From: Thraustochytrium sp. TN22
Lineage: Eukaryota > Sar > Bigyra > Thraustochytrida > Thraustochytriidae
Reading direction: 5' to 3'
NCBI GenBank assembly: GCA_013306675.1
Contig: JABLUY010000017.1
Coordinates: 62,001-126,000 of the forward strand
DNA length: 64,000 nucleotides
This document shows positions 1-64,000 of this stretch, one piece after another; the first letter of the stretch is position 1, and each line of letters opens with the position of its first letter. The translations under genes were made by a program, and so were the position numbers. The notes below the pieces were generated by a model. The model was given only the letters and a program-made list of their open reading frames with translations. It was not told the origin of the DNA and made no database searches.

Positions 1-421
1 GGCTTGCGCTCGAGGAAGCGCGCTCGCCATGGCCGACGTGAGCGGGCCAACGCGCCGGCGGTTTTACGTCGCGCGGGATCTGAGTTTGAATCACCTGAAT
101 GCGCCCGGTGACTTTTGCCACTTGCGCGGACCCGACCTCTGCCACTCACGCGACCGGACGTTTGCCACTCGCGCGACCGGACTTTTGCCACTCGAGCGAA
201 CTGGCAAAGCCCAGGTCGCCGGTAAAAGAGACCAAAAAAGGGCGTCTAAAACAATTTCAAACAACGTGCGACTCTTCAGTCGGGTGCTACGCGCCTCGCG
301 CGCTCAACAAGCCCGGCCGGCTTGCGCTCGAGGAAGCGCGCTCGACGTGAGCAGGCCAACGCGCCGGCACTTTTACGTCGCTCCGCGGGATCTGAGTTTG
401 AATCACCTGGATGCGCCCGGC
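1..421. repeat. Direct repeat, two ~105-bp copies (1-108 and 319-421)
   Basis: The two copies share long exact blocks, for example the stretch beginning GGCTTGCGCTCGAGGAAGCG and the block CTGAGTTTGAATCACCTG. A third, partial copy of the CGCGCTCGACGTGAGCAGG portion lies near 722-745. Short ORFs crossing these copies are in different frames and have no recognisable domain, so this is repeat DNA rather than coding sequence. Confidence 0.75.
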
Positions 422-580
422 CGCCGCACCGAGAGACTTTCCGCCAGTCGGTGATCGAGACTTTGCCAGTGGTGAAGCAAGCTTTTGCCAGTGGTGAACC
501 GAGCTTTTGCCAGTCGCGAACCGGTGGAAATCCAGGCGGCCAGGTAAGATACCAAAAACGGTGTCTAAAATTCTTTTTGA
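160..580 (+). repeat. Two degenerate relatives of the inverted-repeat element at ~1.5 kb (160-262 and 478-580)
   Basis: Both segments run through blocks resembling CTTTTGCCA and a CCAGG-containing linker, and end with GAGACCAAAAAAGGGCGTCTAAAA (225-248, shown here as adjoining blocks) or AGATACCAAAAACGGTGTC. This is the same order seen in the right half of the element at 1482-1757. No matching left inverted end was found for either, so they look like partial copies of one repeat family. Confidence 0.55.
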
Positions 581-767
581 ACGGAAGGACCCTTGCTTCT
601 CCAGTGACGGCGCATGTCGAGAGCGCTGCGTTGAGCGCGAGGCAGGTCGTTCAATGTGCCGCGTACCTGTGGACTTGGAGCACCCACGGGCAAACGTGCC
701 GCGCACTCACGTCAAAGAGGCAGCGCGCTCGACGTGAGCAGGTCGATGCGCCAGCCGCCTTTGGGAC

Positions 768-838
768 GCCAGCGAGACGCCAGCGAGACGCCAGCGAGAC
801 GCCAGCGAGACCCCAGCGAGACGCCAGCGCGACACCAG
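768..838. repeat. 11-bp tandem repeat, about six copies
   Basis: The unit GCCAGCGAGAC repeats head to tail with single-base variants such as CCCAGCGAGAC and GCCAGCGCGAC. The frame is open only by chance. No gene covers it. Confidence 0.85.
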
Positions 839-1481
839 ACAGGTTTACTAAGTGGGGCCCACGCTACAAAGGAATCGAGCGTAATTCCGAGTCTCGACGA
901 TGACGAGATCATCGCTGACGTCACCAGTTCGACACTGAGAAGAGGCAGTCCGTGTCCAAGAATACCTCGCTTCAGACCCGGGCGCAGCGACTGGGCGCAT
1001 CCGCTTCGTACTCAACGACTTGCCTCGAGCTGAAGGCAGCACGAAGAGCAGGCTGAGGCGCAAGCGCGGCTCCGACACACGTGAGACCTGATCGCGAGTG
1101 CATGAGAGGTCGTCCTTGTTGCGACAAGGCACGCTCAATTCGTTCAAAGCGTTTTCAGACGGCAGCTGTCGGGTATCCGCTCGGATGCGAATGGCGAAAC
1201 CTCGGTTCACGACTTGCCAAAAAAAAAAAAAAAAATGGGGCTTGACTTCGTCCGGGTTTTCCAAGCGTCGACTGGCCGTGGGGGGGCTTTCCTCACGAAC
1301 GCGCGCCGCATGCCCAAGCGACCAGGCGTCGGGTTCAATGCGGTGCGCTTGACAGAATCCGACTGACGCGTCCTTGCGGCCCTTCTTCCACGCGGTGCAA
1401 CTCACGCGTGACGTGACATGATCTCTGTTCCATCCTGTCGCGGCGGCTGGCGGGCGGTCGCTACACGCTACTCGAAAGATT
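839..1481. other. No supported gene
   Basis: This stretch has only short overlapping frames without domains. It holds a run of about 17 A residues near 1219-1235, notable in such GC-rich DNA. I see no splice-supported gene. Confidence 0.5.
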
Positions 1482-1757
1482 GGTTCACAACCAGTTTGAG
1501 ACGCCGTTTTTGGTATCTTTTCCTGCGCTGCCTGGAGTTCTCCGGTTCGCGCGACCGGGAATAGCTGAGTCCACGACCTGGATTTTCCCGGTCGTCGACC
1601 GAAATTTTGCCACCAGTCGTGGCCCAGCTTTTCCCAGTTGCGCGGAGTGGGACTTTGCCATTCGTGAACCCAGCTTTTCCCAGTCGGGCGGACCGGTCAA
1701 GTCCAGGCGGCCCAGAATAAGATACCAAAAACCGCGTCCCAAACCGGTTATGGACCC
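1482..1757. mobile_element. MITE-like non-autonomous element with terminal inverted repeats
   Basis: The left end (1489-1520, beginning AACCAGTTTGAGACG and ending TTTTTGGTATCTT) is the inverse complement, with few mismatches, of the right end (1719-1749, AAGATACCAAAAACCGCG followed by TCCCAAACCGGTT). The match continues weakly outward to about 1482 and 1757. The interior is about 200 bp, has no transposase and contains repeated CTTTTCCCAG or CTTTGCCA blocks. Size and structure fit a miniature inverted-repeat DNA transposon. No clear target-site duplication was identified, so the superfamily is unknown. Related partial copies lie at 160-262 and 478-580. Confidence 0.6.
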
Positions 1758-2600
1758 GTTGATTGTTGCTGCAGCGACCGCCAGCCGCCCCCTGCCACTG
1801 CACGTCACACGGCTTGCCTCGCCTCTCCAGGCCAATCGCACGTCACGGCCCTGGCTGCCGCGAGCGTCGGCGGCAAGATGTGCCTCTGCGCCGCATGATG
1901 GAGCTGATGGGCCAAGATGATGGCGCAAGCGCTTGCCCCTTGGTGCCTCCAGCGGCCCGAAGCAGACGAGGAGGGGATCACGGCTCAAGGATTGCGGAGC
2001 GAAGAGGCTGAGGACGATGGCGCGGCTAACGCGCCTGGTCTACGCGACGGCGAGTGCGACATCGCGGAGTGCAAGCTTGCAGGGAGCCTATCGAGGGATG
2101 ACGTGCGACAGGCTCAGAGGGTGGAAGATCAACAAGAGCGACGCCTGGATGCCCGCCCCGTCGGAAGCCTCGTGTGACGCGCCCAGCTCGGGCGATCTCG
2201 GGGCGATTCCGGGCAAGCGGCAAAATCTCATCGAGACCAGGCCCGAGCGCTCAAACACTTCGCACGCTGCCGTGAATGCATCCCATTCATGATTGCGCAG
2301 CACCGCGAGCTGCTCCCTGCGCAGCTCTGCGCCAACAAGGCGCTCATCTCTTTGTACCCCGTACAAAGGTCCTAGGCAGCGTTACTGCCCAGGCCTCGCA
2401 ACCATTAGTCTGGCGCCAAGCCTCCCAGCGGCTTCGGCAGACTCGCAACTCCGGCTCGACCTGCCTTGCAGCTCTCGACCGTAACAACAACCCTTTTCAC
2501 CCCGTTCCTCGCCCGGCCGCTTCGGCCGGCGCGGGGGCGGGGCTTCGTTGCGTTTCTAAGACCTGTCCATCTTTCCATTTTCACCCGGACCAGTGCTGCA
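1758..2600. other. No supported gene
   Basis: Several overlapping 60-120-codon frames occur on both strands. None has a recognisable motif or consistent codon bias, and I found no splice pattern joining them. Confidence 0.45.
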
Positions 2601-3210
2601 TCACTTGTTAGAGCCTCATCTCGACGTCAAGCCCCAAGGTTGGGCGCGCAGGCAGAACTGGGGCAGCACATACGGCGAGAGCTACATGGAGCCCAAAAGG
2701 GCCAAGATCAAGGTGCTTTTTTAGATCTGCGTGACTTGCTTTTCGGACAAGCTCGGGCCGGGGGCGATGTGCGCAGACCTCGAGAAGCAGTTTTGCCTTT
2801 GCTCGGAGGCGAGTGTCAAGGCCTACGTCTCGACGCTCTTCAAGACGCAAAAGGACCGAGCAAGCAGCAAAGCACTCGGGCTCGAAGGCACCGATCCCGC
2901 TGCAGCACACCTGCTGATGCTGTCAGGTGCCAGAGGCAGAGGACGCAAAGGCACGGCCGAGATCTTCCAGGCTCCACTCGTCGAGCTCGCTTACAGGCAC
3001 TCACAGATGAAGACGGCCGATTCGCTTGACATCTTCACTGTCCAGTACGCAGAGGAGCTCCCGCATGGGTTTCCTACGCCCCAGTAGATCAAGACGAAGA
3101 TCGGCGCAGTCAAGAGCCAGATCAAGGTGCGCCGTGACCATCAAGAGCAAGTATCTCAGTACCTGGTATCCACGCGCTCATCTCTTGCATGCACCCATTG
3201 CGCAGCACCT
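2600..3210 (+). other. Coding-like traces, unidentified
   Basis: A 118-codon frame (2731-3087) and the frame segments before and after it have protein-like composition, with alternating Lys/Arg/Gln and hydrophobic residues and few low-complexity runs. The reading is interrupted, so this is either a decayed gene or a multi-exon gene whose splice sites I could not resolve. I recognise no family. GC content is lower than in the neighbouring real genes. It could also be chance. Confidence 0.25.
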
Positions 3211-3984
3211 CCGAGGCCTGCGCGCCGCCCTTAGCCTTTCTTTTTCGCGCCCGCGTCTGCGCCGCCGCACCCGCCCCGCATGCGCCGCCGCGCTGGCGTT
3301 TCACGGGATTAGCGTCATGCAGGGCTGCGGAGGAGGCCTCGTCGCAGGAACACCACCTCTCAGTGACGTGCACCCCGGCATAACATTACTTAGGGCCGCG
3401 CGAACGAGCCTGCCAAGCGGCGAAGCGCGGGACGAATTTCCGGATTTGAGGTGGCCTCCTTACGCCGTGAGATGCATGTAAAACACTTCCTTCACTTCCT
3501 TCAGTAAGCTATTGCTAGGCCAGAAGAACACACGAGGGACGTTCTGCACACGGGTCGCAGCATGGCTCTGCTGGCCGGACGCACATTCTCCAGCGGACTG
3601 CGGTTTCCTCAAGCCTGTCTGGCGGCAGCTCGGAAGATCGGTTGCCTCATGGCGAATAGCGTCAAGCACGCAGCATTTGCACGAACCGGAGCCGTGTGTG
3701 GGGCATGGCCATCGTTTGCGGCGATCAGATCTGGTCGCATGGGTTCACAAGCCTTGCCGAGCCTTGGCAGGCGCGCGCGCCTTGGGCCTCGGTCTTGGCG
3801 ACGGCTGGTGCTCCGTGAAGAACGCACTCGCTGGAGGAGAACTTGAAAAGGCGTAGGGACGTCGCTCTTGTTGGGAGCACAGAGCAGGAACCGTCGGCCG
3901 TCGCAGCGCATTATTCGCAACAAGTCGTAGCGATCTGATCGTATTGTTGGAACTTCACGACCTTCACGACACGAGTGCTGCGAC
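3211..3984. other. No supported gene
   Basis: Only short overlapping frames are present. This stretch would hold the 3' flank of the LRR gene that ends at 3985 on the minus strand. I see no RNA gene or clear repeat. Confidence 0.45.
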
Positions 3985-6900
3985 TTACGGGGTCCCCTCC
4001 GCCTCGCTGGAAGACTCCGGTGCCGACCGGCGTTTCGCCCATGCTGTCGTCAAAGTTGAACCGATAAAGAGGACAGAAAGGGTCACTGTCACCCAGTAGG
4101 CATAACTTGTGAGGGCAACTTCGCCCAGGAGCGCGCCGTTGACGAACTGGATGAGGAGCTGTAGCAAGCTCGCAGCAACGGCATCCCACTTGCACATGAT
4201 GCGAAAAGCCTCCTCGTCAAACCGAGATTCTTCTGGCTCCTGTGCGACGACCAGCTCCTCTCCATAGTCCTGGTCGTCCTCGTACACCTCAGCTCTGACG
4301 TGAGGCTGCTGCTCGCTGTCCACATCGACCGCAGTGACCACACTGGCCTTGGCAATGACAACCGGGTCATACCTGGCCACCCTTTGCCACAGGCGCCCCC
4401 AGGCGGGTATCACGTCTGGGCTAAGTAGAGTGAGCTGCTTCGGTCTCCGGAACGGGAGCAACCTGAGGTTATAGAGGACGATGCCGACCGCGACGCGTGC
4501 GCAATGGCCAAACACCGAGAGAAAAAGGATCGCCACAACCGGCATGCTCGGGTTGGGCTCCCCGCGCATTGGGTTCCGCATCAGCCAGGCGGCGAAAGGG
4601 ACGAGGCGAAGGGCCAGCAAAAGGCTCACGAGCATGAGCCCCTGGTTCACGTAGAAACCCTGGCCCACGTAGTAAAGGTCGCTGGCGAAGTCACCTACGG
4701 AGAGCACCATGTTCGGGAGCAAGTGCAGACACCGGGAGCGCAAGAGGATAATGAGGGCCAGTATGCCCGGCACGGGCAGTAGGAAGCAGATGACGAGAAG
4801 CGCCGAGGCCGCACTACCATCTGAGTCAGCGACAAAGGCACACGCGCCGTTGATCTCTGGGCCGGGATTGCACTTGCTTTGCGTTGTTATCGGCGACTCC
4901 GTTGGCGACTCCGTTGGCGACTCCGTTGGCCACTGCATCTGCTCGCCCAAATACTCAATCACCTCGAGATTGCTGAGAGTGCTAACGAGGTCCTCCGGAA
5001 GAGCATTGACGTAGTTCGAGCGAATATCGAGCATGGTGAGCGAGACGAGGTTGAGAATGGAGTCCGGGAGCGAGGTCAGGTAGTTGTCGCGCAGGGTCAG
5101 CTTGGTGAGCGCCGTCAGGTGTCCGATGGCATCCGGCAAGGCCGTCAGCGCGCAGGAATTGATCTCGCTGTGGAGCAGCGTGGTCAGCTCAAATCTTTGC
5201 AGAGCGCGAGGATTGGCCTCCCGGTGAAAGAAACGTACAGATGTTGGAGAGCGGTGAGGTTGGAGATCTCGGACGAGAGACCTTGCAGATCGATGTTGTT
5301 GGAGAGGATAAGTGAGGTCAGCGCCGTGACCGAGCCAATCTCCTCGCTCAGGTAGTCCACCAAGTTGTTCGAGAGATCGAGGTATGTGAGGCGCGTGAGC
5401 CCGTTGAGCGGCGACAAGTCGCTGATCTTGTTGCTGTGGATGTCCAGGTACCTGATGTTGACTGGCAAGGCCGGGATCGAGGTGAGTTCGTTCTCGAACA
5501 GCCGAGAGACCAACAGACCAGTCATGTCAGTGAGCGCCAGGAGGCTGGTCAGATTGTTGTTGGGGACATTGAAGGTCACCACACCGGTAAGCTTGTCCAT
5601 GGCCGCCGCTGAAATCTCGGTGAGCTGGTTGGCGTTCGCGTAGATTGCGGTCCATCTGCCATGATCGATCCAGGCTTGGGGCAACTCGGTGAGCTGGTTG
5701 TCTCTGACGTCCAGCCAACGAACATTGGTGAGATGACTGATGGTGTTGGGAAGAGAGTTGAGTACGTTGCTGGAGAGATTCAAGTGGGTAAGAAGCGTCA
5801 GTGTTTCGAAAATGTCGGGCAGCTCGTTCAACTGGTTGTCCTGTAGCTCCAATCTGTCGAGGTTCGTGAGCTGGCCGATGTAGGGGGTTAGAGCCGTGAG
5901 TGCACAGGATTTTATCTCGCTGCTCGTAGCGCGGTTAGCTCACTCATCGATTGTAGCGCAAGGGCGGAGCAAGTGGCCAGGAAATCGTACAGTTTTTGGA
6001 GAGCGATGAGGCTTGACATCTCGGACGAGAGACCTTGCAGACCGATGTTGTTGGAGAGGATAAGTGAGGTCAGCGCCGTGACCGAGCCAATCTCCTCGCT
6101 CAGGTAGTCCACCAAGTTGTTCGAGAGATCGAGGTATGTGAGGCGCGTGAGCCCGTTGAGCGGCGACAAGTCGCTGATCTTGTTGCTGTGGATGTCCAGG
6201 TACCTGATGTTGACTGGCAAGGCCGGGATCGAGGTGAGTTCGTTCCCGTACAGCCGAGAGACCAACAAACCAGTCATGTCAGTGAGCGCCAGGAGGCTGG
6301 TCAGATTGTTGTTGGCGACGTTGAAGGTCACCACACCGGTAAGCTTGTCCATGGCCGCCGCTGAAATCTCGGTGAGCTGGTTGGTGTTCGCGTAGATTGC
6401 GGTCCATCTGCCATGATCGATCCAGGCTTGGGGCAACTCGGTGAACTGGTTGTCTCCGATGTCCAGCCAACGGACATTGGTGAGCTGACCGATGGTGTTG
6501 GGAAGAGTCTTGAGTATGTTGCTGGTGAGATTCAAGCGGGTAAGAAGCATCAGTGCGTCGATGGTGTCGGGCAGCTCGTTCAGCTGGTTGCCCTGCAGCT
6601 CCAATCTGCCGAGGCCCGAGAGGTGGCTGATGGAGCTGGGTAGAACCGAGATGAGGTTTGTGTCCAAAGAGAGGTCCGTAAGCAATGTGAGCGCGGTGAT
6701 CCAGTCGGGGAGCTCGGGTAGAAGGTTGTTTCCGAGGTTGCAGTCGGTCAGTGCCTCGAAGGAGCTCCATGCGTCCGGCACGCTTGTGAGCTGGTTGGAC
6801 GTGGCATGGAGTGACTGGACGCTCGCCGCTTCACTGAGGTACGGCGTGAGGTCCGGCGGCTCGCCCTCGCACGAGCTGCAGGTGATGCCGGTCGTCGGCG

Positions 6901-7060
6901 AGCCCTCGATGGTGCATGCACACCCAGCGAACGCTGGCGCTGCGAGCAGCACAGGCCCTGCGAGCGCCGTCAGGAACACCAGCGCTAGCGCCACACCAGA
7001 GCGCCGCCGAGCTCCGGCCACCGTCTGCGTAGCTGCGCTCGCGCTATCGCACGAGTCCAT
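3985..7060 (-). CDS. Leucine-rich-repeat membrane protein, 3 exons
   Basis: Exons are 7060-5991, 5919-5239 and 5167-3985, giving 977 residues. Both introns (5990-5920, donor GTACGA; 5238-5168, donor GTACGT) are 71 nt, end in CAG and restore an unbroken LRR reading. Without splicing the gene looks frameshifted. An N-terminal signal peptide (hydrophobic core about residues 22-44) precedes a Cys-rich cap. About 20 short LRRs of the LxxLxLxxNxLxxLP type follow, then a Thr/Ser/Pro spacer (TESP repeats). The C-terminal third has several membrane helices and a conserved-looking GDFASDLYYV segment, distantly reminiscent of XK-type scramblase families. The layout suggests an extracellular LRR receptor or adhesion domain on a multi-pass membrane module. 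The ligand is unknown. The central LRR block is duplicated (separate entry). Confidence 0.8.
5168..6671 (-). repeat. 752-bp tandem duplication inside the LRR gene, carrying its intron
   Basis: Copies 5168-5919 and 5920-6671 align at a constant offset of 752 bp and are nearly identical over the LRR coding part. Each contains the 71-nt intron at the same relative place (5168-5238 and 5920-5990). Similarity fades near the outer end of the upstream copy, after about 6632. The unit length is not a multiple of three, but removing the intron keeps the protein in frame. Confidence 0.9.
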
Positions 7061-8196
7061 CGTCGGTGCCAGGCCGCAGGCACGATCACGATTTGCTTGG
7101 CGGCCCGGACGGGCCGGGACAGCTCAACTCGGAGTCCTCCCCGCTTCCGTAGTTGGAGTGGTTGCAACCAGTGGCAGCACGGCCAGCCTGCCAGTCACAG
7201 CCAGTGGGCTGCCTGCCAGGTGTCACGGTATCGGCCCGGCTGCTACTAGGCTATCGGGGTAACTTACTGCCAAAGTTGCGGTTCCCAGCCTGCGACTCGC
7301 ACGAGGACCCCGAAGCGGCGCCGCGCGCGCCGCTACGTGCGTCAACTTAGACGCAGGCGGCCACTGCACTGCACTGACGCCGTCGTCGTCGCCTGGCCCG
7401 GCGGGCTTTTCCGAGTCGGAGGCGCGCTGCCTGATCAGACCAGCTCATCCTGCCACGGGCGATGGGTCACCGCTGGCGCCGTCGCACCGAAGCCGCGCGC
7501 CGCCTGCTGCCACGGGCCGTGTCACGGTCTGGCAGGCTGGCCAGCCTGATGGGCGGGGGCGGACCGGCGGCGCGGCATGCCTTGGGCTGCCGGGCCGGGC
7601 TCCGGCTGCTGGCCGCTGCGCACGTCACACTGGTGGTGGACGCAAGGGGCTGCGCACGTCAAATTGGACGCAACGGGGCGCAAGGGCGCGTACGCGCCAT
7701 CACCATGCCCTCAAACAAGCCACACAAGGGGAGGGCCGCAAGGCCCCATGTCGGGAACGGCAAAAAAAAGATGGGGGATGGAAGGGGGGAAAAGGAGGGA
7801 AGCGCGCGGAGCGCGCGATGGTGGTGGTGTACAAGTATAAGAAGAGGTGCATCACGCGTTGAAGATACAGTAGATCCCTCCCTGAATCCTCGGGGGGCGG
7901 GGGGGCGGGGGGCGGGACGGGGGAATCGGTACGCGAGAACTCGAAGGGGGGAAAGCGTCGAAAGGGTCTCACTAAAAGTGGTGGGCGCTCGCCATTGGGC
8001 CGCGGCGGCGGCACTCGACGCCAACCGAAAAAACAATCCTTCGTGGTGCTGGCTCCAAAAAGTCCTCGCGCTACTTACGAATACCATGGTACCTCCCCCC
8101 CAAAAAAGCTTGTGTCTGCCTCTGAGAGCCTGAGCATACGTACAAACACACAAAGAGAGAGACATGTTTAGCCCATTCAGCCTGCAGCTGCCATCT
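7061..8196. other. No supported gene; 5' flank of the LRR gene and 3' flank of the glycosyltransferase-like gene
   Basis: The sequence is GC-rich with G-runs (about 7894-7920) and short A-runs. Frames of up to 223 codons are present but of low complexity (Arg/Gly/Pro) and overlap on both strands. Nothing recognisable is encoded. Confidence 0.5.
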
Positions 8197-10458
8197 TCAA
8201 GCTAACCACGGTTCTTTCTTGAGGTCCACATCGGCCTCTTTGACAGGGTGGAACAGCCTGTCGGACTTGCTGTTGCCAGGCTTGCGAGTCTCGTCGAGGA
8301 AGCCTTCCCAATCTTTCGGCTGAATGTCTCTCCAGGACCAAGATCCGATTAGGCTGTGCACCTGTAGTGGGGTGTACTTGCAGTGCGGCTGGTGGCGTAG
8401 GCAGGTGTCGTAAAAGAGCACTTCGTCGATGGACCAGTTCTGCGGCGTGAAGACGACCTTGAGGAGCCACTGGATCATGCGGCGCGAGACGCGCGCAAGA
8501 CCGACATAGGTGTGGCCGTGCGGGCGCTTGGCTTGCCAGGCGGTGGTGAGGGCCTCCCAGAAACCAATGTTGCTGCCGGCGTTCTTCTCGCGCTCAATAA
8601 CGCGTTGAGGCTCCTTGTCACCGTGGAAGGAGATGGACAGCAGGTCCGAGTCGTCGTCGTGCGTGCGGTCCAGAAGCTTGGCGATCGATCCGGTAAAGGT
8701 CACGTCGTAGTCGACGAGCCACAGGTACTTGACGTCAGGCCGCGTCTGCTGAATGTGGTCAAAGACCACGATCGACGCCAGAATCGTGTAGAGCCACATG
8801 AGCCGGTCCACGTTGTGAAAGTCGGGCGAGAAGACGCTCTTCTCGCCCTCCGAGCCGTCAGGGTTGCGCGCCTTGTGGCAGTACAGCGGCTCCGCGTATT
8901 GCTCGTTGCACGACCGCTCGATCACCTCGGCGGCTTCGCGTGGGACAAGGTTACGCACCAGCTTCACGTGATCCACGTTCAGCAGCTCGAAGCCGGTCTC
9001 CCTGGACCGCTGCGACTCCGCCACAAGCTGCTCACGCACCTCATCATCCACGCCACGCAAGAAGGTTGTCACAACCTCGCCGCCCTCCGCGTAAATGTCG
9101 CGCGCCCAGCTGTGCAGGGTGAGGTTCACGCGGTCGTTCATCTTGTGCGTTTTGAAGGCAATCACCTGATGCGCAAACTTCCCGGCGCGGGCGGCCGGCC
9201 GCGCCGGCCGCGGCACGCGCTCCATTACCGCCACGTCCGCGCGCCGGCTCATGTCCAGCACCTGGTACTCCTTGGCGCACCCCTTCGCGTCCGCCAGCTC
9301 CAGTCGGTCGTACATGGCCAGGGCCCACTTGCCCGTTAATTCCTTCACCTCGGACTCCATGAACCCGAGCTCCACCGGCAGGGGGTAGTCCGCCTCGCCA
9401 ATGTAGTCAACATCCATCACCTGGTCCGCTGGCACCTCTTCAATCAAGGCCTTCAGCTCGCACCTCTTCTCCTTTGCAGCAGCATCTACAGCCGCGGTCC
9501 GCCCGGTCATGATGCGCGTTGTGCACTCATCCAGCGAGCTGGGCGTAAAAAAGAGCCCGTCCGACACGTTGCGGTACATGCGCGGTTCTGGCGCGGCCAC
9601 AACCAGGCCTTGCACGCGGCGCATGCGCGTGTCGCGCTCCCAGTCCACCAGTGACGCGTTCAAGGAGACCAGCTTTGAAATGTCCACCGCCGGATTGTCC
9701 GCTGTCACCGTACCACGTGGCACGCCCAGTTCGCGCCGCCGGTTAGGCGCCTCCGTGTGCGGCAGGTACGAGAATTTCAAGCTCGGTAACGCCTCCTGCG
9801 TCAACACGGGCGCCAGCATGTGCGCGCACGTCTTCTTCCCGCGAACGTCCGCCAACGATTGGCCTTCGCGCAGCCGCGTGCCGGGCCGTACATAGACGAT
9901 AGAAGAGTATGGCCGCAGCGATCGCACGGCGTGCATCTCTTCGCCGCGAGGCACCACCTCGATGCGCGCGCCGCTGCGCACCAAGTGTTGCAAGTCGCTC
10001 GCGGGAAGGCCGGCCGCCGTCACCACGACGAGCTCCGCCGTCATCATCTTCGCGGCAGCCAGAGCTTCCACCTCCTTGCGCAAGCGCGCCACGTGCGCGA
10101 GCTGGAGCCGCATCAGGATCCTGCGGTGCTCGCGCGCCGGCCCCGCCAGGTTTTCCATGTCGATCTCCTGCACGTCAGCCACGTCACGGATAATCGTTGC
10201 CACGGCCATGCTACTAGGGCCCGCGCGATTGCCAGAACCGGATGTTGTGGGCGGCCGCGACGTCTCTGACGCCCCGCTTGCGCTTGCCGTCGTCGCAGGC
10301 GTCGTCACGCTTTGCCGCGTCTCGAGGTCCTCCGGGGCCAGTACGAAGATGCCCTGCTCCAGGTCCACCGTTAACCACGCCACGACCACGAGCGCCAAGA
10401 TGACCAGCGACACCAGCAGGCGGGGCCGCCGCCACCACGGCATCGTCGCCCGCGTCAT
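8197..10458 (-). CDS. Type II membrane glycosyltransferase-like protein
   Basis: The chosen start (10458) gives 753 residues: a short basic cytosolic tail, then one membrane helix at about residues 11-31, then a long luminal part. This is the architecture of Golgi glycosyltransferases. An upstream in-frame ATG at 10614 would add a Val/Arg-rich tail and almost touch the divergent CLN3 start. A DxD-type motif, DYD, lies at residues 583-585 within a VKYLWLVDYDVTF context, typical of nucleotide-sugar/metal binding. Nearby are a hydrophobic strand and a WSIDEVLFYDTCLR segment resembling the catalytic side of GT-A folds. Donor and acceptor are unknown, and I cannot assign a CAZy family. It may be a protist-specific family. 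Confidence 0.65.
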   Translation of the reverse strand: MTRATMPWWRRPRLLVSLVILALVVVAWLTVDLEQGIFVLAPEDLETRQSVTTPATTASASGASETSRPPTTSGSGNRAGPSSMAVATIIRDVADVQEIDMENLAGPAREHRRILMRLQLAHVARLRKEVEALAAAKMMTAELVVVTAAGLPASDLQHLVRSGARIEVVPRGEEMHAVRSLRPYSSIVYVRPGTRLREGQSLADVRGKKTCAHMLAPVLTQEALPSLKFSYLPHTEAPNRRRELGVPRGTVTADNPAVDISKLVSLNASLVDWERDTRMRRVQGLVVAAPEPRMYRNVSDGLFFTPSSLDECTTRIMTGRTAAVDAAAKEKRCELKALIEEVPADQVMDVDYIGEADYPLPVELGFMESEVKELTGKWALAMYDRLELADAKGCAKEYQVLDMSRRADVAVMERVPRPARPAARAGKFAHQVIAFKTHKMNDRVNLTLHSWARDIYAEGGEVVTTFLRGVDDEVREQLVAESQRSRETGFELLNVDHVKLVRNLVPREAAEVIERSCNEQYAEPLYCHKARNPDGSEGEKSVFSPDFHNVDRLMWLYTILASIVVFDHIQQTRPDVKYLWLVDYDVTFTGSIAKLLDRTHDDDSDLLSISFHGDKEPQRVIEREKNAGSNIGFWEALTTAWQAKRPHGHTYVGLARVSRRMIQWLLKVVFTPQNWSIDEVLFYDTCLRHQPHCKYTPLQVHSLIGSWSWRDIQPKDWEGFLDETRKPGNSKSDRLFHPVKEADVDLKKEPWLA

Positions 10459-10628
10459 CACGCTGCGCGCGCCGCGGCCTGCCCTCCGGTTGCTGCTCTG
10501 CTGGGCGGCTGCGCTCTTGACGGCGCCAGCGGCCTCTCTCTCTTGTACGACTGTTGTGGTACCACCCTCCATGCGCACCATAACCAGCAACCGGACCACA
10601 ACCAGCACCACCATCGCAACAGCCGGGC
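10459..10628. promoter_or_regulatory. Short divergent promoter between the glycosyltransferase-like gene and CLN3
   Basis: Only 170 bp separate the two chosen start codons, so both promoters and 5' leaders must lie here. No TATA box is obvious. The placement is inferred from gene orientation alone. Confidence 0.4.
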
Positions 10629-11846
10629 ATGGCGCGCGGGTGCGGAGGTGGCGGCGCTGCCGCCACCGCTTCGGACTCCGCGGCGCTCTGGCTGCTCGGG
10701 CTGTGCAACAACAGCCTCTTCGTGCTGCTCAATGCCGGCGCCGCCGACATCGAGCCAGGGGGCATCGGCCTCGTCTATCTGTGCAACAACCTGCCCAACC
10801 TCGCCGTCTCCGTGTCAGGGCCTTACTGGTTTCACCGCGTCTCGTACCGCACGCGCGTGCTCACTTGCGCGGCCTGCTGCGTCATGGCCACGGCGCTCGT
10901 CGCGCTCGCCACGGCCACGGCGCCTCGGCTGCTCGGCGTCATGCTCGGCTCCTTCGCACAGGGCCTCGGCGAGTCGTCCATGCTCGCACTGACTGCGCTC
11001 TATGGCCGCACCGAGCTCACGGCCTGGTCCAGCGGCACGGGCTTCGCCGGCATCTTCGGCTACGCCTTCAAGGCCTTCTTCGTCGACCTCTGCCGCCTCT
11101 CCTTTCGGGCCACGCTCCTGCTCGCCAATGTCCTTCCGGCCGGCTTCCTCCTCGCCTACTTTGTCCTCTTGCGCGCCCCGCCTCGCCACCAGCACACGCA
11201 CCACCGCCAAGCACTGCTCGCCAGCGATGACCAAGAGAACCTTGAGGTCGACCACCGCCCCATTGTCCGTCTCGACATGGCTGCCAGAATGCGCTTCTTT
11301 GCCACGCTATGGCCCTACACTGTCCCGCTCTTCTTCACCTACCTGGCCGAGTACGCCATGCAGGCTGGCGCCTGGACCGCCATCGGTTTCCCAAGCCCGA
11401 CCTCTGCCTCTGCGCGCGCCAGCTTCTACCTCTACTCCAACTGGCTCTACCAGGTGGGCGTCTTTCTCTCACGTTCGGCCGGGACCCTGCTCTCACTGCG
11501 CGTGCGCCACCTCTGGGCGCTCGCCGCATTGCAGCTCGCCCTGCTCTTCTTCTTCCTCCTCGATGCGCTTCAACACCTCTGGTGGCACACCCCACTCCTA
11601 CTGCTCTGCCTTCTCGTCGGCCTCATCGGCGGCTCCGTTTACGTGCACGTCTTTTGCATCATGGACCGTGACCTCCCACAGCGCCACATGCTCGAGTTTG
11701 CCAACGCCGCCGTCATGCCAGCCGCCACGGCCGCCACGGCGCTTGCCACCATTCTAGGCCTGCTCATCCAGGCCTGCCTATTTGCTGCCAACGACGTCCA
11801 TCAGTCGACGCTCGTCTCGTGCACAGCCTGGGACGCGCATGCCTGA
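10629..11846 (+). CDS. CLN3: CLN3/battenin-family lysosomal membrane protein
   Basis: The protein is 405 residues, close to the usual size for CLN3/Btn1. Family hallmarks are visible: an N-terminal WLLGLCNN segment, the first-helix NAGAADI region, TYLAEYAMQAG, and the YLYSNWLYQVGVFLSRS block matching the conserved YxxxYQxGVFxSRS motif. About 10-11 hydrophobic helices are spread over its length. The family resides in lysosomal or vacuolar membranes and affects pH homeostasis, amino-acid balance and glycerophosphodiester export (family knowledge). The gene is intronless here. It diverges from the glycosyltransferase-like gene over about 170 bp and converges on the Atg8-domain gene, whose stop lies 160 bp downstream. 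Both neighbours' products relate to endolysosomal biology, but co-function is only a guess. Confidence 0.93.
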   Translation: MARGCGGGGAAATASDSAALWLLGLCNNSLFVLLNAGAADIEPGGIGLVYLCNNLPNLAVSVSGPYWFHRVSYRTRVLTCAACCVMATALVALATATAPRLLGVMLGSFAQGLGESSMLALTALYGRTELTAWSSGTGFAGIFGYAFKAFFVDLCRLSFRATLLLANVLPAGFLLAYFVLLRAPPRHQHTHHRQALLASDDQENLEVDHRPIVRLDMAARMRFFATLWPYTVPLFFTYLAEYAMQAGAWTAIGFPSPTSASARASFYLYSNWLYQVGVFLSRSAGTLLSLRVRHLWALAALQLALLFFFLLDALQHLWWHTPLLLLCLLVGLIGGSVYVHVFCIMDRDLPQRHMLEFANAAVMPAATAATALATILGLLIQACLFAANDVHQSTLVSCTAWDAHA

Positions 11847-12007
11847 AGTTGCGCACATCGCTGGCATTGCGACGCCAGCGCGGTTTTACCAAGTGGGGGG
11901 GTCGAGTCCGGAAGCGACAACTTGAAGGAAAGAAAGAAAGAAAGAAAAGAAAAAGAATAGTTACAAGCATTCGTTGCGCGCAAGGCGCGCCAGAGATCTC
12001 TTGTCGC

Positions 12008-13811
12008 TCAAAGGAAGCGCGCGCCAAAAGACTCGTCGCGCGCATCAAAGTTCACGCAGGTCCAATCCCCATCTTCGTCGTCGTCGTCCTGCAGTTGCTG
12101 TTGCTGCTGTAAATGCGGCTGGTGCTGCTGCTGGTCATGGCGGTCGGCCGGCGGCGTGTCCCAAAGATCGCCGCGCCCCGACGAGCCTGCTCCGCGCAGC
12201 GCCGTCGTGCGGTCCACCTCAAATGCCGCGGCTCCCTGAACCAGGTTTTCCGCCAGCTTGCGCAATGATGCCGCGCCCGACGTCAAGGTCTCCTTGTTCA
12301 CCACGTTCTGCAGGTCCAGCTCCTCGATCTTGCGAAAGAGAAAGGCCTTGCCCAGCTCCTTAAATGACGGCTGCACAGCAGACGACCGCACATCTGAGTC
12401 CACGTTGATCCACTCCAGGTCGTCGTCGCTCTCTTCGCCATGTCGTCGACCCATGGCCGCTGCCGTCGACGATGACACCGCAGCAGCGGCAGCGGCCGCC
12501 GCCGCCACAGCTGATGCTGACTGTGTCTCGTGCATGTCCTCGGGAACCTGCGCCAGCTGCGCCGATCCAGAGCCAGAGCCATGCTGGAGCTGCCGCTGCA
12601 TGTGCGCTAGCAGCGTCGACTTGACCGCGCCCCCGTGCTGATCGCCTCGCGAGTCCTCCATGAAGGAGTGCCCGGCAACCGGGCCCAGCATGGACCCGCC
12701 GTCCGCGGTCGCTTTGCTGTCGTCGCTCAGAATCATCGACACAAAGAGCGCGTCGTTGCGAGCCGTCAGGGCCGACGCTGATGCAAGGCTCGCGCCGCCC
12801 GCATCGCTCGCCGCACTGCTCGTGGTCGCGCCCATCATCAGCTCCTCGTCCTCGTCGTCTTCGACGATACCTTCCGACCCGGCCTTCTCGCTCGCCTGCT
12901 CTTTTCTGTGCAGCATTTCCTCGCCCGCAGCAGCCGCGCCTGGAGGAGTGCCAGGACCGACGCGGCTCGCCTCGCTACCATCGCGACACGCCTCGGCCGC
13001 CGGCTTGGAGAGGTCCAGCTGAGGCGCCGGTGGGCTCTCCAGACCCATGCTTGCCTTCTTGGGCGCAAACACCGGCGACTTGTACAGCTCGTCCAGGTCC
13101 TCCGCGGTCGCCGGACACTCCAGTAGCGGCTGTTGCGCCGGCTTGCTTGCATCGTCTTCCTGCTCCCGCTCCTGTCCCTGTTCCTGTTCTTGCTCCTGCT
13201 GCTGCTGCTGCTGCTGCTCTTCCTGCTCTGGCTGCTTCTTCTCCTCGTTCTCTCGCGCTACGCTGTTCACCAGGTCGCCCACGGCCGCGCGCACCGTGTC
13301 GTCCTGGTCAGATGCCGTCGCGACAGGCGCCTGATCCTGATCCTGATCCTGGTCCTGGTCCTGGTCCTGGTCCTGGTCTTGGCCGGGGTCTTGATCCTCA
13401 TCCTCTGCCCTTCCCACAGCGGCCTCCGGATGCACGAGCACGTCGGCCTTGGAAGACGCCTTCGTCACATAGATCAAGTACAGGAAGCCGTCCTCGTCGC
13501 GGTGCCTGGCGTCGAGCTCCGTAACGCCAAGGGTGTCATCGGTGAGCTCCTCACCCTCATCCAGGAAAAGCTGTACCTTGGGCGGCCGGATGCGCACGTC
13601 CGACGCCGCGCTTGCCGCCTGCAACTCAGGATTCACCAGGTTCGACCGCACGAACTTGCGGAACTGGCTCACGTTGAGCCTTTCCGAGACGAGGAACTTG
13701 GTCCGCTTCGTGCGCCACCCCGGCACGCCGCGGTCCGCATCCGCCTGGCAGATGATCGGGATGCGCCCCGGGTTCTTGGCGCGAATCCGCCGCGCCGCGT
13801 CGCACATCTCC

Positions 13812-13845
<34 letters not shown>

Positions 13846-13858
13846 CGGCCGTCTCCAT
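12008..13858 (-). CDS. Atg8-like domain protein with long acidic/Gln-rich tail and two LIR-like motifs
   Basis: The start at 13858 gives 616 residues. Upstream in-frame codons are Arg/Gly low-complexity, so this ATG is preferred. After a poly-Gly run, residues about 22-133 match the Atg8 ubiquitin-like fold: GRIPIICQ, TKFLVSERLNVSQFRKFVR, then VQLFLDEGEEL and the family signature DEDGFLYLIY. The chain does not end in the exposed Gly needed for lipidation. About 480 residues follow: DQ repeats, Glu/Gln-rich and Ala-rich segments, and a helical stretch after residue 495. Two acidic Trp motifs, DDDLEWINV (W483) and DEDGDWTCV (W599), fit the Atg8-interacting (LIR/AIM) consensus. It may be a scaffold or selective-autophagy adaptor that self-associates or binds canonical Atg8. 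Function is inferred. Confidence 0.75.
13331..13380 (-). repeat. Hexanucleotide repeat coding Asp-Gln
   Basis: About eight head-to-tail copies of CTGGTC/CTGATC on the plus strand are translated on the minus strand as an alternating DQ tract inside the Atg8-domain protein. Such tracts are prone to length variation. Confidence 0.85.
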
Positions 13859-14774
13859 TGCGCCGCGCGACAGCCGCGAGAGGGGAGGAGCCTCGCTCGC
13901 TCCGGGAGATTTCCTTCCGCCTGCCCGCCCTCCGCCGCCGCACCGCCGCGCGCGCCGCTGCGCCGACACGGCACGGCACGCGCGCCGCCCGCCGCCCGCC
14001 GCCCGCCGCCGCCGCCGCCGCCGCCCGCGCGCGCGCCCCCGCGCCCGCGCCGCGCTCCTGTTTCGATTCCGGGTGACGACGACGACCCCTCCGCGCCGCC
14101 AGCCGCGGTCTGCGCAACGCGACACGTTCTCTGAGCGTGCCTTCTCTATTGATCGCCGAGAAGCTGACCGTGGGAGCAGCGCCTCCAAAGCAGCGCCTGC
14201 AGAAACTTGGGCCTGGCGACCGTTCATCTTGCTTATGACGCAGCAGATGGCCAAGTTGACGAGCCGAGACTGAGCCGAGACGTCGAACCGTCGTGGTAGA
14301 CGGTGATCAATCTCCTCGTTTCTCGATTCTTCTCGTCCCTCCTTTCTTCACGTTCCTCGGCTCTTCACGCTTCTCATTTCTTTTCGGTTCTCGCATTCGC
14401 ATTCGCAAAGGTGCTGTGAGTACGATACCGCCTCGGATCGTTGTTTTGACTTGATCGACTCGAAATCCGGCCCTCCTTGCTCGCTCCCTTGCTCGCTCCC
14501 TTGCTCGCTCGCTCTCTAGTTCGCCTCATCCCTTACCCGCTCGCTCGCGACGCCGCCCTCTTCTTCCGAGTCGCTGTTTCGCTGTTTCGCTGTTTCGCTG
14601 TTTCGCTGTTTCGCTTGCTTGCTCAGGCTTCCTTCGACTCGGAGGTGCTCCGTGACTCGTTGTCGTGAAGAAAGGACCTGGACACTCCAGAGTCGTCCCT
14701 GCTCCGTGGGTCTGGCGGCGGATCGGCAGACAAGCAAAAAGGATAATCAAAGATCGGGACGCCGCCGGCGCAAG
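13859..14774. promoter_or_regulatory. Divergent intergenic region with short tandem repeats
   Basis: The region lies between the Atg8-domain gene (-) and the GH3 gene (+). The first 250 bp is C/G trinucleotide-rich. At 14473-14517 a CTTGCTCGCTC repeat occurs and at 14574-14614 five copies of GCTGTTTC. No coding sequence is supported, and promoters of both genes should lie here. Confidence 0.45.
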
Positions 14775-17129
14775 ATGAAATGCCTGGCGGCGGCGGCGGC
14801 GGCGGCGGCAGCCGCGGCGACAACGGCCGTGGCCCGCGGCGCGAACGCGAGCGCGGAGCCCAACTACGGGTCGTGGTGCGGCGAGGCCTGGCAGGACGCT
14901 GCCTTCTGCAACGTCTCCCTGTCGGCGGACGCGCGCGCGGAGGCGCTGGTGGCGGAGCTGGAGCTGGAAGAGGTGGTGAAGTGGATGTCGCCCGACGAAG
15001 AGAGTGGCAACACGTGTGACATGCACAGCGGCGCCATAGAGCGCCTGGGTATCTCCGACTACATGTGGCTCACGGAGATGAACTCGGACGTGGCGTCGGC
15101 ATGCTTGCCGGACGGGCGCTGCCGCACATCCATCTACGGGCCGCTCGGGTGCGGCGCGAGCTTCAACGCATCGGTGATGCGCACCAAAGGCCGCCTGCTG
15201 AGCTTCGAGATGCGCGCGTTCCGCAACGCAGGCTGGTATCGCGCGGTCGGCGACACGGAAACAGCGCAGCGCCGGGAGCGTATCGGGCTCACTGCTTTCG
15301 GGCCAAACCTCAACATCATCCGGGATCCGCGCTTCGGACGCCTCAGCGAGCTGCTCAGCGAGGATCCGCTGCTCACCGGCACGCTAGGTGCCGCCATGAT
15401 CGAGGGCATGCAGGAGCCCGACGCGCAGGGCCGCCCGCGCGTGCTCGCCTTCATGAAACACTTCGCCGCCTACTCGGTCGAGCAGCACCGTGGCTCCGAC
15501 GACCACGCCATCTCCGCCTTTGACCTTGCCGACACCTACCTGCGCCAATTCGAGCTCGCCGCGCGCCTCGGCCACCCGGCCGGCGCTATGTGCAGCTACA
15601 ACGCAATCAACGGCGCACCAGCCTGCGCCAACGCGGCCATCTTGCGCGACACCTTCCGCGACGCCTGGGGCCTTTCGGACGCCATCGTCACCTCCGATTG
15701 CGGCGCTGTCAAGTACCTGCTTGGCAGCCCAGCTCTGGCGCCCGACAACGTGCATGCCGCCGCTTGGGCCGTCAACAACGGCACCGACCTGGAGATGGGC
15801 TCCACCGTTTTGCGTGACAAGGGTGCCCTCCTTGAGGCCGTACGCCGCGGCCTCGTCCGCGAGGACACCATTCGTGCCGCCGGCCGCCGCCTCTTTGCGG
15901 CGCTCTTGCGCGCCGGCCTCTTCGACCGTTTCGGGGAGAGCGAGTACGACCATGTGCCCATCAGTGTCGTCGACAACACCACGCACCATGGCATTGCGCA
16001 CGAGATAGCGCTTCAGGCGCCCGTGCTTCTTCGCAACGACAACGCCACGCTCCCGCTGCGCCGTGGCACGCCGCGTGTCGCCTTGCTCGGCCCCTTCGCC
16101 AACACCTCCGACGCGCTCTGGTCCGACTACGCCTCCCAGCCCTATTGCGCGCATCCACCTTGCGGTGTCAACCTCCTCCAGGCGCTGCGCACCGTCGCCG
16201 GCATTGACCCGGCGCACATCGCGGCGGTCGTTTCGGGCGACCTCGCCTCCGCCGTGGACCCAACCGCCCTCGAAGACGCCCTCGAAGCTGCTCGCCGCGC
16301 CGACGTCGTCGTGCTCGCGCTCGGCACGCCTCTTGCGCTCGAGCGCGAGACCATTGACCGGCTCTCCACCGACCTCCCGCCCGCACAGCGCGTGCTGGCC
16401 GCCTCGGTGGTGGCGCTCGGCCGGCCCACCGTCGTCATTCTGCAGAACGGCGGCCCGCTCTCTGAGGATTGGCTCGCCGCTCCCTCGTCCGCGCCGCTTG
16501 CCGTCGTCGAGGCCTTCTCGCCCAACGCGCGCGGCATGCTCGCCGTCGCGCAGCTCCTCGTTGGCGACGCCAATCGCTGGGGCAAGCTGCCTTACACTGT
16601 CTATGCCTCCGACTACCAGGCGCAGGTCTCCAAGTACGACTTTGACATGGCCAGACTGCCGGGCCGCACCTATCGCTACCTTCGGGACAAGCCGCTCTTC
16701 CCCTTTGGCCTGGGGCTCTCCTACACCACGTTTCGCCTCGACTCTTGCTCGTGCTCCTCTGCACAAGCTCACTGCAAGATCACCAACACGGGCGCTCGCC
16801 CCGGCGACGAGGTCGTGCAGGTATACCATGTGCCAGACCACGCCGTCCGTGCGCCGCACCCGATTCCTGCGCAGACGCTCGTAGGCTATCAACGCGTGTC
16901 CCTCGCCGCCGGCGCGTCTGCAGACCTTGAAATCCCCATCGACCACTACGCCTATCGTCTTGCCGATGAGTCTGGCCAGCAACGTCTTCGTGCTGGCATG
17001 CACAATCTCGCCGTTCGTCTCGGCACGCTTGGCGGCTCGGCTCACCTCGACACCGCAATTTCGTGCCAAGTCCACCTCTCTTACGGCCACCACGATCAGC
17101 AGCCTGAGCAGCAGCAAAAACAATCATGA
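14775..17129 (+). CDS. Secreted glycoside hydrolase family 3 (beta-xylosidase/beta-glucosidase type)
   Basis: The start at 14775 (784 residues) opens with MKCL and a poly-Ala hydrophobic stretch that fits a signal peptide. Upstream in-frame sequence is unlike coding. GH3 features run in order: an N-terminal TIM-barrel domain with PRFGRLSELLSEDP, KHFAAYSVEQHRG and the nucleophile region VTSDCGAV (Asp308); an alpha/beta sandwich domain with LLRNDNATLPL, VVLALGTPL and VILQNGGPL; and a C-terminal fibronectin-III-like domain starting near FPFGLGLSYTTF. Length and the barrel motifs favour the plant/fungal beta-xylosidase-like subgroup, but substrate cannot be fixed from sequence. It probably acts outside the cell or in an acidic compartment on plant or algal polysaccharides. 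Confidence 0.9.
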   Translation: MKCLAAAAAAAAAAATTAVARGANASAEPNYGSWCGEAWQDAAFCNVSLSADARAEALVAELELEEVVKWMSPDEESGNTCDMHSGAIERLGISDYMWLTEMNSDVASACLPDGRCRTSIYGPLGCGASFNASVMRTKGRLLSFEMRAFRNAGWYRAVGDTETAQRRERIGLTAFGPNLNIIRDPRFGRLSELLSEDPLLTGTLGAAMIEGMQEPDAQGRPRVLAFMKHFAAYSVEQHRGSDDHAISAFDLADTYLRQFELAARLGHPAGAMCSYNAINGAPACANAAILRDTFRDAWGLSDAIVTSDCGAVKYLLGSPALAPDNVHAAAWAVNNGTDLEMGSTVLRDKGALLEAVRRGLVREDTIRAAGRRLFAALLRAGLFDRFGESEYDHVPISVVDNTTHHGIAHEIALQAPVLLRNDNATLPLRRGTPRVALLGPFANTSDALWSDYASQPYCAHPPCGVNLLQALRTVAGIDPAHIAAVVSGDLASAVDPTALEDALEAARRADVVVLALGTPLALERETIDRLSTDLPPAQRVLAASVVALGRPTVVILQNGGPLSEDWLAAPSSAPLAVVEAFSPNARGMLAVAQLLVGDANRWGKLPYTVYASDYQAQVSKYDFDMARLPGRTYRYLRDKPLFPFGLGLSYTTFRLDSCSCSSAQAHCKITNTGARPGDEVVQVYHVPDHAVRAPHPIPAQTLVGYQRVSLAAGASADLEIPIDHYAYRLADESGQQRLRAGMHNLAVRLGTLGGSAHLDTAISCQVHLSYGHHDQQPEQQQKQS

Positions 17130-17667
17130 TTCTTACTACCATCTTACCATCCTCTTTCAGCACAGACTTGACTGTGCGTGGCAGCGTGCCGCCGCGCGCC
17201 CGAGAACATGGTGCTTCCCGCCGCCACTGCGCCCGTGCCCAGGAAAAGGAGTGAGCGAGCGCAGGAAAGAGCTTGCCTCTCGATTAGATTCCGGCGAGAG
17301 GCCGTCCACATCATAAGCCCAGCGCCTTTCCTTCGATTGATTCATGGTCAGCCAAACAGCACAGTCGCGGGCGACCTGAGATAGCCGTTGTGCTACATTT
17401 TCTCACTCTCCTCGCGCGCGCACCTTGCCATCCGTCATCCATCAGGATGGATGGCATCATGAGTAAGCGAGCGCACGGCGAGGTTTGGCGGATCGATCAG
17501 TGCGGGGCACGCAATTTGCTTGCCTGCTAGGCGCGCGCGCGCGCGCGCGCTGCGCGAAGGGGTGCACAGGCAAGCGCTGACGAGGCGGCGCGCGCTGCTG
17601 CGCGCTGCGCTCGGCTGCGCTGCGCTCCGCTCCGCTGCGCTAACGCTGCGGCGGGGCACAGAAGAAA
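17130..17667. promoter_or_regulatory. Intergenic region upstream of CCDC146 with (GC)n tract
   Basis: An alternating GC dinucleotide run at about 17530-17551 is followed by degenerate pentamers (CTGCG, CTCCG) up to the ATG at 17668. No gene is visible. The alternating purine-pyrimidine run could adopt Z-DNA (inference). Confidence 0.45.
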
Positions 17668-20484
17668 ATGGCGGAGGAGGATGATCTGCTGTCGGCGCAG
17701 CAGGACGCCGGCATGGAGCTGGTGGACATCGGCAACAGTGCAGCGTTTGTGCTGCTGAACGACTTGGTGTCGACCGGCAAGCTTGGACAGGAGGCGGCGG
17801 ACGCACTCAAGGTGCAGTACGAGCTGCTGCACAAGAGCACGCTGGAGCTGTACCAAGAGGAGAAGAAAGCGCTGAAAAGGGCCAAGCAGCTCAACCAGGA
17901 CCTGCTCGCAGAAAGGATCAAGCTGGAAAAGCTGAACATCCGCAAGCATGAGGATGGGCAGGCCACGACGGCGCTATCAAAGGAGTGCGAGACCACGGCT
18001 CGCGAACTGAGCGAGCTTATGGCACAAAGCACCGCGCTGCACGTGCAGGTCGTGGAGCACCAGTCAGAGCGAGACGAGCTGGAGCGCCAGCTAGAATTTG
18101 TCCGCAAGGAGAATGCAGACTTGGTGCGACCCGTGTTTGAGGAGAACCAGCTCAAGGTGAAGCAGCTGGAGGAGGACTGTAGCGCGCAGGACAAGGCGCT
18201 CGAGGAGAGCAAGGCGGAGCTGGATGGCCTGGCGCATCGCAAGGAGCAGCTCGACAACCTTGCCGAGGACCTCACCGAGAGCCGACTGCAGCTCAAGCAG
18301 ACGCTCAGCAAGATCCGCAGCGACCCGGAGCGCATTCGCAAGCAGGCCGACGTGGTGGAGACGGCCGTGCAAAACCTCAAGGAGGAGGTGAGCGCATTGC
18401 AGACGCGGCTCTCGGCGTGCGCCGATCAGCTAGCCGACCAGGATCGCCGCAAGCAAGGCATTACCGAGAACGGCAAGGAGCTCTCGCGCAAGCTGGACCT
18501 GCACCGCACCACGATCGAGCAGCGTGAGCGCGACGTGGACGCGCTGCGCAAGTCGCTCGAAGAGGAGCGCGCAGCGCACCAGGACATTCTTGCGCAACGC
18601 GTGCAGCTGGAGCTTGTGCTCAAGGAGGAGCGCCTTGGGCTCAAGCACCTGCTCACAGACCTGGCGCAGGCCAAAAAGTCCTATGATGGCACAAAGAAGG
18701 CGCTCAAGAAGAGCATCGCGCAGCTGGACAATACCAAGGCCACCATCCCGCAGCTCGAGTCGAATCACGCCGACCTGGTCGCCTCGCGTAATCTGTACGC
18801 GACCGAAAACAAGGAGCTCACGCGCAAGGTGGCGGCTTTGCAGCAGGAGATTGACGTCTTCATCGCCAACTACCTGCGGCAGGAGAACATCGAGAAGTCC
18901 AAGAAGCAGGAGATGGAGAGCGCCGTGGCGCAAGTCAAGGCGTGCGAGCGCCAAATTGGGCTCTGGGTCGAGGAAGAGCACAAGCAGGCGAAGCAGATGT
19001 CCATGTTGAGCGCGCAGCGCGAGCTGCGCGCGCGGGATGCCAGCAAGGCGGCGGCCAGCCACAAGGCTGCCGTGCAAGACCTCAAGATCAAGGAACTCAC
19101 CGTGCTGGACCTGAGCAAGCGCCTCACCGAGACAACGAGCAAGCTGCGCCAGTTCAGCACGCTCTACGACGTGGTCAAGAACGAGCGCAACAAGTATGTC
19201 AACCTCATCCAGGCCAGCTCGCAGGCGCTCGCTGAGATGAAAGAGAAGATCAAGATCCTTGAGAACGAGGTTGAAATTCTGCGCAACGAGTCCGTCTCCA
19301 AGGACAAGGCGCTGACCAAAGAGCACCTCGCGCACCAGACCGCGCAGACGCAGCGCGACGCGGCGCGCCACGACATGAACCGCTCCCAGGCCGTCTATCA
19401 GGAGCGCCAGACGCAAGTGGAGAAGCAGATCGTTCAGATCGACAAGCTCAACTCCATCATCAATGGCATCGAAAAGGCCATGGTGCGCCTCAAAAAGCAG
19501 TACGAGGCCGCCGTCGAGAATCGCAACTTCTCCGGTGTTCAGCTCATCGACCGCAACGACGAGCTCTGCATCCTCTACGAGAAGGCCAACATTCAGGAGG
19601 AGACGCTCAAGCGCGGCGAGCTGGGCCTGCGCGCCAAGGAGGAGGACATCCGCCTTGCCAAGATCGAGATTGCCGAGATCGAGCGCTCTCTTCACGGGCT
19701 TCGCAAAAAGCTGCCCGTCGTGCCGGAGCTTGCTGAGAAGGTCCTCGGCCTCAAGCGCGACCTGGCCCAGGAGCGCTCGCTCACACAGCGCCTCTGCGCC
19801 GACCTGGAGACGCCCGACAACAAAGACCGTTGGCGGGCGCTCCTCGGCGACGACCCGGACCTCGAGCAGCTGCAGGCCAAGCTGCAGGTCCTCACACACC
19901 GACTCAACGGCAAGAAGGAGGAGCTCCTCGAGAAGGAGCTTGTGCTCGAGGAAGTCACGGACCTCGCTTCCAAGCTCCGCGCCAAGGCCGCCGACGGCAA
20001 GACCACCACGCTGGCGCTCGCCAAGAAGGTCAACTCCTTCCAGTCCCGAATCAAGGACACCACGCGCCGCATGATGGCCATCGTTTCGGAGCTCTCCATG
20101 TACCAAGCAACCGCCATGAAGCTCGACCAAGAGAAGCACGACCGCGAGACCGACCTGCACGACGCCCAGACGCGCCTCGCACAGGGCCACGCGCCCTCCG
20201 AGGAGGCCGAGTTCGAGTGGTACCGCGTACAGAAGCGCTTCCACGAGAGGAGACGCGCCCGTCTTCAGGGCCCGCCGCTCCCCTTTGACGCGCAGGGCGG
20301 CCTCGACGCCGCCCCGACCGGTCCCAAGCGCACCACGGCCGTCGCTCGACCTAATGCCTATATTCCGGACGACGCTCTCGGCGTTCCTCGTCCCTATGGT
20401 GCTCAGGCCCCCTTCAAGCCGACGGCGGCGGGTGCTTCCATGCGGCACATCCGCAAGCCTTCGCCAGCCGTCATTGAGATTTGA
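17668..20484 (+). CDS. CCDC146: CCDC146/MBO2-like ciliary coiled-coil protein
   Basis: The protein is 938 residues and almost entirely heptad-rich coiled coil from about residue 45 to 850. It ends in a short Pro-rich tail containing YIPDDALGVPRPYGAQAPFKP, a motif I recognise from the end of CCDC146 and its Chlamydomonas counterpart MBO2. Length matches the animal protein (about 950). The family associates with centrioles and axonemal microtubules and is needed for normal flagellar beating (family knowledge), so this supports a flagellated life stage. The gene is intronless. Its 3' end lies only 157 bp from that of MAPK15, another cilium-linked gene, in convergent orientation. A long antisense frame through it is a codon-bias shadow. 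Confidence 0.88.
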   Translation: MAEEDDLLSAQQDAGMELVDIGNSAAFVLLNDLVSTGKLGQEAADALKVQYELLHKSTLELYQEEKKALKRAKQLNQDLLAERIKLEKLNIRKHEDGQATTALSKECETTARELSELMAQSTALHVQVVEHQSERDELERQLEFVRKENADLVRPVFEENQLKVKQLEEDCSAQDKALEESKAELDGLAHRKEQLDNLAEDLTESRLQLKQTLSKIRSDPERIRKQADVVETAVQNLKEEVSALQTRLSACADQLADQDRRKQGITENGKELSRKLDLHRTTIEQRERDVDALRKSLEEERAAHQDILAQRVQLELVLKEERLGLKHLLTDLAQAKKSYDGTKKALKKSIAQLDNTKATIPQLESNHADLVASRNLYATENKELTRKVAALQQEIDVFIANYLRQENIEKSKKQEMESAVAQVKACERQIGLWVEEEHKQAKQMSMLSAQRELRARDASKAAASHKAAVQDLKIKELTVLDLSKRLTETTSKLRQFSTLYDVVKNERNKYVNLIQASSQALAEMKEKIKILENEVEILRNESVSKDKALTKEHLAHQTAQTQRDAARHDMNRSQAVYQERQTQVEKQIVQIDKLNSIINGIEKAMVRLKKQYEAAVENRNFSGVQLIDRNDELCILYEKANIQEETLKRGELGLRAKEEDIRLAKIEIAEIERSLHGLRKKLPVVPELAEKVLGLKRDLAQERSLTQRLCADLETPDNKDRWRALLGDDPDLEQLQAKLQVLTHRLNGKKEELLEKELVLEEVTDLASKLRAKAADGKTTTLALAKKVNSFQSRIKDTTRRMMAIVSELSMYQATAMKLDQEKHDRETDLHDAQTRLAQGHAPSEEAEFEWYRVQKRFHERRRARLQGPPLPFDAQGGLDAAPTGPKRTTAVARPNAYIPDDALGVPRPYGAQAPFKPTAAGASMRHIRKPSPAVIEI

Positions 20485-20641
20485 TCGCAATTTTGCAATT
20501 CGAGACCGCAACGCATCCCATCCATTCGCCTTGTTTTCTTTTCTTTTCTCACTCACTCACTCACTGCACTTCTTCATTCACTCAATCATTCGTTCATGCG
20601 CTTTCATTCGATTCGATCCGATCCGATCGGTTTGAACTTTC
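20485..20641. other. Convergent 3' intergenic spacer with CACT repeat
   Basis: This 157-bp spacer between the CCDC146 and MAPK15 stops is AT-richer than its surroundings. It carries T-rich stretches and a CTCACTCACT tetramer repeat near 20547-20570. Both 3' ends and polyadenylation sites should be here. Confidence 0.4.
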
Positions 20642-21341
20642 TCAGGCACCAGGATGGCGCACAACAGCAGGATCCGGGTGCGCTGGGATGGTGGATGCCG
20701 CAGGGTTCTTGGTCGAGGCGCGCTTGGCGTTGGTCTTGTCATGTTTGGCCTGCTTAATGAGATCGTAGATACGGTTGCGGTAGTCGTCGACGGTGTACTT
20801 GATGTTGTCGTTGGAGCCAATCTCGAACTTGCGCGGCGCGGTGAGCTCCTCGTCTGCCTTGCGGAACTGCGCGACATATGGGTGCTCGAGCAGGTCGGTC
20901 ACGGATGCACGTTTGTCCGGGTTGAAGTGCATGCAGCGGCGAATGAAGTCGAGGCCATCAGCCGGGGCGCCCGGGATCATCTCCTCGAGCGGCTTGCGCG
21001 GCGGTTTGGCGAGGCTCTCGAGCATGTTGACCGCGAAGGGCGACTGGATCGACTGCAGATCCTCCGGCTCCGGGGCACCGGTCAGCTCCAGGATGCGCTC
21101 AAGCTGGTTCATGGTCGATGTGCCGGGAAAGAGGGGCTTGCCGAGGAGCATCTCTCCAAGGATGCACCCTAGCGCCCAAATGTCTACGCCGACCGAGTAC
21201 ATGGTGGACCCCATGAGGATCTCAGGGGATCGATACCAGCGCGTGGCGGTGTATTCTGAATACGCTGCCTTGTTGGTCGGGTCCTCCGCGATGCTGCGAC
21301 ACAGACCGAAGTCGCAGACCTTGAGATGGCAGTCCGCGTTG

Positions 21342-21375
<34 letters not shown>

Positions 21376-21781
21376 GCAGGTCCCCCGAGTGCATGAACTT
21401 GACGGCGCGCAGCAGCTGGTAAATAATATACTGCTTGTGCACCTGCTCCAGGATGCCGGCGCGGATCACCGCGTGCAGGTCCGTTTCCATGTACTCAAAG
21501 GCCAGGTAAATGTCCTTATTGTTCTCCGCCTTGATGACAGACGTCAGCCGGATGATGTTCGGGTGGCCGCCGTCCTCGCCCAGTTGCTTGAGGTACTCGA
21601 TCTCTCGGTACGTGCGCTGGGCGTCCGTCGCGTTGCGAAAGGCGTCGAAGCACTTCTTCAGCGCCACCGTCTGCCGCGTCCGCTTGTCCACCGCCTTCCA
21701 CACGATACCGTACGCGCCCTTGCCCAGGCGCTGCGAGATCTCATACTTGCGCGCCACGTGCGCGTCGATCTCCTCCGTCAT
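20642..21781 (-). CDS. MAPK15: MAPK15/ERK7-like protein kinase
   Basis: The start at 21781 gives 379 residues with a complete CMGC kinase domain. Visible elements are LGKGAYGIVWKA (Gly loop, 19-30), VALKK (K42), HRDLKPSN (137-144), DFG (157-159), activation segment YSEYTATRWYRSPE (174-187) and a MAPK-type insert. FDAFRNATDAQRTYREI and VDIWALGCILGEML match the atypical ERK7/8 branch. The activation lip reads Ser-Glu-Tyr (175-177) where the family usually has Thr-Glu-Tyr. The C-terminal tail is short compared with animal MAPK15. ERK7-type kinases autophosphorylate and control cilium length, autophagy and secretion (family knowledge). The neighbouring CCDC146 is also ciliary. Upstream lie TCGC and GAGCC repeats (21838-21925). 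Confidence 0.92.
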
Positions 21782-22267
21782 GGCGGCCGAACGCGTGCAG
21801 CAAGCAGCAAAGCGGAGCTGTGCAATGCAGGCGCCTCTCTCGCTTGCTCGCTCGCTCGCTCGCCGGCCTGCGCGCGCGAGCCAGGCGAGGCGAGCCAAGC
21901 CGAGCCGAGCCGAGCCAAGTTAAGCGAGCGAGCGAGCACGCCTCTCGCTTCTGCGACGCACGCGCGCCCGCCGTGTCCGGCTCGCTCCAGCTCCGAGACT
22001 CACAATGTCCAACGCATGCTGCTGTGTCCGTTGGCCAGCCACTCCGCTGTCCGGGACGCGTGCCATAAGTCCCGAGACACCTTTGTCCAGTATGCAACAT
22101 CTGCGGCACTCACTCACTGTCAGTTCTTTGGAAGACCTGACGACGCTAGTCCTCGACTCCTCGAGGAGGCGAAGGAGGAGGGAGGTCGTCTCGGTGGCCG
22201 TGCCCAAGGACCTTGGCGGCGTCCTGCGCGCGCGGTTGGCGCCGACGCCGGCGGGAGGTGGGGGGGG

Positions 22268-22997
22268 ATGCATGGTGCCAGTGGGAACAGGATGGAGGAG
22301 GCGAAAGCGGAAGAGGAGGAGGAGGAGGAAGCCATCCACCCGACGCTGACGCGCGGTATGCAGCTCATGGGCCAGCGCAACCGACGGTCCAAGTACGGCG
22401 CGAAGGTGGACGTGCTCGTTCTAGCGCGTGGCGGCAACGTCCGCGAGGTCGTGGAGCTAGCGCGCGAGGAGGTGGACGTCAATGAGGTCCGCGACAAGGT
22501 GAGTGGGATCACGAAGATAAAGTACACGTATGACACAGTTTTATAAAAGCACTAACATACAGAAGCGGTAAAAGGCGGGCTGGGCGGCCCTGCACATGGC
22601 CGCGGCTGGGGACCACCCCGAAACAATCGAGGCCCTGGTGAACCTGCGCGCAGACTTGGAGTGCCGCACGCTGCTGGGCGAGACACCGCTGCAAATCGCG
22701 GCGCAGCGCGGGGCCGCCAAGGCGGTCGCCACGCTCCTGGCGCGTGGCGCTGACAGGAACGCCCAGGACACCGAGTATGGCGACACGGCGCTGCACAAGT
22801 GCGCCTGGGCAGGGCACTTGCCGTGCATGTTGGAGCTCATGCGCGCTGGCGCGGACCACACGCTGCTCGACAACGATGGCTGCACGCCACAGGCGCTGGC
22901 AAAGATCAATCGGCAACACGATGCCATCGCGCTGCTGGCTCGCGCCAGCGCACCATCCGCGGCGTCTCGCGATCAGGCGCACCGGCGGCGAAGGTGA
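22268..22997 (+). CDS. Small ankyrin-repeat protein, 2 exons
   Basis: Exon 1 is 22268-22498 and exon 2 is 22575-22997, giving 217 residues. The 76-nt intron has donor GTGAGT, a branch-like CACTAAC and a late AG acceptor. An earlier AG would put a stop in frame, and the chosen site rebuilds the ankyrin consensus (GWAALHMAAAG). An alternative start at 22292 lacks eight residues. An acidic N-terminal segment (EEEEEEE) precedes about four ankyrin repeats, including TPLQIAAQRGAAKAVATLLARGAD and DTALHKCAWAGHL (written as separate repeats). It is probably a protein-protein adaptor, partner unknown. Its stop lies 15 bp from the stop of the convergent HSP70 gene. Confidence 0.75.
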
Positions 22998-23012
22998 CGC
23001 GCGTCCTCTCAC

Positions 23013-24374
23013 TCATGTTGAAGGACGCCGTGAGCTCCAGCCCGATGCGGCGGCCGGCCTCTGACCCTCCGCGTGCGAACACCCCCAGCTCTTCGCCGCG
23101 CCGATGGCCACGGCCTGGTCCGGGTCAACGCCGTCGTAGTGAAGGGTGGCGCGCGGAAGCAGCGTGGCGATCTGTGCGCGGAGCGCCGGGATGCGGCTCG
23201 AGCCGCCGACCAAGACCACGTCGAGCGCTGTGTCCAGGGAGACCTGCGCGTCGGCCATGACGCGCAACACAGCGGCTTGCGCGCGCTGAAGCAAGGCAGC
23301 GGTGACGGTCTCAAAGTCGTGGCGCGTGACTGCGACCTCGTGCGCGCAGGACTCGGCCGCTTCGGTGATCGCGGACTGAATCAGACAGACCGTGGTGTCT
23401 AGGTCGTCGCTGAGGCGCCGCTTGGCGCGCTCCGCGGCGGTGAGCAGGTGTTGCCAGGCGAGTGGTGAGGCGCGTATATGGTCCGCGATGGGCGCGGCCG
23501 CGGGCTGCGCGAGCAACCAGTCGGCAAGCGCAAGGTCGAAGTCCTCGCCGCCCAGGTGCAGGTCGCCGTCGGTAGTCTCAATGTAAAAGTTGTCCGAGTA
23601 CGCATTGAAGCGCAGGAGCGCAATGTCGAGCGTGCCGCCGCCGATGTCAAAGACCATGACGCGGCTGGCCTCGCGCTCGCGGCCCAGGCCGTACGCCATG
23701 GCAGCCGCGACGGGCTCCTCGATGACGCGCACTTGGCGAAAGCCTGCCATGCGGCATGCCTTGACAGTGGCCGCCTTTTGGTCGACGTCGAAGGTGACTG
23801 GCACCGTGACGGTGACGGCGCGGAAGCGGAAGCCGAGCGTGCGACGCATCCAGTCGAGCGCTGAGGAGGTCTCGGCGGCTGCTTTGAGCTTCTTGAGCAC
23901 GAGCGCGCCCACGAGCTCGGGCGAGACGAGGTCATCGTTGGCGAGCCGAAAGGACGCGCGTCCGCGCGTGTCCTGTGTGAGCGAGCCTGGCAGGCCGTCG
24001 AGGCCGGCGCTGCGCGCGTCCTCGAGCTGGCGCCCGATGACGCGCTTGGACGCGTACACCACAGTGCCCTCGTCGCGCGCGCGCTGCTGCACGGCGCCCG
24101 CGCCGACCACCGGTTTGGGCTTGGCGCCGGCCGTGCTGCTCGCGGGGAAGTGCACCACGGACGGCGTGAGCGCGGCGCCGTCCACCTCCACGACGGTCAC
24201 GGCGCCCTGCACGCACACTGCCGCCACGCTCTGCGTCGTGCCGAGGTCGATGCCCAGCTGCAGCTCGCTCGTCAGCGTCGCGTGCAGCTCGCGCACGCTC
24301 TCGATGTCCTTGCCCACGGCGAGCGCCACGCCCACGGCCAGCGCCGCGCCCCAGACCGCCGCCAGACCGCGCAT
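23013..24374 (-). CDS. HSPA13: HSP70-family ATPase with signal peptide, HSPA13/STCH-like
   Basis: The start at 24374 gives 453 residues. A signal peptide (about 1-21) leads into the actin-like ATPase domain: LGIDLGTTQS (phosphate 1, 40-49), VIEEPVAAAMAYGLG, VFDIGGGTLDIALL (phosphate 2) and LVGGSSRIPALR (adenosine), ending shortly after VDPDQAVAIGAA. There is no peptide-binding domain and no KDEL-like retention signal. Known HSPA13 proteins are likewise ATPase-only and secretory. After IGAAK the annotated frame turns into a short Ser/Arg tail, while the adjacent frame stays coding-like for about 50 more codons, so the true C-terminus is uncertain. The minus-strand 5' flank has GAGCC pentamers. 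The symbol is an assignment by architecture. Confidence 0.75.
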   Translation of the reverse strand: MRGLAAVWGAALAVGVALAVGKDIESVRELHATLTSELQLGIDLGTTQSVAAVCVQGAVTVVEVDGAALTPSVVHFPASSTAGAKPKPVVGAGAVQQRARDEGTVVYASKRVIGRQLEDARSAGLDGLPGSLTQDTRGRASFRLANDDLVSPELVGALVLKKLKAAAETSSALDWMRRTLGFRFRAVTVTVPVTFDVDQKAATVKACRMAGFRQVRVIEEPVAAAMAYGLGREREASRVMVFDIGGGTLDIALLRFNAYSDNFYIETTDGDLHLGGEDFDLALADWLLAQPAAAPIADHIRASPLAWQHLLTAAERAKRRLSDDLDTTVCLIQSAITEAAESCAHEVAVTRHDFETVTAALLQRAQAAVLRVMADAQVSLDTALDVVLVGGSSRIPALRAQIATLLPRATLHYDGVDPDQAVAIGAAKSWGCSHAEGQRPAAASGWSSRRPST

Positions 24375-24404
24375 CCTCCTCACCGACCCGACCCGAACCG
24401 AACC

Positions 24405-24455
24405 CGAGCCGAGCCGCGAGCCGAGCCGAGCCGAGCCGAGCCGAGCCGAGCCGAG
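24405..24455. repeat. GAGCC pentanucleotide repeat, about ten copies
   Basis: A head-to-tail GAGCC/GAGCCGC array lies 31-81 bp upstream of the HSP70-like start codon (gene on the minus strand). Similar GC-rich pentamer arrays precede several other genes in this window. Confidence 0.9.
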
Positions 24456-24995
24456 GCGGTCTGCACGCCACGCCTGCGCGCGCCGCCCACCGCCGAGGGA
24501 GGGATGGACGGCCGGCCGGCCGGCTGACGTTGACAGCGTGCCTGCCCGTGAGTTGATCCGGGCCTGCTCTGCCCACTGCAGCAACCAAGAGCAAGCAAGA
24601 GGCCAGTTCCGGGTTCCGAGTGAGCCCCGGCCAAAGAGCGCCAGAGCCGAGTGGCACTGTGGGCCGGGGACCGGGTGTGCGAGGGGAAACGGGACCGGCC
24701 GACGGCGAACCCGCGGGCTGCTAGGGTTTGCGGTAGCGGCGGGCCTAGCCGGAGCGGTCAAGTAGCTCAAGTTGACAGAGAGAGTCCACGAGGGAAGCGG
24801 AGGGAGCGAGTCCACCGTAGCGGTCAGTCAAGTCGCCGTGCTGGTGGAGGGAGGGACGGCCGGGCGCGTGCGAGGAGGCGGGGAAGGAAAGGATGAGAAG
24901 GTGCTTTGCTCATGGTTTGGTTCTAGCTCCTTGAAGGAAGAAGGAAGCGCGGAGAGAAGAGACGGACGAGACGAGAAGGGATGAAGGCTGGTTCA
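24456..24995. other. Intergenic region without supported gene
   Basis: It holds the 5' flank of the HSP70-like gene and the 3' flank of the four-helix membrane protein gene. Frames here are Arg/Gly/Pro-rich shadows. A GC-poorer purine-rich stretch lies near 24880-24990. Confidence 0.4.
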
Positions 24996-25948
24996 TCAGG
25001 CGTTGGTCGCGGTGTAGCCGTAGTCGTCGGCGGAGGGGACCTTGCCAGCGCCGTAGTTGCCGCCGTCGAGGTCGTCGTCGAGCTTCTTGGAGAGGGCGCA
25101 GAGCGAGCAGGTGGTGAAGAAGGTGATGACGAAGACGGTGACGAAGCTCCAAAAGGCAGGGCCCCAGTACAGCTCGCGCGTGTTGATGGGATCGATGAAG
25201 AGGCACGGGCCGTTGCAGCCGTCCGTGGTGACGAAGGGCAGCGCGGCCTGCGGGCCGTCGCGCAGTTTCTCGTACCAGCCGAAGGAGACCGCCACGGAGA
25301 AGGCCGCGCAGCTCGTGCACATGGCGATGAAGGAGCAGACAGCTGCCGGGAAGCCCACCTTGCTGCCGCCGGCGGCCGGCGCCGTGCAGGCCAGCACGCA
25401 GCCGCAAAAGAGGAAGACCGTGGTGGCGATGGCCAGGCCCTGGATGGCGGAGATCTCCGCCGGGCGGGAGAAGGTGCCGCCCTCGCCGCCGTCGCAAAAG
25501 CCGAACTGGCCGAACTCATTGAAGTAGTCGCCCTGGCACGCCGTGTTGTTGATATCATCGAAGGAGTTCCACTGCTGCGACACGAAGCAGGTCGTCCACC
25601 ACGAGCACCGCCACTGCTTGGACGAGGAGCTCACCACGAAGGTCCCGGTGCCCACGGTGCTCGTCACGGTTCCCGCCATGAATGTGTAGGACCACAGCCA
25701 GTAGGGGCTCAGCGTGCCGAAGAGCGCCAGCACGAAGGCGGCGCAGAGGCTGCGTCGGGGCGGTGGGTGCGCATGCGCGCGCTCGTCAGTCGTCTCCCAA
25801 TCTCCCAGCCAGCAGCTAGCGACCTGCAGGCAAAGCTTGAGGTCGGCCGGCATCCTGCATCCCTCATCATGCCATTTCGGGCCCCTCGTCGAACGTACCA
25901 GCCGCCGCCGCCGCGCGCGCCGTTGCTGGCCATGCGGTTGTTGTCCAT
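24996..25948 (-). CDS. Four-helix membrane protein, 2 exons
   Basis: Exon 1 is 25948-25899 (MDNNRMASNGARGGGG plus two bases) and exon 2 is 25749-24996, giving 267 residues. The 149-nt intron has donor GTACGT and a pyrimidine-rich CCCCGACGCAG acceptor. Splicing joins the start directly to the first hydrophobic helix. The unspliced frame would instead give an implausible N-terminus. Four membrane helices are predicted near 18-36, 122-142, 150-172 and 213-238. A large Cys/Trp-rich first loop (CSWWTTC, CQGDYF) and a second loop with CNGPC recall claudin/PMP22-type tetraspans, but I see no diagnostic WGLWC motif. The acidic C-terminal tail ends in repeated DDYGY-like residues. Function unknown. 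Confidence 0.75.
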
Positions 25949-26803
25949 GGTGCCGGCGGGCGCGTAGACGGTCGCGCGGGGCCTTTCTCCTTCCCTCTCG
26001 GCCTCCCACCACTCCGCCGCGCGGGCGCCGTCGCTGGCCGCGCCGTCGAGGATCTTGATCTGATCTTAATCCTGCTCCGCCGCGGGAAAGGGTCCCCGGG
26101 GCGCGGCTCGCCTTGTGCTGTCGCGCGGGGGCGGCGCCCCGGTCCGGTGCGGGCGTCCCCGCTTCGCGCGCCTGTGCGCAGCGCAGCGGACTGGGGCGGG
26201 ACCGACGTTGCCTCGAACGAGCTCGAGGCCGAGCACCGCGAGCACCGCCCGCAGCGCGGCGTCAAGCCGAGCACTGATGTAGCGCAGAGGAAAAGCACGG
26301 GAAAAGCAACCGTAGGTCAGACGGTTTCTTCTTGACTGTGAGTGCTAGCTAGCTAGCTGCTGAGCTAGGCTAGCAGGTAGCTGCTCGGGTTGGCTGGCAG
26401 TGGTCGCTTGGGGACGAGGAAGAAACGCCAGCCACCGAGTTCAAGCCGAGTTCAAGTATCCAAGTTCGAGCGCAGTTGTATGATCCGTCGCGGATCGCAA
26501 AAGACAATCAACGAATCACGCGCAGACAAAAGGTCAATCATGAGGCCGTCAAGGCCCTGAATGCGAGCAAGCGCTGCATAGAAAAAGTGGAAGGAAGGCA
26601 TGAGCAAAGCTGGCGCGAGCTGCTTGAATGTCGCAGCTCGTGCACAGCACAGTCGCTGCTGGAAAATGGTCACAGCTCGAGCACAGCACAGCACAGTCAC
26701 TGCCTGAATGTCGCAGCTCGAGCACAGCACACAGCACAGCCGCTGCTCATTTGTCGCGGCTTGAGCAAAGCACAGTCGATGTTCCAACGTCCTCGCCCTG
26801 TCC
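25949..26803. other. Intergenic region with GCTA and ~36-bp repeats
   Basis: It holds a GCTAGCTAGC microsatellite near 26344-26358 and the repeat array listed separately. No gene is supported. Confidence 0.4.
26626..26785. repeat. Imperfect tandem repeat, ~36-42-bp unit, four copies
   Basis: The unit begins AATGTCGCAGCTCGAGCACA and continues CAGTCGCTGCT, with indels in the GCACA microrepeat between copies. It lies just downstream of the GatA stop (minus strand), probably outside its coding region but possibly within its 3' UTR. Confidence 0.75.
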
Positions 26804-28222
26804 TCAAAGGCGAGAGTGAATGGAGAGGCCGGCCGAGGCCATGACGCGACGCGTGGCGCTGAGCAAGATGTCGTCGCGATGCGGAGCGGCGATGAGCTGC
26901 ACGCCAGGCTCGCCGAGGAGCGGCAGCGCGATGGAAGGGAGGCCGGCAAGCGAAGACGGGACGGTCATGACGTCGGTGAGATAAGCATGCACAGGATCCT
27001 GCTGGCGCGCCTCGTCAGGCGTGGGCGCTGGCGCGGGCGCGACTGGGGTGACGAGGACGTCAACGTCGTGAAAGGCCGTGGCAAAGTCGCGGCGCAGGGC
27101 GTCGCGCACGGCCTGTGCGCGCAGGTAGAGCGTGTCGAAAGCCTGTGCGGAGAGCACGTGGGCGCCCATGAGGATGCGACGCTGTACCTCGGCGCCGAAG
27201 GCCGCGGAGCGCGTGGCTGTGTACTCGGCGTGCAGGTCCGCGAAGGCGTCGGCGTCCCAGGCGGTGCGGTGGCCGTAGCGCACGCCATCGTAGCGGGAGA
27301 GGTTGGAGGAGGCTTCGGCGCAGGCCAGCACGTAGTAGGCCGGCAGCGCGTCGCGCACGGCCGGCACGGCGACGGGCTGGCAGGCGGAGGCGCCGAGCGC
27401 GGCGGCCACGGCCTCGGCTTGGCGGCGCCACTGGTCGCGCGCCGCGTCCGGGAGCTCGCGCACGTCGTAGTCGAGCGGCACGCCGACGCGGAGCGGGCGG
27501 GCGTCGAGGTCGGAAGCCGGGGCCGGGGCCCAGGGCTCCTGCAGGCAGGTGGAGTCGAGCGGGTCAGGCCCTGCGCAGACGGCGAGCGCCGCGGCCAGGC
27601 AGTCTGCGTCGCGTGCCAGCAGGCCGACCGTGTCGAGGCTGCTGGCGTACGCGATGAGGCCGTGGCGCGGGATGCGGCCGTAGGACGGCTTGAAGCCCAG
27701 CACGCCGCAGTAGGCCGCCGGCAGGCGTACGCTGCCGCCGGTGTCGGATCCGAGCGCCAGGTCGCAGGCGCCAGCGGCCACAGCCACGGCGCTGCCGCTG
27801 GAGCTGCCGCCCGCGACGCGGCCGTCACCGGGGCGCACGCAGGCGCCGTGGCGCGAGTGTAGGCCGAAGGAGCCCATGCCGAACTCGTCCATGTTGGTCT
27901 TGCCGATGAAGACGGCGCCGGCCGCGCGCAGGCGCGCCACGCAGGTCGCGTCGTAGGGCGCCACGAAGTCCTCCAGCATGCGCGAGGCAGCGCTCGTGCG
28001 CGCGCCCGCCTCGCACAGGTTGTCCTTGACGGCCACCACGAGGCCGTCCACCGCGCTGAGCGGCGCGCCGCGCTCCCAGCGCGCCGCCGCCGCCGCCGCG
28101 TCCGCCTCCACCGCCGCGGCCTCGCGCACCTCCGCGAAGGCGCCCAGCGCGCGCGCTGCAGCCGCGCGCTCCAGGCACGCCCGCGCCGCCGCCACCGCGC
28201 CCACGCCACGCGCGCGCTGCAT
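26804..28222 (-). CDS. GATA: Glutamyl-tRNA(Gln) amidotransferase subunit A (amidase family)
   Basis: The 472-residue protein has the amidase-signature catalytic set: Lys66 in VAVKDN, the cis-Ser region GGSSSGSA (138-145) and nucleophile Ser164 in GSDTGGSVRLPAAYCG. GKTNMDEFGMGSFG and FKPSYGRIPRHGLIAYASSLDTVG are characteristic of GatA rather than general amidases. GatA hydrolyses glutamine and, within GatCAB, converts misacylated Glu-tRNA(Gln) to Gln-tRNA(Gln) in mitochondria or plastids. No clear targeting peptide is visible at this ATG, so an upstream start or an internal targeting signal is possible. GatB and GatC are not in the window. The gene is intronless. Confidence 0.92.
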   Translation of the reverse strand: MQRARGVGAVAAARACLERAAAARALGAFAEVREAAAVEADAAAAAARWERGAPLSAVDGLVVAVKDNLCEAGARTSAASRMLEDFVAPYDATCVARLRAAGAVFIGKTNMDEFGMGSFGLHSRHGACVRPGDGRVAGGSSSGSAVAVAAGACDLALGSDTGGSVRLPAAYCGVLGFKPSYGRIPRHGLIAYASSLDTVGLLARDADCLAAALAVCAGPDPLDSTCLQEPWAPAPASDLDARPLRVGVPLDYDVRELPDAARDQWRRQAEAVAAALGASACQPVAVPAVRDALPAYYVLACAEASSNLSRYDGVRYGHRTAWDADAFADLHAEYTATRSAAFGAEVQRRILMGAHVLSAQAFDTLYLRAQAVRDALRRDFATAFHDVDVLVTPVAPAPAPTPDEARQQDPVHAYLTDVMTVPSSLAGLPSIALPLLGEPGVQLIAAPHRDDILLSATRRVMASAGLSIHSRL

Positions 28223-30036
28223 CCTCCCTGCGCGCCTGCGCCTGCGCGGACGGACGGCGCCGCTCTCTCTGCCCGCGCTGGCTGCCCGCCTGCGCGCGCG
28301 CGCCCGCGGCCGCTCTCTCGGGCTCTGGCACCAGTGCCATGCCAGCGCCGCGCCACATCAGGATGCCACGGCACGGCAGGCCACGGCAGCCAGACGAAGA
28401 CGTTCTTCAAGACGCAAAGCTGTGCCAGACGCCAACGGCGTAGTCCCTAGCCTCGGCCGCGGCGGCCAGGGACGGGCTTCGAGCGCATGGCGTGCCGTAA
28501 CGTGGAGCTCATTTGCGTGGAGCGCGAGCAGCGCGATCGCCGTCCGGAGTTCTGCCAGGGGCAGTCAGGTCGTGCAATCACTGCAATGGTCTCCCTTCCA
28601 CGGGCAGGCCTAGCTAGCTAGCTAGTGATGACGCAGGCTGCCAGGGCTCAAGAGCAACCAGCCTGAGCGCTGTCCCTAGAGCAGCCAGCGAGCGCTGTCT
28701 GAGACTGTTGGCTGCAGGCAGTGCAGAGATCTTGACGCACCGACCTAAGCCTTCAACTTAGCTCTGCACACACGAGAGTCGAGTCGAGACGAGGCGACAG
28801 CTGACAGTGCGGCGCGGTGCGGCGCCGACTCGGAGCGGGCTCCGGGGCGCCGGGTGCACCGGACAAACGTGAACGCCGGCTGTGTGGTGGCTAATGAGAG
28901 CATACACCTGGCTGCTCCTATGTCGCAACCTGTCCCGCAGCAGTGACAGCAGGCCGCAGGCGGCGACGCAGTCCAGCGCGCGCAGGGCTTGCCAGGTGGC
29001 CGCGCCCGGCGCGCCGCGTGTCCTCGCGAGCACGGCCAGCGCCGGCCAGTTCGCTTTGACATGAAGAAGGTAGCCGTAGCGGCGTAGCCTGGGGGGAATC
29101 CCATGGCTACGTGGTAGACTTGATCTTGACTTGACACTGACAGGAGGCCGCAAGCCGTCCAAGGCTCCAAGCGCGCTCGCTCGCGAGGGATCCGCCGCCG
29201 GCCGACCAGGAAGATTGATTCGCCACACTCTTACGCCGCGGCGGAGCGGCGCTCGTAGTCGGCCACGAGCTGCTCAGGCTGGAGCCGGCTGGCCCACAGC
29301 CGGTTGGAGGAGGTCTCGTGGAAGCCGCCGTTTACGCCGCCGCACCACGGCTTCCAGCTGCACGCTCGGTGCCCGCCCGCTCGGCGCTCGCCTCGCCTCG
29401 CCTCGCCTCGCCTCTCGAGCCGCCCGCCGGCCCGGAGGGCCTGGACTCGCCCCCGCGTCAGCCCGCGCCCACGCCGCCAGCAGTGCACCGCCCGCCTGCC
29501 TGCCGCGCGCTCCCTGCGGCGGCCAGCGGCAGAGGCAGCCTCGGCCTGCAGTGCCGGGCGCGTGCACATGGCCGCCAAGCAGTCGGGACAGGAGGCGACT
29601 CAGGAGCCGTGTGCGGGGCGAGCGCCAGTGAGGACGATGGTTGATTGGAGAGGCGCCCGCAGCGGCGGCGCAGCTCGGCTCCGTCACCGCTGCCGGCGCG
29701 GCACGGGAGCGCGCCGCGCAGGAGGCCGCTGCCAGTCACAGCCAGTGTCGCTGCCAGCTCGCGGCCAGCGCAGGCAGCGCGACTCGGACTCGGCCCCGGA
29801 GCGGGGCGTGTGCACGCGCCGGACGGGAGCAAGCAGGGCGCGCGCGCGCGCGGGCGCGCAGACGCGCGCGGGGCCCCCCCGGGGGCCGGCGGCGCCCCAA
29901 CGCGCGCGGGGCCCGGGGGGGCAGCGCGCGCGTCCGGGCGCGGCAGGCGGCGCGCTGGCGCGCTGGCGCGGGCGCAGCGAGAGCAGAGCAGACCAGCAAG
30001 CGGCGGCGGCGAGCGCGCGAGGCGAGGCGAGGCAGG
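28223..30036. other. 1.8-kb intergenic region, mostly without supported genes
   Basis: It holds GCTA repeats near 28612-28626 and CGCCT pentamers at about 29394-29415. A very G+C-rich tract at 29830-29960, with CG runs and GGGGCCCCCCC stretches, could form stable secondary structure before the first prominin-like start. One possible terminal exon is listed separately. Confidence 0.4.
29231..29365 (-). CDS. Possible terminal exon of an unidentified minus-strand gene
   Basis: The last 40 or so codons before the stop at 29231 (CSWKPWCGGVNGGFH, then RLWASRLQPEQLVADYERRSA as neighbouring segments) have balanced composition, unlike the Arg/Gly/Ala shadows around them. Upstream the same frame turns low-complexity, and a CAG acceptor-like site lies near its edge. 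No family was recognised and no matching upstream exon was found. Confidence 0.25.
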   Translation of the reverse strand, partial: ACSWKPWCGGVNGGFHETSSNRLWASRLQPEQLVADYERRSAAA

Positions 30037-33000
30037 ATGCGGGCGGCGGCGGCGGTGGCGTGGGCGGCGTGGGCGAGCGCGGCGGTCGCGGCGGCGGGCG
30101 CGGAAATCAAGGCGTGCAAGGAGGGCGAGAAGAACGACCTGAACGTGGTGGTGGGCGTGCCGCGCGTGAACTTCCAGCTGCAGGGCGTTTCGAACGACCT
30201 GGGCAGCTTCGACAGCCCCGTGGAGGCGTGCCCGGACGGAGAGTCGATCTGCACGGCGGAGTGGATCGATGAGCTGTCCGCGGACGTGATGCTGGACACG
30301 GCGTACGCGTCGGAGAACCCGGACAGCTGGGTGAACTATGTGCAGAGCGTGGTGTTCTACGCGTTCCTGGGCATCTTCTTCGCGCTGGTGACGATCGTGT
30401 CCGGCGCCGCGGCGATCCTGCTGCGCTGCTGCCGCTGCTGCAGCTGCTGCCGCCGGTGCGGCGCCAAGACCGTGGGGTTCACGGAGGAGGGCGAGGAAAT
30501 CCGCGAGTACCCGATGTGGCAGACGGTGAGCACGTACTTTTGCCTGCTCATGCTGGTGGTGCTGCTCTTCGCCTTCACCCTTGCCTCGCAGGTGCGCGGT
30601 AACCTGGGCTTTACCGAGGCGCAGATGGCGCTCGTCGAGGCGCCCGAAGGCCTCACGGAAGTCGCCACGCAGATTTCCAACCCTGTTGTCGACCTGGCCA
30701 TCTCCGTCATTGGTACCGCCGCGGTTGGCATGATCTCACGTGTCAATGCTACGCTCTTTGAGTACGGCAACCTGACTACCGTGCACACTGCCGTGGAGTG
30801 CGCGCAGGAGATCTTTGACACCATCACGGACCTCAGCATCGCCGAGACCATGCTGGCTGTGCTGGACGAGCTGGAGGCCGTTCTGAACGCCAAGCCGAAC
30901 TCCACTCTCGTGAACGCCACTATTGACGATATTCTCGCTGATCTCGACACGCTCAATGATGCCATCACCACCGCCAGTACGAATCTTCATGATCTGAGCG
31001 ACGACGTGGACGACATCCTCGCAGAGGACCTCGGTGGCGCGATTTCGGACGTGGAGGACGACATGACGGACCTGCAAGGTTCCATGGTAACCCTTCAGGA
31101 GACTGTTGATGATTACGTCGACCTCAACGACAAGGCCGACAACCTGAAAACTCTCATCGACACTTACTTGATCGCCGTAGGCTCAGCACTGCAACTGGAT
31201 TACTCTAGGGTCGATGACTTCAAGACCGATTACAGCGCTCTCAAGGCCGAGTACAACAGTGCCAAGTCGCCGGCGACGCTGGAGTCTGAGATGGACGCTG
31301 TCATCGGATACAGGGACGCGCTCGATGCAAGTGCGGCCAGCTTGCTCACCAAGCTCAACAATGCGAAGGCTATTGTGGACGCAATCGACACGAGCGCTAT
31401 CGATACACAGCTCGATAACATTCTCGATGCGCTGGACAACTTCAACCTTACGGCCGCCAAAGAGGAACTGAGCGACATTATTTCGTCGCTCGTGCAATTG
31501 CCAAGCCTGGATCCTGTCATTGAGACCCTCGAGACCATCGACGGGCTCCGCGACAACGTCAACTGCATCTTCTCCATCCAGGATGTGCCGGCCAACATCG
31601 ACGCCGAGCTCATCGCGCTCCCGGAGGAGTTTCTCAACTTCACCAACCAGCTCGAGGAGCTCAACCAGACCTTTGCGGACGCCACTGAGGAATTTCCGGC
31701 CCTCATCGACCAGATGCAGGAGTTCAGCGACACCTTCGACGGCACGATTCAAAACGCCACCAACGAGCTTTCGTCCCAGATCGACGCTGCGCAGGTCATT
31801 CTTAACTCAACGAGGGCGCAGGTATTGACGCTCCGGGTCCAGGTCGCCTCCTTCACCAGTGGCGACGTGCTCGAGCTAGATGGTGCAATCAGTGCCGTGG
31901 AAACCCTCCAAAGTTCTCTCGCCGGTATGACCATGTCCTCTTCAACCAGCGACGGTATCAGTGACATGACTTCGCCCTTCGAGGCGATGGGAGCTGCTTT
32001 CACCGCTTTTGACTCTGCGTACGGGGGTGATGTCGATTTCGTCGTCACGCAAGGCGATACTTCAGGAAGCGAGTTGAACACCTATGCCTGCAAGGCGGCC
32101 ACGGGGACCGTTTGCTTCGATCCATCTGACAGGAGTTTCCCAGCAGCGTGTTCCTCACCGGACTCATGCCAGTATCCGGTTGAAGGCTGGACGGCCCTGA
32201 GCAGTGCACTGGGCGCGTTTACTTCAGCAGTAGGCGCCATCAGCAGCCCGTCTCTGAGTGAAGTCAGCAGCAGCTTGGGTACTGCAATCACTTCACTCGG
32301 GACGGCCCAGACCGAACTCGGCGCTATCGACTTCGACAGCTTTGACACCCTGAACACAGACGTGGACTCGGCTGTCAGCGGTATCGACAGTGCCGCGACG
32401 AGCATGACGGAGGTTCGCAACGATGTGGCGCAGATGAAGGAAAACTTTGCTTCGGTCTCCGTGGACGGCTCCCTGTACGAGAGCGAGCTCGCCGACATCC
32501 GTGCGGACATCGAGGCGTTCAACAGCTCCTCGCTCGTGGATACCTCGGATTTCGACTTTATCTTTGAGCAGGAAGCGAAGATCTGGGACCTGCTGACCAA
32601 CACATTGGGCGACATCCTCGACGAGCTCTCCACGTCGCGTCTCACGACCATCGCCGCCGGCAGCACCGGTGTCGAGGACCTCCTCAAGCACCTCGGCACG
32701 CAGTTTGACGCCATCATCGGCGCGGTCGAGCCGTCGCAGGCGACCCTGTCGGATTCGATCGAGCCCATGCTCGACTTCGCACGCATCCTTGACACCTCGC
32801 GCGATACGGACGAGGCGCTCCGCGAGGAGGGCTCCATCTACTACCTGGTGCAGACCTTCGTGGCCACCTCCGACTCGGGCTCCGACACCTACCCCGAGGC
32901 CTCCTTCTTTGCGAGCTACGACAAGCCCTCTGTTCTTGGCCCCATCGTGGATGGCCAAGTGGGCACCTACCCGGGAGATGCCATGTGCGTTACGGACGAG

Positions 33001-34410
33001 TGCTTGAAGAACTCCATCAGCTTCTATAATGACCAGAGTATCAGCGACATCGCCCCGGCGCTCGGCCAGGCTCTCCCTGTGGAGATCACCTTTTCACGCA
33101 CCACCATCACGGCGCTGCCCGCGCTCATCCCGGCATTCCTCATCATCTTCACGCTCTGCATCATCTGTCTCCCGCGCTGCGGCTACGCCGTGGCCTGCTG
33201 CTCCGTCTGCCTGGCGCCCTGGCTCTTCCTCTTCTTTGGCGCCCTCGCTTTCCCGCTGCTTATGCTCACGGCTGATACGTGCTCCGGCGCGGAATCCGTT
33301 GGCGCCAAGGTGCTCACTGAGGTCCAGCCGGCGCTCTGCGTTCAGGTCGGCGGCACCTTCGACACCTCTCGCACGCTCTGTGTCATGGATCTCGACGTTC
33401 CGCCCCTCTCCACCTCCATCGAGCTCGACATGCCGCAGCTCCTCCGCTCCGCCCTCGACAGCTGCTCCGGCTCCTCGGTCGCCAACACCGGCTCCTCCAC
33501 GCCCACCGAGCCCGTCGCGGCGCTCTACGCCTACTTTGGCGACAACGCTGCCACCATTGTCAACGACCAGTTCGATCAGCTTTTCACCGACATCCTGCCG
33601 GGCGCCGGCATTACGCTGCGCCCGCGCCTGCAGGACGACGTGCGTCAGAGCAGCACCGACCTCTCGACCAGCATCTCCACATTCGCCTCTGACCTCAACG
33701 ATGTCCTCGGCTGCGAGGACATTTCTGGCGCCTACCTCGGCTTCAAGGACACCTTCTGCTGCGACTTCGGCCAGGCCTTTTACTGGAGCTTCTCCGGCTG
33801 GTACCTCATCGCCTTCACCATGCTCATCGTCGGCCTCCCGGTCGGCTGCTGCGCCGCCACGCGCCTGCGCGACATTCGCCGCAGCCGCCAGCAGCTCCGC
33901 GAGTTCTACGCCATGAGCCACGAGAAGGTCGTCAACTCGCGCGTGGCCACTGCCATTGCCGGCACGCGCGTCGGCGCTGCCATCGGCAACTCACGCATCG
34001 CACAGGCTATGCGCCCCGGCGATGTCGACGTCAATGACGTCCCTTACGCCAACGAGGTCAGCCCGCCGCCGGGCGACCTCGGCCCCAAGCCCCCCTCCAA
34101 GCTCTCGCGCCTCGGCGCTTCCGTGCGCTCTCGCTTCCGCCGCGGCGACGCCGATCCGGAGGCCGGCTTTGGTGGTACGAACGGCGCGCCCCTCGTCTCG
34201 GCTCCGCCCGGTCTTGGCGACGATGACGATGCCACCATGGCGAAGTCCAGCCGTGTTGTCCCGGCGGTCCCCACCTACGACGGCGACGCGCCGCCGCCCG
34301 CCCCTGGTGGTGGCGTGCGTGCCCGTGCCGCTGGCGCCATGCGCGGCCTCGGCGAGTCCTTTCGCCGCCTGCGCAAGAAGGGCGGCAGCGCCGACGATGA
34401 TGACGAGTAA
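30037..34410 (+). CDS. Giant five-helix membrane protein, prominin-like topology (copy 1)
   Basis: The start at 30037 (1457 residues) opens with a signal peptide of Ala/Val (1-22). An upstream 132-codon extension is pure GC low-complexity and is excluded. Order: N-terminal exposed region (about 80 residues), TM1 (106-130), a Cys-rich cytosolic loop (RCCRCCSCCRRC), TM2 (165-185), a roughly 840-residue loop of helical repeats rich in Asp/Asn/Leu, TM3 (1024-1047), TM4 (1059-1079), a 175-residue loop with paired Cys, TM5 (1255-1277), then a basic/Gly-Pro cytosolic tail ending DDDDE. This is the layout of prominins (CD133 family), which shape membrane protrusions and bind sterols, although the first loop is larger than usual. 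The assignment rests on topology and the Cys-rich loop, not on strong sequence identity. Intronless. Confidence 0.7.
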   Translation: MRAAAAVAWAAWASAAVAAAGAEIKACKEGEKNDLNVVVGVPRVNFQLQGVSNDLGSFDSPVEACPDGESICTAEWIDELSADVMLDTAYASENPDSWVNYVQSVVFYAFLGIFFALVTIVSGAAAILLRCCRCCSCCRRCGAKTVGFTEEGEEIREYPMWQTVSTYFCLLMLVVLLFAFTLASQVRGNLGFTEAQMALVEAPEGLTEVATQISNPVVDLAISVIGTAAVGMISRVNATLFEYGNLTTVHTAVECAQEIFDTITDLSIAETMLAVLDELEAVLNAKPNSTLVNATIDDILADLDTLNDAITTASTNLHDLSDDVDDILAEDLGGAISDVEDDMTDLQGSMVTLQETVDDYVDLNDKADNLKTLIDTYLIAVGSALQLDYSRVDDFKTDYSALKAEYNSAKSPATLESEMDAVIGYRDALDASAASLLTKLNNAKAIVDAIDTSAIDTQLDNILDALDNFNLTAAKEELSDIISSLVQLPSLDPVIETLETIDGLRDNVNCIFSIQDVPANIDAELIALPEEFLNFTNQLEELNQTFADATEEFPALIDQMQEFSDTFDGTIQNATNELSSQIDAAQVILNSTRAQVLTLRVQVASFTSGDVLELDGAISAVETLQSSLAGMTMSSSTSDGISDMTSPFEAMGAAFTAFDSAYGGDVDFVVTQGDTSGSELNTYACKAATGTVCFDPSDRSFPAACSSPDSCQYPVEGWTALSSALGAFTSAVGAISSPSLSEVSSSLGTAITSLGTAQTELGAIDFDSFDTLNTDVDSAVSGIDSAATSMTEVRNDVAQMKENFASVSVDGSLYESELADIRADIEAFNSSSLVDTSDFDFIFEQEAKIWDLLTNTLGDILDELSTSRLTTIAAGSTGVEDLLKHLGTQFDAIIGAVEPSQATLSDSIEPMLDFARILDTSRDTDEALREEGSIYYLVQTFVATSDSGSDTYPEASFFASYDKPSVLGPIVDGQVGTYPGDAMCVTDECLKNSISFYNDQSISDIAPALGQALPVEITFSRTTITALPALIPAFLIIFTLCIICLPRCGYAVACCSVCLAPWLFLFFGALAFPLLMLTADTCSGAESVGAKVLTEVQPALCVQVGGTFDTSRTLCVMDLDVPPLSTSIELDMPQLLRSALDSCSGSSVANTGSSTPTEPVAALYAYFGDNAATIVNDQFDQLFTDILPGAGITLRPRLQDDVRQSSTDLSTSISTFASDLNDVLGCEDISGAYLGFKDTFCCDFGQAFYWSFSGWYLIAFTMLIVGLPVGCCAATRLRDIRRSRQQLREFYAMSHEKVVNSRVATAIAGTRVGAAIGNSRIAQAMRPGDVDVNDVPYANEVSPPPGDLGPKPPSKLSRLGASVRSRFRRGDADPEAGFGGTNGAPLVSAPPGLGDDDDATMAKSSRVVPAVPTYDGDAPPPAPGGGVRARAAGAMRGLGESFRRLRKKGGSADDDDE

Positions 34411-35377
34411 TCAGAACCAGCGCCGCGCGCGTTCTTCACGTCGTTCCATCACTGATTCTCGGATCGCGCGCCTTGCTTCCTTCTGAGCGCTCTTCGTCTT
34501 GTTGTGTCGTTCAATCAATCAAACTTCTGTTTTCGCATGATCAACTCGCCCCGGACGTCGGCGCTACGTGCCGCACCTTTGCGTTCGGCAAGCGCCCGTT
34601 CCAGGCTACCCTTGCGGAAAGCGTACCTGTAACTGGAAAGTCAGCGGCATGCTTCTCACTGGCGCCTCTACTAGGCACCTCTCACCGTGGTCCCCTGTGG
34701 CAAGGTCAGCGAGCTCGAACTCCCACTTAGTCTCCAGCGTCAGCAAGGCAAGCGAGCAAGCAACGTTTACGGTTTCCGCGCCGTGGCCTCGCTGCCGCCG
34801 GTTCGAACTCGGGCCCGATTTTCCGAGAGCGACGCGGCTGATCGCTGCTGATGTGAGTTCGAGTCAGCCTGCCCGGCGCGGCCCAGAGTGCCATGCGAGA
34901 GTGACCGTGACCCGTGACTTCACCGAGTCGCGTGTGACCGCCGGTCGTGCGCTCGCGCTGCGACTGAGCCACGGCCTCATGATGGCACGGGCGTGATCAA
35001 GATGATGACGCCGCGGCTTTGGCTTCAGGCCTTCATCACTCCGAGACGCCCAAGGCCAAGGTCTTGGCCGTCGCGCGCTTCTCGATCGCGTGCTAGCTTG
35101 CTCGCGACTGGCCCGGCCGCCGGGCAGCTGGCAAGGTCTTCTTTCGCAGGCACGGGCAAGATCAGTCGTTGTAGCCTAGTCACGCGCGTCTTGTCCGGTC
35201 GTGGCGACGCGGCTGCCAGTGCCAGTGGGCTGGGCTGCTCCCGTTGGCGGCGGCCGTCACCGACTCCGCCGCGGCGACCGACTCGGACCTCGACGGAGAC
35301 GCTCGTTTGGCGACGGCCATGGCCACTGGCTGGCTGGCCGCAACGGCAGACCGCTTGCAGGCACGGCGAGACACGGC
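34411..35377. other. Intergenic region between the tandem prominin-like genes
   Basis: This 967-bp stretch should hold the 3' UTR of copy 1 and the promoter of copy 2. A GGTTCGAAC tRNA B-box-like string at 34800 lacks pairing arms. Short frames have no domains. A CAG/GCAGGA microsatellite lies at 35387-35440, just inside the copy 2 coding region. Confidence 0.4.
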
Positions 35378-38300
35378 ATGGCGGCGACAGCAGCAGCAGG
35401 AGCAGCAGCAGCAGGAGCAGCAGCAGCAGGAGCAGCAGCACGGCGCGTGGGCAGCGGGACGAGGACCAGACCGAAGCTGCCAGGCACAGGGAGAGCTGTC
35501 CAGCTGCTTCAGCTCCTTCTTCTGCTGGTGGTGGTGGTGCTGCTCCTCATGGCGCATGGCGTGACGAGTGCGCAGGCGCAGGTGCAGGCCTGCGCAGACG
35601 GCCAGGAGGACGGGCTCAAGGTGTTGCTGGGCGTGCCGCGGGCCAACTTCAAACTGCAGGCAGTGTCCACGGACCTGGGCAGCTTTACTGATAGCCCCAT
35701 CACGACGTGCGCTGACGGACGGGGTGTCTGCGCAGAGGCAAACCTCAGCATCAGCCGCCTCTTGAGCGCGCAGTACGCCTCGGACCACCCTGACAGCTGG
35801 GCCAACTACGCCCAGGGCGTCGTCACGTACGCCTTTGTAGGTATCTTTTTCGCCCTTTTCACACTCCTGGCCGGTACGTTTGCCCTGGCCATCGTCTACG
35901 GCGCCAAACGACGGCGCCGCGCCCCGGCTGGTAAAAGGAGAAGCAGCTACAGCAGCGCCAGCAGCGCAAGCACGAGCGGCGACGACGAAAGCAAGGTCCA
36001 GGAGACCACCGTCAAGCTCGCAGCGCGGCGCGAGCCTGGAGCGAGGCGGACCGTCTGCGTCTACGTGGGTCTGCTCATTCTCATCGTGCTGCTCTTCGTC
36101 TTCTCACTGGCCTCGCAAGTGAGCGGCGCCTTACGCTTCTCCGAGGCGCTAATGAGCATGGTGGACGCCCCCGACGGCTTCGCCGAGGTTGCCTCGCGGG
36201 TTGCGGACCCAGTCCTGAACCTCGTTGTATCAACCGTCGCCACCGTCGCAGTTGACTCGGCCACGCGCCTCAACGCCACACTCTTTACCTATGGCAACCT
36301 CAGTGCCGTGCATACGGCCGCGGACTGCGCCAAGGATGTCCTGGACATCATTGCTGACCTGGACATCGCCGGCGTCGTCCTGCCTATCATCGACGACCTC
36401 GAGGCTGTGCTCGCCGCGAAACCAGACTCCCTCTCAGTCAACGCCACAGCGGATGGCATCCTCAGCGACCTGGATGCCCTCGTGGTCGCCGTCAACAAGA
36501 CCACCAGCCTTGTCGCGCAATTTGAAGACGGCCTCCAGGCTATCATCGACCTCAACCTGACCAGGTCCATCGCTGGGATTCGGGACTCCTTCACGAGGCT
36601 CGAGAGTGACCTTACTGAGCTGGACGAAGGCGTGGTCTTCTACAGCGAACTCTTCGTCGCCGGCAGCACGCTCAAGCGTCAGATTGACGACAAATTGGTC
36701 GGCACATCAATGACGCCGCCCTACGCTACCGCAGACGTTGTAGTCTTCCAAACGCTCTTTTCAGCCTTCAAGTTCGGCGTCGACAACGCCGATCCAACGC
36801 CATCGGAGCTCAAGGCGAGCATGGCGAGTGTCGTCGAGACCAAGGCGATGCTCGAGTCACGGACTTACGGTCTACGCGATGACCTCCTCAGGGCGCGCAG
36901 CGTCATTGACGCCATGCCCTCTGTGACCCAACTCAACGCATCCGTGTCGGACATCGCCGACGCGCTCGGCGCCTTTAACCTCACACAGGTCGAGGAGGAT
37001 CTCGACGCCGTCGTCTCCATGCTTGCCGACCTGCCTAGCCTCGTGCCCGTCATTTCTCTCCTCAAGGAGGTTGAAGGTCTGCGCAGCTATGTGGACTGCG
37101 TCATGCTTGTCCGCGACGTGCCCACCAGGGTGGATGCCGAGCTCGTCAAGCTTCCGGATGCGCTGCTCGAGGTCCCTGCGCAACTTAGTAACCTCAACGA
37201 GACCTTCACGGCCGCAACCGCACGTTTCCCTGCGCTCATCGCCACCATGGAGGAGTACGGCGACACCTTTGACGGAACCATCCAGGCACAAGCCGTCAAG
37301 TTCTCCACCATGCTCGCCTCGGCCCAGGACCAGCTCAACGAAACCAAGACGTCCATCTCTCTGCTACAGGCGAGGCTTGACACTGCCGAGCCGAACCTGC
37401 TCGACGAATCCGACGCTCTGGACTCCATGGACTCGCTCCTCACCACCCTCGACGATGCCAAACTTGACATCGACACCAGCACGCTCGCAAGCGTCGACAA
37501 TCTCGACGCTGCAATGGACTCGCTCAAGCTAGGCCTCCAGGCCTTTGACAATCGGTTTTCGGACAACGTTGAGCTGGCCACCAGCTTCGCCGCCTCCTTC
37601 ACATGCCAAGATGCTGGCACCTTATGCTACCTGTCCAGCTCTGGGACCATGCTTCCCTGCTCCGATCCGTCGTCCGACGAGTGCGACTACCCGTGGGACG
37701 GCTGGCTCGCGCTCAGCGCCAGCCTGAGCGGCTTCATTTCCGCAGGTGCTGACATCGACCCCGCCCTGGATGAGATTCACTCGCAGATTTCACTCACGCA
37801 CACCGCCATTGCGAGCGTCAACACACGCCTCGACGCCGTCGACCTCTCGGCCATTGATCGGCTCCTGCTGGATGTCAGCGAGGCCTCTCACAGGCTCACG
37901 TCTGCCACGGACCAAGTCCTGCAAATGTATGCCGACGTGAGCGTCATCAAGGACAACTTCGCCAGAGTCGTGCAGGACGGCGGCCCTCTCGAGGGCAGGC
38001 TCGCCGAGATCCGCGCCGAGGTGCAGGCCTTCAACGTCTCCGGCATCCTTGACGCCGCCAGATTCAACGACTTCTTCGACCTGGAGGCCCGAACCTGGGC
38101 ACTGCTCACAGACACCCTTGGCAAGGTGCTCAACGAGCTCTCCTCCGCGCGCTTGCGCGAAGTTTCTTCTGGCACCCAAGGCTTCGCCCAGCTCGGTGCG
38201 CATCTCGTCGCCCAGCTCAACACTCTCATCGCCGCCATTGACCCCGGCCTAGCCGCCCTCTCTTCGGAAAATCTGTCTTCGGTTCTGGACGTCGCTCGAG

Positions 38301-39682
38301 TCCTCGATCGCTTCCGCGACGTCGATGCCTCGCTGCGCGCGGTTGGCTCCGTCTACTACCTCGTCCAAACCTTCGCCACACGCGCCTCATTCCCAGAGGC
38401 ATCACAATTTAGCGCCTACGAGACCCCCTCGGTGGCAGGCGCTATCATCGATGGCCACGTCCAGGCATACCCTGGCGGCGCTCGCTGTGTCACAGACGCC
38501 TGCATCCAGGCTTCGATATCGTTCTACAAGGACGAGGCGCTCTCGGATCTCGTTGCGTCTTCGCCCGTCGAGGTGCCCTTTTCCGTCGCAAGCGGCACCA
38601 CGCTGCCGCTGCTCGTGCCGGCTTGCGTCATCGTCTTCGCGGTTTGTGTCATCTGGACTCCTCGCTGCGGCTACGCCGTGGCGTGCTGCTCCGTCTGCGC
38701 GGCGCCCTGGCTCTTTGCCTTCTTTGGAGCGCTCGGCTTTCCCGTCCTCCTCGTTGTGGCCGACTCCTGCGCAAGCGCCGAGTCGATAGGCACCACTGTT
38801 GTTGCCGAGGCCCAGCCCGGCCTTTGCGCCCAGGTCGGCGGCATCTTTGACGAGGCTGCCACTCTGTGTGTGCTGACCTTGGCCCCTCCTTCTCCCAGTG
38901 CGGTCTCGATTCCGGTCGAGATTGACATGCCCCAACTCTTACGTTCAATTCTGCAGGACTGCGCAGGCGCCTCCGTGGCCAACTCCAAAGGCAGCGCTCC
39001 TGTGGAGCCTCTTGCGGCTTTATACGCCGTTTTCAGAACCAGCGCAGCCACGATCATCAATGTGCAGCTCGGCGAGATTGTCAACGCGACGTTGCCGAGA
39101 CAAGGCATCGTGCTGCGCCAGCGTCTCGAAGACCTCTTGTACCGCAGCGGCGAGGACCTGACAACCGAAATTGCAGCATGTATCACTAGTCTGAGCGAGG
39201 TGCTCGGCTGCGGCGACATCTCTAGCGCCTACCGCAACTTCAAGGAGACCTTCTGCTGCGGCGTCAGCGAGCCCATGTATTGGACCTTTGTTTCCTGGTA
39301 CCTCGTGGCCTTCACACTTCTTCTTTGCGGGCTGCCTATGGGCTGCTGCGCGGCCATCCACCTCGACGAGAAGCATCACAACCGACAGCAGCTTCAAGCG
39401 TGCTGCCTTGCGTCGCGCACCGCCGTCGCCTCTTCGCGGCTTGGCGTCGCCATGGCGGGCACGCCTCTTGGCGCCGCTCTCTTTCACGCAAAGCGGCAAG
39501 ACGCCGCGCTGTACCCCGGAGACCTCGAGGCAGACAAGCCGAAGCCCGTAGGCGTCTCGCTGCGCGAGCGCTTCTTCGGCCGCAGAAACCGCGACAATCC
39601 CAGCAACGAGGTGGGGTCTTTACAAATGGTTGTGCCGCCGAACCTTGACGTCGATGTCGATGGGCCTACGCATGGCGTTTGA
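35378..39682 (+). CDS. Giant five-helix membrane protein, prominin-like topology (copy 2)
   Basis: This is a tandem paralogue of the preceding gene. They share the N-terminal motif GVPRxNFxLQxVSxDLGSF, the HPDSWxNYxQxVV approach to TM1, the RCGYAVACCSVCxAPWLF block between TM3 and TM4, and DISxAYxxFKxTFCC before TM5. The start at 35378 (1434 residues) places an Ala/Gly repeat and a long Leu/Val hydrophobic stretch (about 38-55) as signal or anchor. A later ATG at 35549 is an alternative start. Helices lie near 149-175, 228-248, 1076-1098, 1111-1131 and 1306-1328. The TM1-TM2 loop is basic and Ser-rich rather than Cys-rich. The C-terminal tail is shorter than in copy 1. The pair arose by tandem duplication and has clearly diverged. 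Confidence 0.7.
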   Translation: MAATAAAGAAAAGAAAAGAAARRVGSGTRTRPKLPGTGRAVQLLQLLLLLVVVVLLLMAHGVTSAQAQVQACADGQEDGLKVLLGVPRANFKLQAVSTDLGSFTDSPITTCADGRGVCAEANLSISRLLSAQYASDHPDSWANYAQGVVTYAFVGIFFALFTLLAGTFALAIVYGAKRRRRAPAGKRRSSYSSASSASTSGDDESKVQETTVKLAARREPGARRTVCVYVGLLILIVLLFVFSLASQVSGALRFSEALMSMVDAPDGFAEVASRVADPVLNLVVSTVATVAVDSATRLNATLFTYGNLSAVHTAADCAKDVLDIIADLDIAGVVLPIIDDLEAVLAAKPDSLSVNATADGILSDLDALVVAVNKTTSLVAQFEDGLQAIIDLNLTRSIAGIRDSFTRLESDLTELDEGVVFYSELFVAGSTLKRQIDDKLVGTSMTPPYATADVVVFQTLFSAFKFGVDNADPTPSELKASMASVVETKAMLESRTYGLRDDLLRARSVIDAMPSVTQLNASVSDIADALGAFNLTQVEEDLDAVVSMLADLPSLVPVISLLKEVEGLRSYVDCVMLVRDVPTRVDAELVKLPDALLEVPAQLSNLNETFTAATARFPALIATMEEYGDTFDGTIQAQAVKFSTMLASAQDQLNETKTSISLLQARLDTAEPNLLDESDALDSMDSLLTTLDDAKLDIDTSTLASVDNLDAAMDSLKLGLQAFDNRFSDNVELATSFAASFTCQDAGTLCYLSSSGTMLPCSDPSSDECDYPWDGWLALSASLSGFISAGADIDPALDEIHSQISLTHTAIASVNTRLDAVDLSAIDRLLLDVSEASHRLTSATDQVLQMYADVSVIKDNFARVVQDGGPLEGRLAEIRAEVQAFNVSGILDAARFNDFFDLEARTWALLTDTLGKVLNELSSARLREVSSGTQGFAQLGAHLVAQLNTLIAAIDPGLAALSSENLSSVLDVARVLDRFRDVDASLRAVGSVYYLVQTFATRASFPEASQFSAYETPSVAGAIIDGHVQAYPGGARCVTDACIQASISFYKDEALSDLVASSPVEVPFSVASGTTLPLLVPACVIVFAVCVIWTPRCGYAVACCSVCAAPWLFAFFGALGFPVLLVVADSCASAESIGTTVVAEAQPGLCAQVGGIFDEAATLCVLTLAPPSPSAVSIPVEIDMPQLLRSILQDCAGASVANSKGSAPVEPLAALYAVFRTSAATIINVQLGEIVNATLPRQGIVLRQRLEDLLYRSGEDLTTEIAACITSLSEVLGCGDISSAYRNFKETFCCGVSEPMYWTFVSWYLVAFTLLLCGLPMGCCAAIHLDEKHHNRQQLQACCLASRTAVASSRLGVAMAGTPLGAALFHAKRQDAALYPGDLEADKPKPVGVSLRERFFGRRNRDNPSNEVGSLQMVVPPNLDVDVDGPTHGV

Positions 39683-39697
39683 GCATGAGTGCTGGCT

Positions 39698-39752
39698 CTA
39701 GCTAGAGAGCGAGTAGAGCTAAAAGCTCGAGCTAGCTAGCTAGCTAGCTGCC
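39698..39752. repeat. AGCT/GCTA tetranucleotide repeat
   Basis: An imperfect array of CTAGCTAG units lies in the short convergent spacer between prominin-like copy 2 and the 1427-residue protein gene. Similar arrays lie near 26344, 28612, 44338 and 44490. Confidence 0.8.
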
Positions 39753-39818
39753 GTGTCATCCGTGATTCGTTAGAAAACTGTACCAGTAACTATAGGCCTA
39801 GGCCTAGTTGCGTCCGCA

Positions 39819-42800
39819 CTACTTGCGCCGCGGCTCATTGCGAAAGAGCGCGGCCTGTCGCGCTTGCAATTCCCGGATGCGGCTCATGATGGCGTCAAGC
39901 TCCGCGCCCGAGGTCGTCATCGTATCCTCGCCAGCTGGGCCAGCACAAGCAGATTCCAGGCGGTCGTCCCGTCCAACAGACACGCTGCTCTGCACAAAGG
40001 CCTCGAGCACCTTGGTCGCGTCGCTCGGGATCGCTGCTGCCGCCGCCGCCGCTGCTGCCTTCTTGGTGGTGAGCTGGTCGCGCTCAAATGGCATGTGCGC
40101 CGACCCGGGCCCGGACAAGATGCGCGCGGTCTGACGCGCCTTCTCGCGCTCCAGTCGGCCGAGCTTCTTGGCGCGGCCCAGGTGCGGGCTGGCCGCCAGG
40201 CCGTCCCGATTAAAGGCCAGCTTCTCGTAGAGAGCGGTCAGCTGGAGCGGATTGGCTGTGGCCTCGTCATCGAGCCGCACGCGGTGCAGCGCGCCGTTGT
40301 AGCGCAGCGCGCGCGAGAGGATCGACAGGCCGTCCTGCGTGAGCACGTTGCCGCTCAAGTCCAGGCGCTGCAGGCTGGTGTTCCAGATAAGAGACTCCGC
40401 CAGCGCCATGAGCCCTGTGACGTCCTCGCCTCCATCCGTGAGTCGATTTCCCGCCACGTCCAGCTCCTGTAGCGTCTTATTCCCGCGCAGCGCGTCCGCA
40501 AGGCTCTTGAGTCCTCGCGCGCCCAGCCCACAGCCGGCCAGCGAAAGCGAGCGGAGCGTACAGTCCGCGCGTGCGAGCCAGCCCGCCACGATGATGGCGC
40601 CCTCGTCCGCCATGCAGCCGTTCCACGCCATGTCGAGCTCCTCCACCTGGAGCCGCTCCACGCAAGACTCGAGGCGGATGACCGCTGACGCGGTCAGATC
40701 ACCACGCGACAGCCGGAGGCTCTTTGTGGGCGTCTGGAGTAGCGCTGCCGCACGCTCGAGCACCTCCTCGCCCGCATCGTCGCAGGCGGCCATCGGCAGG
40801 AGCGCCTCGGCGGCGGCCCTCGCGAACGAGAGCTCCACCAACCCGTCTTGCACGGCACCCTCGAGCGCCGTCACAAGGTCGCCGACGTGCTCACGCACGA
40901 AGGCGCGGTTGCGCTGCTGTGCGGCCAAGAACAGCACAAGCACCTCGAGCGCCAACGCCGGGATGGCGCGCAAGCGATGGCTCAGGCGCTCCAGGGCCGC
41001 GGCCTGCGCGCTTGCCGGACACGACCACGCATGCGCGGCCACCAGCGCAGCGTTCACTTCGTGCTCGCCGAGCCGTAGAAATCGCTCCACTAGCGCCTGG
41101 TTGTCCTGCGCCGAGGCCGCGCTGAAGATGGCCTCCTCGTTGCTGCTATTCTCAGCGAGGAAGGCCACGCTCGCGTAGCCGGCCTCGTGGCGGAGTGCGG
41201 CGCGCAGGGCACGCGAACGCAGAACCGCCGGGCACGTGTCCACAAGGCCCACGAAGGCGGAGTGATAGGCGCTCCGGGCCACCTTCTCGGCGACGCCATC
41301 GCCCGAGGCCTCGCGCCACAGCACGCAGGCCCCGGCGGCGGCGAGCCACGCGTTACAACCCGCGACGGGCGCCGGCCTGCACGCCCGGGCGAGCTGCTCT
41401 GGCGTCAAAAGGGCTGCTTGGCCGGCGTCGATACGCGCCCCGCGCTCCAGGAGGTTGGCCGCCGCGAGCACAAGCAGCATCGGATGATCTTCGCACAAGA
41501 GGCCGACGAAGACGTCCACAGTGCCCACGTCCATGACCAAAGCGTACACGCGCGGGTCCAGCTCCACGAGGCGCTCCAGCGTCAGCAGCGCAGCCAGCTG
41601 CACGCCAGAGGACACGCTCGAACCACGACACGCCTTGGCGAGGCTCCGCAGCTGTGATTGGATGCCCGGCTCGTCCTTGGCCTGGCGCATGACGGCGTGC
41701 CTGGCAGGGACGCCTGATAGCCAGCATAACTGCGCTGGGCTGTCCATCTCGTCCAGACTGCCGCCGCCGCCCACGGCCTCCAGCAGCTGCAGCATCGTGG
41801 CCGTCTCCAGGTGACCGGTCAGCTTGCTCAGGACGCGCTGAGGGAGAGACTGCGCGAGCACTCGCACGTCGGCCCAAATGGCCATTGACCACGCCTCGGG
41901 CCACGACGCCTTGACTTGCGAAACACTCAAACGCGGCATGGCAGCGCCCGCCCAATCAGCCCCAGCTTGATCTGCAGCGAGGTCAAAGCACCACTTGACT
42001 GTCGGCGCGGACCAGGCGCTCGCAAAGAAATGCTGCAAAATCATCGTCGTCCCCTCGTCTGCCCCATCAGCGCCCGCGCGCCTGGCCGTTGCCAGCGCTA
42101 GGCGATAGACCTGGTAGTGCAGCGCGGAGACCTTTTCACGCTGCGAGGCAGCGGCAAGGATCGCAACCACGCGTGGCAAGATTGTGCCGTCCTCATCGTC
42201 ATGGCACAGCGCGTGATGCAGAATCTCACCCACGTAGTCCGGCAGAGAATGATCCTCGATCGAGTGCAGCAGCAGACGGGACGCCTCGCGGCATACTTCC
42301 TCCTCGGACGCGCCCAACACGAGTATACCCGGTTCGCTCCCGCTCACGGTCCATGTCAGCGCGCTCGGACCCTCTGTCGCAACCCGGACCGGGACCCCGG
42401 TCTTGGTGTGCAGCGAGATGGTGCGTAGCGTCCGCGCCGTAGCATTCTGAATACGCACCACGGTCCCGGACGAAACCTGGCCACCACCCCCGCCCTCGTC
42501 GCCCGACGCATCGCTGTCCTCGCCCGAAGACTCCGAGAGGTCGCCAAATTGGTCCTCGAAGCGCTGCGCGCCGACCGGCGAGGAGCCCCCGCGCTGCCCA
42601 TTCGCCTCGGAAGCGAAGTCTTCCTCAATTCGTAGGAGACGATCAAGGCCGGCGCGAAGCCAGTCCCGGTCTAAGGATCGATGCTGGGCGGCAGGCTTGC
42701 TGCCCGTCGGCACGACCCTCGCGTGCGGCACGGCAATGGCGTAGGTCTCCCGTGTCCGGCCGCTGGCAGCAGTCGCATTAGTGGCCAATTTGCGCTCTTT

Positions 42801-44102
42801 CTCCTCTCCCTCCTTCTCATCCGGCTCAACCCTGGCCAACTCTTCGTCGTCTTCTTCGGCGGATGACGCAGAGCCCGGCGACCTGAGCTGTGGGATGTCG
42901 TCGTCGTCGTTGTCGTCGTCGTCATCGTCATCGTCGTCGTCATCGGCGTCGTTCCCCCCAACTTGGCCAAGCGCGTCGCTGCTGGCCTTGGCCTCAACAG
43001 CGGTCACGACCACGCGCGGGCCCAGAGCGCTGTGCGGGGCCATGAGCGCGCCAGACTGTATTACGAAGGACTGAAGCAGCTTGAGAAAGCCGCCTTTGGC
43101 GAGCCCCTTGAGCAGGCGCGCCAGGCTGCCACCCTTGCTTGCCTCGCGCTGCGCCGCGACAACAAAACTCAACGCAGCTGCGCGGTGCGCTGCCTTCGCT
43201 GCCGGGCCAACCGCGCGTAAGATCCAGGCGTGCAAGAAGGCATCCACGCCAGGCAGCCTGAGAAGGGCCTCCGCCGCCTCGCCCACGTGCTCGAAGGCCA
43301 CTTGCGACACGTGTACCTTGGGGGCAGGCTCTCCGCGTGGTGGTGCCTGCGCCGCCAGCAGGCGACTCACGCACAAAGGCACGGGAGAGTCCTCCTGCAT
43401 GAAGCCTGAGGGCGGCGTGCGGAGCGCACGCAAGATGTGCGCCAGGTCGCGGTCCGTGAGCGCCCACTCAGCGGCGGCACGGTGCAGAATGGATTCGGGC
43501 ACGAGGTCGAGGCCGCGGCCTTGTTGACCAGCGAGGAGCGCACGCACGAGGCGCTCCGCAACAGCCTCTTGAGCCACCGTGGCAAGGGTTGCGCAAAAGC
43601 GCAGACAGGTTGTGCTCGCAGGCGCCTTGGCGCGCAGTACCTGGCAAAGGCGGTCCTCGACCGCGAGCAGTGCGGTCTGGTCGGCGTGGCGCAGCTGTCG
43701 CTCCACGGCTACCCAGTCTGGCGTGGCCTCAGCATACGGCGAGGTCAGCATCAGTGCGACATGCGTGAGAGCGTGTGCATCCGTGCAGGCATCGTCAGTG
43801 AGCCAGGGAAGCAGAATTGCAGCAGCTCTCTGGCAGTACTTGACGCGGAAAGGCCAGCGGCGGCGCTCGCCGATCCTGGCAGCCTCAAAGGGCGCGAGGA
43901 AGCGTGTGAGGCTGCTCGAGGCCGAGCCGCCTTTGACATGCTCACGCAAGCCTTGGAGCAACCCTTGGAACTGCTCGCCGAGCGCGGCGCCGGCCTCGCG
44001 CAGCTCACGCAGCGCTGCCTGCTCCTCGGCGGCGCGCTGCTGCGCCTCCAGCGCCTCCTCGCTCTGATTGCCGCCCACCATGCCCGAGGCCGCGCGGCGC
44101 AA
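39819..44102 (-). CDS. Large helical protein with C-terminal ribonuclease-inhibitor-type LRRs
   Basis: This is a 1427-residue intronless ORF (a second ATG lies 7 codons in). The N-terminal 380 residues are alpha-helical. An acidic low-complexity stretch follows, with an Asp run encoded by a GTC microsatellite (42900-42955), a second acidic spacer (GEDSDASGDEGGGGG) and a beta-rich segment (ISLHTKTGVPVRV). About 500 residues of paired helices then resemble ARM/HEAT scaffolds. Four or so LRRs follow, with LxxLxLxxNxLxxxGxxxL consensus (LRSLSLAGCGLGARGLKSLADAL in part), and the protein ends in a helical tail. No NACHT or other enzymatic domain is visible. It is likely a cytosolic or flagellar scaffold. 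Family not recognised. Confidence 0.7.
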   Translation of the reverse strand: MRRAASGMVGGNQSEEALEAQQRAAEEQAALRELREAGAALGEQFQGLLQGLREHVKGGSASSSLTRFLAPFEAARIGERRRWPFRVKYCQRAAAILLPWLTDDACTDAHALTHVALMLTSPYAEATPDWVAVERQLRHADQTALLAVEDRLCQVLRAKAPASTTCLRFCATLATVAQEAVAERLVRALLAGQQGRGLDLVPESILHRAAAEWALTDRDLAHILRALRTPPSGFMQEDSPVPLCVSRLLAAQAPPRGEPAPKVHVSQVAFEHVGEAAEALLRLPGVDAFLHAWILRAVGPAAKAAHRAAALSFVVAAQREASKGGSLARLLKGLAKGGFLKLLQSFVIQSGALMAPHSALGPRVVVTAVEAKASSDALGQVGGNDADDDDDDDDDDDNDDDDIPQLRSPGSASSAEEDDEELARVEPDEKEGEEKERKLATNATAASGRTRETYAIAVPHARVVPTGSKPAAQHRSLDRDWLRAGLDRLLRIEEDFASEANGQRGGSSPVGAQRFEDQFGDLSESSGEDSDASGDEGGGGGQVSSGTVVRIQNATARTLRTISLHTKTGVPVRVATEGPSALTWTVSGSEPGILVLGASEEEVCREASRLLLHSIEDHSLPDYVGEILHHALCHDDEDGTILPRVVAILAAASQREKVSALHYQVYRLALATARRAGADGADEGTTMILQHFFASAWSAPTVKWCFDLAADQAGADWAGAAMPRLSVSQVKASWPEAWSMAIWADVRVLAQSLPQRVLSKLTGHLETATMLQLLEAVGGGGSLDEMDSPAQLCWLSGVPARHAVMRQAKDEPGIQSQLRSLAKACRGSSVSSGVQLAALLTLERLVELDPRVYALVMDVGTVDVFVGLLCEDHPMLLVLAAANLLERGARIDAGQAALLTPEQLARACRPAPVAGCNAWLAAAGACVLWREASGDGVAEKVARSAYHSAFVGLVDTCPAVLRSRALRAALRHEAGYASVAFLAENSSNEEAIFSAASAQDNQALVERFLRLGEHEVNAALVAAHAWSCPASAQAAALERLSHRLRAIPALALEVLVLFLAAQQRNRAFVREHVGDLVTALEGAVQDGLVELSFARAAAEALLPMAACDDAGEEVLERAAALLQTPTKSLRLSRGDLTASAVIRLESCVERLQVEELDMAWNGCMADEGAIIVAGWLARADCTLRSLSLAGCGLGARGLKSLADALRGNKTLQELDVAGNRLTDGGEDVTGLMALAESLIWNTSLQRLDLSGNVLTQDGLSILSRALRYNGALHRVRLDDEATANPLQLTALYEKLAFNRDGLAASPHLGRAKKLGRLEREKARQTARILSGPGSAHMPFERDQLTTKKAAAAAAAAAIPSDATKVLEAFVQSSVSVGRDDRLESACAGPAGEDTMTTSGAELDAIMSRIRELQARQAALFRNEPRRK

Positions 44103-44298
44103 GCGCGCCGCGGACCAAAGTGCTGATTGGTTTATACCTGCCCTGCCAGTGCTCGCTTCCTTGACAGTGGTCAGCTGAGGCTCGGGTCAACCCAGGCCCA
44201 TAATCATAACGGTCACGATCATGGGAATGCGGGGTGTGTCTTGTCCAGCTAGTGGGAGCGCGTGCAGGTTTGGGCGCAGCCACGGTTCGCTGGCCAGC

Positions 44299-44342
<44 letters not shown>

Positions 44343-44555
44343 TAGCTAGCTAGAGGGTCCTTGGAAGGCAAGAACACTCAAACTTTTTTCTCTTTGTTTT
44401 CTTCTCGACAATCATCGGACGTGCAGCCAGACGTGTTGCTTGCTCTTGAGAGCTTGATCAATATATGGGACGAACTGGTAAGAAAGACGGCTAAATAGCT
44501 AAGTAGCTAGCTGGTGGCGCGGACCGGGCGCGGCCGGGCCGTAGAAAGAATCACC
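44103..44555. other. Intergenic region with GCCA and GCTA microsatellites
   Basis: A (GCCA)n array of about 13 copies at 44292-44341 passes directly into AGCTAGCTAGC. A second GCTA cluster lies at 44490-44516, next to the 3' end of the DapB-like gene. No gene is visible. Confidence 0.6.
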
Positions 44556-45764
44556 TCACTGCATTTCGCCGGCGCGCAGCACGTCGATCATGTTGAAGAG
44601 CTTCTTGTCGGAAGACTCGTCCTCAATGCGCGCGGCCAGATAGTTGACGGCGTCCACAACGCCCTCCGCGTAGGTGCGGCGTCCGCAGACGTTGTGCTTG
44701 AACTCAAAGATGACCGTGCCGTCCGCGCTGGTGAGCGTGTACGTGTGCCAGGCGTGGCCGGCGAGCGCGTCCTCGGGGACGCCAAAGGCAGTCTGCGAGT
44801 CAGCGTCGCGCAGCATCTTGATGTCCTCCACCGGGAAGGGCTCACCGCCGCGCAGCTTGTTCAGGTGCTCCACCATGGCCTTGGCCGTACCGGAGGTGTC
44901 GGCCTTGCCCTTTTGGTGCGACTCGGTGATCTCCAGCTTGTAGCCGCCGAAGGCGCCCGGATAGCTCGAGGCCATGGTCTCCATCATGGCCTGGAACGCC
45001 ACGATCTGCTTGCACATGTTGGGCGCGATCAGCGCGTAGAGGCCGTTGTCCGTGACGCCCTTGATGAGCGCCTCGCGGTCGCCGCCCGTGGTGCCCATGA
45101 CGAAGGGCAGGCCGAGCTTCACGTACAGGTCCGCGTTCGCGTTCACCGCGCTCGGGTGCGTGAAGTCAATCGCGATCACCACCTTGCCCTCGCTGCGGCC
45201 CTCCTCGAGCGCCGCCTTGAGCTCCTTCTCCGCCTCCGCGCCGGGCCCCACGAGCTTCACGCTCACTGCGTTCCACATGCGCGTGCGCTCGCCCGAGTCA
45301 GCCCCTCCGCCGCTCCGCCACGGGCCTTCGCGAGAAACGTACCGACGCCGCCGTCCTCCTTCTCCACATCCACGCTCTCGGGCATGTCCTTGCCGGTAAG
45401 CGCGACCTTGGCCACGTCCACGCCCCGCCGCAGGCACGCCTGGGCAATCTGTGTGTTCGCGAGATCAAGGCGCCTTGCTCCCGTCAGTCCTCCACCCGCA
45501 ACACCCGAGGCAGGCCCGAGGCGAGCAGGATGCGACCGTGGTCATCGTCGTCGAGCTCCTGGTCTTCAAGCCGCACGAGTTGGGCTTGCAACAGCAGCTG
45601 CAGAGCGCCTGTCCTCGCGTCGCCTCGCGTCGCCTCGCGTCGCCTCGCGTCGCCTCGCCTCGCCCCGCCGCGCCTCGCCGCGTACGCACCTCCTTGCCCA
45701 TGTTGCCGGGCAGCCCGTTGACGATGGCCAGCACGGAGGACTTCATCCTCTTGCTCTCCGACAT
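44556..45764 (-). CDS. Dihydrodipicolinate reductase, DapB/CRR1-like, 3 exons
   Basis: Exons are 45764-45690, 45448-45343 and 45265-44556, giving 296 residues. Introns (241 nt, donor GTGCGT; 77 nt, donor GTACGT) both end in CAG and rebuild the family order. First comes the dinucleotide-binding loop NGLPGNMGKE, joined to IAQACLRRG. DFTHPSAV and PFVMGTTGGDRE follow. The catalytic segment ESHQKGKADTSGTAKA has the His and Lys of DapB, and the C-terminus is NVCGRRTYAEGVVDA...YNMIDVL-like. The closest remembered relative is plant CRR1, a DapB homologue of chloroplasts. True DapB reduces dihydrodipicolinate in lysine synthesis. The frame is open upstream of this ATG to about 45890, and a basic leader exon may exist, so an organellar targeting extension is possible. 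Confidence 0.85.
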
Positions 45765-46049
45765 GCTGCTGGCAAAGTCTGGCTCGAGCGCGGCCGCGAC
45801 CTCGTTCTGCGCGACCTTCTCGCGATCGATGGATCGATGTTTGCCGCCGCCGCAGATACCGGGGGTCGCGCTGCAACTCTCGGCGGCCCGGCCTAGTTTG
45901 AGGCGGGGACTTTAGCCCGTCGGCTAAACTTTACCTGCGTCAGAGGGTGCAGGGTGCCCCCCGGGCGGCGGCGGCGCAGCAGACCTCCAAGCGCGCCAAG
46001 GCCGCCGGCGACTCCGTCTCTGGCGCGCGGCGCGGCGCGGCGCGGCAGC
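45765..46049. promoter_or_regulatory. Divergent promoter of the DapB-like gene and EMC5
   Basis: The spacer is 285 bp if the DapB-like start at 45764 is right. Minus-strand sequence from 45890 to 45765 stays open in frame with the gene. An Arg-rich frame starting in the CATG at 46049-46052 ends at a GTAAAG donor. If spliced on, the two genes' start codons would overlap. Confidence 0.35.
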
Positions 46050-46688
46050 ATGGCGGGCGCGGCGAGCGCGGTGGTCTGGGCCGGCGTGCTGCTGGTCTTC
46101 CACGCGGCCTTCTCCGCGGTGCACTGTACGTGGCGACGGCGGCGCGGATGGGGGAGGGAGGATGACCTGGCCCTGCTCTTCTCGCGGCTAGGCCACCTGG
46201 CGCGCGGCGGGCGACCGCCCGGCCGCGCGGCTGCGCGAGGCGGGGCGGGGCGGGCGCGGCGCGGCGCGGCGAGGCGAGGCGAGGCGAGAGAGGATGACTG
46301 ACGGGGAGTGGTCCCAGACAAGGACCTGGCCACGCTGGCCGGCATCGAGCTCGCGCCGGAGGACGTCGTCCCGCTTGACGTCAAGGTGGAGACCATTCTG
46401 GGCGTCGTGCTGGCGACCTTTGGCGCCATGCTCAACGCGGATAAGATGCTGCCGTTTGACGGCTCGCTCGCATTCAATAAGGTGTAAGTGCCAAACCTGC
46501 GAGAGGGTAGGTGCCGCGCGAAGAGGAGCGAGGAGCACGGCGCGACATGGGGTGTGAGGAGCCTCCGCTGACGAAACGTATTCGACCGCTCGCTTGTCAA
46601 CAACAGCCGCTGGGAGGCCTGGTGGGAGTCGCCGAACTTTCGCATCTACAACCACCGTGCCAAGGCTCTGCAGGCCCGACTCAAGTAG
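46050..46688 (+). CDS. EMC5: ER membrane protein complex subunit 5 (MMGT family), 3 exons
   Basis: Exons are 46050-46125, 46318-46483 and 46607-46688, giving 107 residues, normal for EMC5. Introns are 192 nt (donor GTACGT) and 123 nt (donor GTAAGT, acceptor CAACAACAG). Helix 1 (VVWAGVLLVFHAAFSAVHY) retains the family AHAAFSA-like core. ETILGVVLATFGAML forms helix 2, and the C-terminus WESPNFRIYNHRAKAL matches the FxxFNHRG-type end of EMC5/MMGT1. The EMC inserts tail-anchored and multipass proteins into the ER membrane. Intron 1 carries GGCGA pentamer repeats. The last exon is only 82 nt and would be missed without splicing. Confidence 0.87.
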
Positions 46689-46968
46689 GCCTGACAGCGA
46701 CGCGCCAATCGCGTCGTCTGTCTGTCAAAGCGCCAAATGGCAACGCGCCCGCCCGCGCGCGCGCGCGTGCCCGTGCCCGTGAGCGGGCACACGAGCGGGA
46801 CCTCGTACCCTCACGCACGAACGCACACGCCGCGTCTTGCTTGGCGCATTAGCACCCTCCTGTCTGCTCCTCGGCCACGGGGAGAAACGTATAAACGATA
46901 CCACACCTGCGCTGCTACCTGCTACTATTGGTACTACGACAACGTTTGCAGCCTTGTGCACACCGCAT
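46689..46968. other. Convergent spacer between EMC5 and MED22
   Basis: This 280-bp stretch has a GCGC-rich tract near 46750-46785 and then AT-richer sequence. It should contain both 3' ends. No gene is visible. Confidence 0.4.
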
Positions 46969-47590
46969 CTACCTGTGGAGGGAAGCAAAGTAGTGCGCCT
47001 CGAGCAACTTGAGCGAGCGCGCGACGTCATCCTCGAGCGCAGCAACCTTGACGTCCACCGTGGCGCAGTCCTGGTCAAACTTGGCATTCTGCTCGTCCAC
47101 CAGGCGGTTCAGACCCTCCAGGTTGGACGTGAGCACGGACAACTTGAGTTCCGTGATCATCTTGAGCAGACCCTGCGCCTCGCTAACCTGCGACGGCCCC
47201 GTGGGCATGATGTTCCAGCGTCAGTCAGTCTCGAGCACGCCGCTTGGGCGCATCAGGTAAACGTACCACAGTGGCCGCGTTGGCCGTGAGCTGCAGACGC
47301 TCCCTCTCCGCGGACTCGCGGCCCTGCACCTGTGTGTTGTGTGAGCGCGAAGCGAACGTCAGCGACCAAGCTCGAGCGCGGGTCGTGCGGCGCGGTGGAT
47401 CTTGGTGGGCTCGGTCGCCACCGAGCTGGCGCCGCCGCCGCCGCTGCTGGCGCCGCCGCCGGCCCCCGCCGGGCGAGCCGCGTACCTTGGTGCTGGCGAG
47501 GATGCGCATGTAGCTGTCCATGATGGTCTCGAGCGAGTCGCGCAGCTTCTGCGCGAACGTCTGGTGCGGCGAGTAGCCGCCGTCCGCCAT
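46969..47590 (-). CDS. MED22: Mediator subunit 22, 3 exons
   Basis: Exons are 47590-47486, 47329-47267 and 47187-46969, giving 128 residues. Introns (156 nt, donor GTACGC; 79 nt, donor GTACGT) end in ACACAG and CGCAG and are all phase 0. The reading matches MED22/Surf5. It has an N-terminal helix (FAQKLRDSLETIMDSYMRIL), a second helix around QGRESAERERLQLTANAATVV, a SEAQGLLKMITELK segment and a long C-terminal helix (LNRLVDEQNAKFDQD to LLEAHYFASL). MED22 is an essential head-module subunit that partners MED11 and contacts MED17. Each exon alone is too short to be recognised by length. Its ATG shares a CATG with an unused plus-strand ATG of the neighbouring TLDc frame. Confidence 0.87.
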
Positions 47591-47789
47591 GGTGGCCGCG
47601 CCGCGAGCCGCAAACGCCGTTCCGGGTTTGCCGCCGCCGCCACGGCCGCCCGCGCGCGCGCGCCAGGGCCCGCGAGGAGACGGGCTCGCGCCTGGCCTTG
47701 CGGCCGGCCGCCGGCCCGCCCCGCGCGCTGGAGCTCGCGAGCGGGCGAGAGAGGCGAGGCGAGGCGGGGCGAGGCCGCGCGGCGTGACG
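47591..47789. promoter_or_regulatory. Divergent promoter of MED22 and the TLDc gene
   Basis: The spacer is 199 bp, very G+C-rich, and ends in GAGGC/GAGGCGG pentamers (47753-47777) just before the TLDc ATG at 47790. Confidence 0.4.
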
Positions 47790-49415
47790 ATGGCGGCCAT
47801 GGACGCCGGGCGCCGATATCGTCCCCGGCGGCGGCGCGTCGCAGCAGCGCTCGCGCTCGTGGCGGCGCTCGCGGCGGCCAACGGCGCCGCGGCGGCCGGC
47901 GAGAGCGACGCGCAGTGGCGCTCGCTGCGCGCCTGGGCCCCGCGCGCCCTGGACGAGGTCGCAGCCACGGCCGACCACGACCTGGACCGTGCGTACGAGC
48001 ACGAACACGAACACGAGGCCGAGGCCGAGGATGAGGATGAGGACGAGCACGAGCACGAGCACAAGGACGAGCACGAGGGGAAGGACGAGAGCGGCGCCGT
48101 TAGCCGAGATGGGCTTGGGAACGGAGACGCGCACGGGATTCACGGGGACGACTACGGCCACCCGGACGACGCCATCGGCGTCATCTCCGCCAAGCACGCG
48201 TATGACTCCGTCTCGCATGAGGATCTTCATGAGATCTCCGTTGCGGACGCGGCGGCCAAGGCAGCGGCGGACGATGCGTCCGCCGCGTCCGCCGCGACGC
48301 CTGGCAGCGGCACTGAGGACGCCCGTGAGGGCACGGCAACGCGCACGGTCGGAGGCGGCGAGGCGGCCGCGGGCACAAGCTCGGCGGAGCTGCCTCAACT
48401 GCTGGCACGGCACGGTGGACTCGGCGACGAAGACGAGTACCTGTGGCTTCCAGACACGCCCGGGCCGTTCCTGGTTGGCTTCGTCCTGGCCCTTGGCGTA
48501 GGCGCCCTGGCGTACCGGCGCAGCCAGCGCGTGCGAACGGCCGTCTCCTTCACAAGTGCGTGGCTCGCGCGACGCTTCCACAGCTGCGCACCGCGCGTGG
48601 CGGCCTGGGTGCGCGCGCGGCTGCCAGACCAGGGCAAGCGCTCCGGGGCGCGCGCCAAGCCGTACTCCTTGTTGCCGCGCGCCAAGTTTAGCGACCTGCA
48701 CGAGCACGTCAGCGCGCTGGCGTCCAGCGTGTCCAAGACGGCCAAGGACGCCGCCGAGGAGCGTTCCGGCGCAGCCGGCAAGCTCACTGAGCTCAAATCG
48801 CTAGCGCAAACCGGCAAGTACCGGCCGCGCCGTCGCGGGGTGCCGGCCACCTTTCGCTCGGTGGTCAGCGCGGACTCTATGGACGCCTTGGTGGATGCCC
48901 TGCCAGAGCGCCTTGGCATCATGGACTGGACGCTCCTGTACTCCAGCGAGCTGCACGGCTACAATCTGGCTACCGCTTACCAGCGAGCCCAAGGCAAGGG
49001 CCCCTTTGTGATCGTGGTCATGGACCTGAACCGCTTCGTCTTCGGGGCGTTCTCCGCCGAGCCGCTGCAGTGTGGCGGTCGCCAGTACTACGGCAACGGC
49101 GAGACCTTCATCTTTCAGCTCGAGCCGAGCTTTCGGCGCCACGGCTGGAGTGGCGGCAACTCGCAGTTCGTGCTGTCAACGAATGAGATGCTTGCCTTTG
49201 GTGGCGGGGGGCACTTTGCGCTCTGGCTCGACGCCATGTTTGACCAGGGTTCCAGCGAACCCGGCTCCACGACCTTTGAGACCTACGAGCGCCTCTCGAG
49301 CCAGCCGCGCTTCAAGTGTTGTGCCGTTGAGATCTGGGGCTTTGTCTCGCCCATGCTGGGCTCCCCGTCCAAGAGGTCGCGCAAGGTGCCCTTTCCGGCC
49401 TTTGGCATGCGCTGA
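47790..49415 (+). CDS. Membrane-anchored TLDc-domain protein
   Basis: The start at 47790 (541 residues) is chosen because it opens a clean signal peptide (basic stretch, then VAAALALVAALAAANGAAAA). The longer frame from 47589 is Arg/Pro shadow. An acidic, His-rich luminal segment (EHEHEHEAEAEDEDEDEHE) follows, then one membrane helix near 225-243 (FLVGFVLALGVGALAY) and a cytosolic basic linker. The TLDc domain (about 348-515) includes WTLLYSSELHGYN, VIVVMDLNRFVFGAF, GNGETFIFQL and SQFVLSTNEMLAFGGGGHFALWLD. TLDc proteins (OXR1, NCOA7, TLDC2) bind the V-ATPase and modulate it and oxidative stress tolerance. A transmembrane TLDc with an acidic luminal arm is unusual. Intronless. Confidence 0.85.
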   Translation: MAAMDAGRRYRPRRRRVAAALALVAALAAANGAAAAGESDAQWRSLRAWAPRALDEVAATADHDLDRAYEHEHEHEAEAEDEDEDEHEHEHKDEHEGKDESGAVSRDGLGNGDAHGIHGDDYGHPDDAIGVISAKHAYDSVSHEDLHEISVADAAAKAAADDASAASAATPGSGTEDAREGTATRTVGGGEAAAGTSSAELPQLLARHGGLGDEDEYLWLPDTPGPFLVGFVLALGVGALAYRRSQRVRTAVSFTSAWLARRFHSCAPRVAAWVRARLPDQGKRSGARAKPYSLLPRAKFSDLHEHVSALASSVSKTAKDAAEERSGAAGKLTELKSLAQTGKYRPRRRGVPATFRSVVSADSMDALVDALPERLGIMDWTLLYSSELHGYNLATAYQRAQGKGPFVIVVMDLNRFVFGAFSAEPLQCGGRQYYGNGETFIFQLEPSFRRHGWSGGNSQFVLSTNEMLAFGGGGHFALWLDAMFDQGSSEPGSTTFETYERLSSQPRFKCCAVEIWGFVSPMLGSPSKRSRKVPFPAFGMR

Positions 49416-49640
49416 CCTGCTTTGACTATCCTGATGAACCGACTGACCCACCGCCCGCCCGCCCGACCAATCAACGAACTGACGGATGATCCCGTCTGAC
49501 CCTGTGAACATTGTAAGCAAATCGTTCTTCGCCTCTTTGCTGTGCGTGTTCTTGAGTCCATGCCATGTCCCTGGGCCTCGGTACGCGTGCTGGGCGGACG
49601 CTGCAGGTTGTTGGTGGAGGATAGTGACGACTTTCTCGCA

Positions 49641-51737
49641 TCAAGTGATGGCCTGCATGGTCTTGACTGGGTCGCCGAGCGGCGGTCTCGAGCAAATGGC
49701 CTTCATGGTGTCGCCCGAGAGCATCGCGCTCAGCGCGCCAAAGGCTTTCAATACAAGGCCTCGCCGGCCGCCGTGCAAGCGCAGCGTGGACAGCAGAGTG
49801 CTGGTGGAGTCAAGCTGCTCACTGAGCATGAGCCTGTTGCGCTCGGTGCAGGCGAGCCTACGGAGTACCTCGCACGCACTCTCCTGGACGCGGACGTCCC
49901 TACTGCAGGAGCGTATGGCCGCGAGGACAGAGGTGCCAGCGTCGCCGTTGTCGCAGAGGGCAACTGCGATGCGCGGGCTCTCAGCGAGGCTGGCGAGCGC
50001 CTCACAGGCATGCCTCTGGACGCTGGGTTCCCCCGGGTGCGCGGCCATGGCCGCGAGCACGTCGGCACTGGCGCTTGTGTCCTGACCAATAATGTCCTTG
50101 TGGCGGGCCAAGGCGCTCAGAGTGGCAATGACCCGGCACGCGGCCGCCTGTACGCGGCCATCGCACCGGTGGCGCTGCATGACGCGCGTGATCACGTCAA
50201 CTGCGCACAGGTCTTGGACGAGCACCTGGCGATCGCGCTCGTTCAGAGTCAGCTTGCTCAGCACACTCAGCGCGTAGACCTGCAGCTTGGCGTCCTCCGG
50301 AGAAAGCTGGATCGCCTGGAGCAACAGGTCAGCCCCGCGCGGGTGCTTGCTGATGCTCTCCTGATTTTGGGAGTCGGCCGAGAGGAAGAGCAGGGCGCCG
50401 CACCCGTTCGCCTGCACACGTCCGTCGCGGGCATGGGCTTCCATGCTCGCGAGGACGTGGAAGCAGGCGTCGTGCTCGTGTCCCAAGGTCCTTGCGTTCC
50501 TGTCGTCCGCGGCAAGGGCTCCGAGCGCGCCCAGGGCGCTCACCTGGACGGCTGCGTCTCGTGGTAGGTTGCGGATAGCCGCGACAATGTCGACACAGGC
50601 GCTGTGCTCCTGGCCCAGAAGGATCTGGTTCACCGGGTCGCTGCAAAGGTTGCGCAACGCCAAGCAGGCCTGAATCTGTACCGGGGCGACGTACGGGTGT
50701 GCGCGCATGGCCTCGACGATGTCGGTGCCGGCTCGCAGTGTCTGGCCGAGCATCGCCAGGTTGCGCGGGTGGGCGGCCAGGTGTCGCAAAAGGCGACAGC
50801 AAGACGCCTGCACGAGCTCATTCGCTGGGTGATTTCGCATCGCTGCCAAGGCGTCCGAGCCTGCGCGCAGGTCGAACCCGATCACTTTGGCGTTCTGCAG
50901 GTCGCAGCACGCTAGCGTCCATAGCACGGTGCTGGCTGCCAGCTGGAGCGTGCAGTCGTCCGGATCCAGCCGCATGGCGGCCAGAATGTCGCCTGCGACT
51001 TTTAGCTCCTGGCACAGGAGCACCTGGTTCGCCTTGTGCTTGGAGGCCAGCACCACGAGCGCGCCGCACGCCTGCCCTTGAAGGGGCCCGTTCTCTGGGT
51101 GCCTTCGCATCGCAGTGACGATGGCGTCGCCGGCGCGCACCTGTTGACCCAAAATCTGCTGGTCCTCCTTGCTCCTCAGCGCCAGCTTGCAAAGTGCGTC
51201 CATCGCCGCGACCTGGACCAAACTCTCCTCCCGGTGCGTGTCCATGGCCGCAACGATATGCTTCCCAATGCGTCTACCGCCCGAGGTCCCGAGCAGGTCC
51301 TTGAGCGCGCTGCACGCGCTCGTCTGCACTCTGCTCACGCCCGCATGCCTTTGCATGGCGCCCAAGATGGCGTCCACAGCACTCAGGCGATCGTGCGAGA
51401 GCACCTTCTTGTTCGCCTCGCTCTTGTGCGCAAGCGTCTGCAGAGCGTCACAAGCCGCCACAACAAGCTCGACATCATCCACGTGCGCGCGCATTGCGCT
51501 CACGATATCCTTTTCCACGCGCAGCTTCTGCACGAGGTCTTCCTGGTTGTGCTGCGCTATGCTCGCCAGGTCCTGGATCGCCGCGCACGCCATGCCTTGC
51601 ACCTCGGGGTCGTCCCTGCTCTTGCGCATCGCCTTCGCCACGTGTTTGAGCTCCTCGCAGCCCTCGAACTTGCGCTTCACGCCGCGCGCCTTGCCCTTGA
51701 CCGCCATGCCGCAGCTCGGCGCAGCCGCCGCGGCCAC
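49641..51737 (-). CDS. Armadillo-repeat protein
   Basis: This 698-residue intronless ORF has a basic N-terminus (KGKARGVKRKFEG) and is built almost wholly from about 14 armadillo-type repeats of 42-46 residues. They share the pattern VxAMRxHPxxxxVQxxACxALxxLA followed by NxxxLGxxLxAxxxI. No F-box, U-box or kinase domain is joined. Such repeats are common protein-binding scaffolds. Similar solitary ARM arrays abound in protists, and the KRK-type N-terminus could be a nuclear signal. A start at 51707 would remove ten Ala-rich residues. Partner and function are unknown. Confidence 0.8.
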   Translation of the reverse strand: MAAAAAPSCGMAVKGKARGVKRKFEGCEELKHVAKAMRKSRDDPEVQGMACAAIQDLASIAQHNQEDLVQKLRVEKDIVSAMRAHVDDVELVVAACDALQTLAHKSEANKKVLSHDRLSAVDAILGAMQRHAGVSRVQTSACSALKDLLGTSGGRRIGKHIVAAMDTHREESLVQVAAMDALCKLALRSKEDQQILGQQVRAGDAIVTAMRRHPENGPLQGQACGALVVLASKHKANQVLLCQELKVAGDILAAMRLDPDDCTLQLAASTVLWTLACCDLQNAKVIGFDLRAGSDALAAMRNHPANELVQASCCRLLRHLAAHPRNLAMLGQTLRAGTDIVEAMRAHPYVAPVQIQACLALRNLCSDPVNQILLGQEHSACVDIVAAIRNLPRDAAVQVSALGALGALAADDRNARTLGHEHDACFHVLASMEAHARDGRVQANGCGALLFLSADSQNQESISKHPRGADLLLQAIQLSPEDAKLQVYALSVLSKLTLNERDRQVLVQDLCAVDVITRVMQRHRCDGRVQAAACRVIATLSALARHKDIIGQDTSASADVLAAMAAHPGEPSVQRHACEALASLAESPRIAVALCDNGDAGTSVLAAIRSCSRDVRVQESACEVLRRLACTERNRLMLSEQLDSTSTLLSTLRLHGGRRGLVLKAFGALSAMLSGDTMKAICSRPPLGDPVKTMQAIT

Positions 51738-52644
51738 GCGCGGCCGGGCGGCGCGCGGGAGGGGGGCTCTCGTGCCGCGCGCGACGGCGCTCTGCGTCGG
51801 GACGAGCCTCTGCCAGTGCCGCAGCCGGCCGGCCTCGGGCCCAGGCTGCCGCGCCAGTCAACGTTAGGTTGCTGCGAACCGTGACTCGGACGGGAAAATC
51901 CGGGACCGTACCAGGTAGTAAAAGTAACCTCAGATCAGATCACTGGCAGATCAGGTCAGGTCAGATCAGATCAGATCAAATCAAATCAGATGAGATCAGA
52001 TGAGATCAGATGAGATCAGATCAGTCAGACAGGCAGCCAGGCAGCCAGCTTAGAGTCACTGACACTCGAGGCTTGCAGTGGTCTGCAGCTCCGGGGGGCG
52101 CACCGTCGCTTGCTCCGACTTGGGAGAGCTCGGCGGCGGGCAGCCTGCTCTCCAGAGCCGGCAGTGCGTGCACGCTGACTGACAGTGAGCGCTGACGTCT
52201 TGGGCACGACCGCTTGCTGGCTGGCTGGTGACTGACCGACTCGTGCGCAACCTCCAGGGATAGCAACCTTCGCCAAGGGGCCGCCATGGCGTAAGCCTCA
52301 ATCGAATTCGGATGCCGATTTACGTGACGTCTGTTCCCCAGCCTTGAGAGAACGTGGCGCTCCTCCGTTTTCTTGAACACCTGGCACGGCCAGGGCTCAG
52401 ATGGTTCGTTCGTCGCACTTACGCTGCATCTTCCGTCGTCACACTGTCATCCTATTCACAGTCAGCTCGCAAGCTTTGACGATGCCCGGGCCGGGCTCTG
52501 CAGATCTCTTCCTGCGCTCTAAGCTAGTAGGCCTACGCTGTGTTTGAGTGGAAACGTCGTACCCCGTCCCAACGCCGCAAGCCCGTGCTCCTCATCCCGT
52601 CCGCAGTCGCCCTGCGCAGCCCTGCGCTCCGTGGCTCCGGGTCG
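51738..52644. other. Intergenic region with GATCA and CAGGCAGC repeats
   Basis: An AGATC/AGATG repeat tract of about 90 bp (51930-52024) is followed by CAGGCAGCCAGGCAGCC. The remainder has only short frames. It includes the ARM gene 5' flank. Confidence 0.55.
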
Positions 52645-53093
52645 TTGAGGCCGGACGAGGCATCATGATGTACATGATGTACCAGCACGCGAAGCAGAGC
52701 CCCACGTAGAAGTTGAACTGGAAGAGCGCCTCGTGGGCGGCGGTGGTGAGGTCGCCGAGGCGGGGCGAGGCATCATGATGTACATGATGTACCCGCACGC
52801 GCAGCAGAGCCCCACGTTGAAGTTGAACTGGAAGATCGCCTCGTGGGCGGCGGTAGTGAGGTCGCCGAGGCCGGGCAAGGCATCGTGATGTACATGATGT
52901 ACCAGCACGTGCACAGCTCCAAGTAGAACCTAAAGTTGAAGATCGCCTCGTCGTCGGCGGCGGCGAGGTCGTTGAGGCCAGGCGAGGCATCGCGATGTAC
53001 GTAATTAGCAGCACGCGCAGAGCCCCAAGTAGGCCTAGAACCTGAAGTCGAAGATCGCCTCGTCGGCGGCGACAACGAGGTCGTTGAGCCCGA
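52645..53093. repeat. 110-bp minisatellite, four copies, upstream of TNPO3
   Basis: Copies start near 52645, 52755, 52865 and 52972, with CATCATGATG anchors at 52661, 52771, 52881 and 52988 (periods 110, 110 and 107). Each holds GATGTACATGATGTACC (partly palindromic), an AAGTTGAAxTGGAAG block and a GATCGCCTCGTxGGCGGCG block. Copies 1 and 2 are closest and copies 3 and 4 diverge. The period is not a multiple of three and minus-strand frames shift between copies, so it is unlikely to be coding. It ends 143 bp before the TNPO3 ATG. Confidence 0.9.
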
Positions 53094-53236
53094 GGCTGCG
53101 GCGGCTGCGCGGCGGCGAAGGCGGCAAAGGCGGAGCGGCCGCGCGGGCGGGCGGCGGCGCGGCGCGGCGGGCGGCGGCGCGGGCGGCGGCGCGGGCGGCG
53201 GGGTCTGGCGGCGGCCTTGGCGGGTCTGGCGGCGCG

Positions 53237-56200
53237 ATGATGGGGCTGGGGCTGGCGGGCGCGAGCGGCGAGGACGCGCTGACGGCGCAGTTCGTGGAGG
53301 CCGCGCAGGCGCTGCTGGCGGCGGAGGACAAGGAGCGGCAGGGCAGGGCGGACAGGTGGCTGGTGGAGTTCCAGAAGCACAGCGAGGCGTGGGCCGTGGC
53401 GGACCGCGTGCTGGGCGCGGGCGCCGAGGTGCCCGTGGCGGTGCTGTTTCTGGCGGCCAAGACCCTGCACACCAAGGTGCGGTACGACCTGGTGGAGCAG
53501 GTGGGTAGCGAGGCGCAGGTGGCGCTGCGCGAGAAACTGCTGGGCCACCTGATGCGACACTTCGGGGACAGGCGCACGAAGCAGGCGGTGACGACGCAGC
53601 TGGCGCTGAGCGTGGCGGCGCTGGCGATCCAGATGGAGGCGTGGGAGAACCCGATCCAGGACCTGGCCTCGCGCCTTGGCGGCGCGGCGAACGCTGGGGC
53701 GAATGGCATCGCGTCGGTGCCCGAGTCATCGCTGTGCCTGGTGGAGATCCTGCAGCTCATCCCTGAGGAGCTGCAGTCGCGGTCCTTCCTCATCACGGAG
53801 GCGCGCAAGGCGCGGCTCAACATGGAGATGTATGACTGCGGGACGGACGTGCTGCTGTTCCTGTCCACGTGCGCGGAGTCGGCGGGCTCTGACGGTTTCG
53901 TGCTGCTCAAGATCCTCGAGTGCCTGCGTACCTGGATCTCGCTGGTGGAGTTCAGCGGGGAGGCCCTAGCAAGGAGCCCTCTGCTAGACCGCGTCTTCCG
54001 CGTGGTGGACGAGACCTACGACCTCTTTGAGGTGGCAACCAAGGTCATTATGGAGGTCGTGATGAGCTACAAGAACCCCCGTGACGCTGGCGATGCGGCC
54101 GTGATGAACGTGGTGGCGCCGCGCGTGCACGCGCTGGCGCGCAAGTTCGAGGCGGCGGCTGCCGAGGAGGACGAGGAGATCGCCGGCAGCTTGGTGCTGG
54201 TCTTCATGAACATGGCGCGCGCCTATTTGCGCGAGCTACTGCGGTCGCCGCCGGGGCAGGCGGACGTGGAGATCGCGCAGCTGCTGGAGCTGGCGCTGCT
54301 AGGGCCCTGCTGCCGCATGATGGACGTGGCGTCCAAGGCCTGGCACCATTGGCTCGCCATCCTGAACACCTTTACGTTGGAGCTGGATTCGCGCGGCGCC
54401 ACGGTCTTCGAGTCGCGCCGCACGCTGCTGGCACCTTTTCTGGAACGCCTCGTGGACGGCGCGCTGCGCCATGCGGAGCTTCCCCTTGACCACCCGCGCG
54501 CAAGGGAGGTCTCGTCGCGCGACCTCCTGGACGAGTTCAAGGAGAGCCGCTTCGACATCGACGACGTCCTTGTCGCGTGCACGTCTCTCATGTCGCGGTC
54601 GACGATGCTGGGATTCCTGCGCGGGCGCCTGGAGCGTGCCGCGCAGCGGCTGCTGAACCAGTCTCCCGACGAGCAGGCGCGCCTGTGGCCCGAGGTGGAG
54701 GCGCTCCTGCATTCTGCGGAAAAGATCGAACTTGCGCCCGGTGCCCAGCGCGCGGCAGCGCCTTCGCACAGCTCGGCCGTCCCGGTGGTCATGGACTACA
54801 TCGTGCAGCTCTGCCTGCAGCTCCCGCCACTCTCGGTGCTGCTGCGCGAGACGGTTTGCCGGCTGCTCGGCAGCCAGGCTGGGTTTTTGCGCAACAACCC
54901 GCAAAAACTCGAACCCGTACTCAACTACGAGCTGCAGGCGCTCGTGCAGCTGGCGCCAGTCATCGGCGACGCGGTTTGCAACGCCATCATCAGCCTGGTG
55001 CGGGAGTGCTCTGCCGACCTCATGCCGCTGGCGCCCCGGCTCTTTGAGCTCTCGCGGAGCACGGAGGCCAGCTTGTCGCTGGATGAGCGAATCGATTTGC
55101 TGGAGGCCATCGCGTATATCGTGGCGGCCCAGCCGTACCAGGATGCCCTGGCCGCCACTCGACAGGTGTGCGAGCCGGCCGTTCGCCTGCTGCAGCGCAC
55201 GGCGGCCGAGCTCGAGGCGCGCGGGGGCGCTGAAGCCGCGGCCGCGGCCGGCCCGCCGTCGGCCGAGACCGAGGCTGAGGTTACCTTGGCCCTGCGCACG
55301 CTGGAGCTGCACATCCGCTTTGGGTGGCGGCGCCCCGGTCACGATGCGGATGGCGGCGCCAAGGGGGGTGGCGCGGACGCGCAGGGCGGCGACTTGCCGG
55401 CCCTGGTGGTCTTTCAGGAAGCCTGGCCCAGCCTGCAGGTGGTGACGGAGGGACTGTGCAGGTCCTCCCGCATCGCGGAGCGCCTCGCGACGCTTTACAA
55501 GGTGTCGATCCGCTGCTTTCACGAGCGCTTCCTGCCGGTGCTGGAGGCCTTTCTGGGGTCCATGGTGCGCTGTTTCCAGCGCACCCGACTGAGCCCGTAC
55601 CTGTACGTGGCCGGCGTGGCGCTCGAGCACTATCTGCACGAGGACGCGCCGGCGCCGATCGACTTTGTGCCCGTGGTTGGAGCCTTTTGCGAGTCCGTCT
55701 TCAATGTGCTGGGCAACCAGGAGGCGCTCGAAAGCAACCCAGACATCGTGGAGGATTTCTTCTCGGTAATGGACCGCCTATTGCGCGCCTCGCCTGTGCG
55801 CATGGTGCAGGCGCCCTACTTCCAGGCCACCTTCCAGTGTGGCGCCGTGGCCGTCGTCATGCAGCACTACGAGGCGGGTCGCGCCGCGCTCGCGTTCATG
55901 GAGTCGGCCATCGAGATGGCGCTGCCGCGCGACCATGGCAGGAATCGACGCGTGCACGAGGCGCTGCTGCCGGTGATCCGTCAGTACTTTGGCGAGAGCG
56001 GCCAAACCTTGGTCACCAACGTCGTCATGGGCATTGCCGGCAAGCTGCCCAAGTCGCGCATCTCGCCGCGGCGCGGCGGCTCGCTGGCCATGACGCTTTA
56101 CACGGTGGGCCGCTTCCTGAAGTCGCTGCCGGACGCGCACCCAGACGCCTTCGCCAATAGTCTACGCACGGCGCTGCAGTCGGGCTGCCCGCATGTGTCA

Positions 56201-56329
56201 GCCGACCTGGCCAACAAGTTTGTGAACTCCGCGGAGGCTGCGCTTTCAAGCACCTTTTCCTTTGAGGATGCAATGCACGAGTTTTCTGACATGGCGCGCC
56301 TGCGACTACGACGCACGACGAAATCCTGA
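53237..56329 (+). CDS. TNPO3: Transportin-3/Mtr10-type importin-beta family karyopherin
   Basis: The start at 53237 gives 1030 residues and skips an Ala/Gly/Arg upstream extension. The N-terminal region (RADRWLVEFQKHSEAW, then FLAAKTLHTKVRYDL) matches the importin-beta N-terminal repeat of TNPO3. QLALSVAALAIQMEAW, the ILQLIPEELQSRS motif and late segments NPDIVEDFFSVMDRLLRASPV and MTLYTVGRFLKSLP follow the family order through about 20 HEAT repeats. TNPO3/Mtr10 carries SR-rich splicing factors and related cargoes into the nucleus in a RanGTP-dependent way. One variable insertion (AEAAAAAGPPSAETEAE) breaks a HEAT loop. Intronless. A 110-bp minisatellite lies in the promoter. Confidence 0.9.
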   Translation: MMGLGLAGASGEDALTAQFVEAAQALLAAEDKERQGRADRWLVEFQKHSEAWAVADRVLGAGAEVPVAVLFLAAKTLHTKVRYDLVEQVGSEAQVALREKLLGHLMRHFGDRRTKQAVTTQLALSVAALAIQMEAWENPIQDLASRLGGAANAGANGIASVPESSLCLVEILQLIPEELQSRSFLITEARKARLNMEMYDCGTDVLLFLSTCAESAGSDGFVLLKILECLRTWISLVEFSGEALARSPLLDRVFRVVDETYDLFEVATKVIMEVVMSYKNPRDAGDAAVMNVVAPRVHALARKFEAAAAEEDEEIAGSLVLVFMNMARAYLRELLRSPPGQADVEIAQLLELALLGPCCRMMDVASKAWHHWLAILNTFTLELDSRGATVFESRRTLLAPFLERLVDGALRHAELPLDHPRAREVSSRDLLDEFKESRFDIDDVLVACTSLMSRSTMLGFLRGRLERAAQRLLNQSPDEQARLWPEVEALLHSAEKIELAPGAQRAAAPSHSSAVPVVMDYIVQLCLQLPPLSVLLRETVCRLLGSQAGFLRNNPQKLEPVLNYELQALVQLAPVIGDAVCNAIISLVRECSADLMPLAPRLFELSRSTEASLSLDERIDLLEAIAYIVAAQPYQDALAATRQVCEPAVRLLQRTAAELEARGGAEAAAAAGPPSAETEAEVTLALRTLELHIRFGWRRPGHDADGGAKGGGADAQGGDLPALVVFQEAWPSLQVVTEGLCRSSRIAERLATLYKVSIRCFHERFLPVLEAFLGSMVRCFQRTRLSPYLYVAGVALEHYLHEDAPAPIDFVPVVGAFCESVFNVLGNQEALESNPDIVEDFFSVMDRLLRASPVRMVQAPYFQATFQCGAVAVVMQHYEAGRAALAFMESAIEMALPRDHGRNRRVHEALLPVIRQYFGESGQTLVTNVVMGIAGKLPKSRISPRRGGSLAMTLYTVGRFLKSLPDAHPDAFANSLRTALQSGCPHVSADLANKFVNSAEAALSSTFSFEDAMHEFSDMARLRLRRTTKS

Positions 56330-56524
56330 TTTGTGTACGTGTGCGTGTGTGCTTTCATTTCACACCCGAGCAACCAAATTGATGTCAGTGACTGGCCGCA
56401 TGAGCGGCAACCTTTCACTTTCGCGTGCGTCGAGACCTTGGACTTTGCGGCCCGCACTTTGACAAAAGATAAGCACAAACTCAAAAGGTCCGCCCCGGTT
56501 GGCACCGGTTGGCACCGGTTGGCA

Positions 56525-56557
<33 letters not shown>

Positions 56558-56707
56558 TAGCCCTTGCGTTCGTCCTCAGAAAAAAAGAATATTGCACGCG
56601 TTTAGGGGCCTACACAGCTCTTTTCACGTGGCACGGCACGGCATAGCATGGCAGGGCATAGCACGGCCCGGCACTGCACACAGCAGCACGCGGCGCACGG
56701 CGCACGA
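56330..56707. other. Convergent spacer with (CAGC)n repeat
   Basis: A GTTGGCACCG triplet repeat (56498-56526) runs into an (AGCC)n array (56527-56558). A GCACGGCATA-type short repeat lies near 56632-56676. No gene is visible. Both neighbours end here. Confidence 0.6.
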
Positions 56708-58957
56708 CTAAATCATAACGTTCTCCACGTTGCGCTGGTATTGGTCCATGACATACTGTGGGTAGTTGGCATTGTTGGGCATGGGCTGATCGGGCGGCCA
56801 CACGATGGGCACGCGCGGCAAATCGATGAGCTTGCAGCGCACCAGGCCGCTGCGCGACGCGACGGCATGCCACTCGCGCAGCAGCATGTCGTTGTCCGAA
56901 GTGCCAAAGGATGGACCCCACGTGGTGGCGGTGAAGCTAATGTCAGACGGGAGGCCCGCATCGAGGGTGTTGTCTCTGATGACAAAGCGCGGCGTGTAGC
57001 GAAACTGCCGCGAAGGAACCACCACGTGCTCGGGCGAGACCGCCAGCGCGACGGTCGGCAGCGGCCGGCCGTTGTCCGTAGCGGGCGCTGGCGTGTGCTG
57101 GGCGAGGTCCACGTTGATGTCGAAGCCATCCCGAAGCGTGGCTGGCCGCAGCGTACCCGAGGTGCTCATGAAAAGAACGTGGTCACTCGAGGTAATGGCG
57201 TCCAGCGCGCGCACGTCGTCCAGGTCGACACGCACGCGCGCCGGCATGACCCAGGTGCGTGAAAGGCCATCCACGCTGCACGTGGTGAGCAGAGTCGGAT
57301 GCACGCGCGGGTTGACGGAGGCCATGGTGACGCCGTCGCGGTGCACGCGCATTCTGCGCGCCATGGCGTCCTGCAGTGACAGGAGCGTCACGTTCCCAAG
57401 ATCGTCGCCGAGCACGATGAAGTCGCCATTGCCCGGCCACGCCACGGTCTGCGCATTGCCCACCGTCAGCTGGCGCTCCACGACGGGCGCGTGTGGTAGC
57501 CGCAGGTCCCAGATGCGCAGCACGCGATCGCGAGCGATGGTGACCACCAGGTTGTCGTTCTCCGAGCTGCACGCGAGGTCCACTACGCCCATGGCGGCTG
57601 CCATCTGGGCCGCGCCCTCGCCCACGCCCACCATCTCGTGCGCCGGGGGCACAAGCCGCTGGTGCGCGCCCTTGGGCAGCTCGTCCCTACTGAGGCTGCC
57701 CAGGTCCACGGCGGCCACTGAGCCGTCCGATAGGCCGCAGAGCAGCATGTCCCACGGCTCGCACTGCGTCCAGGACAGGCAGGTGCACGTGATCGGGAGC
57801 GCATCATTGGAGCCAGCGGCGCCAACGCTGAAGTCGTGTTCGAACACCACGAGGTCCTTGGCATCGTACATTTTGGCATCGTGCGGCCGCGCAGACGAGG
57901 ACACGTTGGCGTCCGGCCGCGGCATGGCCAGCACCAGCACGCGGCCGGCCGCCGTGGCGAGCGCCAGCAGGCCCTGGCGCGTCTTGTCGACGTCCTTGGC
58001 CGACCTCCGCGCTGGGCACCACTGCAGCGCCAGCACGGACCCGCTGTTCTCCAGGCGCACGCCGTACGCCAGCGACGCGGGCCCGACGGCGGTCAGGTTC
58101 CACAGCTGCACGATGTTGCTGCCGGCCTGGGGCGGCGGGACGCCCATCACGTCAAAGGTCTCGATACGCTCCGCAAGGCCGACAGCAAGCAGGCTGGCGA
58201 GGCCCGGCTGCTTGCCGGCTGATGGGCAGAAGTCGAGCGCCGTGACGCGCCCGCCGACGTTAATCCACACGTCGTTGACGCGCGTCTGGCCGAGTTGGGA
58301 CACCACCTGGCCCTTTGTTACGGACAAGAGGGGCGGGAGGTTGACGCCGCGGTGCGGGATGATGCTCTGCGAGTACGAGCGACTCGCCTCATTGTTCACG
58401 TCCGAGTAGTCGTACGCGACGTTCTCCACGAGGATCTGCAGGTTGCGCCCACGCTTGCGCGAGGCCTCCCACGCCTGGGCGCGCTCCGCGGGCGGCCTTG
58501 ACTCAACGCCGCTCGGTAGTGCTAGCTTCGGCAGCACCGCAGGCGTCTCCTGGAGCGATGGCAGGTCATGAATGAAGAACTCAACAAGGTCCTCGATGCG
58601 CGTGTTGCCAGGGTTGCGCGGCCGGTCCGCTCGTTGGTATTGCTTCGGTTGGCCTGCGACGACTGCCGGCCGCTGCGCGTCGATGCGCTGCCGCGCCATG
58701 CGCATGTGCTCCAGCTGCTCTTGCGTGTACCGGCCGTCCGCGGGGTACTGGATGTTCTGTTGTGGCGCGTGCAGAGAATGGTGTAGAGGTGTCTGTGGCG
58801 TGCGCATGGGCGTGTATTGCGGTTGCTGCTGTTGCTGTTGTTGCCGCAGCTGTGCGAACTGCTGCTGCTGCTGCTGCTGGCGCTGTTGCTCCGCGCGCTG
58901 GCGCTGCTCCTGCTCGTACCGCAATTGCAACTGCTGCTGCTGGTACTGTTGTTGTTG

Positions 58958-58992
<35 letters not shown>

Positions 58993-59870
58993 TCTGGTAC
59001 GCATACTGCTGATGTTGGTGGTGGTGGTTCTGCTGCTGTTGGTGCTGCTGGTATTCCTGCTGTTGTTGTTGCTGCTGCTGCTGCTGCTGGTACTGCGGGA
59101 GCTGCGAGCTGGACGAATAGGATGTCGGCTGCAGCTGCGTGTGGCGTTGAGGCTGCTGCATTTGCTGGTGCTGCTGGTACGACGAAGAGTGGCCGCCTTC
59201 GGGTTGCAGCTGCGTCTGCGTTGGCTGCGACTGCTGCTGCTGCTGAAGCTGTTGCCGAAGCTGTTGCTGCAGCTCCTGCTGCTCCTGGTGGTGAAGCTGC
59301 TGTTGCTCTTGCTGCTGCTGGATCATCTGTTGAAACTGCTGGATCTGCTGCGAAGTGCGGCGGTTGCCGGCCGGCTTGGAGCAGACCTTGTTCGCGGTGT
59401 GGTACCTGAGCGCCTGAATGGTGCCGAGTTCCTTGCCACAATCCTCGCAGACGTAGCTGTTGCCCTCGGAGACGTTGCTGACGCTGCGGCTCGCGGCAAT
59501 GTTGTTGGCCAGGGCAACTAGGTGCGGGTTAGCTTGCTTGACGGCGTCCACCTTGAGGCAGACAAAGTTGTCCATGTGATAGTTGACGGCCTTGCGACTG
59601 GTCATGTGCTTGCCGCATCGGTTGCACTGGAACTTGTTGTGATCAATCTGACTAAAGTCTCGCGCGTTGCGCACAGCCTGTGCCGTCGGGGACGGTAGCT
59701 GATCGGCGTCGGGCGGCTGCGGCGCGTCGAACTGCTGTTGCTGCTGCGGATCCAAGGCCAATGACGACGATGACGACGACGATTGCGCCTGGCCCTGCAT
59801 GAGCATCCTGCGCGTCAGCTCTGCGCTCCCCTGCAGGTTGAGCGCGCCCAGGCTACGCAGCTGCGGCGGC

Positions 59871-59903
<33 letters not shown>

Positions 59904-59974
59904 GGCTGCTGCTGGCCGCCCGCCTGCTGCTGCCGCACGCGCTGCGCCTCCAGCAGCTGCTGCATGTGGTCCAT
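56708..59974 (-). CDS. PolyQ protein with two C2H2-like zinc fingers and a WD40 domain, possibly TFIIIC-related
   Basis: The start at 59974 (1088 residues) begins MDHMQQLLEAQ. Upstream in-frame codons are Arg/Gly only. Order: poly-Gln tract, Ser run, C2H2-like finger 1 (FQCNRCGKHMTSRKAVNYHMD), finger 2 (YVCEDCGKELGTIQALRYHT), about 240 residues of Gln-rich sequence with His/Tyr, a basic spacer, then a WD40 propeller from about residue 520. Propeller segments include VTALDFCPSAG, VLALQWCPARR, DLACSSENDNLVVT with RIWDLRLPHA, and LTTCSVDGLSRTW. The propeller pattern and the partner-like N-terminus recall TFIIIC subunit GTF3C2/Tfc6, but that is a weak resemblance. It is probably a nuclear regulator. 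The Gln tracts are coded by mixed CAG/CAA (repeat entry). Confidence 0.65.
58817..59345 (-). repeat. Long Gln-coding CAG/CAA repeat region
   Basis: Read on the minus strand, CAG and CAA codons make up most of this stretch, interrupted by Tyr, His, Leu and Arg codons. A second tract lies at 59868-59935. The mixture of CAG and CAA suggests selection for Gln rather than pure slippage. Confidence 0.85.
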
Positions 59975-60907
59975 CCTGGCGCGCTGCGCCGCGCCGCGCC
60001 GCGCCGCGCCGCTGCGCCCCGGCCGCCGCCCGCGCCCGCGCCCGCGCCGCCGCCCCGCGCGCCGCGCCCAACGACCGCGGTCGTTTGAATTTGATCGCGG
60101 CGAGCCTCGCGGCAAAAATCGCGTTTAGGACCGGCGTCCGGAACCGTTCCGGACCGTCGCGGACGCCGCGGACACCGCGCCCACGGCGGCCTCCGCTCCG
60201 AGCCCGCCGCCCTCGGCGCGGCGCCGACGGCCGCCGCGGCCGCCGCGTACGAGCGGCGCGGCGCGGCGCGCCGGGCGCGGCGGCGCGGCCCGGGCGCGGC
60301 CGCGGCGGCGCGCGCGGCGGCTGAAGTCGCGCTCGCGCCGCGCTGCGTCTGCCCTGGCCGCAGCCTGTGGCCACGATCAAACTAACCACGAGCGGCGCAG
60401 GAACGCGACCTGCGAGCGCCGCCTCAGGCGCCGCGCGAGCCGCCGCGCGAGCCGCCGCGCGAGGCGAGGCGAGGCGAGGCGGCGACGCAGGCCCTGGCCC
60501 GCCGCGCGGCGGGAGGCTTTCGAACGCGCGCAGCCCGCCTCGGAGGCGCGCTCAGGCTGCGCCGAGGATCCGGGCGCGACGGCGGGAACATGCCTGCATT
60601 GTTTCCGGCGCCGAAAGGGCAGAATCGCAAGTGGAGGCCGGCGCGGAAAGGGGAGAATGCGGCGATGGCGCAGTGCGCGGCGGCGCGCAAGTGGAGCAGC
60701 GGCGGCGGCGAGGCGAGGCGAGGCGAGGCGAGCGGGCGGGCGAGCGCGCGGCAGACCGGAGTCGAGCGCGCGCGGGCAGGCGGAGCGAGGCGCAGCGAGG
60801 CGAGGAGGCGGGCGGCGCGGCGCGGCGCGGCGAGGCGAGGTAGAGTTTTTTTTGAAAAAAAAAAAGGGAAGCGGGCGCGGCGGCTGGCGCGCGTGAACGC
60901 GGAGAGG
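59975..60907. promoter_or_regulatory. Divergent promoter of the WD40 gene and NFS1, pentamer-rich
   Basis: The 933-bp spacer is extremely G+C-rich. On the WD40 side it has CGCGC-type pentamers (59985-60013). On the NFS1 side it has GGCGA pentamers at 60463-60481, 60706-60733 and 60829-60841. A T-run/A-run pair (60845-60867) ends about 40 bp before the NFS1 ATG and could form a hairpin. No gene is supported. Confidence 0.45.
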
Positions 60908-62284
60908 ATGGCGGCGACGCTGAGCGCGGCGGCGGCAGCGGCGTGGCGCGCGGGCGGCGCCGCGTGGCGCGGCGCAGGCGCGCGCGGGCTGGCGACCTCG
61001 GTGGCGGCGGCCAGCTCGCCCGCGGCGGTGCTGGATGACGCGAAGTTCTCGATCAAGGGACAGGCCATGGAGGGCAGGCCGGCGTACCTGGACATGCAGG
61101 CGACCACGCCCATGGACCCGCGCGTGGCGGACGCGATGATGCCGTTCATGTCGGACAACTACGGCAACCCGCACTCGCGCACGCACGAGTTCGGCTGGCT
61201 GGCGGAGCAGGCCGTGGAGGAGGCGCGCGCCGACGTGGCCAAGGTGATCGGCGCCACGGCCAAGGAGATCATCTTTACGTCGGGCGCGACGGAGTCGAAC
61301 AACCTGGCCATCAAGGGAGTGGCGCACTTTTACCGCAAGCGCAAGAACCACATCATCACGACGCAGACCGAGCACAAGTGCGTGCTGGACTCGTGCCGCG
61401 TGCTGGAGACGGAGGGCTTCGAGGTGACCTACCTGCCGGTGCAGGAGAACGGCCTGGTGGACCCGAACGTGCTCAAGGACGTGATCCGGCCCGAGACCTC
61501 CATCGTGTCGGTGATGGGCGTCAACAACGAGATCGGCGTCGTGCAGCCGCTCAAGGAGATTGGCGAGATCTGCCGCGCCAACAAGACCTTCTTCCACTGC
61601 GACGCCGCGCAGATGTTCGGTAAGATGCCCGTCGACGTGGACGACCTCAAGATCGATTTGCTCTCCATCTCGGGCCACAAGATTTACGGGCCCAAGGGCG
61701 TCGGCGCGCTCTACGTGCGCCGGCGTCCTCGCGTGCGCCTCGAGCCCATCATCAGCGGCGGCGGCCAGGAGCGCGGCCTGCGCAGCGGCACGCTGGCGGC
61801 CCCGCTCTGCGTCGGCCTCGGCGCCGCGGCGCGCGTCGCCATGGAGGAGATGGAGAACGACGAGCGCTGGGTGCGTCACCTCAGCGACCGCCTCTACAAC
61901 GGCATCACCTCGCAGCTCGACCAGGTTGTGCTCAACGGCGACAAGGAGCACCGCTACCCGGGTAACCTCAACCTTTCCTTTGCCTTTGTGGAGGGCGAGT
62001 CGCTGCTCATGGCGCTCAAGAACATCGCCGTCTCCTCTGGCTCCGCCTGCACCTCCGCCTCGCTCGAGCCGTCCTACGTGCTGCGCGCAATTGGCGTCGA
62101 CGAGGAGCTCGCGCACACCTCCATCCGCTTCGGCCTTGGCCGCTTCACCACCGAGGCCGAGGTCGACCTTGCCGTCGAGCTCTGCGTCAAGCACGTCAAC
62201 CGCCTTCGCGAGATGTCGCCGCTCTGGGAGATGGTTCAGGAGGGTATTGACCTCAAGACCATCAAGTGGAGCCAGGATCACTGA
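60908..62284 (+). CDS. NFS1: Mitochondrial cysteine desulfurase NFS1
   Basis: The start at 60908 (458 residues) opens an Ala/Arg-rich, acid-poor presequence (about 1-40) typical of mitochondrial import. The mature part is a full class V aminotransferase fold: [36 protein letters not shown] lysine Lys258 in [17 protein letters not shown], and the sulfur-carrying loop [14 protein letters not shown] (Cys381). It ends [18 protein letters not shown], the conserved NFS1/IscS C-terminus that contacts the ISCU scaffold. NFS1 converts cysteine to alanine and delivers persulfide for Fe-S clusters and tRNA thiolation. ISD11 and ISCU partners are not in the window. Intronless. Confidence 0.96.
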
Positions 62285-63129
62285 TGTGGGGGTGCGTGAG
62301 CACGCCGTGGAATCCAAAAAAAACCAACAACAACACAAACACACACAAAAAAAAGTAATTAGCCTAGCCTACAGGTGGCGCGCTGACTCACAGGTAGTCA
62401 CCGCCCAGGCCGTCGACGATCACGGCTGAGAGTCAGCCGCAGCAAGTCCAGCTCAACTACAAAACTCATTTTTGGCCTTTGCTTCCAAGGTTCGATCGTG
62501 CGAGGTCTTGTCGCATGCTTTTGTTTTTCAACCAAAGCAAGGGCAATGCGGTGCATCTTTGCGGCGCTTTCCCTTCGGATGGGAGTTTGTGACACTTGGT
62601 ACCACCTGGTGGTCCAAGCTTGCGTGCAGTGCCCGAGTCCTTGAATCGGCGTGATCATGATGGACGACCGGACCGACATGAACATCCTGGAAGCTGCTGA
62701 CTTTGTGCGCTAGCACCCGACACTGGGCGCCACCCTTCGCCTTTTGCTTGAAGCAAGCTTCCCTGGCCCTGAGAGCCGCCACGCGAGAAGAAGAATGGCA
62801 CAGACACAGACAGGACGTGATCGAAAAACGCCAGAGGAGCACGAGCCGTGCATGTGGCCTGCAAGCACGAAATGGGCAGACACAGCGTCAAGCACGCAAA
62901 ACGGGAGAATCCGTTTGAGCAAACGACGGAGACAAAATTGTAGACGACGCTGCTGGACAGTCTATTCTAACGCTAAGGCCTTTCGATGAGGTCACGCTTG
63001 TGTTCGGATAATGATCAGATGTGACCTACCACGGAGACGCCGCAGCCGTGGTCGTTCTGCTCCCGCTGATAGAGGCAGACGTTGTGTACGAGGCGGCCTA
63101 CCAGGTACACGAGACGCTATCCTCCAACA
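62285..63129. other. Intergenic region without supported gene
   Basis: The 845-bp spacer is AT-richer than the genes, with short A-runs near 62316-62355. Small overlapping frames lack domains. It lies at the 3' ends of NFS1 and the anoctamin gene. Confidence 0.5.
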
Positions 63130-64000
63130 TCACAATGATGTCCTCGGTGACAAGGAAGGAGAGAGACCGAGAAAGCGACTGAATTCGGCCTTGGTGATGA
63201 CGCCGTCGCCGTCGACGTCGAGTGAGCTGACAAGGATGCCGAGTTCGTACTTGGAGAGGTGCTCGCCGAGCGGTGTTGCAAGGAGGGCCTTTTTCAGCTC
63301 CTTTAGTGAGAGGGTGTCGTTGTGGTTGCCGTCAGCCTCGGCAAAGATGTCCTCCCAGGTCCAGTTGTCGCCCATTGCGGTCATCATGAGGTCAGCGGTG
63401 CGCGCGGCGAGCTCAAGGACGTAAGGGTCGACGTTGTCGATAGAGCGGGAGACCGAGTAGCGGCGCGAGAGGCGCTTCTTGTCGTCCTCGTCGAGCGCCT
63501 CGTCGTCGCGCTCAAGGTTGAAAACCTTGCGGATGATGAACTCCTGACGGGCGAGCTGGATGCGCACGTCCTGCGGCACGTCGGGGACGAGGTAGTCGAT
63601 GAGCCACTTGAGCACGAGCACGACGGCCACGAAGATCACCCAGAGCCAAACCCGGGTGCCTCCGCTGGCAGTCTCCTCTGAGATGATGGAGGAAGAGAAG
63701 AGGATGACGGCGGCGTTGGAAAGCACGGCGATGAAACCCATGATCTGAAAGATCTTGCGCCAGGTACCGATGTCCTGGGCCTCCTCGAGCGCCGGGCGGC
63801 GCGAGAGGATGCAGACCTTGTAGGAATCCACGTGGACCTCAATGAAGTTGTTGATGAGCGCGAGGAGCGGCGCGATGGGGAAGGCCGCGACGAAGAGTGA
63901 GACGTAACCGAACTGGATGGCAAGCTCGAGATAGTCGTCGAAGGGAGACTCGTAGAACTTGAGGTAGAACTGGTGCTCGACGGGCGACTTCATGCGCTGG
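63130..64000 (-). CDS. Anoctamin (TMEM16) C-terminal part with EF-hands, truncated by window end
   Basis: The 5' end lies beyond position 64000. The visible 290 or so residues contain the last TMEM16 helices: FDDYLELAIQFGYVSLFVAAFP (a conserved anoctamin signature), APLLALINNFIEVHVDSYK, then RRP and DIGTWRKIFQIMGFIAV followed by two more hydrophobic helices. A cytosolic linker with a helix leads to two EF-hands. One is degenerate to fair (DGNHNDTLSLKE loop) and one is canonical (DVDGDGVITKAE). Anoctamins are Ca2+-activated lipid scramblases or chloride channels whose calcium sites are normally inside the membrane domain. Added C-terminal EF-hands are not part of animal anoctamins as I know them. 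ATG-coded Met at 63993 is internal, not the start. Confidence 0.85.
   Translation of the reverse strand, partial: QRMKSPVEHQFYLKFYESPFDDYLELAIQFGYVSLFVAAFPIAPLLALINNFIEVHVDSYKVCILSRRPALEEAQDIGTWRKIFQIMGFIAVLSNAAVILFSSSIISEETASGGTRVWLWVIFVAVVLVLKWLIDYLVPDVPQDVRIQLARQEFIIRKVFNLERDDEALDEDDKKRLSRRYSVSRSIDNVDPYVLELAARTADLMMTAMGDNWTWEDIFAEADGNHNDTLSLKELKKALLATPLGEHLSKYELGILVSSLDVDGDGVITKAEFSRFLGLSPSLSPRTSL

Follow-up and report, generated by a model that had tools for sequence, protein, structure and literature searches.

Gene structure and neighbourhood

The window analysed here, a 64,000-nucleotide stretch of a Thraustochytrium sp. TN22 contig with a GC content of 65%, carries on its minus strand (12008..13858) a gene for a 616-residue protein with an Atg8-like domain at its N terminus. 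The frame opens with an ATG at 13858, closes with a stop codon ending at 12008 and contains no internal stops, in agreement with a sequence-only reading that had proposed a 616-residue protein without giving its strand. That reading had also named CLN3 as the convergent neighbour, and this gene was indeed found on the plus strand (10629..11846, 405 amino acids; Pfam CLN3, 1.8e-71). For a eukaryote, such adjacency is weak evidence of shared function. Elsewhere in the window, an ARM-repeat protein on the minus strand (49641-51707; LRRK2 ARM model, 2.5e-37) has as a close neighbour a TLDc-domain protein on the plus strand (47589-49415; 6.7e-38).

The coding potential of the locus was assessed by comparing all six frames in 11 windows of about 100 codons, using codon scores derived from three frames nearby. 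The gene frame had the top score in nine of these. In the other two, where the DQ and Q repeats are located, the gene frame was outscored by one antisense frame (0.41 against 0.24 for the gene frame in the window from residue 151, and 0.18 against 0.16 in that from residue 201). Such antisense frames, together with the long chance ORFs that come with 65% GC, would be expected if the gene model were an artefact that joins one gene for the domain to another for the tail, or that reads through an intron. We regard this as very unlikely, given that the protein is encoded by one ORF whose codon score is positive where domain and tail meet (in the windows that start at residues 101 and 151), and that GC at the second codon position was the lowest of the three positions in 19 of 19 windows of the gene. 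Directly upstream (13859-14254) the codon score was negative in all six frames; a longer ORF including this stretch is therefore probably not the gene, which probably starts at or near 13858.

The gene is apparently single-copy. Searches of its own genome at an E value of 0.01 gave no second copy of the protein, the other matches being the organism's own Atg8 (4.0e-4) and a repetitive stretch. A match to residues 207-347 on contig C45 (E 0.0039), one to about residues 533-599 on contig C111 (E 0.0028) and two weaker ones all lay on repetitive or Gln-rich stretches and were set aside as probably due to composition. Pfam matches to Presenilin and BAF1_ABF1 were likewise set aside, as they lay under the cut-offs and on the acidic/Gln stretch. 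Orthologues were sought by tblastn in viral contigs (queries: the whole protein, the organism's own Atg8, the Atg8-like domain, and these latter two aligned with each other) and in prokaryote genomes (query: the aligned pair); no relative was found in these collections, which are not aimed at eukaryotes.

An Atg8-like domain without the lipidation glycine

Residues 21-133 (13460..13798, minus strand) matched the Pfam ATG8 profile with 39.2 bits (cut-off 27, E 8.5e-10), and a phmmer search of PDB chains returned LC3A as the best match by sequence (1.7e-8). For residue-level comparison, the protein was aligned by MAFFT with LC3A, whose last four letters were entered as we presume them to be, and with the organism's own Atg8. 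Relative to both, the domain contains a 14-residue insert (residues 75-88; 13595..13636, minus strand), located after the helix that ends in SNL. The 616-residue protein and the organism's own Atg8 also differ ahead of the domain, where the latter has MQFKKEHPFEKRE and the former a Gly-rich stretch.

The docking surface for LIR (LC3-interacting region) motifs was examined at fifteen positions that we take, from LC3B, to form it. The domain was identical to the organism's own Atg8 at nine of the 15, compared with 20 of 91 positions elsewhere (one-sided Fisher p = 0.004), and to LC3A at eight of 15, compared with 21 of 91 (p = 0.02); as some of the docking positions also belong to the core of the fold, these values measure above-average conservation and not binding. 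Positions 23, 32, 34, 51, 53 and 108 (LC3 numbering) are all kept, whereas position 19 has changed to Ala. In the second pocket, positions 52, 54, 63 and 66 are hydrophobic, with Ser at 55 and Asn at 70. The residues at 19, 55 and 70 are thus of a different kind. Judged from the alignment, the docking positions thus appear to be largely kept.

The C-terminal end of the domain is different. Where the organism's own Atg8 and LC3A have TFG, the alignment places SSK (residues 135-137; 13448..13456, minus strand), so that by sequence the domain lacks the residue normally used for membrane conjugation. The Atg8 domain at the N terminus, the positions of its GRIPIICQ and DEDGFLYLIY segments, the missing Gly at its end and the long acidic tail fused to it had all been read from the sequence beforehand, and each was confirmed. 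An FG that resembles the site at which ATG4 processes Atg8 does occur at the far C terminus, within ESFGARFL (12011-12034, minus strand). It lies about 480 residues past the domain, and FG fell within the last ten residues in 1.4% of shuffles; we treat it as a curiosity.

Loss of the Gly also bears on whether the protein is simply a standard Atg8 precursor whose C-terminal extension, though very long, is cut off by ATG4. According to a survey of algal ATG8 homologues, extensions after the Gly are variable and can be large in some algae, and the Gly itself was conserved in every homologue surveyed (PMC11449223). With SSK in place of a processing site that includes Gly, a precursor of this kind is extremely improbable. 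C-terminal Gly loss in Plasmodium is reported for Atg12, not Atg8 (PMC3416769).

The acidic tail and its tryptophan motifs

Beyond residue 140, the protein continues for 476 residues with a net charge of −58. In a single-sequence model, which has no alignment behind it, an E/Q-rich stretch (residues 184-235; 13154..13309, minus strand) formed one long helix with a pLDDT of about 75 over most of its length, and helices of low confidence were seen within residues 499-544 (12227..12364, minus strand); little other structure was modelled in the tail. Three of the protein's four Trp residues are in the tail, and two of them lie in acidic motifs: W483 in DDDLEWINV (residues 478-486; 12401..12427, minus strand) and W599 in DEDGDWTCV (residues 594-602; 12053..12079, minus strand). 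Both have an aromatic-x-x-[ILV] core with an acidic flank.

To express this likeness as a number, a rule was set after the motifs had been seen, requiring an acidic residue at −1, three or more acids among the six residues before the Trp and I/L/V at +3. Judged by this post hoc rule, two motifs were present in 0.0145% of 200,000 shuffled tails; when the tail was shuffled in blocks instead (three block sizes, 100,000 shuffles for each), the share was 0.009-0.012%. W-x-x-[ILV] alone occurred twice or more in 4.5% of tail shuffles. As a further comparison, 18 ORFs (the gene and 17 controls, not all of them proven genes) were taken from the 24 ATG-started frames of at least 330 residues in the window, six overlapping frames being omitted. 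Just one of 141 Trp residues in the 17 other ORFs (13,256 residues) satisfied the rule, compared with two of four here. Within the terms of the post hoc rule, the presence of two acidic Trp motifs beyond chance is supported.

The sequence-only reading had called these motifs LIR-like. Their placement and acidic character stood, but neither conforms to the formal LIR patterns: with the patterns of PMC5119064, there were no xLIR and no cLIR matches in the 616 residues. The xLIR pattern is broken in both motifs by position 5 (Asn and Cys), and cLIR by position 1 (Leu and Gly) and, in the second motif, by Thr at position 4 as well. The organism's own pathway proteins do contain xLIR matches, namely DEFILL at the C terminus of ATG4 (L010) and DGFIDL in ATG3 (L016).

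The failure of both motifs to fit either pattern is what would be expected if the domain were an Atg8 relic reused for another purpose, the Trp motifs being fortuitous or meant for other partners and the protein having no Atg8-dependent function. Trp-acidic motifs can also be read by TPR or coat proteins, which gives possible classes of such partners. The tail is, moreover, largely repetitive and probably evolving loosely. The kept docking positions speak against such a relic, as does the presence in both motifs of an acid at −1, a branched aliphatic residue at +3 and an acidic stretch, a combination so scarce among the control Trp residues. We consider the relic explanation rather unlikely, though still the chief rival.

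Because pocket and Trp motifs share one chain, the protein might alternatively be an autoinhibited switch, in which a tail motif occupies the protein's own pocket until phosphorylation, or competition from a LIR partner, releases it. Fusions of LIR peptides to LC3 or LGG-2 are among the solved structures (for example 3wan, 5dpr and 5azh), so chains of this type have been constructed. The full-length AlphaFold model, computed without an alignment, is uninformative on the matter (pLDDT 41, pTM 0.21), being too poor to show either fold or docking. We give the switch a small chance.

Atg8 pathway components in the same genome

The 37.9-Mb assembly (453 contigs) was searched for the remainder of the Atg8 pathway. 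ATG8 matches were found at six loci: the 616-residue gene, a canonical Atg8 and four divergent loci. The canonical Atg8 (L001, contig C210) scored 159 bits, and its TFG is followed by 25 further residues. The divergent loci, with the frames numbered within each locus, are L003:1501-1779 (contig C59), L004:1501-1779 (contig C169; 39.5 bits), L005:1501-1782 (contig C436; 37.6 bits) and L006:1501-1725 (contig C48). Each frame ends exactly in TFG, so no trimming would be needed before conjugation. They form two closely similar pairs: L003 and L004 are 96.5% identical across the 3.3 kb compared, and L005 and L006 are 89-95% identical in three pieces.

Also present were ATG4 (5.8e-81), ATG12 (5.6e-11) and, at two loci (7.3e-58 and 7.3e-10), members of the Atg3/Atg10 family; which of the two is ATG3 and which is ATG10-like is our reading. 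The genome thus encodes a good part of the standard conjugation pathway. With the canonical Atg8, ATG4, ATG12 and both Atg3/Atg10-family loci accounted for, the 616-residue gene is an extra member of the Atg8 family. The NBR1 FW domain was found at three separate loci.

In a stretch of contig C124 (26703-41142), a frame 3044 residues long encodes a PfaA-type polyunsaturated fatty acid (PUFA) synthase. Its joined matches to PfaA summed to 2539.7 bits, some of the profile being matched more than once, against a cut-off of 1010.1 that was passed by none of 14 control genomes. Beside it, on the opposite strand, lies a 2083-residue frame with weaker matches to the PfaA model. A PfaA-type frame with an opposite-strand neighbour is the arrangement expected of thraustochytrids, and the PfaA match, taken with the window's 65% GC and its long ORFs, would fit such an organism.

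Comparison with known modifier-like proteins

Compared with Atg8, LC3 and GABARAP, the protein shares a ubiquitin-like domain that matches Pfam ATG8 and, by alignment, most of the LIR-docking positions, but it differs in the absence of a C-terminal Gly, in its 476-residue tail and in the 14-residue insert. The four divergent Atg8-like loci of the same genome are likewise divergent family members, two of them with Pfam scores close to that of the domain. Unlike the 616-residue protein, which has lost the Gly, they end in TFG and could be conjugated untrimmed. In this they resemble Atg8 homologues described in trypanosomatids or Apicomplexa that have no residues after the Gly; an expansion of the family is described there too (PMC10104450). 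For a divergent Atg8 of Plasmodium, a non-autophagic role has been reported in which the docking interface is needed for localisation (PMC9973341).

Among adaptors of autophagy, p62 and NBR1 have an N-terminal ubiquitin-fold domain with an acidic Trp LIR further on. The 616-residue protein resembles them in having a ubiquitin-fold domain at the N terminus and acidic Trp motifs downstream, although its domain is of the Atg8 type and not PB1. A Pfam scan up to an E value of 1 gave no PB1, UBA, ZZ or FW domain in the protein.

A layout closer to that seen here is found in the SUMO family. In Rad60, Esc2 and NIP45, a modifier-like domain is fixed inside a longer chain, and in Rad60 motifs for its own modifier have been proposed in that same chain (PMC2946365). 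The 616-residue protein likewise holds a modifier-like domain within a longer chain and has no conjugatable Gly. The likeness is one of layout and not of kinship: Rad60, Esc2 and NIP45 belong to the SUMO family, act in DNA repair and carry their domains C-terminally. In Rad60 itself, the damage response proved independent of two of the three proposed motifs, SBM1 and SBM2, and the third, SBM3, had a structural role (same source); caution is therefore called for with the motifs at W483 and W599. A small search of the open-access literature, covering papers in the portions available, found no description of an Atg8 domain within a longer LIR-bearing protein, which is weak evidence.

The Rad60 comparison also raises the prospect that the domain regulates the conjugation machinery by holding ATG3 or ATG7, recruiting or sequestering them much as SLD2 of Rad60 holds Ubc9. 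An interaction with Ubc9 is reported for SLD2 of Rad60, Esc2 and NIP45 alike (PMC2946365), and the xLIR match in the organism's own ATG3 could enter the kept pocket. A regulator of this sort, however, has no need of the tail Trp motifs, and we think it quite unlikely.

A possible bridging adaptor

The domain layout is real and unusual, and the mechanism that we propose for it, on the strength of sequence features, is plausible. Kept docking positions, a lost Gly and added ligand-like motifs would together suit an adaptor that bridges lipidated Atg8 and LIR partners. The N-terminal domain descends from Atg8, as its profile match shows. The alignment shows that it has lost the Gly needed for conjugation and, at the level of sequence, has retained hydrophobic positions into which the aromatic residue of a LIR peptide fits. 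It should thus remain soluble and still be able to bind LIR partners. The long acidic tail might serve as a spacer, which the model weakly suggests to be mostly disordered with some helix, and its motifs at W483 and W599 could bind the cell's canonical Atg8 in its lipidated form. Once so bound, the tail would bring the protein, along with any partner in its own pocket, to autophagic or other Atg8-coated membranes. A partner for this is available in the canonical Atg8 (L001) encoded in the genome, but the departure of both motifs from xLIR and cLIR, unlike those of the organism's own ATG4 and ATG3, speaks against it, as do the altered residues at positions 19, 55 and 70 of the docking surface. 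By analogy with the systems above, we favour an integral, non-conjugated Atg8-like domain protein working as a bridging adaptor tentatively, at somewhat below an even chance.

The same components could in principle allow self-docking and chain formation, since pocket and Trp motifs occur in one protein. In integral Atg8 domains with motifs of their own, the pocket of one molecule might take up the Trp motif of the next, so that chains or condensates build up head to tail and dock on lipidated Atg8 as well, a prospect that we rate as slight. If true, such assemblies would provide autophagic or endolysosomal membranes with a natural scaffold; we know of no described system in which Atg8 domains form such a scaffold.

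Atg8 is familiar as a small free modifier. A bridging adaptor of the kind proposed would extend to Atg8 the principle of SUMO-like domains, in which the domain is fixed within a protein, the conjugation residue is gone and the docking positions are kept. It would also separate Atg8 recognition from membrane anchoring within a natural protein.
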